A stretch of DNA of 32,353 nt from a virus: IMG/VR virus record IMGVR_UViG_3300027770_000177, positions 1 through 32,353 of that record, one strand, 5' to 3'. Positions 1-32,353 of the stretch are shown here, piece by piece. Position numbers and translations under genes: made by a program. Below the pieces are notes generated by a model. The model worked only from the letters and a program-made list of their open reading frames with translations. It ran no database searches and was not told where the DNA came from. Numbering within the stretch: position 1 is the stretch's first letter; every line of letters starts with the position of its first letter.

Positions 1-2
1 GC

Positions 3-2342
3 CAACCTGACCTTGCCGAGCTGCTGATTCAGATTAATCAGAACATCGCCCCGCAATACGAAGATCAATCGGGCGACTTCTTAGCCACGCTTGACACCGC
101 GCAACTCATGTCGATGATGTCGCGGTTTGAAAATGCTGAAGCCGCTATCCAGGGGGCTTACCTCCAGCCGGTTGTGCAGACCGGCACCATTGCCAACTAC
201 AATCTTGACGGTAGCCCAACGGCGGGCGGCATAGCCTACGGCACAGGCCCCGCGCTAGCGGTCAGTGCGGCAGGCACATTGGGCCAGGTGCTGACCAGTG
301 CAGGCGCCGGAACGCCAACATGGTCGACGGCTGCCGCAGGCACTGTGTCCAGCGTGTCTGTGGTGTCAGCCAACGGGCTGGCGGGGGCGGTAGCGACCGC
401 AACCACAACCCCGGCGATCACGCTCTCCACGACCATCACCGGCCTGCTTAAAGGCAACGGCACCGCGATCAGTGCAGCCACCAGCGGCACAGACTACGCG
501 CCCGCGACCAGCGGCACGTCGATCCTGTATGGCAACGGATCGGGCGGCTTTTCCAACGTCACCATTGGCACCGGCGTAGCCTTTGCTGGCGGCACGCTAT
601 CCGCAACAGGTTCGGGCGGCACCGTCACCAGCGTGACCGGAACGGCACCCGTTGTGTCGTCTGGTGGTGCTACGCCTGCGATCTCGATGCCAGCCGCCAC
701 AACGTCGGTCAACGGATATTTGACCAGTACGGACTGGAATACGTTTAACGGCAAGGGCAGCGGCACCGTCACCAGTGTAGCGGCGCTAACGCTCGGCACA
801 ACCGGCACTGACCTGTCTAGCACTGTTGCGACTGGCACGACCACGCCGGTTATCACGCTTCAAGTTCCAACGGCTTCTGCGGCTAATCGTGGTGCTTTGA
901 GCGCCGCCGATTGGACGACTTTTAACAACAAGGGTTCTGGAACCGTCACCAGCGTGGCGCAGTCATTTACCGGCGGCTTGATTTCGGTTGCTGGATCACC
1001 GATCACCACATCCGGCACGCTGGCACTAACGGTTGCAGGCACTTCGGGCGGTATCCCTTACTTCTCAAGCGGCACAACCTGGGCAACCTCGGCGGCGCTT
1101 GCGGCCAGCGCATTGGTGGTTGGCGGTGGCGCGGGGGCCGCTCCTGCCACAACAACAACTGGAACAGGTGTGATTACTGCGCTTGGCGTGAATACTGGCA
1201 CCGCTGGCGCGTTTGTGGTCAACGGCGGTGCGCTCGGCACACCGTCTAGCGGCACCGTTACAAACCTGACCGGCACCGCAAGCATTAACATTAACGGAAC
1301 GGTTGGTGCTACAACGCGAAATACTGGGTTATTTACAACACTCGGCGCAAACAGTGCGGTGACACTTTCAGGTGCTGCGGCAAGTGTTCACACTCTTGGC
1401 ACATCGGCGACCACAGGCACCGTGACCATCGGCGGCACCGCAATGACGGGAACGCTGACTTTTGGTCAATCCACCACGACAAACGCAGTAAACATTAACA
1501 CGGGCGTAACTGCAAGCGGCAACACAAAATCAACTTACATATGCACAAACGGTGCTGCGGGTAGCATAGTAAATGTAGAAATGGGTTCTACGTTAGCCTC
1601 AACGTCTAACACCTTGGTCAACGGCAGATTGCTTGCATATAGAACTACTGCTGGTGGTAATCCGGGCTTCAGATGTTACGGAACATCAACCGATCAAAAC
1701 TATATTCAAATTGATAGCACTGGCGGCGGTTTTACCGCCTTGGGCGTTAACGGTAGTGTTGGCGCAGAACTAGGAACGGGAACAACGGCGTATGCAACTG
1801 TTTTAGGTTCTTACGTTAATGTGCCGGTCGAGATAGTTGTAAATAATGCTAAGGTTGCGTCATTCGCCTCCACCGGCCTAGCGGTAACGGGAACCGCAAT
1901 AGCATCCACAAGCGTTGGTGTAGGCAACACAACCCCGTCAGGCGGTGGTGCTGGTATAGCCTTCCCCGCCACGCAATCCGCATCAACAGACGCGAATACG
2001 CTGGATGATTACGAAGAAGGAACGTGGACGCCTTCACAAGGTGCAGGATTGACGGTTGTAGGCACTTTTTCTTCTGCGGGAACGTATACAAAAATAGGCC
2101 GTAGCGTAACTATTTACGGGAGGGTGTCTGGCAGCACAACGGTAGCAGTAACCGCTTCAAACACAGTTTTTTGTGCTGGACTTCCATTTTCGGGCGGGGG
2201 TGATAACGTCTATCCGGGAGTGGCACAAAATAATAGCACAACTGCGGGTATGTTTACGCAAGTAACTACCACAACGATTTATGCAGTAGGAACAATGCCT
2301 GCAACAACAAATATATATTTTTCTACTACTTATTTTGTTTAA
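3..2342 (+). CDS. Tail fibre protein, 5'-partial
   Basis: The frame is open to the left edge, so the true start lies outside the window and 779 residues are visible. The first visible residues look helical. A long Gly/Ser/Thr/Ala-rich shaft follows, with recurring GTVTSV-type segments and the repeated pattern STDWNTFNGKG / AADWTTFNNKG. Near the C-terminus is LDDYEEGTWTP, a motif I know from the receptor-binding ends of many phage fibres, followed by a beta-rich tip ending in aromatic residues. By family it should be a trimeric host-recognition fibre. Residues encoded by about 206-1101 are nearly the same as the fibre at 30744, and 1102-1228 is identical to it at DNA level. The 3' part (from about 1500) is visibly more AT-rich than the 5' part, which suggests module exchange. 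The fibre class is secure; receptor and fold are not known. Confidence 0.8.
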   Translation, partial: QPDLAELLIQINQNIAPQYEDQSGDFLATLDTAQLMSMMSRFENAEAAIQGAYLQPVVQTGTIANYNLDGSPTAGGIAYGTGPALAVSAAGTLGQVLTSAGAGTPTWSTAAAGTVSSVSVVSANGLAGAVATATTTPAITLSTTITGLLKGNGTAISAATSGTDYAPATSGTSILYGNGSGGFSNVTIGTGVAFAGGTLSATGSGGTVTSVTGTAPVVSSGGATPAISMPAATTSVNGYLTSTDWNTFNGKGSGTVTSVAALTLGTTGTDLSSTVATGTTTPVITLQVPTASAANRGALSAADWTTFNNKGSGTVTSVAQSFTGGLISVAGSPITTSGTLALTVAGTSGGIPYFSSGTTWATSAALAASALVVGGGAGAAPATTTTGTGVITALGVNTGTAGAFVVNGGALGTPSSGTVTNLTGTASININGTVGATTRNTGLFTTLGANSAVTLSGAAASVHTLGTSATTGTVTIGGTAMTGTLTFGQSTTTNAVNINTGVTASGNTKSTYICTNGAAGSIVNVEMGSTLASTSNTLVNGRLLAYRTTAGGNPGFRCYGTSTDQNYIQIDSTGGGFTALGVNGSVGAELGTGTTAYATVLGSYVNVPVEIVVNNAKVASFASTGLAVTGTAIASTSVGVGNTTPSGGGAGIAFPATQSASTDANTLDDYEEGTWTPSQGAGLTVVGTFSSAGTYTKIGRSVTIYGRVSGSTTVAVTASNTVFCAGLPFSGGGDNVYPGVAQNNSTTAGMFTQVTTTTIYAVGTMPATTNIYFSTTYFV
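1102..1228 (+). repeat. 127-base exact repeat, internal copy
   Basis: Identical to 32227-32353. It lies within the shaft of the first fibre gene, in the same reading frame as the second. The base before it (1101, g) differs from its counterpart (32226, a), so the match begins here and runs to the end of the window. Confidence 0.95.
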
Positions 2343-2369
2343 TTAGCTATACCGACAAAGAAAAAACAA

Positions 2370-2609
2370 ATGGCAATCACCAAAGAAACCGCAATCGACC
2401 AGATCACCGTAACAGAAAACGGCATCGTTCTGTATCGTGAAGCCACCCGCATCATGGAAGATGGCACCGAACTGACCAAGACCTATCACCGTTCAAGCCT
2501 GACGCCCGACCAAAACCTGACGGGTGTGCCGGATAAGGTTGTGGCGATCTGCAAAACGGCTTGGACATCAGAAGTGATTGCCAAATACAATGAAACAACA
2601 GGGGCATAA
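2370..2609 (+). CDS. Small conserved tail-associated protein
   Basis: A 79-residue protein between the fibre and the tailspike, starting 27 bases after the fibre stop. It has no signal peptide or membrane segment. The sequence reads as a short beta-rich segment (ITVTENGIVLYREATRIM) followed by a polar stretch with TKTYHRSSLTPDQNLTGVP. I recognise similar short proteins beside fibre genes in other phages but know no assigned function. The position suggests a minor tail component or fibre-assembly helper, which is inference only. Confidence 0.65.
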   Translation: MAITKETAIDQITVTENGIVLYREATRIMEDGTELTKTYHRSSLTPDQNLTGVPDKVVAICKTAWTSEVIAKYNETTGA

Positions 2610-2611
2610 AT

Positions 2612-4405
2612 ATGAGCGTTAATCTTTCTCTTTTTGCGGGCGCAGGCTGGCAGTTTTTCGATAACAACGGTGTGCCGCTAGCCGGTGGTTTGATCTATAC
2701 CTACGCGGCAGGAACCACAACGCCGCAGGCAACTTATACCAGCAGCTCGGGAACGATCGCACAAAGCAATCCAATTGTGCTTAATTCCGCAGGGCGCGTG
2801 TCCGTTGGTGAAGTGTGGGTAAGCGAAGGGATTACATATAAGTTTGTCCTTAAAGATTCAGCCGGCACCACAATCGGAACGTATGACAATATCAACAGCA
2901 CGTATGTTGCCGCCGATCTTGCTAACACAACTGATCCGACGCTAGGAGATGCGCTTGTTGGCTTTCGTCAATCAAATTTGGCGGGTAATTTGACCGGTTC
3001 TATAGGCAGCACAGTCCATCAAAAATTGCAATCTTATATTACTATTCTTGATTTTATACCTTTGGCTGAAATAGCCGCAATTCAAGCAGGCACTAGCACA
3101 TATGATTGCTCAACAGCGTTAAGTAATGCTTTGGCCGCTTGCACAAGTCAAGTCATTACGTCGAGTTTTTATGCTGGCTGCAATAGCATTTTTTTTCCAA
3201 AAGGAAGATACCGTTTTGCTTCAACAATAAATTTAAAACAAACAGTTCGTCTTTATGGCGAAGTGCAAGACGTTTCAACTATTTTGCAATTTGATAATGG
3301 TATTGATGGAATTATCGTAAATAATTACAACACATACGGCAGAACAACAAGTACTGGATATTCTGCCGGACTTTCAACAATTGAAAATATGTTTTTATAC
3401 TCTACGCCAGGCGCATCTGTTACGGGTAGGGGAATTTCATGCCGAGCGCGAGCAAATCTGTATAACTTAAATATAGAAAATTTTCCCGAAGATGGCGTGC
3501 ATTGTGTTGCAACTTCTGGCGGTAGTGCTGCAACCGAGGGCAACTGTAACTTAATGTATATTTCAAGAGTAAACGTCACCGGCTGTGATGGTAATGGATT
3601 TTTATTTGACGGTGCGGACGCAAACGCAGGAACTATTATTCAATGTTCTGCCGTTGGAAATGCAGGAAAAGGTTTTTACGATTCTTCATTTTTAGGAAAT
3701 ACGTTTATAGGTTGTCATACCGAAAACAATACCGGTCAAGGCTATTGCACAGACGATACAAATTCTTGTTCTATGTTTTTAGGTTGCTATTCAGAAGGGG
3801 GGCAACCCGCATCTTCTTTTGCATTAAACACAATGGTATTAGGTGGATTACATGGCGCGGGTGTAACAGCGGCAGATAATTTAATGATTCGCGGTCATGT
3901 CGGTCAAGGATTTTTAGGGTTTTATCCTTCCGATACCGCAAGTCAAGCTTCCAACGTTAATATTCAGTTTGGAAATCGCAGCTCAGGCGAAACGGGTTAT
4001 CTATTAAATTTTTTTAATTCGCTATATGATTTTTCTACCGGACAAGGAATACGATATTTTCCTGTACATAGCGCATATGAGTATTTGAACGCCGTTAGGT
4101 CTATTTTAGCGTTCACCATGTCGGATGCGACACCTACCCAAGCCGCAGGTGATATGACGGGTGGCCGTGGTTCATTTCAAGGTTCGCAATTATTTTTAAA
4201 TGGGTTTTTCTTAGGTGCGTCTAATGGCTGGAGTGGCGGAGAACGGTTTATACAATACGGAAGCGCCGCCCCAACAACAGAAACACATGCCGCAGGAGAA
4301 ATAGTTTTTAATAATGCAGCCACTGCTGGAGGTTATGTTGGTTGGGTTTGCACAACCGCAGGCACCCCTGGTACTTGGAAAACCTTTGGGGCCATATCAG
4401 CATGA
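2612..4405 (+). CDS. Tailspike with beta-helix domain
   Basis: A 597-residue tailspike. Residues 1 to about 100 form a particle-binding type domain (FAGAGWQFFDNNGVPLAGG then TYAAGTTTPQATY). From about residue 190 the sequence has the pectate-lyase-like beta-helix entry (FFPKGRYRF, then LKQTVRLYGEVQ) and many short strands rich in N, G and C. The C-terminus (IQYGSAAPTTETHAAGEIVF, then GWVCTTAGTPGTWK) is a cap often seen on phage fibres. The family degrades or binds surface polysaccharide; I cannot assign catalytic residues. The start follows an AGGGG ribosome site. Base composition drops inside the beta-helix: 41 G+C in 120 bases at 3241-3360, against 38 in 60 at 541-600. This suggests that the receptor domain was acquired separately from its attachment domain. 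Confidence 0.8.
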   Translation: MSVNLSLFAGAGWQFFDNNGVPLAGGLIYTYAAGTTTPQATYTSSSGTIAQSNPIVLNSAGRVSVGEVWVSEGITYKFVLKDSAGTTIGTYDNINSTYVAADLANTTDPTLGDALVGFRQSNLAGNLTGSIGSTVHQKLQSYITILDFIPLAEIAAIQAGTSTYDCSTALSNALAACTSQVITSSFYAGCNSIFFPKGRYRFASTINLKQTVRLYGEVQDVSTILQFDNGIDGIIVNNYNTYGRTTSTGYSAGLSTIENMFLYSTPGASVTGRGISCRARANLYNLNIENFPEDGVHCVATSGGSAATEGNCNLMYISRVNVTGCDGNGFLFDGADANAGTIIQCSAVGNAGKGFYDSSFLGNTFIGCHTENNTGQGYCTDDTNSCSMFLGCYSEGGQPASSFALNTMVLGGLHGAGVTAADNLMIRGHVGQGFLGFYPSDTASQASNVNIQFGNRSSGETGYLLNFFNSLYDFSTGQGIRYFPVHSAYEYLNAVRSILAFTMSDATPTQAAGDMTGGRGSFQGSQLFLNGFFLGASNGWSGGERFIQYGSAAPTTETHAAGEIVFNNAATAGGYVGWVCTTAGTPGTWKTFGAISA

Positions 4406-4590
4406 TCATTCAACTGCTCAAATCCAAAACCGTCTGGTTTGCCATCCTGATCGCGGTGTTGTCCGTCGTGCAAGGCTATGTCGCGCTGCTGCCGGTCACG
4501 CCGGTGCAGCAGATGCTGGTCGGCATGGTCATCTCGGTGGCGGTTCTGATCTTGCGGCTTATTACGACGCAGCCTATTTTGCAGAAATGA
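4402..4590 (+). CDS. Holin-like two-helix membrane protein
   Basis: A 62-residue protein with two hydrophobic helices (about residues 11-29 and 38-55) joined by a short loop with two prolines (LLPVTP), charged residues at the N-terminus and the tail ITTQPILQK. Its ATG overlaps the tailspike stop as ATGA, so translation is probably coupled, and its own stop overlaps the next start in the same way. Small size and two membrane helices fit class II holins. It sits far from the endolysin, next to tail genes, and a second two-helix protein lies beside the lysozyme at 10529. It may therefore be a second holin or antiholin, or a virion or ejection membrane protein. Confidence 0.65.
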   Translation: MIIQLLKSKTVWFAILIAVLSVVQGYVALLPVTPVQQMLVGMVISVAVLILRLITTQPILQK

Positions 4591-5042
4591 ACGAAGTTAT
4601 TGAAAATGTGGTGCCCAGCCGAGAGCAGATTGACCGGCTACAGGCTGAAATGATCAAGCTGCCGCAGGCAGAGCTTGTGACTGAGCACTTCTTTTCGCCT
4701 GGTATGTATTGCCGCAAAGTCACGCGACCGGCCGGCACGCTGATTGTGGGAAAAGTGCACAAGGAACCGCATTTTTTTATGTGCACAAAAGGCGAGATTT
4801 TGGCATGGTCCGAAACGGGTATGCGCCGGCTGCAGGCTGGGGATGTGATCGAATCAAAGCCCGGCACCAAACGCGTCACAATGGCCGTTGTTGATTCAAT
4901 CGGAATTACTGTGCATAGAACTGACAAAACCAATCTTGATGAGATTGAAGCCGAACTGATTGAACCTGACGAAACTGCATTATTTGATGCAACAAACAAA
5001 TTAAAATTAAGCAACAATTTGCACATTTTGGAAGGGAATTGA
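4587..5042 (+). CDS. Cupin-fold phage protein
   Basis: A 151-residue protein. I chose the ATG that overlaps the previous stop (ATGA); a longer frame exists upstream but it lies over the tailspike and membrane genes. Residues about 35-110 have the beta-strand pattern of a cupin: RPAGTLIVGKVHKEPHFFM, then KGEILAW, then LQAGDVIESKPGTKR. The two histidines in VHKEPHFF and the acidic residues nearby could hold a metal. Cupins of this type occur in phage tail regions without a proven role. It lies immediately before the ejection-protein genes, so a structural or assembly role is possible, as is a small-molecule enzyme. Confidence 0.65.
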   Translation: MNEVIENVVPSREQIDRLQAEMIKLPQAELVTEHFFSPGMYCRKVTRPAGTLIVGKVHKEPHFFMCTKGEILAWSETGMRRLQAGDVIESKPGTKRVTMAVVDSIGITVHRTDKTNLDEIEAELIEPDETALFDATNKLKLSNNLHILEGN

Positions 5043-5043
5043 T

Positions 5044-5889
5044 ATGTCTTGGATAGCGGTAGCAATTGGCGGGGCAGCACTTTTAGGATATGCGGGTAGT
5101 CAAAACCAAGCTAGTGCTGCCGAATCATCGGCACAGCTGCAGGCAAATGCTGCAAATAAAGCATCTGACCAACAACGTGCAATGTTTGACATCATCAACG
5201 CGCAGCAGGCGCCCTCCCGCGGCGTTGGCTATGGTGCGCTCAACACGATCGGCAGCATGTTGCCGGGTCAGCAGATGCAATACGATGCCCAGGGCAATCC
5301 GACAGCGCCAATCACCGGCACTGGCTACCTGACCAAGCCATTCACGTCTGCGGATCTGATCGCAAACCTTGATCCGTCGTATCAATTCATGCGCGAGCAA
5401 GGTCTAGGCGCCACTGGGCAGGCGATGAACGTCGGCGGCGGCGGTTCTAACGTCAATCTGGCGCAAACCAAGTTTGCCGAAGATTACGCCAAAACAAGCG
5501 CACAGCAGGCATTCAATAACTTTTCAGCGCAACAGAGCAACATCTACAACCGACTGGCAGGCATTGCCAATATCGGTCAGGCTGGGCAGACGCAAGCGAA
5601 TACGGCAGGCACGAACGCAGCAAATGCAATTGGCCAGCTGGGTGTGGGCGCCGCGGGTGCTATAGGCGCCGGTCAGGTGGGGGCGGCTAATGCGTATGCC
5701 GGCGGTCTGCAGGGCATTGGCAGCGCGGGAACTCTGGCAAGCCTGTTAGGGGGCGGCGGCAATGTAAATCAATTTGGCAGTGTTGGCGGCGGTTCTAGCA
5801 TTATGGGCAGTCAAAGCCCGTTGTATGGCGGTGGCGCTGGAACTGGCTATTATGGCGGCCAAATGGGTCAAACTTTCTTGCTTGATTAG
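5044..5889 (+). CDS. Putative DNA-ejection / internal virion protein (gp7-like)
   Basis: A 281-residue Ala/Gly/Gln-rich protein beginning with a hydrophobic segment (residues 2-17, WIAVAIGGAALLGYAG) followed by helical, Gln-rich sequence. The centre carries LDPSYQFMREQGLGATGQ, a motif I associate with phage DNA-transfer or internal virion proteins, then a glycine-rich C-terminal third. In P22-like phages three proteins are ejected into the cell envelope to form a DNA conduit. This gene is the first of three consecutive large genes here that fit that set. An AGGG site precedes the start. The assignment rests on motif, composition and order; a tail-assembly role is the alternative. Confidence 0.6.
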   Translation: MSWIAVAIGGAALLGYAGSQNQASAAESSAQLQANAANKASDQQRAMFDIINAQQAPSRGVGYGALNTIGSMLPGQQMQYDAQGNPTAPITGTGYLTKPFTSADLIANLDPSYQFMREQGLGATGQAMNVGGGGSNVNLAQTKFAEDYAKTSAQQAFNNFSAQQSNIYNRLAGIANIGQAGQTQANTAGTNAANAIGQLGVGAAGAIGAGQVGAANAYAGGLQGIGSAGTLASLLGGGGNVNQFGSVGGGSSIMGSQSPLYGGGAGTGYYGGQMGQTFLLD

Positions 5890-5898
5890 GAATTCAAA

Positions 5899-7284
5899 AT
5901 GGCTGACTTCTCATTTACTCCCGCAGCGGCTGGCATTCGACCAGTGCCGCAAACCTCGCTGGCTGACATGATCGGCGTTGCTCGCGGCGCCCAAGCCTAT
6001 CAGCAGGCGCAGCAGGTCAACCCGTTGCAAGTGCAACAGGCGCAGGCCGAGTTGCAGCGCATACAAAGTCTGATGCCAGAGGAAATTAAACGTGCACAGG
6101 CAGAAGCAAATGTTGCAGAACAGACGCAGATGCCGAGGATCTCTGCGGCGACCAGCGCAGCAGGAACTGCAGCTTCACAAATGAATACTGCACAACTTGC
6201 AAATTTAAGAGAGCAACAATCAAATTTTAGTCGTGAATCATTAAAATTGCTAAATCGTGAAAATTTAACGCCGCAGGATATTGACGATTTCTTGGTTAAA
6301 ACCATCAAGAATGCTGGCGGCAGTGAGCAAGTGATTAATCAAGCTCGTTCAGAAGTGCCAAAAACAGGCACCACAAACGAAATGAAAGCATGGCTTGCGC
6401 GTCACGCAACAAATTCTCTGACCGCAGAATCGCAATTAGATAAATTATTTCCATCTGCAGCAATGCAAAACGTTGGCGGCGGTATTGCGCCGTTCACAAT
6501 GGGCAGCCCATATCTCGCAGTGCAACCGCCTGGCACTCAAGTCGGCGTAGGAACTGCGCTTACGTTGCCGCCGGCAACTCCGACTGTAAATCCAGCAACG
6601 GGCGAACAAACTTATCTTGGCAAACCATTTTCACCACAAACAAGTGCACCTGTTGTGGCGCCTAAACCAGTGATCGCTGGTGTTGGCGCACCTCAAGCGG
6701 CAATGCTTACGGCAACCGGCAATGTTGTCGGTCCTGACTGGGTTCAAACCGTTCAAGACGCATCAAACGCACAATCTAGAATCGGTCTTTTTCAAGACAT
6801 TAAAAAATACTCGTCAGAAGCATTTACAGGCGTTGGTGGCACGCGCAAAGAATTGGCAGCAGGCATAGCTCGTTTGGTTGGGATTGATGCGTATACCGCA
6901 GAACAGACAGCAACTGAGCAATTGGCAAAAAATGCCAATCTGTTGGCACTTGCTGGCGGCAATACCGATGCGGCTCGCTCACTTGCTGAAGCGGCAAACC
7001 CAAACAAAAAACTCAACGAAGAATCAATCAAGAAAATTGCGGATCAGCTAATTGGCATTGAGAAAATGAAACTGGCAAAACAGCAGTATTTGCAGCCATT
7101 CACCACTGATGCCCAAGAATATCAAAAACGCAAACTGCAATTTGATAACGTTGCAGATCCTCGGTTGTTCCAAGAAATGACGCCTGACTCAGTGGCTAAA
7201 CTCAAGGCATCTATGTCACCGGCGGCTATCAAGGAATTGAGCGATAAAATACAGGCAGCACGCGCTTTAGGGATACTCAGATAA
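5899..7284 (+). CDS. Putative ejection protein, coiled-coil
   Basis: A 461-residue protein with a Gln/Ala-rich helical N-terminal region (about residues 30-75, with QAYQQAQQVNPLQVQQAQAE) that should form a coiled coil, a Pro/Gly-rich middle (about 190-260) and a helical C-terminal half. It has no signal peptide or catalytic motif. An AGGA site lies just before the start, and its stop overlaps the next start as TAATG. Position between two other large alanine-rich virion-type genes suggests the second of three P22-like ejection proteins (the gp20 or gp16 position). No clear family is recognised by eye, so the exact counterpart is uncertain. Confidence 0.55.
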   Translation: MADFSFTPAAAGIRPVPQTSLADMIGVARGAQAYQQAQQVNPLQVQQAQAELQRIQSLMPEEIKRAQAEANVAEQTQMPRISAATSAAGTAASQMNTAQLANLREQQSNFSRESLKLLNRENLTPQDIDDFLVKTIKNAGGSEQVINQARSEVPKTGTTNEMKAWLARHATNSLTAESQLDKLFPSAAMQNVGGGIAPFTMGSPYLAVQPPGTQVGVGTALTLPPATPTVNPATGEQTYLGKPFSPQTSAPVVAPKPVIAGVGAPQAAMLTATGNVVGPDWVQTVQDASNAQSRIGLFQDIKKYSSEAFTGVGGTRKELAAGIARLVGIDAYTAEQTATEQLAKNANLLALAGGNTDAARSLAEAANPNKKLNEESIKKIADQLIGIEKMKLAKQQYLQPFTTDAQEYQKRKLQFDNVADPRLFQEMTPDSVAKLKASMSPAAIKELSDKIQAARALGILR

Positions 7285-9809
7285 TGGCGACTCTTGCTGA
7301 ATTGTGGGGCGAAGCGCCGGCGGCGCCTGCACCTGTGCGGGCGGCTGGCTTTCCTGTCGTTACACCAGATGTTCAACGCACGCGTGATGCTGGTCGGCAA
7401 AAGATACTCGGGCAAGAACTGGCACAAAATCAAGCGGCACTTGCCAGCGCTACAACGCCGGAAGCTCGTCAGCTGGCACAATCCAATATTGACAGCTTAA
7501 ACCGCGAGATGGGCGGCAGAACGTCTGCGCCGGTATCGGCGCCCACAACAATGGCAACGCCAGCAGGCAACACGCTTGCGGATCTGTGGGAATCTACGCC
7601 AGCCACAACTGCGCCTAAAGCAGCTGCGGCGGTTGCTGTGCCGACAGCTAAAAGTGAAGAACAGCAACTTGCAGAAGCGCAAACCGGCATGGCCGTAAAT
7701 CCGATGATCGCAAGGCAGGGCGCGAAAATACGTCAGCGCGTGCAAGATACCGGATACACCACAGAACAGTTATCGGTTGGCGATATTGCTAAGAAGATTT
7801 TGCAACCGAGTGCGGCGCTCGCGGATATTGCAATCGGCGCTGTTCCTGCTGCCGTTGGGCAGGCCGCTTATGCGGTTGCTCGACCATTTACAACGCCAGA
7901 GGGCGCACAGGAAATACAGAAAAAGATCACCGAACCGTATCAGAACGTGATTGGTCGCGCTGCCGGTATCACGCAAGAACCCGGCTATACCGGCGAGGCA
8001 ACAACCCGTTTGATGAATTTTGTTAGCGAGAACATGAGCAAAGGCGCTCAGTGGATCTCTGAAAAAACGGGTGCGCCGTTGTCTGACGTTGAAAACATGA
8101 TGCAAACGGCATCACTGGCGGTGCCAGGCAATTTGCGTGCTGGCGCCAAGCTCGCAACGCAGGCCGGCAAAGGCGCGGTCGAATTTGTGCAGGATGTGGC
8201 CACTACGCGCCAGCAGCTGGCCGATCAGTTTGCACAAAAACGGGCGCCGATCGTGCCGCCTGTTGCCTCAGCTGCGGAAGCGCCAGTGATGAAAGGCGGA
8301 GGCGCCGCTGTGTCAGAGATGAATCCTTACCGGCCATTCCCAAACGAAGAACAATCTCGCGGCGGCGTTTTCTCTCTTTTGAAATCATCAAAAACTGCTG
8401 AAGATTTGAAACTGCCAAATCAACAGCAAGCAGTCAATATTGTGCAAGAGGTTTTAGGGCCAGAATCTGACGTTCGTCCAGGGGTTGTAACTCAAAACAT
8501 TAATACTTTAAAAAATGAATACACAGAAGCAAATCTTGCAAAGCCAACACCGCGCAGCGATTTGCTTAAACGTCAGATTGCAAATGAACAAACGGCATTA
8601 TCAGAATATGCAAAAAATCGCATAGCGCAAACTGGCGCAGACACCAATTTGGTCGATCCATACGCCAGAGGCGAACGCATTAACAATGCTTTTGCAGGCG
8701 GCTATAACAAAACCAGTGGTGAATTTGAAGGTTTGACCGGCTTTTTGCAAAAAGAAAAAAGTGCGTTATATGACGAAGCAAAACGCACAGTTGGAACAAA
8801 TCCAATTGAAAGCAGCACCATTGAAAAACTGTTGAACAATCCGCAATTTAACTCTACTGCAAAAGCATCAGGAGTAAATTTAGAAGGTTTTAAAGAACTT
8901 TTGCAACAACACAAAACAACTGGTTTTGAGAATGCTGCTGCAAATTCTATTAACAGCATGGAAGAATTTAGAAAATCAATTAACAAAACATGGTCTCCAG
9001 ATAGAAAATATTTTATTGGAAAAATGGTTAATTCTATTGATGAGGATATTGCCAAAGCAGGCGGTCCTGGCCTACTTAAACAAGCCAGAAATCTGCATGA
9101 AGCAGAAAAAACATTGTTTGCGTCAAAAGGCATCAAAACAATGTTTGGTGAAATTGATCCCAACGGCGTGCAACTCGCAACCAAGTTTGAGGATATACCC
9201 AAAAAGCTAAACAGCTTAGGCGCCGACGAATGGAAACACATCTACGACACCGCCGATCAACTGTCAAAAGGTCGGGTGCGTGGTGTTGGTTTTGATATTG
9301 AAGTGCCGCCGGAAATAAGGCAGGCAGCACAATCTGCCAAGAATGAAATGCGCGGCTCGATTGCGCGTGAGATTTACGAAGCAGGTTCAAACAAACTAGG
9401 CGTTTGGAATCAAAACAACGCCAACAAAATAATGAATGCTCGCTGGCAAAAGATTAAATATGCTTTTGATCCAGAAGAAGTGAAAAAGCTGCACACACTA
9501 AACTATGCTGGCCAGCTCATGCCGGGTGTTCATGCTTATGAAGGCGCAGCTCTGCAAGGTCAGCGGGTGCAGGGAATCATTGAAAGCAATTTAGGCAAGC
9601 TGGGCGCCACTGTTGGAGGATCTGCAGGCGGCTTTCTTGCAGGACCGCCGGGGGCTGCTGCTGGTGCTTACATGGGCGGTCAACTTGGCTTAAAAAGTGC
9701 GGCAGCAATGGAAGCCAAAGCACTGCAAAAGTCAGCTGAAACGCTGCAGAAAGAAATGAAGCGCAACGCTCAACTTGGTAAAAATAACATCAAGGACATT
9801 GGCAAATAA
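7284..9809 (+). CDS. Putative large ejection / internal virion protein
   Basis: The largest gene here, 841 residues. The N-terminal part has two similar segments, TLAELWGEAPAAPAP near residue 3 and TLADLWESTPATTAP near residue 97, a short internal repeat separated by a disordered Ala/Pro-rich linker. The middle is helical. Close to the end is a glycine-rich hydrophobic stretch (GGSAGGFLAGPPGAAAGAYM) like those that help ejected proteins enter membranes. The gene overlaps its neighbours by one base at each end (TAATG). It should be the third ejection protein of a P22-like virion. The region 8500-9200 is more AT-rich than its flanks, so the central domain may have a separate origin. No peptidoglycan-hydrolase motif was seen. 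Confidence 0.55.
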   Translation: MATLAELWGEAPAAPAPVRAAGFPVVTPDVQRTRDAGRQKILGQELAQNQAALASATTPEARQLAQSNIDSLNREMGGRTSAPVSAPTTMATPAGNTLADLWESTPATTAPKAAAAVAVPTAKSEEQQLAEAQTGMAVNPMIARQGAKIRQRVQDTGYTTEQLSVGDIAKKILQPSAALADIAIGAVPAAVGQAAYAVARPFTTPEGAQEIQKKITEPYQNVIGRAAGITQEPGYTGEATTRLMNFVSENMSKGAQWISEKTGAPLSDVENMMQTASLAVPGNLRAGAKLATQAGKGAVEFVQDVATTRQQLADQFAQKRAPIVPPVASAAEAPVMKGGGAAVSEMNPYRPFPNEEQSRGGVFSLLKSSKTAEDLKLPNQQQAVNIVQEVLGPESDVRPGVVTQNINTLKNEYTEANLAKPTPRSDLLKRQIANEQTALSEYAKNRIAQTGADTNLVDPYARGERINNAFAGGYNKTSGEFEGLTGFLQKEKSALYDEAKRTVGTNPIESSTIEKLLNNPQFNSTAKASGVNLEGFKELLQQHKTTGFENAAANSINSMEEFRKSINKTWSPDRKYFIGKMVNSIDEDIAKAGGPGLLKQARNLHEAEKTLFASKGIKTMFGEIDPNGVQLATKFEDIPKKLNSLGADEWKHIYDTADQLSKGRVRGVGFDIEVPPEIRQAAQSAKNEMRGSIAREIYEAGSNKLGVWNQNNANKIMNARWQKIKYAFDPEEVKKLHTLNYAGQLMPGVHAYEGAALQGQRVQGIIESNLGKLGATVGGSAGGFLAGPPGAAAGAYMGGQLGLKSAAAMEAKALQKSAETLQKEMKRNAQLGKNNIKDIGK

Positions 9810-9973
9810 TGGCAACCTCTACCGAACTCGACGTTCGTTTGACCTCGCACGAAGCGGTGTGCGAGCTGCGCTATGAATCTATCAACGCAAGGCTCAAGCG
9901 CATTGAAATGATCGGCATTACTGCGGCGGGTGCCATTATTATGTTGCTGCTAAATTTAGTTATGAAAGGTTGA
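9809..9973 (+). CDS. XhlA-like small membrane protein
   Basis: A 54-residue gene whose ATG overlaps the preceding stop as TAATG. It has a charged helical N-terminus (TELDVRLTSHEAVCELRYES) and one hydrophobic C-terminal helix (about residues 35-51, ITAAGAIIMLLLNLVM). This layout, an amphipathic coil then a single C-terminal membrane helix, is that of the XhlA family, which works with a holin in host lysis. It opens the lysis region, which supports the call. It could instead be another small inner-membrane lysis accessory. Confidence 0.55.
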   Translation: MATSTELDVRLTSHEAVCELRYESINARLKRIEMIGITAAGAIIMLLLNLVMKG

Positions 9974-9975
9974 CC

Positions 9976-10518
9976 ATGAAAACGCTATTGCTGCTGACCT
10001 TGCTGTCGACCAACGCGCTTGCCGGTGGCGTCAATCTGATGATCTGTAATGGTGAGTTTGCCTTGTGTGCTGCGTCTGCCAGCGTGCCGACCGGCAAGAC
10101 GATCAAGGTAGATGGTAAGGAGTTCCAAGAGGGCATGGCGGTCTGCCCAGTGCTGACCGGCAAAGCCATCGCAAACGCAGATCTGATGAAGGGCAGCTGC
10201 AAGGCACCGCCGGGTAAGGTCTGGTCGCTGTTCTCGACGGTCACCGAATACCCGCAGGCACCGTCTTGGGCGGTGGTCACCATGACGCCCAGGACGTTCG
10301 TCACCACGACTGCCGCCGGTGGGGGCATGTCGAACCAGTGGTCATTTCTGTGCGACAAGCAAGCCAAGAAGGTCAACAACGTGCAGCTCGCCAACTGTTT
10401 TGGCCCGATCAACGAATCGCCGTGGAATAACGGCCATGTGCCGGTAGGCAGCACTTCGTTCACCGCAGCGCCCGTTGGGGCTGCAAATCCCGTTGGCGGC
10501 AATGTGCCGAGCAAATAA
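9976..10518 (+). CDS. Secreted six-cysteine protein of the lysis region
   Basis: A 180-residue protein starting with a clear Sec signal peptide: MKTLLLLTLLSTNALA, with likely cleavage after ALA. I chose this ATG over a TTG two codons upstream because it places the basic residue and hydrophobic core correctly. The mature part contains six cysteines (in MICNG, ALCAA, AVCPV, GSCKA, FLCDK and ANCFG), an even number that fits disulfide bonds in the periplasm. No enzymatic motif is visible. I have the impression of similar uncharacterised proteins in betaproteobacterial phages. Its place between an XhlA-like peptide and a holin suggests a role in outer-envelope lysis or superinfection exclusion. 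It is not a recognisable spanin, as it lacks a membrane anchor or lipobox. Confidence 0.65.
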   Translation: MKTLLLLTLLSTNALAGGVNLMICNGEFALCAASASVPTGKTIKVDGKEFQEGMAVCPVLTGKAIANADLMKGSCKAPPGKVWSLFSTVTEYPQAPSWAVVTMTPRTFVTTTAAGGGMSNQWSFLCDKQAKKVNNVQLANCFGPINESPWNNGHVPVGSTSFTAAPVGAANPVGGNVPSK

Positions 10519-10528
10519 GGAGATCATC

Positions 10529-10696
10529 ATGGGTTGGTTAAAAGCGCGTTTTGGTGAAGCATCAACGATGGCCGGTTTGGGCGTTATTGCAATGGTTTTG
10601 ATGCCAATGGTGCCGCCTCAGTATCAACTGCTCGCACAGGGTATTGCCGTGGCTCTTGGTTTGGGTGGAGTGGTGCGACCTGAAAATGCTAAGTAA
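10529..10696 (+). CDS. Holin-like membrane protein
   Basis: A 55-residue protein with two hydrophobic helices (about residues 13-27 and 34-48) split by MVPPQYQ. The start follows a strong AAGGAG site at 10518-10523. It directly precedes and overlaps the endolysin gene, the usual place of a holin, and that endolysin has no signal peptide, so a holin is required. The arrangement resembles the 4402 gene: charged N-terminus, helix, proline turn, helix. Confidence 0.65.
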   Translation: MGWLKARFGEASTMAGLGVIAMVLMPMVPPQYQLLAQGIAVALGLGGVVRPENAK

Positions 10697-11198
10697 TTTT
10701 CCGGCAGCGCTGGCGCTGGTGCTGAAGGCAGAAGGTGGATTTTCAAATCATCGAAATGACCCCGGCGGCATGACCAACCTCGGCGTAACCCGAAATGTCT
10801 GGCGCGACTGGGTTAATCGAGATGTTGACGAGGCCGAGATGCGCGCTCTCACGCCCGAGCTGGTGACGCCGTTGTATAAACAGCGATACTGGGATGCTTG
10901 CAAGTGTAGCGACCTGATTCGCGGTGTTGACTATGCCGTATTCGATGCTGCCGTGAACATGGGCGGCGGCAGGGCGGCAAAGCTGCTACAAGCGGCGCTA
11001 GGTGTGAAGGCAGACGGTATCATCGGCAGGGCCACGATCGCTGCTGCGACCGCTGCCGATCCCGTCGAGCTGTTGGAGGCGTTTAGCCTGGGCAAAGAAG
11101 CGTTTTACCAATCCCTGCCGACGTTTGGTGTGTTCGGCAAAGGCTGGCTCAACCGTGTGGCGCACGTTCAAGATGCGGCAGAGCAGATGATGGGCTAG
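10686..11198 (+). CDS. Endolysin, GH108 family
   Basis: A 170-residue peptidoglycan hydrolase. Near the N-terminus is the GH108 signature EGGFSNHRNDPGGMTNLGVT, with Glu16 the expected catalytic acid. The C-terminal part (LLQAALGVKADGIIGRATI) is the peptidoglycan-binding half usual in this family. I chose the ATG at 10686, overlapping the holin-like gene by 11 bases, rather than the upstream frame that only reads through that gene. There is no signal peptide or N-terminal membrane helix, so release should depend on a holin. It ends 11 bases from the end of the convergent leftward operon. Confidence 0.9.
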   Translation: MLSNFPAALALVLKAEGGFSNHRNDPGGMTNLGVTRNVWRDWVNRDVDEAEMRALTPELVTPLYKQRYWDACKCSDLIRGVDYAVFDAAVNMGGGRAAKLLQAALGVKADGIIGRATIAAATAADPVELLEAFSLGKEAFYQSLPTFGVFGKGWLNRVAHVQDAAEQMMG

Positions 11199-11209
11199 CC
11201 GCCAGTTGT

Positions 11210-11437
11210 TCAGGATTTCTTAACCGCCGGCTTCGCAACTGTTAAGGATTCCTTAATAGCTGGTTCCGCAAGCGCATCCTCCACCGCCTTGATTGCGTCG
11301 TTCAGCCGCAGATCAACCCTGTGATGTACCCACGAGTCTAGGGGCGGGTATGTAAGCAATATTTCCCCGTGACTTCTTTGCGCCATCCGCATTGCATCCC
11401 TTGCCGCTTGCGCGGCGGCTCTCAGTTTGTCGCTCAT
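11210..11437 (-). CDS. Small helical phage protein (MSDKLR family, copy 1)
   Basis: A 75-residue protein, last gene of the leftward operon. It begins MSDKLRAAAQAARDAMRMAQ and is mostly helical. Its start matches the neighbouring gene at 11799 over 22 identical bases, so the two share at least a duplicated 5' end. It overlaps that gene by 4 bases (ATGA). The C-terminal KPAVKKS is basic. No function is known to me; small genes of this kind are accessory early genes. Confidence 0.6.
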   Translation of the reverse strand: MSDKLRAAAQAARDAMRMAQRSHGEILLTYPPLDSWVHHRVDLRLNDAIKAVEDALAEPAIKESLTVAKPAVKKS

Positions 11438-11802
11438 CGCTTACCCTTTGCTGCGTCAACGGCGGCATCGCTTAATTCGGCACTGCCTGTCCACTCAAGC
11501 GAAGATACGGACAACGACCTGCCGCGTTTGTCATCCCGCAACCACCGATACCGCGCAGCATCTTTCCGCAGGGCAGCGGGTTGCTCTGCGTTCCTGTCCA
11601 ACTGCTTGAGTTCCAGCAGTTGCGCGGCAAGGTCTTTTATCTGCTGATCGTGATTAGCCAACATAACCCCCAACGTCGGCTCCGGTTCCGCAAGCGCAGC
11701 TTCCAAGTTTTCAATTTCTTCTCTCGCGCACTCAAGACCATCCAGACATTTCAGTGCCAGCAATGCCGCTTTAGCGGCCTCTCTCAGTTTGTCGCTCATC
11801 GC
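11419..11802. repeat. 22-base repeat at the starts of two adjacent small genes
   Basis: The same 22 bases lie at 11419-11440 and 11781-11802, covering the start codons and first residues (MSDKLR) of the genes at 11437 and 11799. It indicates duplication of at least the 5' end of one gene. Confidence 0.85.
11434..11799 (-). CDS. Helical phage protein (MSDKLR family, copy 2)
   Basis: A 121-residue protein with a helical N-terminal half that can form a coiled coil (EEIENLEAALAEPEPTLGV, then DQQIKDLAAQLLELKQLDRN) and a C-terminal segment DAARYRWLRDDKRG, a short motif common in small accessory phage proteins. It overlaps the genes on both sides by ATGA, so translation is coupled. The start region is a near duplicate of that of the following gene. 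Function unknown. Confidence 0.65.
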   Translation of the reverse strand: MSDKLREAAKAALLALKCLDGLECAREEIENLEAALAEPEPTLGVMLANHDQQIKDLAAQLLELKQLDRNAEQPAALRKDAARYRWLRDDKRGRSLSVSSLEWTGSAELSDAAVDAAKGKR

Positions 11803-11912
11803 ATCACCAGCACTGTGCAGATGATGACCAGCACGACAACGACAAGGCCGATCCGACCGCAGTCGGCAAATCCTTCGCTGTACCCTTCGTCATAATCATT
11901 CCAGTTACCCAT
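11796..11912 (-). CDS. 38-residue single-pass membrane protein
   Basis: A short gene encoding MGNWNDYDEGYSEGFADCGR followed by a hydrophobic helix (IGLVVVVLVIICTVLV) and MR. A perfect GGAGG ribosome site lies seven bases before the ATG, and the stop overlaps the next start as ATGA, which together make it very likely to be translated. The acidic, aromatic head would face one side of the inner membrane. Function unknown; it resembles the small membrane proteins often found in early phage operons. Confidence 0.7.
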   Translation of the reverse strand: MGNWNDYDEGYSEGFADCGRIGLVVVVLVIICTVLVMR

Positions 11913-11926
11913 AAATCCTCCGATCT

Positions 11927-12097
11927 TTAACGGCGAGCTTTCTTCACATTGTTAAGCCCGAGCACTTGTATCTCATACCGGCGCATCGTGGCGGCAACGT
12001 CGGTCTTGGCGACGTTGGTCGGAACGAAAGGAAACTCAATGATGTAAATTTTGCGCTCGCGTAAATAGGCTATGGCGGCTTCCAGTTTTTCAGTCAT
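11927..12097 (-). CDS. Small hypothetical protein
   Basis: A 56-residue protein beginning MTEKLEAAIAYLRERKIYII. I chose this ATG because AGAGG stands just upstream on the minus strand; a longer start at 12115 would overlap the Lar-like gene further. It has alternating helix and strand and a basic tail (VKKARR). No family is recognised. It overlaps the Lar-like gene by 4 bases, which suggests coupled translation. Confidence 0.6.
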   Translation of the reverse strand: MTEKLEAAIAYLRERKIYIIEFPFVPTNVAKTDVAATMRRYEIQVLGLNNVKKARR

Positions 12098-12357
12098 GAT
12101 TTCCTCTCGTTCCAACGTTGGATGGCAACCTCTAGAGGCTGATCGGTATCGTGGTGCGGGCCGATCATCTGGCAGTCATCGCACGTAATTGCGATAACGT
12201 TCGGTTTCACCTCGTCGACCAACACGTCGTCGTTTTTGCAAAACGGGCAAGGCAGGATGACGATCTGGCGTTTCTGACGCTGCTCGCGGGCTGTTTCCCA
12301 GCGATCGAGATCCTGGCTAAATTCGCGCTCAAGCTGGTCAAATTCGTTTGTGCTCAT
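12094..12357 (-). CDS. Lar-like restriction-alleviation zinc ribbon protein
   Basis: An 87-residue protein with the Lar-type layout: PCPFC near residue 36, then CDDC about 20 residues later, then GPHHDTDQPLEVAIQRWNER. The two CxxC pairs should bind one zinc ion, and the ending AI-x-x-WN-x-R is characteristic of the family. Family members are small prophage proteins, some of which reduce type I restriction of phage DNA; many are untested. The helical N-terminal 30 residues are an extension. A strong GAGGAGG ribosome site precedes the start. Confidence 0.75.
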   Translation of the reverse strand: MSTNEFDQLEREFSQDLDRWETAREQRQKRQIVILPCPFCKNDDVLVDEVKPNVIAITCDDCQMIGPHHDTDQPLEVAIQRWNERKS

Positions 12358-12366
12358 TTTGCCTCC

Positions 12367-12615
12367 TCAAAAGGGGATGTCGTCATCAATTTCTGCAACC
12401 GCTTTTTCTGCTTGCTCGCGGGTTTTAGGCTCTTTTTTGGTAAATGACATGCTTTGCCATTTGTTGCCGTTTTTGTCGGTTTTAGTCCAGGCTGACACAT
12501 AATATTCAACCCCATCAATCAAAGCGCTGCCGGTCATGTTTGGGTGCTGGTCGGTCAGTTTCTTTTGATTCTTGAACATCGACCCGCTTAGTTCTTTTTG
12601 CACAAAATCAGCCAT
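12367..12615 (-). CDS. Small SSB-like protein with SSB C-terminal tip
   Basis: An 82-residue protein resembling a widespread small phage family (GSMFKNQKKLTDQHPNMTGS, then GVEYYVSAWTKTDKNGNKW). It is beta-rich in the N-terminal two thirds, then has a charged linker and ends IDDDIPF. That ending matches the C-terminal tip of bacterial SSB (DDDIPF), which host repair and replication proteins bind. The gene lies directly downstream of the exonuclease and Erf genes and its ATG overlaps the exonuclease stop by one base. Single-strand DNA binding is inferred from the tip and the context. The tip alone would also fit a decoy or recruiter of host SSB partners. Confidence 0.65.
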   Translation of the reverse strand: MADFVQKELSGSMFKNQKKLTDQHPNMTGSALIDGVEYYVSAWTKTDKNGNKWQSMSFTKKEPKTREQAEKAVAEIDDDIPF

Positions 12616-13232
12616 TATTTGATTCCTTTAAGTTTTTTAATCATTTCATCAACTGTTACCAGAAAAGCATTAACCGCGGTTTCCAGTTTTTCTATTTCCT
12701 TTTCATCCCGTTTAAACCGAACAATCATCAGTTGCAAGTTTTCTGGCAGGTCAGGCCGGAAGCTGACGAAATCGCACCAATCCCGACCAGTGCAGGCCAT
12801 CTGCCACATCATTTGATTTTTGTAGCCTGTTGGAACAACTCCGGCGATCAAATTGGCAAGGTGAGTGGCAACTTTCGGACACTTGATCTCCACTAATCCA
12901 GAATTGCCCACCAAACCGTCAGGCGAGGCTCCTGCGCGATCTATCGTCGGATGGATACATAACCCCACCTCGTCAACCGAAAACCCTGTCTCGGCCTCAT
13001 ACGCGCTTCTGGCAAGTGGTTCCGTTTCGGTTCCAAATTGCATGTGCTCATTCGTAAAGCTGGAACCCTGCGGCTTGCCGGTCAAGATTTCAGCGACGAG
13101 CTGCGCCTGGTAATCCCTGTAACCCGCGGTTTCGGGCTTCATTAAAACATTGGAAATCATGCTGGCTGTGACTCGGCCGGCACGACTGGCCAGCCATTCC
13201 GGTGTTCCCTGGACTGCGTCTATGACTTTCAT
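12615..13232 (-). CDS. YqaJ / lambda-exonuclease family nuclease
   Basis: A 205-residue PD-(D/E)XK nuclease. Motifs in order: GTPEWLASRAGRVTAS (residues 9-24), GTETEPLAR (67-75), ASPDGL with Asp105, and VEIKCP with Glu115 and Lys117, then QMMWQMACTG. These are the metal-binding and catalytic residues of the YqaJ / Red-alpha group, which degrades one strand of linear DNA 5' to 3' to expose single strands for annealing. It is translationally coupled to the Erf gene (4-base overlap), forming the usual exonuclease and annealing-protein pair. Length is normal for the family. Confidence 0.9.
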   Translation of the reverse strand: MKVIDAVQGTPEWLASRAGRVTASMISNVLMKPETAGYRDYQAQLVAEILTGKPQGSSFTNEHMQFGTETEPLARSAYEAETGFSVDEVGLCIHPTIDRAGASPDGLVGNSGLVEIKCPKVATHLANLIAGVVPTGYKNQMMWQMACTGRDWCDFVSFRPDLPENLQLMIVRFKRDEKEIEKLETAVNAFLVTVDEMIKKLKGIK

Positions 13233-13810
13233 GCTGCCGACAGTTCTGTTTTGCGCTTGTTCTTGGCGTTGGTGAGGGTTGCCATTGCCATTGTGTCATT
13301 CTCGGCCTGCGCCTCTTTGTAGGCGGTTTTGAAAACAGCCTGCAGGTCATCCAGTGTAGGCGCGGCTCCCAGTGCAAACATATGGGTTGTGCAATCCATT
13401 GTCTTTTTGGGCTTTGCTGCGCTGGCTGCGTTGCCATCGTCATCTTCGGGCGCCACTCCGACCGCTGCTGAGAGGCTGTAACGGCGAGCGTAAGTTAAAG
13501 CCGATCCGTATCCCTGGGCATCGACTTTGCTGACCGGCAAGGACAAAACCCCGCAGGAGATCCACTCACCCGAGCTGTGCAACAAGGTAGTTTCTACTCG
13601 CACCTCGTCTTTTTCTGAAGGCTCGACGGTCTGGATGTAGGACAGGCCGTTGGCACTGAACGCGGCTCGGATGGCCTCGACTACGCTGGCAAGGTCGGCG
13701 TATTTGGACTTGAAGAAAGGGTTAGCAGAGTCTTTAATTGCGCCTTTCATGGCTCCCTGCGCTTTTGCTAGTGCTGCTGCCAGTCCTGCTACTGATTCTG
13801 ATTTGTTCAT
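13229..13810 (-). CDS. erf: Erf family single-strand annealing recombinase
   Basis: A 193-residue Erf-superfamily protein. The N-terminal core has NPFFKSKYADLASVVEAIR (residues about 31-49) and, further on, DAQGYGSALTYARRYSLSAA, the family hallmark around the G-x-GSALTYARRY-x-L motif. The remaining 60 or so residues are an acidic and polar tail (APEDDDGNAAS then a Lys/Ala segment). Erf proteins form rings that anneal complementary strands; in P22, Erf helps circularise the incoming genome. The start has a GGAGG site. Partner genes downstream are the YqaJ exonuclease and the SSB-like protein. Confidence 0.9.
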   Translation of the reverse strand: MNKSESVAGLAAALAKAQGAMKGAIKDSANPFFKSKYADLASVVEAIRAAFSANGLSYIQTVEPSEKDEVRVETTLLHSSGEWISCGVLSLPVSKVDAQGYGSALTYARRYSLSAAVGVAPEDDDGNAASAAKPKKTMDCTTHMFALGAAPTLDDLQAVFKTAYKEAQAENDTMAMATLTNAKNKRKTELSAA

Positions 13811-13820
13811 AATGCCTCCG

Positions 13821-13910
13821 TTAATTAAGTGAGAAAAGTAAAACTACAAAAATCCACGTTGCTGCAAACAGTCCAATTCCGAGCAAACAATCAAGCATGA
13901 TCTGTTTCAT
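13821..13910 (-). CDS. 29-residue membrane peptide
   Basis: A tiny gene encoding MKQIMLDCLLGIGLFAATWI and then a hydrophobic end (FVVLLFSLN). It has one membrane helix across most of its length. AAGGGG stands seven bases upstream on the minus strand and the ATG overlaps the previous stop as ATGA. The combination of a good ribosome site, coupling and a hydrophobic product makes it credible despite its size. Function unknown. Confidence 0.6.
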   Translation of the reverse strand: MKQIMLDCLLGIGLFAATWIFVVLLFSLN

Positions 13911-14278
13911 TCTTGCCCCTTGTCATCTGCAATGTCTTGCGCCAATTCTTCAACGCAATCTGCATCGGCAAGGTGTTTTTTAAGCATGGCCTGCACTTGG
14001 TCATGCAGACGCTCGATGCGAATCTCTAGCCCTTGTTTGTTTGTTCCGAGAGCAGCAACCACCAGCTCGTATGCAAAACTAGAATCCAATTCCTCGGTGA
14101 CAAATTCATACAGATCGACTTCAGTGCGGCCGAGCTGCGGGAATTTGCCGGTGTCGAGCACTTCCTCGACTATGTCATCGAGGGCGTCTGCGCGGTCATC
14201 GTCTGTGATTTCAAAACTGCCATTCGGATAGCAGCGCTTACAATCTTGAGATCCACACATGCAGCGTTCGGCGGTCAT
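13907..14278 (-). CDS. Acidic hypothetical protein with cysteine-rich start
   Basis: A 123-residue early protein. The N-terminus has four cysteines (MTAERCMCGSQDCKRCYPNG) that could bind a metal ion. The rest is strongly acidic and helical (TDDDRADALDDIVEEVLDTG, later DCVEELAQDIADDKGQE). It overlaps both neighbours by 4 bases. No family is recognised. An acidic, DNA-mimic-like or regulatory role is possible but unsupported. Confidence 0.65.
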   Translation of the reverse strand: MTAERCMCGSQDCKRCYPNGSFEITDDDRADALDDIVEEVLDTGKFPQLGRTEVDLYEFVTEELDSSFAYELVVAALGTNKQGLEIRIERLHDQVQAMLKKHLADADCVEELAQDIADDKGQE

Positions 14279-14694
14279 GCTGCCACCGCCAGTTCAACAA
14301 CTTTTTGCACACCGAAAAGGGCGGTAAATTTTGACACTGCAATGTCGCGTTGCGCCGGTGTCAGCATAATCCAGTCTTTTGCAGCGTTGCCGTAATTTGA
14401 ATATTTTGATACCGCAATTAAAAACCATTCAGAAGATCCACGCTCGATCGTGTAGTCATTAATAATGCGCGAATATTTGTAAGCGCTCGGCACATCACCG
14501 CCAGACATGCCCGATGCTTTAGCACCAGCGCGATCTTTTTTGAAAATACTGAAACGATCTAATTTTGTTTCCATCGCTTCCGCAAGTTTGAAAATATTTT
14601 CAGCGCTTGCAGTGTGCTCTGTTGCTTTGCCGTTGAGCTCATCAAGCATGGCGTTGATCTTTGCGCGGTTTGCTTCTACGATTTTAATTTTCAT
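14275..14694 (-). CDS. Hypothetical early protein
   Basis: A 139-residue protein starting MKIKIVEANRAKINAMLDEL. I placed the start at 14694 because GGAG stands eight bases upstream and the 16-base leader is identical to that of the gene at 14932; an upstream extension to 14847 would run across the intergenic hairpin region without a ribosome site. The protein is basic and helical in its first half, with SGGDVPSAYKYSRIINDYTI in the middle and an alanine-rich end. No domain is recognised. Confidence 0.65.
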   Translation of the reverse strand: MKIKIVEANRAKINAMLDELNGKATEHTASAENIFKLAEAMETKLDRFSIFKKDRAGAKASGMSGGDVPSAYKYSRIINDYTIERGSSEWFLIAVSKYSNYGNAAKDWIMLTPAQRDIAVSKFTALFGVQKVVELAVAA

Positions 14695-14713
14695 TTTGTT
14701 TCTCCGTTTGGTT

Positions 14714-14730
14714 GCCAGACTCGCTCTGGC
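14714..14730 (-). other. Small intergenic hairpin
   Basis: GCCAGA and TCTGGC form a six-base stem with a five-base loop in the 76-base gap between two leftward early genes. On the transcribed strand there is no U-tract behind it. A C-rich/G-rich segment at about 14744-14761 ends in four T residues on the minus strand and could add weak termination. It may lower expression of the genes further down. Confidence 0.35.
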
Positions 14731-14770
14731 TGCGTATTCCAAAACCCCCGCGTGGGCAGGGGCAGGAGAA

Positions 14771-14932
14771 TCAATAGTTTTCGTAATCGTAATTATTGCT
14801 GCAACCCTGATCTTCCCAACGTCCTTCAGCTTCACGCATCTGATCATTAGCTTCCTGATCTGCTAAATTATTCATGTAATCATCATAATTATTCATGGTT
14901 TGAATGTGGGCATCATGTAATTTGTTGTTCAT
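14771..14932 (-). CDS. Small acidic early protein
   Basis: A 53-residue, very polar protein (MNNKLHDAHIQTMNNYDDYM, then Asp/Asn/Glu-rich sequence ending NNYDYENY). It is the first gene of the leftward operon, and its ATG follows an AGGAG site. It is about 45 bases downstream of the predicted leftward -10 box. Products of this position in phages are often small host-takeover or regulatory proteins, but nothing in the sequence identifies a target. Confidence 0.55.
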   Translation of the reverse strand: MNNKLHDAHIQTMNNYDDYMNNLADQEANDQMREAEGRWEDQGCSNNYDYENY

Positions 14933-14956
14933 TTTGTTTCTCCTGTGAAGTTTTGT

Positions 14957-15019
14957 TTGCAATCTGGTATGGAAAGAATCATAATGACTACCGCAACACT
15001 TTGCAACATCATTTTGCAA
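14957..15019. promoter_or_regulatory. Candidate Cro operators (three TTGCAA sites)
   Basis: The divergent control region contains the palindrome TTGCAA at 14957-14962, 15001-15006 and 15014-15019, each preceded by T. The last two are seven bases apart and make a 19-base inverted repeat covering both promoters. Three related sites between divergent early promoters next to a Cro gene is the classical lambdoid operator layout. Binding by this Cro is inference. Confidence 0.5.
14978..15006 (-). promoter_or_regulatory. Leftward early promoter
   Basis: On the minus strand TTGCAA (15006-15001) and TATGAT (14983-14978) are separated by exactly 17 bases, a good sigma-70 pair. It would drive the 14932 to 11210 operon. 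The -35 box is the palindrome TTGCAA that also stands at the -35 position of the rightward promoter. Confidence 0.6.
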
Positions 15020-15031
15020 GTATTTTATAAC
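15001..15031 (+). promoter_or_regulatory. Rightward early promoter
   Basis: TTGCAA (15001-15006) is followed by TATAAC (15026-15031, 19-base spacing) or TTTATA (15024-15029, 17-base spacing). This would start transcription about 20 bases before the cro ATG at 15055. The spacing is less ideal than for the leftward promoter, so the exact boxes are tentative. Confidence 0.5.
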
Positions 15032-15054
15032 ATAAACAAATCAAAAGGTTACAG

Positions 15055-15231
15055 ATGCTAAAATCAGACGTTATTGCATATTACGGGGGCGTTCGGGCTG
15101 TTGCCGAGGCGTTGAAGCTGTCGACGCAGGCGGTTTCTGCGTGGAAAGCGATCATTCCGGAGGTGAATGCCTGGCGCATTTTCTCGATCACAAAGGGTGC
15201 GCTTGCAATCAATCAAGGGCTCTATGAGTGA
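15055..15231 (+). CDS. cro: Cro-like repressor (P22 Cro family)
   Basis: A 58-residue helix-turn-helix protein. It follows the P22 Cro pattern closely: MLKSDVIAYYGGVRAVAEAL, then KLSTQAVSAWKAIIPE, then AWRIFSITKGAL. Residues about 12-31 form the helix-turn-helix, with TQAVSAW the recognition helix. Cro represses early transcription from divergent promoters, and the gene is the first of the rightward operon, directly beside candidate operators. The ATG has AAGG upstream. No divergent CI repressor gene stands opposite, which is unusual for a lambdoid control region. Confidence 0.8.
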   Translation: MLKSDVIAYYGGVRAVAEALKLSTQAVSAWKAIIPEVNAWRIFSITKGALAINQGLYE

Positions 15232-15421
15232 TGCGGTGACTCTCCGCGATGGCCGGATCGTCAGCTCGAGCAGCGAGGCGTGGCGCCTGGAGTGCGAGGC
15301 CAGGACCATCCTCAAGCGCAAGGATCGGAAAGAATACCTTGAAAAAGTCAGGCAGAAACGGGGCGTGGATGCCGCGGTTGAGCTGCGGAATGAAATGCTT
15401 GCAATTAAAGATGGAAGGTAA
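15224..15421 (+). CDS. Small conserved early phage protein
   Basis: A 65-residue protein whose start overlaps the last eight bases of cro. It begins MSDAVTLRDGRIVSSSSEAW and continues RLECEARTILKRKDRKEYLE, mostly charged helix. I recognise this as a small family frequent in proteobacterial phages near cro and replication genes, of unknown function. No membrane segment or metal site is present. Confidence 0.7.
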   Translation: MSDAVTLRDGRIVSSSSEAWRLECEARTILKRKDRKEYLEKVRQKRGVDAAVELRNEMLAIKDGR

Positions 15422-15422
15422 T

Positions 15423-15494
15423 ATGATTTTTCTGCGTTGTGAGAGGCGCATAGGGAGTCAGAGAAAACAGTCTTTTTCGGGCTGGTCTATCTGA
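15423..15494 (+). CDS. Possible 23-residue leader peptide
   Basis: A short frame (MIFLRCERRIGSQRKQSFSG then WSI) follows a GGAAGG-like site and fills half of the 147-base gap before the replication gene. It is basic and has no membrane helix. It could be a leader peptide or chance; only the ribosome site supports it. Confidence 0.25.
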   Translation: MIFLRCERRIGSQRKQSFSGWSI

Positions 15495-15568
15495 CCGTTT
15501 CAAACCCGTCAAGGGTGCCGACTTCCCGGAACATCTCACCGGATAGGCCAGCACCGAAGGAGATTGTT

Positions 15569-16312
15569 TTGTTTTATTACCAGTTTAACATTGGCGATTA
15601 CATCAAACACACCTCGCATTTATCCCCGTTAGAGGATATTGCTTATCGCCGGTTGCTTGATAGCTACTACGACACTGAAAAGCCAATACCCAACAATATC
15701 CCACTGGTTTCCCGTAGGTTACGGATTGATGCTGATACTGTTGAAATTGTCTTGCTTGAATTTTTTGAAAAGACTGAAGAAGGGTATCGTAACAAGAGGG
15801 CAGATGTAGAAATTGAGGCTTATCACGCATTCCTTGATAAACAAAAAGCCAATGGAATTAAAGGTGGCAGACCAAAGAATAAACCCACCGATAACCCACC
15901 GTTATCCCAAGCCGAACCCAAAATAACCCTAAACACTAACCGAGAACCGTTAAACGAGAAACAACAACTATTAACCAGTACAAAAACAAAGACAGTTGCG
16001 CAGGGCGCGTGTAATTGTCCAGAAACTGTATCCGAGGAGGTTTGGCAGGATTTTTTGACTCTCCGCCGGGCAAAAAAGGCACCGCTTACAAAATCGGCGC
16101 TACGGGGCATAGAAAAGGAAGCTGGCAAGGCTGGCATCGAGATTGAAGCGGTTTTACGGGAATGCTGCGCTCGAGGCTGGACCGGATTTAAAGCGGATTG
16201 GATGAAGGGAAAAGCTGAACCGTTTAGCGTAGGAGCTGCGACCCGCAAGATTCTGGAACGCGAGCTAGAGAAAGAGGCTCGATTAATAAACCCGTGGGAG
16301 GAAATCCAATGA
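15569..16312 (+). CDS. Replication initiation protein, DUF1376 type
   Basis: A 247-residue protein. The N-terminal domain begins FYYQFNIGDYIKHTSHLSPL and continues EDIAYRRLLDSYYDTEKPIP, the DUF1376 pattern of phage initiators that occupy the lambda O position. A charged linker (KANGIKGGRPKNKPTDNPP) follows, then a helical C-terminal domain (WQDFLTLRRAKKAPLTKSAL, GWTGFKADWM). I chose a TTG start at 15569: it has AAGGAG six bases upstream and matches the usual N-terminus, while the frame's GTG at 15515 adds 18 unrelated residues. Its stop overlaps the next gene as ATGA. The linker DNA contains tandem 11-base repeats that may be the origin. Confidence 0.75.
   Translation: MFYYQFNIGDYIKHTSHLSPLEDIAYRRLLDSYYDTEKPIPNNIPLVSRRLRIDADTVEIVLLEFFEKTEEGYRNKRADVEIEAYHAFLDKQKANGIKGGRPKNKPTDNPPLSQAEPKITLNTNREPLNEKQQLLTSTKTKTVAQGACNCPETVSEEVWQDFLTLRRAKKAPLTKSALRGIEKEAGKAGIEIEAVLRECCARGWTGFKADWMKGKAEPFSVGAATRKILERELEKEARLINPWEEIQ
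15882..15903 (+). repeat. Tandem 11-base repeats, candidate replication origin
   Basis: AACCCACCGAT is followed directly by AACCCACCGTT, and related AACC-containing words continue to about 15950 before an A-rich stretch. In lambda the origin iterons lie inside the initiator gene at the linker between domains, and these repeats lie at the same place in this initiator gene. Only two full copies are present, so the call is tentative. Confidence 0.35.
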
Positions 16313-16791
16313 AACGGTCATGGTCGGTCAGGCTGCACCAAGTTTTTAAAAGTATGTACGCTCAAAAATTCTCGTCATTGTTCAAAGACGAAAGCGAGAT
16401 TGAGGGCTGGATAGACACATGGGCTCAGCTGGATGGCGATGCTGAATCGGTGCAAGCGGCTTTAAAGCAGCTGCCGGTTCAGTTTCCAGACTGGCCGCCT
16501 ACCTTGGGGCAGTTTCAGGCTTTACTGCAAAACAAGCCGAAATTGCTACTGCCGGGTCCCCCTCTTGAGCGCACCCAGCCCAGCGCAGAACAGGCCGCGG
16601 CGCTCGAGAGGGTGGCGACTGCAAAGCTAAACCCGCGGATGCCCTGGTGGACGGTCGACAAAGTGAAAAACCAGCAGCAGGTGGATTTCATCGTGATGCA
16701 GGCTCGGCATTTTGGGGCTGGATCTGACTCAGCGCAGTTTTTACGGAAATGTCAGGACGCAGGGGTTATTAATGGAATGGAGCTGGCATGA
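16309..16791 (+). CDS. Putative replication partner (helicase-loader-like)
   Basis: A 160-residue protein translated from an ATG overlapping the initiator stop, with GGGAGG upstream. It has a helical N-terminal domain (WSVRLHQVFKSMYAQKFSSL), then FPDWPPTLGQFQALL near residue 65, a WPP-containing motif like that in lambda P-type loaders, and a C-terminal helical region (MPWWTVDKVKNQQQVDFIVM). The order initiator then this gene is that of an O/P pair. No ATPase motif is visible, so it is not a DnaC-type loader. The role is inferred from context and the short motif. Confidence 0.5.
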   Translation: MKRSWSVRLHQVFKSMYAQKFSSLFKDESEIEGWIDTWAQLDGDAESVQAALKQLPVQFPDWPPTLGQFQALLQNKPKLLLPGPPLERTQPSAEQAAALERVATAKLNPRMPWWTVDKVKNQQQVDFIVMQARHFGAGSDSAQFLRKCQDAGVINGMELA

Positions 16792-16973
16792 AGTCACCCA
16801 GCCGACCACCGCCCAGCGTTGATTTAGTGTGTTTGCATTGCGGGAATACAAATTTCTTTGTGCGACACACCAACTATTATTGTAAACAATGCCGTAAGAA
16901 ACACGCTCGCAAGGTGCAGTCTGGATCGGGCGTTATCGCAGGGCCGTGTTACCACCGGCAAAACCCACTTTAA
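16788..16973 (+). CDS. Small zinc-ribbon protein
   Basis: A 61-residue protein with two CxxC pairs (LVCLHCGNTNFF, then YYCKQCRKKHARK), a clear zinc ribbon, and a basic stretch behind it that could contact nucleic acid. It overlaps the previous stop by ATGA. Such ribbons are common in early phage operons; the target is unknown. Confidence 0.65.
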   Translation: MKSPSRPPPSVDLVCLHCGNTNFFVRHTNYYCKQCRKKHARKVQSGSGVIAGPCYHRQNPL

Positions 16974-16985
16974 ATCGGAGGATTT

Positions 16986-17288
16986 ATGACTAGGGCAGAA
17001 CAGATTTACCGAGACTTTGAGCAGTTTGACATGAACAACCAGGAGGTCTGGAGGTTGTTTGAAAAATACGTGTTGATGATTATTCAGAAAGATTTTACCC
17101 ACTACGGCGCTTCAGCAGTCTTTGAGCGAATCCGCTGGCATGTTCAGATTGAGACCACCGGCAAAGAATTTAAACTCAACAACAATTATTGCGCTCATTA
17201 CGCTAGAAAATTTGAAGATCAATATCCCGACTATGCAGGGTTTTTTAGGGTTCGGCGGCTGGTCAGCGAGAATCAGAGGCCGAAATGA
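16986..17288 (+). CDS. Conserved hypothetical phage protein
   Basis: A 100-residue protein following a GGAGG site. It reads VWRLFEKYVLMIIQKDFTHY, then GASAVFERIRWHVQIET, KLNNNYCAHYARKFEDQYPD and GFFRVRR. I recognise this as a conserved family in phages and prophages, but no function is established. It is soluble and basic at its C-terminus. It is coupled to the NinB-like gene by a 4-base overlap, so it may act in recombination or replication. Confidence 0.65.
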   Translation: MTRAEQIYRDFEQFDMNNQEVWRLFEKYVLMIIQKDFTHYGASAVFERIRWHVQIETTGKEFKLNNNYCAHYARKFEDQYPDYAGFFRVRRLVSENQRPK

Positions 17289-17620
17289 TCTGTCCAGTTT
17301 GTGAGGAACGGAGGAATAATGGTCAGAATGCAGCCCAGTGGCCGATTTTGGGGGCGTGGGCAAAGCAGAAGCAGTGGCCGATTAATGGAAGCCTCTGCTG
17401 GCTGACCGACGAGGAATGGAAAGATGTATTGACCGCTGCTTTTGAGGGCGAGACTTCACCGCGGATCTCGCCTGGACTGGAAGGGGGAATGGTTATGCTA
17501 GGCCGACGAACCAGTCGTTACGGGAAAAAGCGGTTTTCGGAATGGCTGGATTGGCTGAATGCTGCCAGTCATCACGCAGGGATTAAAATACCGGCACCAG
17601 AGGGCTATGACGAAAGCTGA
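17285..17620 (+). CDS. ninB: NinB/Orf-like recombination protein, shortened
   Basis: A 111-residue protein with the NinB core: RRNNGQNAAQWPILGAWAKQ, WPINGSLCWLTDEEWKDVLT, then a central PGLEGGMVMLGRRTSRYGKK and FSEWLDWLNAA. Lambda Orf (NinB) is about 146 residues, binds single-stranded DNA and assists Red or RecFOR recombination. Here the normal N-terminal strand region is missing and replaced by MICPVCEE, and the C-terminus is also shorter. The start is fixed by the 4-base overlap with the preceding gene, so the short form appears natural. It may lack part of the dimer interface or have a partner supplying it. Confidence 0.75.
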   Translation: MICPVCEERRNNGQNAAQWPILGAWAKQKQWPINGSLCWLTDEEWKDVLTAAFEGETSPRISPGLEGGMVMLGRRTSRYGKKRFSEWLDWLNAASHHAGIKIPAPEGYDES

Positions 17621-17891
17621 GAAAAAGTGGATGCAGTCGGTGGCCGAGCTGGGCTGCATCGTCTGTCTGGAGGCAGGATTCGGCTACGTTCCCTGTTGCG
17701 TTCATCACATCCTAGAATCGGGTCGTAGGAAAGGTCACTTGCACACCATCGGGCTTTGTCCTGGCCATCACGCTTCAGGACTGAACAACGAGGAAGTGGT
17801 CAGCAGGCATCCGTGGCTGAAAGAGTTTGAACGACGTTATGGCACCGAAAAAGAACTCTGGAAAAAAACATGCGACGCGCTGCGAGGGTAG
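17607..17891 (+). CDS. Ref-like HNH nuclease (RecA-dependent family)
   Basis: A 94-residue protein matching the phage P1 Ref type: MQSVAELGCIVCLEAGFGYV, then CCVHHILESGRR, then HTIGLCPGHHASGLNN and FERRYGTEKELW. The paired cysteines (CIVC) and the histidines in VHHI and CPGHH form a zinc-stabilised HNH-type active site. Ref cuts DNA at RecA filaments. I chose the ATG at 17607, which overlaps the NinB-like gene by 14 bases; the frame upstream lies inside that gene. Together with NinB and VRR-NUC it extends the recombination function of the phage. Confidence 0.75.
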   Translation: MTKAEKKWMQSVAELGCIVCLEAGFGYVPCCVHHILESGRRKGHLHTIGLCPGHHASGLNNEEVVSRHPWLKEFERRYGTEKELWKKTCDALRG

Positions 17892-18154
17892 ATTCGAACC
17901 ACAACGAAATTGTCAAAGCCTTTAGGCAGCTAGGCTGCTCAGTGCTTAGTCTCGCTTCATTGGGCAAGGGAGTGCCTGACTTACTGGTGGCCGTACACGG
18001 TATCACATGGCTTGTAGAAGTAAAGGCAGGCAATGGTAAGGAAAACGCTCTGCAAACCGCGTGGGGGGCGTCCTGGCAAGGATCAAGGGCATTGGTGCGG
18101 AATACTGTGGATGTGGAATTATTGGTTAAAAGGATGTTGACGAGCAGATTTTGA
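17870..18154 (+). CDS. VRR-NUC type nuclease
   Basis: A 94-residue protein overlapping the HNH gene by 22 bases. It reads DSNHNEIVKAFRQLGCSVLS, then GKGVPDLLVAVHGITWLVEV, then KAGNG. The pattern E...PDL...EVK is a PD-(D/E)XK active site of the VRR-NUC group, with Asp in PDL and Glu and Lys in VEVK. Short stand-alone members are known mainly from phages and probably cut branched DNA. Here it could replace a RusA-type Holliday junction resolvase, as none is seen elsewhere. Confidence 0.75.
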   Translation: MRRAARVDSNHNEIVKAFRQLGCSVLSLASLGKGVPDLLVAVHGITWLVEVKAGNGKENALQTAWGASWQGSRALVRNTVDVELLVKRMLTSRF

Positions 18155-18170
18155 GGGGTTATTCTGTTAT

Positions 18171-18262
18171 TGCGTTGATCTCCTCCGTGAAACGCAAACC
18201 CGCTAAACGGCGACTTGAGCGATGCGGGCGCTCACCCGGCGGTCGCCGTTGCCTTGAAAGGC
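18171..18262 (+). promoter_or_regulatory. Structured RNA leader upstream of the ferritin-like gene
   Basis: The 112-base gap before the 18267 gene holds consecutive stems. Stem 1 pairs TGCGTT (18171-18176) with AACGCA (18191-18196) around a loop containing CTCCTCC. Stem 2 pairs AACGGCGAC (18206-18214) with GTCGCCGTT (18242-18250), nine bases. Inside it TGAGCG (18216-18221) pairs with CGCTCA (18229-18234). The inner loop GCGGG (18224-18228) can pair with upstream CCCGC (18199-18203), or its CGGG with downstream CCCG (18235-18238) as a pseudoknot. Stem 3, GCCTT with AAGGC (18251-18262), covers the AAAGG ribosome site of the next gene. This fits a cis-regulatory RNA. I do not recognise a known riboswitch class. 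Confidence 0.55.
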
Positions 18263-18266
18263 ACGC

Positions 18267-18635
18267 ATGGCTGATGTTGCTGATGTTGCTGATTTTGTCT
18301 TAGTGCTGCTGCATAGCGGCACTAACGCACATCTATTGCACCTCAAAACCGATAGTTATAGCAAACACAAAGCCTTGCAAAAATACTACGAAACAATCAT
18401 CGAACGCGTTGATGATTTTGTTGAAAACTATCAAGGTCGGTATGATTTAATTACCGGCTATTCGTCAGACTATCATCTGCCGATCGACGAGCCAGTCAAA
18501 TACATGACCGGTCTAAAAGATTTTGTCGAAGAATCACGCAAGCATTTACCGCAAGACAGCGAGCTGGTTCAGCTGGTCGACAATATCGCAGAACTCATAA
18601 ACTCTACACTCTACAAACTTCGTTTTCTTCACTAA
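18267..18635 (+). CDS. Ferritin/Dps-like protein
   Basis: A 122-residue, all-helical protein. It begins with tandem MADVADVAD, then FVLVLLHSGTNAHLLHLKTD, SYSKHKALQKYYETI and VDDFVENYQGRY. The spaced H, H, E, D and YQGR residues match ferritin-like phage proteins (DUF5856 type) that resemble Dps. Dps-type proteins bind DNA or store iron and protect against oxidation. Whether this one keeps a working iron site cannot be decided by eye. The AAAGG site lies five bases before the ATG and within a hairpin, so translation may be controlled. Confidence 0.65.
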   Translation: MADVADVADFVLVLLHSGTNAHLLHLKTDSYSKHKALQKYYETIIERVDDFVENYQGRYDLITGYSSDYHLPIDEPVKYMTGLKDFVEESRKHLPQDSELVQLVDNIAELINSTLYKLRFLH

Positions 18636-18646
18636 GGAAAATCATC

Positions 18647-18835
18647 ATGGCTTATGGAAATAATGCAAAAATGCCGGCTGGCGTTGTGTCATCCGACAAA
18701 ACAACCGACAAAAAAGAACCGATGCGCGGCGGTAATGCCCAGGGTATGCAAGACAAGACCGGCGCCGACAAGCAATTCAACACCGGCCGCAGCGAGTCTG
18801 TTTGCTATTCGCACGACCGTAAATCCTGCCAGTAA
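18647..18835 (+). CDS. Small polar phage protein
   Basis: A 62-residue, hydrophilic, probably disordered protein (MAYGNNAKMPAGVVSSDKTT, then KKEPMRGGNAQGMQDK, ending SVCYSHDRKSCQ). It follows a TAAGGAAAA ribosome site 11 bases after the ferritin-like gene, so both are likely on one transcript. A terminator-like hairpin follows directly. The function is unknown; low complexity and glycine content would suit a small virion component. Confidence 0.6.
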   Translation: MAYGNNAKMPAGVVSSDKTTDKKEPMRGGNAQGMQDKTGADKQFNTGRSESVCYSHDRKSCQ

Positions 18836-18837
18836 GC

Positions 18838-18870
18838 GAAAGCCCGACACTTCTGAGATGCCGGGCTTTC
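18838..18870 (+). terminator. Terminator-like hairpin after the early block
   Basis: GAAAGCCCG (18838-18846) and CGGGCTTTC (18862-18870) form a perfect nine-base stem directly after the 18835 stop. The stem ends in T residues but no long T-tract follows (CTAACC). It may be a weak or factor-dependent terminator or an RNA-processing site that separates the early and late blocks. Confidence 0.5.
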
Positions 18871-18897
18871 TAACCATCGCAATTGGGAGAAATTGAA

Positions 18898-19149
18898 ATG
18901 GCTGAATCTGACATTATAGAAAATTGTAGCTTTTGTCGATTTTTTAGAAATCATCAAATAATGGGAAACTGCAGACGTTTCCCGTTAATGCAGAACAAGC
19001 ACGAAACCGACTGGTGCGGTGAATTTGTCCGTATTGCCGGCATGGAACCGATCCACACCAGTGTGCCGACAACCATCACATTGATGCCGCCCCCACAGCG
19101 TAAACGTGGTCGGCCTGTGAAGGTAGCAGCGGCGAAGGTGGCAGCATGA
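18898..19149 (+). CDS. Cysteine-cluster protein with basic AT-hook-like tail
   Basis: An 83-residue protein with four cysteines arranged CSFC, then GNCRRFP, then DWCGEF. This is a small zinc- or iron-sulfur-binding pattern seen in other phage proteins. The C-terminus has QRKRGRPVKVAAAK, which resembles an AT-hook (RGRP core). I chose the ATG after GGGAGA instead of a TTG five codons upstream. The tail suggests DNA binding at A/T-rich sites; the function is otherwise unknown. It starts the block after the terminator-like hairpin and overlaps the co-chaperonin gene by 4 bases. Confidence 0.6.
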   Translation: MAESDIIENCSFCRFFRNHQIMGNCRRFPLMQNKHETDWCGEFVRIAGMEPIHTSVPTTITLMPPPQRKRGRPVKVAAAKVAA

Positions 19150-19403
19150 TCCGGCCGATGGGTAACAAGGTCGTTGTCAAGCCACTGGTGCGGCAGCTGT
19201 CGAACGTGCTGATTGTTAAAAACACGGAACCCTTTAACGAGGGAACCGTGGTGGCGACAGGACCAAAAGCAACCGAAATATCAGTCGGTGATTTTATTAA
19301 GTATGGTAACGGGGATTATCTTAAGTGGCCGACGCATAATATCGACGGTCAGGATTATCAGATAATCTCCGAAATGGATATTTGTGCAGTCGTAACTCAA
19401 TAA
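19146..19403 (+). CDS. Phage GroES-like co-chaperonin
   Basis: An 85-residue protein aligned by eye to GroES: MIRPMGNKVVVKP at the start, then GTVVATGPKATEISVGDFIK, then YGNG, ending ISEMDICAVV, which parallels the GroES ending SESDILAIV. GroES caps GroEL to enclose folding proteins. Phage versions such as T4 gp31 help fold the coat protein. It is about 12 residues shorter than GroES; the mobile-loop region is represented by RQLSNVLIVKNTEPFNEG, with hydrophobic LIV that could dock on host GroEL. It sits just before a capsid-decoration-like gene and the packaging genes. Confidence 0.75.
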   Translation: MIRPMGNKVVVKPLVRQLSNVLIVKNTEPFNEGTVVATGPKATEISVGDFIKYGNGDYLKWPTHNIDGQDYQIISEMDICAVVTQ

Positions 19404-19412
19404 GGAAAAATC

Positions 19413-19853
19413 ATGGCAAATTCTCAAGCAATAGGCGTGGCGTATCAAGATCAGGATATTATTAACGCAAACAATTCTTTGGTGAATGCCGTTACGGGTC
19501 AATTCGGTTACAACACCGGCAGCTCAACCGCGGTGCCAACTGCTGTGACGCAAGCAACTAACAAATCAACCGGTGTGACCGTCAACGCGCCTTGCGGAAC
19601 AATCACCATGAACAACGCCGCACTCACTGCCGGCTCTGAAGTCGCATTTATTGTGACGAATTCAATGGTTTCTGCATACGATGTGCCGGTCGTTGCTATC
19701 AAATCCGGTGCGACTACGGCAGGCACCTATTTGTTGTCGATCGCGGCGGTTGCTGCCGGTTCGTTCACGATTGTTGTGTCAAATGCCAGTGCAGGCTCAT
19801 TGTCGGAAGCTATCGTGATTTCTTTTGCTCTGGTTCACGTTGCACAGCAATAA
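19413..19853 (+). CDS. Capsid decoration-like protein
   Basis: A 146-residue beta-rich protein after a TAAGGAAAA site. From residue 42 it has the domain AVTQATNKSTGVTVNAPCGT, later TAGSEVAFIVTNSMV and ASAGSLSEAIVISFALVHVA. This domain recurs at the C-terminus of the 28296 protein (GTVTQATSKSTGVTLSKSTG, AGSLSEAIVIAFAVI). The shared domain suggests a surface module of the virion, such as a head fibre or decoration protein. The small gap after the co-chaperonin gene suggests they are expressed together. Confidence 0.6.
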   Translation: MANSQAIGVAYQDQDIINANNSLVNAVTGQFGYNTGSSTAVPTAVTQATNKSTGVTVNAPCGTITMNNAALTAGSEVAFIVTNSMVSAYDVPVVAIKSGATTAGTYLLSIAAVAAGSFTIVVSNASAGSLSEAIVISFALVHVAQQ

Positions 19854-20027
19854 ATGATAACGGTTGCCTCGCTCAAAGCGAAAATTACTGCGCTTGAGGC
19901 TGAATTGCAAAAGGCAAACGTCTTTGTGATTCAAGCCCAAGCGACAATCGGCGCTTATCAATCACTCATCATCGACTTAGAGGCACCTCATGCCATTGAA
20001 GAAATCAACCAGCCCGAAAGCGTTTGA
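19854..20027 (+). CDS. 57-residue coiled-coil protein
   Basis: A short gene starting one base after the previous stop codon (TAAATG). It encodes MITVASLKAKITALEAELQK with clear heptads, then a helical stretch and an acidic end (APHAIEEINQPESV). It overlaps the next gene by 38 bases in another frame. A role as a small oligomeric helper is likely, but not more can be said. Confidence 0.55.
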   Translation: MITVASLKAKITALEAELQKANVFVIQAQATIGAYQSLIIDLEAPHAIEEINQPESV

Positions 20028-20127
20028 GAAAAACATCAAGGCAGAAGTGAAAGCCGGAAAGCCCATCAAACAGGCCGTGGCGATCGCTTATTCCGTGAAA
20101 CGCGAAGCGGCGAAGAAGAAACGATGA
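19990..20127 (+). CDS. Conserved 45-residue basic phage protein
   Basis: A lysine-rich gene product, MPLKKSTSPKAFEKNIKAEV followed by KAGKPIKQAVAIAYSVKREA and KKKR. I recognise this tiny family as very conserved in proteobacterial phages, usually just before the packaging genes. It overlaps both neighbours, by 38 and 4 bases. High positive charge suggests nucleic-acid contact or a packaged peptide; no function is known. Confidence 0.7.
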   Translation: MPLKKSTSPKAFEKNIKAEVKAGKPIKQAVAIAYSVKREAAKKKR

Positions 20128-20417
20128 GCGCAGCCTGGACGAAGAAAGCCGGAAAGAATCCGGCCGGTGGCCTAAACGCAAAAGGCCGCGCCAGCTATCA
20201 CGCTGAAACCGGCGGCACATTGAAGCCGCCGGTCAAAGCTGGTGACAATCCTCGCAGGGCTTCATTTCTCGCAAGAATGGGCGGTATGCCTGGTCCGATG
20301 GAGAAACCAAACGGGGAACCGACGCGGCTGGCGCTGTCTCTGAAGGCGTGGGGCGCCAGTTCTAAGGCTGATGCGAAGAGCAAAGCGGCGGCGATTTCAA
20401 AGCGGAATAAACGGTGA
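20124..20417 (+). CDS. Conserved basic phage protein
   Basis: A 97-residue protein with the conserved phage pattern AAWTKKAGKNPAGGLNAKGR, then PPVKAGDNPRRASFLARMGG, PGPMEKPNGEPTRL and WGASSKADAKSKAAAI. It is basic and rich in Gly and Pro in the first half and helical at the end. It lies immediately before the small terminase gene and overlaps the preceding small basic gene by ATGA. The family is widespread but, to my knowledge, uncharacterised. Confidence 0.7.
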   Translation: MSAAWTKKAGKNPAGGLNAKGRASYHAETGGTLKPPVKAGDNPRRASFLARMGGMPGPMEKPNGEPTRLALSLKAWGASSKADAKSKAAAISKRNKR

Positions 20418-20438
20418 AGCTTGCCTTTATAAAAGAAA

Positions 20439-20789
20439 ATGCCTTTTAAAGCACACAGACCAACCGAAGAAACGCGCAAACGCGTGCGCGAAATGTCCGG
20501 TCTTGGATTGCCGCACGAGCAGATCGGGGCGCTGATCGGCATCAGCGATGTGACGCTGCGAAAGCACTATCCAGACGATCTGCAGATGGGTAAGGCGCAG
20601 GCATCGGCTCGCGTTGCTGATACGTTATTCAACAAAGCGCAGGGCGGTGACACCACAGCTCTGATCTGGTGGACTAAGGCGCAGATGCGCTGGTCCGAAA
20701 CCGTCAAGCAAGAGCTGACCGGTCAAGACGGCGCCCCGCTGCTGTCGGGCATTCAAGTATCGTTTGTTAAAAACGATGCTGAAGCCTAA
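20439..20789 (+). CDS. Putative small terminase subunit
   Basis: A 116-residue protein with a helix-turn-helix near the N-terminus: RPTEETRKRVREMSGLGLPH followed by EQIGALIGISDVTLRKHYPD. A helical middle (AQASARVADTLFNKAQGGD) and a tail ending in acidic residues follow. A DNA-binding protein directly upstream of, and overlapping by 14 bases, the large terminase gene is the standard small terminase, which recognises the packaging site. No strong ribosome site precedes the ATG. Confidence 0.7.
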   Translation: MPFKAHRPTEETRKRVREMSGLGLPHEQIGALIGISDVTLRKHYPDDLQMGKAQASARVADTLFNKAQGGDTTALIWWTKAQMRWSETVKQELTGQDGAPLLSGIQVSFVKNDAEA

Positions 20790-22050
20790 AGAAATAATCG
20801 CAAAGGCAGAATTCCCCGAAAAGCTGGAATTCCTGTTTAAGCCAGCGCGGTATAAATGCTGCTGGGGTGGCCGCGGCGGTGCTAAGAGCTGGGGCATTGC
20901 CAGGGCGTTATTGATCCTCGGCGCTCGATCACCGATGCGGATCTTGTGTGCGCGGGAATACCAGACCAGCATCAAAGACAGCGTGCACAAGCTGCTCTGT
21001 GATCAGATTGAGGCGCTCGGTTTGTTGTCGTTTTACGAGATCACACAGGCCAGCATTCGCGGCAAGAACGGCACCGATTTTGCATTTGCCGGTCTGAAAA
21101 ACAACATCAGCAACATAAAATCATTTGAAGGCGTGGATATAGCGTGGGTTGAGGAAGCGCAGACAGTATCAAGGATGAGCTGGAACGTGCTTATTCCAAC
21201 GATCCGCAAAAACAAGTCAGAAATCTGGGTTTCGTTCAATCCTGAGCTGGAAACCGACGAAACGTATCAACGTTTTGTGCTGCATCCTCCGCCTGACTGC
21301 CAGAGCGTAAAGGTCAACTGGTCAGATAATCCGTGGTTTCCCGAAGTGCTACGCTTAGAGAAAGACGCACTGCGCGAGCGCGACATGAGCGCCTATAACA
21401 CCGTGTGGGAGGGCATCTGCCGGCAGACGGTCGACGGCGCCATCTTTGCGAACGAGATGCAAATGGCCGAGCTGGAAGGCAGGATCTGCCGGGTTGCTTA
21501 CGATCCGAGCAAGCCAGTGCACGCGATCTTTGACTTGGGCTGGTCCGACGCGACCGCGATCTGGTATCTGCAGTTTGTCGGCATGGAAACACGGTTGATC
21601 CGTTACATGGAGGACAACCAGAAAACCATCAGTCATTACCTGTCGCAGATGCAAACGCATGGCTACGTCTACGATACTTTGTGGCTACCGCACGACGCCG
21701 AGAACAAAACTCTGGCGGCGAACGGTAAGAGCATCGAGGAAATCGTGCGCGGCGCCGGTTACAAGGTGAAGATCATACCGAAGGTGCCTATTCCAGACAG
21801 CATCAACGCAGCCAGGACAATCTTTCCAAACTGCTGGTTTGACCGCGAGAACGCCGCCGACGGCATTTCGTGCCTGCGCCATTATCGCTATGATGTCGAC
21901 GAAGATGGCCGATTCAGCAAGATGCCGCTGCACGACGGATACAGTCACGGCGCCGACGCATTCCGTTATATCGGCCTGATGGTTAACGAACCGCGCCGAG
22001 CGCAGAAGCGCCGGCCTGAAATGCTGCAAATGGGCAGCTGGATGAATTGA
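20776..22050 (+). CDS. Terminase large subunit
   Basis: A 424-residue packaging motor and nuclease. The ATPase has GGRGGAKSW (Walker A, residues 31-39), IAWVEEA (Walker B with the catalytic Glu, 122-128) and VSFNP (coupling motif, 152-156). The nuclease domain has IFDLGWSDAT (Asp253 and Asp258), WLPHDAEN and HGADAFRYI with the third acidic residue. I chose ATG 20776 over a TTG four codons earlier. Similarity is to the PBSX/Terminase_3 group used by many headful-packaging phages, which fits a circularly permuted genome. Length is normal. Confidence 0.92.
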   Translation: MLKPKEIIAKAEFPEKLEFLFKPARYKCCWGGRGGAKSWGIARALLILGARSPMRILCAREYQTSIKDSVHKLLCDQIEALGLLSFYEITQASIRGKNGTDFAFAGLKNNISNIKSFEGVDIAWVEEAQTVSRMSWNVLIPTIRKNKSEIWVSFNPELETDETYQRFVLHPPPDCQSVKVNWSDNPWFPEVLRLEKDALRERDMSAYNTVWEGICRQTVDGAIFANEMQMAELEGRICRVAYDPSKPVHAIFDLGWSDATAIWYLQFVGMETRLIRYMEDNQKTISHYLSQMQTHGYVYDTLWLPHDAENKTLAANGKSIEEIVRGAGYKVKIIPKVPIPDSINAARTIFPNCWFDRENAADGISCLRHYRYDVDEDGRFSKMPLHDGYSHGADAFRYIGLMVNEPRRAQKRRPEMLQMGSWMN

Positions 22051-22062
22051 AAAGGGTAAAAC

Positions 22063-24183
22063 ATGGCCTATCAAAGTGACGATTACGACAAACGGATTAC
22101 TGATGCGATTGAATTCCTGCGCCTGGTGTCTACTGCTGAAAGCACGAACCGCAGTGAAGCACTGGAGGATTTAAAGTTTGCCGCCGGTGATCAGTGGCCA
22201 GTCGAAACGCAGAACAGCCGCAATCTGGAATCTCGGCCGTGTCTGACGATCAACAAGCTCGATGCTTACGTTCGCCAGGTCACAAACCAACAGCGCCAGC
22301 AACGGCCGCGGATTAAGGTGCACCCGACCAACACACAGGCTGATAAGAAGGTCGCAGAGGTGTTAGAAGGCATCACACGTCACATCGAGATCAACAGCAA
22401 CGCAGACACCGCGTACGACACCGCATTTGATTACGCGGTTCGCATGGGCTGGGGTTACTGGAGAATCGTCACCGACTTTGTGCGCGAGGATTCATTCGAC
22501 CAAGAGATCTATATCCGGCAGATCGACAACCCGTTTACCGTCTATTTCGATCCCAACAGCACGCAGCCTGATGGATCTGACGCCGAGCGATGCCTGATCA
22601 CCACGATGATTCCGAAAGCGGTATTCAACAAACAATATCCCGATGCTGATGACGGCGGGCAATTCAAAGCCACTGCAACCGGCGACAGCTGGGCCGAGTG
22701 GGTGAGCAAAGAGGATATTCGGATTGCCGAATATTTTTACACCGAACGCGTTAAAACCAAGCTGCTGATGCTGTCTGATGGCACATCAGTATTCAAGGAC
22801 GAGCTGCCGAGCGCCGAAGCGATGGCGCTGGCCGGTATCACGGTGGTTGACGAGCGCGACAGCTTCAGGAAGCAGATCAAATGGTGCAAAGTCACCGCGA
22901 TGGAAGTGCTGGACGAGAAAATCTGGCCTGGGCGGTTTATTCCGGTCGTGCCGGTCTACGGCGCCCAGCTGATCGTCAACGACAAGCGCAAAAAATACGG
23001 TCTGGTCCGGTTCGCCAAAGATCCGAGCAGAATGTATAACTACTGGCGCACCAGCATGACCGAATCGGTTGCTCTGGCGCCCAAAGCCAAATGGTTGCTG
23101 GCCGAAGGTCAGGACGAAGGTCACGAGAACGAATGGACGAGGGCAAATATTGCCAGCAACCCAGTGCTGCGCTACAAACAGACGGACATTGACGGCCGGC
23201 CGGCGCCGGTGCCTGTACGCCTGCAGCCGGAACCGCCACCAGCCGGCGTGATGACCGCAGCCGCGGCGATCAATGAGGATCTGCAGACGGTGCTCGGGAT
23301 ATTTGATCCCAGCAACATACGGGGCAATATCAGCGGCAAAGCATTGAACGGTCAGCAACAGCAGATTGACATGAACAATTACCATTTTTATGACAACCTG
23401 ACGCGCTCAATTCGTCAGACCGGACAAATTATTCTGGATCTGGCGCCGCACATTTACAACGAACAGCGCGTGATGCGGATTATTGGCGCCGATGGCCAGC
23501 CGGATCTGGTCACGATTAACGAGCGCAAACAGGATGAAATGGGCGTGCTGAAGGTCTTGAACGACGTTACAGTAGGTGAATACGATGTGGTGATGGATAC
23601 GGGGCCAGGCTACAACAGCAAGCGCATACAGGCGGTTGAGGCGATGATGCCACTGCTGGCTGGAAAGCCTGAGCTGTTCAACATTGCTGGCGATCTGGTA
23701 TTCCGCAACATGGATTTCCCCGGCGCCGAAGTGATTGCCGACCGGCTCGCCGCTGCCAACCCGCTGGCGCAGATTGATGACAAATCACCGGTGCCGCCAC
23801 AGATCCAGATGCAGCTGCAGCAAAGCAAAAAGGCAATGCTCGATTTGCAGCAAGAGAATGCCGCACTCAAGCTTGACATTCAGCATGGCGCATCGGTCAA
23901 GGAAATGCAGGAAAAGGGCGCAACCCAGCGCAAGCTGATGGATGTGACCGCCAGAGCGCACAACACCGAAACGATGGCCGAAGTGCGCGTGAACGACCAA
24001 AACACCCGCGCCATCACCAGCCAGAACAAGTCAGAAATTGAGGGCATTGTGCAGCTGATGCTGCATCACATGGATACGCGCCGGCTGGAAGCTGAAATTG
24101 AGCGCCGAAATGTTGAACAACAGAAATCGGCACAGATTGCGGTTGAGGATATTTCGGCAGGTGCCAGCCCATTTATTCAATAA
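22063..24183 (+). CDS. Portal protein, P22 family
   Basis: A 706-residue portal close to P22 gp1 in size. The N-terminal region reads LEDLKFAAGDQWPVETQNSR, then RPCLTINKLDAYVRQVTNQQ and RQQRPRIKVHP, the P22-type portal signature; AFDYAVRMGWGYWRI follows. The last 150 residues are long helices rich in Gln, Glu and Lys (QLQQSKKAMLDLQQENAALK), matching the coiled-coil barrel of P22. It forms the 12-subunit ring at one vertex for DNA entry and tail attachment. AAAGGG precedes the start. Confidence 0.92.
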   Translation: MAYQSDDYDKRITDAIEFLRLVSTAESTNRSEALEDLKFAAGDQWPVETQNSRNLESRPCLTINKLDAYVRQVTNQQRQQRPRIKVHPTNTQADKKVAEVLEGITRHIEINSNADTAYDTAFDYAVRMGWGYWRIVTDFVREDSFDQEIYIRQIDNPFTVYFDPNSTQPDGSDAERCLITTMIPKAVFNKQYPDADDGGQFKATATGDSWAEWVSKEDIRIAEYFYTERVKTKLLMLSDGTSVFKDELPSAEAMALAGITVVDERDSFRKQIKWCKVTAMEVLDEKIWPGRFIPVVPVYGAQLIVNDKRKKYGLVRFAKDPSRMYNYWRTSMTESVALAPKAKWLLAEGQDEGHENEWTRANIASNPVLRYKQTDIDGRPAPVPVRLQPEPPPAGVMTAAAAINEDLQTVLGIFDPSNIRGNISGKALNGQQQQIDMNNYHFYDNLTRSIRQTGQIILDLAPHIYNEQRVMRIIGADGQPDLVTINERKQDEMGVLKVLNDVTVGEYDVVMDTGPGYNSKRIQAVEAMMPLLAGKPELFNIAGDLVFRNMDFPGAEVIADRLAAANPLAQIDDKSPVPPQIQMQLQQSKKAMLDLQQENAALKLDIQHGASVKEMQEKGATQRKLMDVTARAHNTETMAEVRVNDQNTRAITSQNKSEIEGIVQLMLHHMDTRRLEAEIERRNVEQQKSAQIAVEDISAGASPFIQ

Positions 24184-24257
24184 TTGACAGCAATTTATCA
24201 AGGGTTTAGAAGTGTCCTACCAGTGGGTTCACTGGGTTCAATCTCTTGGAGTAATCC

Positions 24258-25172
24258 ATGTCAGCATCAGAAACGCAAGCAGCAACCGTTTTAACCAGTG
24301 AAAATGCAGCCGAATTTTATGCTCAGCGAATGGGTTTAGCTGCCCAGGACGAACCGACCGAGGCCGTAGAAGCGGATCCAGTCGAATCGGACGAGGGTCA
24401 GAATGAATCTGAGGCAGACGCCGAACCTGAGCAGAAAGAGGCCGCAGCAGACGAACCGGAAAAGAAAAGCAAGCCCAAGATCGAGAAGCGGATTGGCGAA
24501 GTCGTAAAGCAGCGCGAACAGGCGAAAGCCGAAGCAGCAAAGGAACGCGCAGGCCGCGAGAGCGCCGAAGCAAGGCTACGGGAATATGAGCAAAAGGCAG
24601 CGCCCGAAAAGGCAGCTGATCCTGATGCTGAACCGAAGCCCGAGCAATTCACTGATGCGTTTGAATATGCACGCGCACTGGCTGAATTTTCCGCAGAAAA
24701 AGCATTAAAGGATCGTGACCGGCAAGAGGCAGAAAAGAAAGCCGCAACGGAACGTCAGCAAACCATCAAACAATGGACTGACCGGATCACCGCGGTGAAG
24801 GCAGATTTACCGGATTTTGAGGACGTTGTTGCATCAAGCGATGTCGCTGTTAGCGACCAGGTGCGGGATGCAATACTTGAAAGTGATGTCGGGCCGCAGG
24901 TGCTCTATCACTTGGCCGAGAATCCAGAGTTTGCACAAAAGCTGTCTGAAATGTCCACGATTACTGCATTGCGCGAGATTGGGAAACTGGAAGCGCGATT
25001 CGAGAAAAAGGAACCGGCGAAAGCTGCTGCAACAAAACAAAGAGCGCCAGCACCGATCAGGCCCATTAAGGGCGGTGGAAGTGCAATGGATACGCAGGTC
25101 AACTCAGATGGAGTTTTCCACGGATCTTATCAAGCATGGAAACAGGCAAGGCTGGCAGGAAAAATTCGATAA
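24258..25172 (+). CDS. Scaffolding protein
   Basis: A 304-residue acidic, mostly helical protein between the portal and coat genes. Residues about 40-150 are rich in Glu, Ala and Lys with coiled-coil character (EKRIGEVVKQREQAKAEAAK). The C-terminus is basic (RAPAPIRPIKGGG, then YQAWKQARLAGKIR), in line with P22 gp8, whose basic end binds the coat protein. It should guide procapsid assembly and leave before DNA enters. The 74-base gap before it has a TGGGTTCA direct repeat and a GGAG ribosome site but no convincing promoter. Confidence 0.8.
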   Translation: MSASETQAATVLTSENAAEFYAQRMGLAAQDEPTEAVEADPVESDEGQNESEADAEPEQKEAAADEPEKKSKPKIEKRIGEVVKQREQAKAEAAKERAGRESAEARLREYEQKAAPEKAADPDAEPKPEQFTDAFEYARALAEFSAEKALKDRDRQEAEKKAATERQQTIKQWTDRITAVKADLPDFEDVVASSDVAVSDQVRDAILESDVGPQVLYHLAENPEFAQKLSEMSTITALREIGKLEARFEKKEPAKAAATKQRAPAPIRPIKGGGSAMDTQVNSDGVFHGSYQAWKQARLAGKIR

Positions 25173-25193
25173 TCTTTTATTTAGGAATCAATC

Positions 25194-26432
25194 ATGGCTA
25201 ATAATCTGCTGACTATCAGCAAAATCACGAATGAAGCACTGATGGTGCTTGAAAACGAATTGACTTTTACGAATGAAGTCGATCGCAATTACGACGATCA
25301 ATTCGCTGTTGTGGGCGGGAAAATCGGCGCGACCGTAAACGTTCGCCGTCCGGGTCGTTTTATCGGCACCACTGGTCCGGCTCTTAACGTTGAAGATTTC
25401 AACGAGACGAGCTGCCCGGTTACTTTGTCGACTCAGTTCCACGTTGACACCAGCTTTACGACTCAGGATCTGGCGCTGTCGTTGGATATGTTTTCGGACC
25501 GCGTGCTGAAACCGGCCGTGGCCGCTATTGCTAACAAGATTGACCGCGATGGTTTGGTTACCGCTGCTGCCAACACCGCGAACATCGTCGGCACTGCAGG
25601 CACGCCGCCGACCAGCTTGCTGACCTACCTGACCGCTGGCGCCTATTTGGACAGTGAAGGTGCGCCGCGTGATGGCCGTCGTTCGTGCATCGTGGAACCG
25701 TTCACCAGTGCAACGATTGTTGACAGCCTGAAAGGTCTGTTTGTGCCGAACCAGAAAATTTCTCAGCAATACGAGAAAGGTCTGATGGGTACGGATTCGG
25801 CCGGCATGAAGTGGAAGATGGATCAAAACGTTGTTTCGCAAACGTTTGGTTCGTTTGCTGGAACTGGTGCTGTTGCGACTACGACCGCCACTGGCTTTTT
25901 GACAACCGGCTGGGCTTCAACCTCGACTATCACGCTGATTGCAACTGGCGCTGTTTCGCTGAATGCTGGCGACACCTTCCAGATTGCTGGCGTGTATGCG
26001 GTCAACCCGCAGAACCGTCAAGCGTATGGCACGAACAAGCTGCGTAACTTTGTTGTGAAAACTGCTGCTTCTGGCACCAGCACTTCGTTTAGCGTAACTG
26101 TTTCGCCTGCCGTTATTACTGCTGGTCAGTTCCAAAACGTCAGCATTCCGACCACGAGCGCAACCGCGGCGGTTACCTTCTTTAACAGCTCTGGCACCGT
26201 GTCACCGCAGAATATTGTTATGCACCGCAATGCGTTTACCGTTGCGATGGCTGACCTTGAGCTGCCAGAAGGTGTGCACTTTGCTGGTCGTGCAAGCGAC
26301 AAAGAGCTGGGGATGTCCATTCGTGTCGTTAGGCAGTACACAATAAATAACGATTCAATCCCGACTCGTTTGGATGTGCTCTACGGCTGGGCGCCGCTGT
26401 ATCCCGAGCTTGCTTGCCGCGTTGCTGCGTAA
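25194..26432 (+). CDS. Major capsid protein, P22 gp5-like
   Basis: A 412-residue coat protein (P22 gp5 has 430). The N-terminus (LTISKITNEALMVLENELTF) and VNVRRPGRFIGTTGPALNVE follow the P22 coat family, and LALSLDMFSDRVLKPAV starts the HK97-fold backbone helix. Residues about 245-305 contain the insertion domain found in P22 (GDTFQIAGVYAVNPQNRQAY). The C-terminus returns to the core (LDVLYGWAPLYPELACRV). It forms the icosahedral shell and is the likely client of the co-chaperonin encoded upstream. AGGA precedes the start, and a stable hairpin follows the stop. Confidence 0.92.
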   Translation: MANNLLTISKITNEALMVLENELTFTNEVDRNYDDQFAVVGGKIGATVNVRRPGRFIGTTGPALNVEDFNETSCPVTLSTQFHVDTSFTTQDLALSLDMFSDRVLKPAVAAIANKIDRDGLVTAAANTANIVGTAGTPPTSLLTYLTAGAYLDSEGAPRDGRRSCIVEPFTSATIVDSLKGLFVPNQKISQQYEKGLMGTDSAGMKWKMDQNVVSQTFGSFAGTGAVATTTATGFLTTGWASTSTITLIATGAVSLNAGDTFQIAGVYAVNPQNRQAYGTNKLRNFVVKTAASGTSTSFSVTVSPAVITAGQFQNVSIPTTSATAAVTFFNSSGTVSPQNIVMHRNAFTVAMADLELPEGVHFAGRASDKELGMSIRVVRQYTINNDSIPTRLDVLYGWAPLYPELACRVAA

Positions 26433-26438
26433 TAACCA

Positions 26439-26459
26439 GGGGCGCAGTCAATGCGCCCC
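26439..26459 (+). terminator. GC-rich hairpin after the coat gene
   Basis: GGGGCGCA and TGCGCCCC form a perfect eight-base stem around GTCAA just after the coat protein stop. No T-tract follows (GTCTAACC), so it is more likely to stabilise the coat message or weaken read-through than to end transcription fully. Confidence 0.5.
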
Positions 26460-26486
26460 GTCTAACCTCATTTAAAGGAATTCATC

Positions 26487-26912
26487 ATGGCAAATCCAGG
26501 ACCGGCCTCGGCCACCACGATTCACCCGCAATCCCTCGGCACTAATCAGGCGTATCGTTTGCTTGGTTATGCAACGGGCGTTTCACTTGCTGCCACTGGC
26601 GATGCGGCTACTTTTAACGTCATTAACAGCGCGACCTACAACATCACCAACGTGGTAATCACCAATGCAAGCGCAGACGTTTCCGGCGGCGCTCTTGCCA
26701 TCTGGACGGGTCCGGCTGGCACCGGCACAGAAATCGTGACCAATGCTTCGCTGACCAGCAACACCAGCTCGGCATACGTTACGAAATCCACTGTTGTTGC
26801 TGCAACTGGCACTAAAAATCTGTCAACGCAGCAGTTTGTTGTCAAAGTCGGCACTGCTGTTACTGGCACCGTTGACATTTACATTTACGGTACTGATTTC
26901 AGCACGTTCTAA
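26487..26912 (+). CDS. Putative decoration or minor head protein
   Basis: A 141-residue beta-rich protein placed directly after the coat gene, with an AAAGGAATT ribosome site. The sequence alternates short Thr/Ala/Val strands (ATYNITNVVITNASADVSGG, then TGTEIVTNASLTSNTSSAYV) and ends in an aromatic DFSTF. It lies between two hairpins, so it is expressed as a separately tuned unit. Position and composition suggest a capsid decoration protein; no family is recognised. Confidence 0.55.
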   Translation: MANPGPASATTIHPQSLGTNQAYRLLGYATGVSLAATGDAATFNVINSATYNITNVVITNASADVSGGALAIWTGPAGTGTEIVTNASLTSNTSSAYVTKSTVVAATGTKNLSTQQFVVKVGTAVTGTVDIYIYGTDFSTF

Positions 26913-26920
26913 GCTGTATC

Positions 26921-26952
26921 GGGAATCGTTCGCAAGGACGGTTCCCATTTTT
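26921..26952 (+). terminator. Intrinsic terminator
   Basis: GGGAATCGTTC and GGACGGTTCCC pair over eleven positions with two G-U pairs and a GCAA tetraloop, followed by ATTTTT. This is a good rho-independent terminator, after the decoration-type gene and before the tail-completion genes, so the virion operon is probably partly terminated here. Confidence 0.75.
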
Positions 26953-26964
26953 CGAGGGTAAAAC

Positions 26965-27303
26965 ATGGCCTACGATTCCGCATTTTCTCCATTTGGGCCG
27001 ACTCATCTTGTCGGTACTAGCTCTGTTCAAATAAAAGCAACCAACAACGACAATCCGACTTCCTATCGAATCCGTAATCTTAAAACAACGGATCAATATT
27101 TTTCTTGGGCGCCACCTGCACCAGGTGATGTTGCGGTAACTTGCGTTACACCAGCCGCACCAACTAACGGATCGCCGGTAACAAATACTCTGGGCATGGC
27201 CGGCAGCACGACAATTGTGATTTCTGGCATTCCTGCAAACGCATGGTTTTTGAGCAACGTTGCCGCAGGTTTTGAAGTCACTGCTGGCGAAGGCAAACTG
27301 TAA
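26965..27303 (+). CDS. Small structural protein
   Basis: A 112-residue beta-rich protein (AFSPFGPTHLVGTSSVQIKA, later PANAWFLSNVAAGFEVTAGE). It starts after GAGGG, directly downstream of the terminator. No signal peptide or membrane segment is seen. I do not recognise the family; its place between coat and head-completion genes suggests a head or neck component. Confidence 0.5.
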   Translation: MAYDSAFSPFGPTHLVGTSSVQIKATNNDNPTSYRIRNLKTTDQYFSWAPPAPGDVAVTCVTPAAPTNGSPVTNTLGMAGSTTIVISGIPANAWFLSNVAAGFEVTAGEGKL

Positions 27304-27312
27304 AGGCCGACC

Positions 27313-28287
27313 ATGACGCAGCCGATCGACATTGTAAGCCGGGCGCTTAAGGATATTGGCGCACTGGAAGCGGGCGAAACGCCGACCTCGGATGCTGCAC
27401 AAGACGCGTTTGACATGCTCAACGACTTGATCGACCAATGGTCGAACGAGCAAATGATGGTCTTTTACAAGACCGAGATTGTCTGGGCGGTTACGCAGAA
27501 TGTCACGCAATACACGATCGGACCAGGCGGGTCGATTGGCGCCAGCTTTACCGGCTCGATCAGCGGCACCACGTTGACGATTCCGGCCAGCGGTCTGCTG
27601 TCAGGCTACATCACGCTTGGTCAGACGCTAACAGGCACCGGCGTGACCGCGGGAACGACGATCACAGGTTTTAGCACTGGCGCCGGCGGCAGCATCAATT
27701 ACGCAGGCACCTACACCGTCAGCACCTCGCAAACCGTAACCAGCACGACGATCTCGGCCTACTATCAGCGGCCGTTGTCGATCAACTCAGCATTCGTGCG
27801 AGTATCAACGACCAGCAACGGTGTGCCGATTTACGGCGGCGGTCTGGATTATCCAGTCAGCGTGTTAAATCTTGAGCAATACAACCTGATCGGACTGAAA
27901 AGCCTAAACGGACCGTGGCCGAAAGCGGTTTATTACCAGCCGAGCGAAATCCTCGGAAATGTGACCGTCTGGCCAAATCCGTCACAGGGCGAAATGCACC
28001 TATTTGCTGACACTGTGTTTACGCGTTACGGCACGCTCTATGACTCAATAAGCCTGCCGCAAGGCTACACAATGGCCCTGCGCTGGTGTCTGGCCGAGCG
28101 CCTATGCCCGATGTATGGGAAAGCCTCGCAGACGCAGCTGGCGATGATTAACGCGTTTGCAGCGCAATCCAGGGCAACGGTCAAACGCACCAACATGAAG
28201 CCGGCTCAGATTGCCAGTTACGATGATGTGATTGTTTCCGGTCGCCGCAAAGATGCTGGCTGGATTCTTCACGGTGGATTTATTTAA
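27313..28287 (+). CDS. Head completion / tail accessory protein (P22 gp4-like) with inserted domain
   Basis: A 324-residue protein. Residues 1-70 ([20 protein letters not shown], then [20 protein letters not shown]) and about 150-324 ([25 protein letters not shown]-type strands, [15 protein letters not shown]) form a gp4-like protein that binds the portal. Between them, about residues 72-150, lies a separate beta domain ([20 protein letters not shown], then [20 protein letters not shown] and YTVSTSQTV). P22 gp4 is 166 residues and has no such insert; the same inserted module is familiar from other phage structural proteins. AAAGG precedes the start. The insert may decorate the neck surface. 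Confidence 0.75.
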
Positions 28288-28295
28288 GGATAATC

Positions 28296-29078
28296 ATGTC
28301 TAATATCGCAATTTCTGCTCTCCCCGTTGCCACTTCGCAAGCTGGCGGTGATGTGCTGCCAATCGTCCAGGCTACGACCAGCACGACCAAACAACTGTCG
28401 GTCACCAATCTGTTCACCAGCCCGACGTTTGTTACGCCTGCACTGGGAACCGTTGCCAGCGGCGTTATTAGCGCCTGCACCAGCACCGGCATGGTGCTGA
28501 CTACGCCAACCCTAACGTCACCCACCATGACCGCGCCGGTGCTTGGCACCGTTGCCAGCGGCAACATCAGCGCGTGTACCAGCACTTCAATGGTCATGGT
28601 AACGCCGGTATTGGGCACGCCGACCAGCGGCAATCTGTCTAATTGCACCAGCACCTCAATGGTGTTGACCACGCCGGTAATCGGTGCGGCAACCGGCACA
28701 AGCCTTAGCACCACAGGCAATATTGTTGTTAACAGCACTGGAAAACTAGGTTATGCAACTGGTTCTGGCGGCACCGTTACTCAAGCCACCAGCAAATCCA
28801 CCGGAGTTACGTTGAGCAAATCTACCGGTCAGATTACGTTGAACGGCGCCGCGCTTGCTTCCGATACCACGATCAGCTTTACGTTAACCAACACGGTAAT
28901 TGAAGCTGGCGACATTCTCATAATGAACCACATCAGCGCTGGCACTCCGGGTGCTTACTTGCTCAATGCTCAATCTGCTGCGGGTTCGGCCAGCATTAAC
29001 GTGCGGAACATCACCGCCGGTTCGTTGAGTGAAGCCATTGTGATCGCGTTTGCAGTCATCAAAGCCGTTACTGCATAA
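28296..29078 (+). CDS. Repeat-containing structural protein with shared C-terminal domain
   Basis: A 260-residue protein. The N-terminal 140 residues hold a degenerate repeat of about 25-30 residues built on LGTVASGVISACTSTGMV, LGTVASGNISACTSTSMV and LGTPTSGNLSNCTSTSMV, each followed by TP. This should form a thin fibrous shaft. The C-terminal domain (GTVTQATSKSTGVTLSKSTG, then AGSLSEAIVIAFAV) is the one found alone in the 19413 protein. A shaft plus a globular tip suits a head fibre or neck fibre. It sits between the gp4-like and gp10-like genes, with TAAGGA upstream. Confidence 0.65.
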   Translation: MSNIAISALPVATSQAGGDVLPIVQATTSTTKQLSVTNLFTSPTFVTPALGTVASGVISACTSTGMVLTTPTLTSPTMTAPVLGTVASGNISACTSTSMVMVTPVLGTPTSGNLSNCTSTSMVLTTPVIGAATGTSLSTTGNIVVNSTGKLGYATGSGGTVTQATSKSTGVTLSKSTGQITLNGAALASDTTISFTLTNTVIEAGDILIMNHISAGTPGAYLLNAQSAAGSASINVRNITAGSLSEAIVIAFAVIKAVTA

Positions 29079-29079
29079 C

Positions 29080-30744
29080 ATGCCAGATTTTGGGTTTGTT
29101 GGCACATCCTATGAAGCGCCTAGCATCTATCAGGATGCTCAGGAGTGCATTAATTTTTACGCTGAAATAGATCCGACGAAACAACCCGGCCAGCGCGGGA
29201 TTGTGGCGCTGTATCCGACGCCAGGCTTGTTGCTGAAAACGCAGCTTGCAGTTGCAGAGGTTCGCGGCTTGCATACTATGTCAGGTGGAGAAATCCTGAT
29301 TGCTGTGTCTGGCTCAAATGTGTACTCGGTCAACATCAACATGGTGGCAACCTTAATTGGTGCTCTGTTAAGCAGTACAGGTCCGGTGTCCATCAGCGAC
29401 AACATCACGACAAACAACGGTCTAACAGCCTATATCGTTGATGGCGATAACCGCTACACATGGGTTGCCAGCACAAACACTTTTGCAATGTTGTCAGCCA
29501 GTGATGGACCGTGGCAAGGTGCAAGCGTTACAGATCAAGTCGACAATTATTTCTTATACAACGAACCAGGCACGCAAAATTGGGCTTGTAGTGATCTTGG
29601 ACTTGCCACATCATCTTTAGCTCTCTACGGCGCGGCTGATGGCTACAGCGACCTTCTGGTAAGCATGATCGTTAGTAACAGACAGGTTTATCTGTTAGGC
29701 GAGACAACCACTGAGGTTTGGACAGATGTTGGCAATGTAATCACAGGGATTACCACTTTCCCATTTCAACGGGTTCCAGGCACATCTTCTCAAAAAGGTA
29801 TTGGCGCACCGTTTTCATTGGCTCGATTGGATGGAAGTTTTGTTTGCGTAACAAGAGACAACCGCGGCGATGGCACGATTGAAATGATGCAGGGTTACAC
29901 TTGGGTCCGAATTTCTACCCATGCGGTTGAACAAACTTTGATTGACCAATATACCGGCGATGCAATTGCTTACAGCTATCAGATTGAAGGCCATGAAATG
30001 TACGTTGTGACATTTCCAACCATTAATTTGACTTGGGTATATGACTTTTCCACCAAAAGCTGGCACAAGTGGTTGTCATTTGATGACGGCGTTTATAACC
30101 GGCATCGGTCTAATTGTGGTGCATTTTTCAACAATATGTACATTGTTGGAGATTACGAAAACGGCAAGCTGTACAGCATTGAAAACGATGTTTATACTGA
30201 AGATGGGGCAACAATCCGCAGGCTACGTCGAGCGCCGCATCTTGTGGCCGACTTCCAACGGGAATATTTTGACGAGCTGCAGATCCAGTTTCAGCCAGGG
30301 GTGGGCTTAAATGGGTATCCTGGCTATGATGGTGAAGATTTAGCCACTGAATCCAATAACGTAATTGTGGCCGAGTTTGTGCAAGGTTATTTGACCACGC
30401 AAGCCGGTGACCAGTTAGTCACTGAGGCCGGTGACGGTAACGAACCGCTGGTTACTCAAGTGCAGCCTGCCGTGGATTACAACGGCTATGCCTTAGAAAC
30501 GGAAGCCTATGAAGCTACGCCTGGCTACGATCCGCAGGCCATGCTGCGCTGGTCCAACGACGGCGGCAGCACCTGGTCAAACGAGCACTGGACCAGCATC
30601 GGCAGGATCGGCCGATATACCAATCGGGCTATCTGGCGCCGGCTAGGTTTTGCTCGGGATAGAATCTTTGAGGTTGCTATCAGTGCACCTGTCAAAGCGG
30701 TGATCATTTCTGCAAATTTGAAATCATCTGTTGGTGAGAATTAA
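29080..30744 (+). CDS. Packaged-DNA stabilisation protein (P22 gp10-like)
   Basis: A 554-residue protein (P22 gp10 has 472). The N-terminus (FGFVGTSYEAPSIYQDAQEC, then INFYAEIDP) and LYPTPGLLLKTQ follow the gp10 family, which closes the portal after packaging and links to the needle and tail. The middle has repeated beta blades (LAVAEVRGLHTM, QVYLLGETTTEVWTDVG) in propeller style, and a late part WYDF-type (LTWVYDFSTKSWHKWLSFDD). The C-terminus has two short ATEAGD-like repeats. I chose the ATG one base after the previous stop. The stop overlaps the next start as TAATG. Confidence 0.85.
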   Translation: MPDFGFVGTSYEAPSIYQDAQECINFYAEIDPTKQPGQRGIVALYPTPGLLLKTQLAVAEVRGLHTMSGGEILIAVSGSNVYSVNINMVATLIGALLSSTGPVSISDNITTNNGLTAYIVDGDNRYTWVASTNTFAMLSASDGPWQGASVTDQVDNYFLYNEPGTQNWACSDLGLATSSLALYGAADGYSDLLVSMIVSNRQVYLLGETTTEVWTDVGNVITGITTFPFQRVPGTSSQKGIGAPFSLARLDGSFVCVTRDNRGDGTIEMMQGYTWVRISTHAVEQTLIDQYTGDAIAYSYQIEGHEMYVVTFPTINLTWVYDFSTKSWHKWLSFDDGVYNRHRSNCGAFFNNMYIVGDYENGKLYSIENDVYTEDGATIRRLRRAPHLVADFQREYFDELQIQFQPGVGLNGYPGYDGEDLATESNNVIVAEFVQGYLTTQAGDQLVTEAGDGNEPLVTQVQPAVDYNGYALETEAYEATPGYDPQAMLRWSNDGGSTWSNEHWTSIGRIGRYTNRAIWRRLGFARDRIFEVAISAPVKAVIISANLKSSVGEN

Positions 30745-32353
30745 TGGCGACGGCGCCTAATTCCAACATCAATATCCCTTATTCGGAATTCCTGAACGCA
30801 ACTACAGGAAGGCCGAATCAAGAATGGTTGATGTGGTTGATGAATCCGCAATTCATCACCGTAACTCTTGGCTCTGCGCTGCCGGTCACCTCTGGCGGCA
30901 CCGGTCTGACCACAATACCAACCAACGGCCAGCTGCTGATCGGTAACGGCACCGGCTATACGCTCAACCCATTGACGCCAGGCGTCGGTATCAGCGTCAC
31001 CAACGGCGTGGGCGCCATTACGGTCGCCAATACGGGCGTTTTGTCGTGGTCAGGGGGTAGCACTGGCTTGACGCCTGCAACCGCTACAACGGGCGCTGTG
31101 ACGCTTGCAGGAACCCTCGGCGCAGGCTACGGCGGCACTGGCTTAAATACCTATGTGATCGGCGATATTCTGTATTCCAGCGGAACGACTGCGCTTTCGC
31201 GGCTTGCAGATGTGGCCACTGGGAACGCGTTAATTTCTGGCGGCGTGGCGACGGCGCCCAGCTGGGGCAAGATCGGACTGACAACGCATGTTTCTGGCAC
31301 GCTGCCGATTTCTAACGGCGGCACAAATGGCACCGCAACAGCAACCGCGGGTGCGATCGCTTACGGCACCGGATCTGCTTATGCCTTCACCTCGGCCGGC
31401 ACATTAGGCCAGGTGCTGACCAGTGCTGGCGCCGGAACGCCGACATGGGCGGCGGCTGCAACCGGCACCGTAACCTCGGTGTCTGTGGTGTCGGCCAACG
31501 GGCTGGCCGGAACGGTAGCAACCGCAACCACGACCCCGGCGATCACGCTTTCAACGACCGTCACCGGACTGCTCAAAGGCAACGGCACTGCAATCAGCGC
31601 AGCCACCAGCGGCACAGACTACGCGCCCGCGACCAGCGGCACGTCGATCCTCTACGGTAACGGCTCGGGCGGCTTTTCCAACGTCACGATCGGCACCGGC
31701 GTCGCCTTTGCCGGCGGCACGTTATCCGCGACCGGATCTGGCGGCACCGTCACCAGCGTGACCGGCACTGCGCCGGTCGTCAGCTCGGGCGGCACAACGC
31801 CAGCAATATCGATGGCCGCTGCTACAACCAGCGTTAATGGCTATCTGACCAGCACCGATTGGAATACGTTTAACGGCAAGGGCAGCGGCACTGTCACCAG
31901 CGTGGCTGCGCTGACGCTCGGCACAACCGGCACTGACCTGTCCAGCACCGTGGCAAACGGCACAACGACACCGGTTATCACGCTTCAAGTTCCAACCGCT
32001 TCTGCAACTAATCGCGGGGCGTTGAGTGCTGCGGATTGGACGACCTTTAACAACAAGGGATCGGGATCAGTCACCAGTGTGGCGCAGTCATTTACCGGCG
32101 GCTTGATCTCGGTTGCTGGCTCACCAATCACCACATCCGGCACGCTGGCCTTGACGGTTGCAGGCACTTCTGGCGGTATCCCTTACTTCTCAAGCGCATC
32201 AACCTGGGCAACCTCGGCGGCGCTCACGGCCAGCGCATTGGTGGTTGGCGGTGGCGCGGGGGCCGCTCCTGCCACAACAACAACTGGAACAGGTGTGATT
32301 ACTGCGCTTGGCGTGAATACTGGCACCGCTGGCGCGTTTGTGGTCAACGGCGG
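30744..32353 (+). CDS. Tail fibre protein, 3'-partial
   Basis: The frame runs off the right edge; 536 residues are visible. It starts MATAPNSNINIPYSEFLNAT and continues GRPNQEWLMWLMNPQFI, a particle-attachment start I know from other phage fibres, followed by SGGTGL repeats typical of long fibres. From about 31331 the sequence aligns without gaps to 206-1101 of the first fibre, and from 32227 it is identical to 1102-1228 in the same frame. If the ends are joined there, the gene would be 2724 bases, 907 residues, ending at 2342. It overlaps the gp10-like stop by one base, so it belongs to the virion operon. Confidence 0.8.
   Translation, partial: MATAPNSNINIPYSEFLNATTGRPNQEWLMWLMNPQFITVTLGSALPVTSGGTGLTTIPTNGQLLIGNGTGYTLNPLTPGVGISVTNGVGAITVANTGVLSWSGGSTGLTPATATTGAVTLAGTLGAGYGGTGLNTYVIGDILYSSGTTALSRLADVATGNALISGGVATAPSWGKIGLTTHVSGTLPISNGGTNGTATATAGAIAYGTGSAYAFTSAGTLGQVLTSAGAGTPTWAAAATGTVTSVSVVSANGLAGTVATATTTPAITLSTTVTGLLKGNGTAISAATSGTDYAPATSGTSILYGNGSGGFSNVTIGTGVAFAGGTLSATGSGGTVTSVTGTAPVVSSGGTTPAISMAAATTSVNGYLTSTDWNTFNGKGSGTVTSVAALTLGTTGTDLSSTVANGTTTPVITLQVPTASATNRGALSAADWTTFNNKGSGSVTSVAQSFTGGLISVAGSPITTSGTLALTVAGTSGGIPYFSSASTWATSAALTASALVVGGGAGAAPATTTTGTGVITALGVNTGTAGAFVVNG
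32227..32353 (+). repeat. 127-base exact repeat, terminal copy
   Basis: The final 127 bases of the window equal 1102-1228. The length equals a k-mer size commonly used by short-read assemblers, so the window end is probably where an assembly graph rejoined itself rather than a true genome end. Confidence 0.95.

Follow-up and report, generated by a model that had tools for sequence, protein, structure and literature searches.

A pseudoknotted leader RNA lies between the early and late operons in the window (by which is meant the whole 32,353-nucleotide stretch of DNA that was analysed, IMG/VR record IMGVR_UViG_3300027770_000177), and by comparison of relatives, which supports its structure, it is a new RNA family. 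The conserved core of about 80 bases (18171-18250) is carried by approximately 87 IMG/VR phage records, one of them partial (scans summed, counted by contig name), which belong to P22-like and related phages known from environmental DNA alone. The RNA is of a kind already known, the structured phage leader, and probably acts in cis. It more probably helps the polymerase or the transcript as such than controls the single neighbouring gene. Because the first late gene varies while the site stays at the early/late junction, the RNA is judged from gene order to be a part of the late transcript as a unit and not of the DUF5856 gene that follows it in the window. The best explanation, offered tentatively and by analogy with the putRNA of HK022, is that this cis-acting RNA would make RNA polymerase processive on the late operon.

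Table 1. Coordinates of the leader RNA and of the features around it in the window.
Feature	Start	End	Strand	Description
Last gene of the early operon	17870	18154	+	94-aa nuclease-like protein; weak PHROG matches to endonuclease and Holliday-junction resolvase
Predicted sigma-70 promoter	18137	18165	+	-35 TTGACG, 17 nt spacer, -10 TATTCT; partly inside the final bases of the preceding nuclease gene
Full match to family model R1	18168	18252	+	107.8 bits; sole match in the window
P1, 5' terminal hairpin	18171	18196	+	18171-18176 with 18191-18196; 9 compensatory branch events versus 0.5 expected
P1 loop UCUCCU	18179	18184	+	Single-stranded, nearly invariant by column counts
Pseudoknot strand CCCGC	18199	18203	+	Pairs with 18224-18228; all sequences pair
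P2	18206	18250	+	18206-18215 with 18241-18250; 7 compensatory branch events versus 0.8 expected
P3	18217	18233	+	18217-18221 with 18229-18233; 9 compensatory branch events versus 0.4-0.6 expected
Small hairpin over ribosome site	18250	18263	+	Covers AAAGG (18257-18261); in part of the family only, outside the conserved element
First late-operon gene	18267	18635	+	DUF5856 protein, 122 aa
Late operon read from the leader	18267	32353	+	GroES-like, terminase small and large subunits, portal, scaffold, coat, head closure, tail

Structure and distribution of the leader RNA

Taken singly, the sequence has an unexceptional folding energy (z = -1.07; 25 of 200 shuffles fold equally well), and therefore the structure was judged from relatives. 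The first 17 sequences were aligned to give the model R1, and the alignment was then extended to 63 rows, 49 of them distinct, in which standard pairs occupy 94.9% of the pair cells; slid versions of the structure reach 28-50% pairing. Both sides have changed in 16 of the 26 pairs, with 131 such cells versus 36.6 in shuffles. Together P1, P2 and P3 had 25 compensatory branch events; a tree-aware null, made by re-placing the inferred substitutions, averaged 2.1 such events and never exceeded 7 in 500 simulations. An R-scape-like all-pairs test at E 0.05, which is far stricter than the tree-aware null and too conservative at this alignment depth, passes a single pair of the structure (59-74 of P3, E 0.01) and also the off-structure neighbour 61-74 (E 0.045), with P2 pair 50-92 at E 0.14. 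On these comparisons P1, P2 and P3 are well supported by compensatory change. Most divergent members, when folded singly, again form P1, P2 and P3, and many G-U pairs are kept in the stems. Compensatory changes and stems, which the preliminary description of this DNA had proposed to look for in close relatives, were both found there. Of the three stems that it had drawn, P1 and P2/P3 are conserved with compensatory change and the ribosome-site hairpin occurs in some members only.

The loop of P3 contains the second pseudoknot strand, GCGGG (18224-18228), for which two alternative partners had been proposed. The three stems, the GCGGG loop and both possible partners are present in the sequence where they had been placed, but conservation extends to the upstream CCCGC and not to the downstream CCCG (18235-18238), at whose position the bulge in relatives reads UCCACAC, UCAAAAC or GGUAAAC. 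Four of the five pseudoknot pairs are invariant, and the remaining one is CG in 41, UG in 4 and UA in 2 sequences, UA being found in L513 and L520 and also in L515, which is misaligned by a gap; the pseudoknot is supported mainly by this perfect conservation together with the CG/UG/UA series at one pair. The spacing in nearly all rows, 1-2 nt before GCGGG and 0 nt between GCGGG and the 3' strand of P3, fits the short crossing loop and continuous stack that structural reasoning leads one to expect of a pseudoknot. The CTCCTCC noted earlier in the first loop is real, and its UCUCCU is the only longer unpaired stretch that is nearly invariant, most other unpaired positions varying while the stems are kept.

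Members of the family were collected with two proteins as bait. The DUF5856 protein retrieved 80 loci from IMG/VR. Where the DUF5856 proteins are near-identical (L002-L012), the leader is shared and compensatory changes in it are evident; the more distant DUF5856 homologues inspected do not have it. A DNA pattern built from the L002-L012 leaders matched upstream of quite different genes, and the matches of the last pattern scan were mostly genuine members. Because collecting by pattern skews the pseudoknot toward CCCGC/GCGGG, the upstream protein c13 (102 aa, its gene closing the alternative early module) was taken as an unbiased bait, and the RNA was found directly behind c13 in 62 of 80 loci. 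At L517 and L518, the loci behind c13 have degenerate leaders that have kept a promoter-like sequence and a short P1-like hairpin and have lost P2/P3 and the pseudoknot.

The earlier proposal of a new structured phage RNA motif of no known class holds for what is now a pseudoknotted family. None of the 4227 families of Rfam 15, riboswitches and ribozymes included, gave a covariance-model match at the gathering score, nor was any match obtained with the element at E up to 10 or with nine divergent loci at E up to 1, and nothing resembling the leader RNA is described in the literature searched. A DNA search of GenBank phages found no match to the RNA, nor was it found in two near relatives; a pattern scan of genome contigs for a host returned chance matches only, and 401 genomes from the family to which an Acidovorax genome belongs gave no match. 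An integron attC site and a hammerhead ribozyme were considered by eye and dropped. An intrinsic terminator or attenuator, that is, a GC-rich hairpin with a U tract, was rejected, P2/P3 scoring above 0 in none of 48 members. The 112 bases described earlier as a gap between genes, 18155-18266, are crossed by a 50-codon open frame (18151-18303), which was rejected as a small protein on the grounds that the insertions and deletions of relatives are not multiples of three.

The junction of the early and late operons

The promoter predicted upstream of the RNA looks constitutive and of sigma-70 type. Promoter sequences across the leaders are of several unrelated kinds and have the same geometry: in 54 of 59 leaders the -10 box of the best match ends exactly 5 nt ahead of P1, and in 49 of 59 the spacer of that match is 17 nt long. 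From standard spacing, the transcript is predicted to start at the first or second base of P1.

Gene maps of the window and 12 related records place a single RNA site in each genome, always at the early/late junction, and in the window the late operon runs from 18267 past the end without a second copy of the leader. Upstream of the RNA are two unrelated early modules with few genes in common, one with primosomal protein, NinB and Ref-type nuclease and the other of the c14/c13 type; the 94-aa nuclease-like gene of the window is exchanged in most relatives for an unrelated 102-aa protein. The late modules downstream have at least three terminase families, and in 54 of 58 loci terminase or portal is encoded within 3 kb; the other four have DUF5856, two of them also ParB-methyltransferase genes, and terminase is absent from the stretch covered. 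First genes after the RNA are of at least nine different kinds, among them DUF5856 of two types, a 637-aa protein, a 97-aa protein, ParB-methyltransferase and terminase small subunits. From the end of P2 to the first start codon is 15-26 nt in most members, and 61-84 nt where a terminase small subunit is the first gene.

Several smaller observations concern the same region. In L513 (3432-3520), L519, L522 and L527, the 61-84 nt between the RNA and the terminase start hold repeated AGTGAGC / ACTTACAAATGTTAGTG words, a stretch that may be a terminase binding (cos/pac) site. The second late gene is followed by an inverted repeat that resembles a terminator, AAAGCCCG...CGGGCTTTCT (18841-18872), whose U tract is weak. 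Within the late operon, a GroES-like co-chaperonin gene (19146-19403) is close to the DUF5856 gene. Early operons of both module types encode a small zinc-ribbon protein whose C-terminus has the conserved motif GSGVIAGP (16788-16973 in the window, 15427-15666 in G003). In G001 (loci L266 and L267), slightly different copies of the RNA are near both contig ends (positions 54 and 35199), which we read as a circular mixed assembly; further contigs likewise break at the RNA, probably as an element common to coexisting phages.

The protein of the first late gene in the window matches Pfam DUF5856 and PHROG 858, annotated as a "starvation-inducible transcriptional regulator". Its predicted model is all-helical at moderate confidence (pLDDT 78.6) and matched Dps and 14-3-3 only at E 0.6-3, with Dps at about 0.7, so that the label "ferritin-like" given to it earlier is weak and a ferritin-like fold is possible on the model. 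In the alignment of DUF5856 proteins (A3), the histidines H16, H22, H25 and H34 are invariant together with acidic residues, which suggests a metal site.

Possible functions of the leader RNA

To our knowledge, few cis-acting RNAs make RNA polymerase processive, and HK022 putRNA has been studied best. In the proposed mechanism, the element would be the 5' end of the late transcript in P22-like and related phages: the sigma-70 promoter immediately upstream would fire, the first 80 nt would fold at once into P1 with its UCUCCU loop and the pseudoknotted P2/P3 stem with the PK helix, and the folded RNA would remain on RNA polymerase, which would then be less prone to pause or terminate along the lengthy late operon. 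The RNA would thereby take over the job of the Q antiterminator protein in lambda-like phages. The compensatory changes of P1, P2 and P3, the fixed promoter geometry, the single site at the early/late junction and the variable first gene count for this explanation; the closeness of the first ribosome site behind P2 in most members counts against it and leaves room for a role in translation. No Q homologue was found in the RNA-bearing genomes with PF06530, PF03589 and a home-made Q model, which have low sensitivity for distant Q. Isolated relatives of the c13 gene that do not have the RNA have a Q-annotated gene downstream of it, as the next annotated gene in MW202481, the second gene in Venkman and several small genes later in PBR31; these annotations are weak by Pfam, and the Q models are themselves weak at this distance. 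Relatives in IMG/VR without the RNA also have no recognisable Q directly after the upstream gene. Intrinsic terminators early in the late operon were sought and none was convincing, the matches being coding-region noise, and strong downstream terminators were rejected as proof of antitermination. Because the Q models are weak, these RNA-less relatives show no Q at that place and no clear terminators were found, antitermination is put forward only tentatively and two rivals are kept beside it.

One explanation, considered unlikely, is that the leader protects the late mRNA and aids its translation, the 5' hairpin and pseudoknot blocking 5'-end-dependent decay and the compact fold keeping the ribosome site open. 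Stabilisers of this kind, 5' stems, are established in bacteria, and the promoter geometry would put P1 at the extreme 5' end with almost no unpaired nucleotides, in keeping with which the stems are retained amid variable unpaired positions and P2 stops shortly before the first start codon in most members. A plain hairpin would suffice for this purpose, however, whereas the near-invariant UCUCCU loop and the conserved pseudoknot imply a specific partner, and the start codon is far off where the terminase small subunit is first. In a further reading, which is distinctly less likely, a phage or host protein such as an N/Q-like antiterminator or late regulator would bind the RNA, recognise it by the UCUCCU loop and control the late operon. 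Conservation of the loop and its location at the start of the late operon agree with a protein-binding site, and the small zinc-ribbon protein is in the early operon of 10 of the first 13 records mapped, but at 26 of 39 RNA loci the 3 kb upstream yielded no copy of it. This protein, c10, was accordingly rejected as an obligatory partner; moreover, no recognisable antiterminator gene was found in the RNA-bearing genomes, and the two early modules have few genes in common.

The preliminary description had proposed a riboswitch or translational switch of the DUF5856 gene, in which GCGGG would change partners and the last hairpin would mask the ribosome site. The sequence of the window allows both pairings and the masking hairpin, but neither the alternative partner nor the hairpin is conserved across the family, the first gene behind the RNA is of at least nine unrelated kinds, the start codon lies 61-84 nt away in several members, other DUF5856 genes, including those of distant homologues of the 18267 protein, do not have the RNA, and P2/P3 is an intrinsic terminator in 0 of 48 members. 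The gene-specific form of such a switch is largely refuted, and a switch of the DUF5856 gene as a whole is very improbable. There is similarly little likelihood that the UCUCCU loop mimics the anti-Shine-Dalgarno sequence of 16S rRNA and pairs with ribosome sites in cis or trans: its core is complementary to AGGAGA, and GAUCUCCUCC of the window looks similar to the 3' end of 16S rRNA, but the loop is conserved even without a ribosome site nearby (L513, L520, L522), and nearby ribosome sites, judged by eye, do not covary with it. A DNA element, either a packaging site or a boundary sequence for the exchange of modules among phages, would explain a position exactly at the junction of exchangeable modules and upstream of the terminase genes; the many G-U pairs kept in the stems and the fixed orientation and promoter distance fit RNA instead and make a DNA element highly unlikely.

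Comparison with known systems

The place of the RNA between the early operon (NinB, Ref-type nuclease) and the late operon, with a single late promoter, is that of lambda pR' and Q, but the lambda leader ends in a terminator, whereas here there is a conserved RNA structure instead and a recognisable Q gene was not found. EAR (epsC) RNA and other cis-acting antitermination leaders are likewise structured, at the start of a long operon and not bound to one gene; they differ in architecture and host group, and the RNA of the window has no Rfam match. The phage motifs manA, wcaG and c4 of metagenome surveys are similar in their comparative discovery and their phage or aquatic origin, but none of them matches in Rfam 15 and they are located at other genes (PMC2864571). 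HK022 putL, of about 70 nt and two stem-loops, begins at nucleotide 2-3 of the transcript, and putRNA, which needs no phage protein, acts on RNA polymerase at terminators at a distance of 10 kb; the paper on put structure does not mention a pseudoknot (PMC9378689). This is the closest parallel in place and architecture, both RNAs having approximately 70-80 nt and two stem-loop domains without gene-specific context, and both being at the 5' end of a long phage operon transcript, which for the leader described here is by predicted start only. HK022 putRNA belongs to an early promoter, whereas the leader described here belongs to a late promoter and has in addition a pseudoknot and the UCUCCU loop. 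Antitermination in cis without a phage protein, which putRNA performs via the beta' zinc-binding domain, is for this leader proposed by analogy. A search of the HK022 genome with the R1 model gave no convincing match (best E 3.7), so that neither sequence nor model similarity to put was found.

An RNA that is unrelated to put and widespread at the late promoter throughout a phage group would be a good candidate for another processivity RNA. It is more doubtful that the RNA is a late antiterminator by itself, a self-sufficient pseudoknotted RNA that replaced Q and rides RNA polymerase through the whole late operon; if true, the principle of putRNA would have arisen a second time, in an unrelated RNA and for late genes. 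Even if it merely stabilises or opens the late mRNA, the family, with its pseudoknot and near-invariant loop, was undescribed until now, and it raises the question of whether an 80-nt RNA is able to replace Q.
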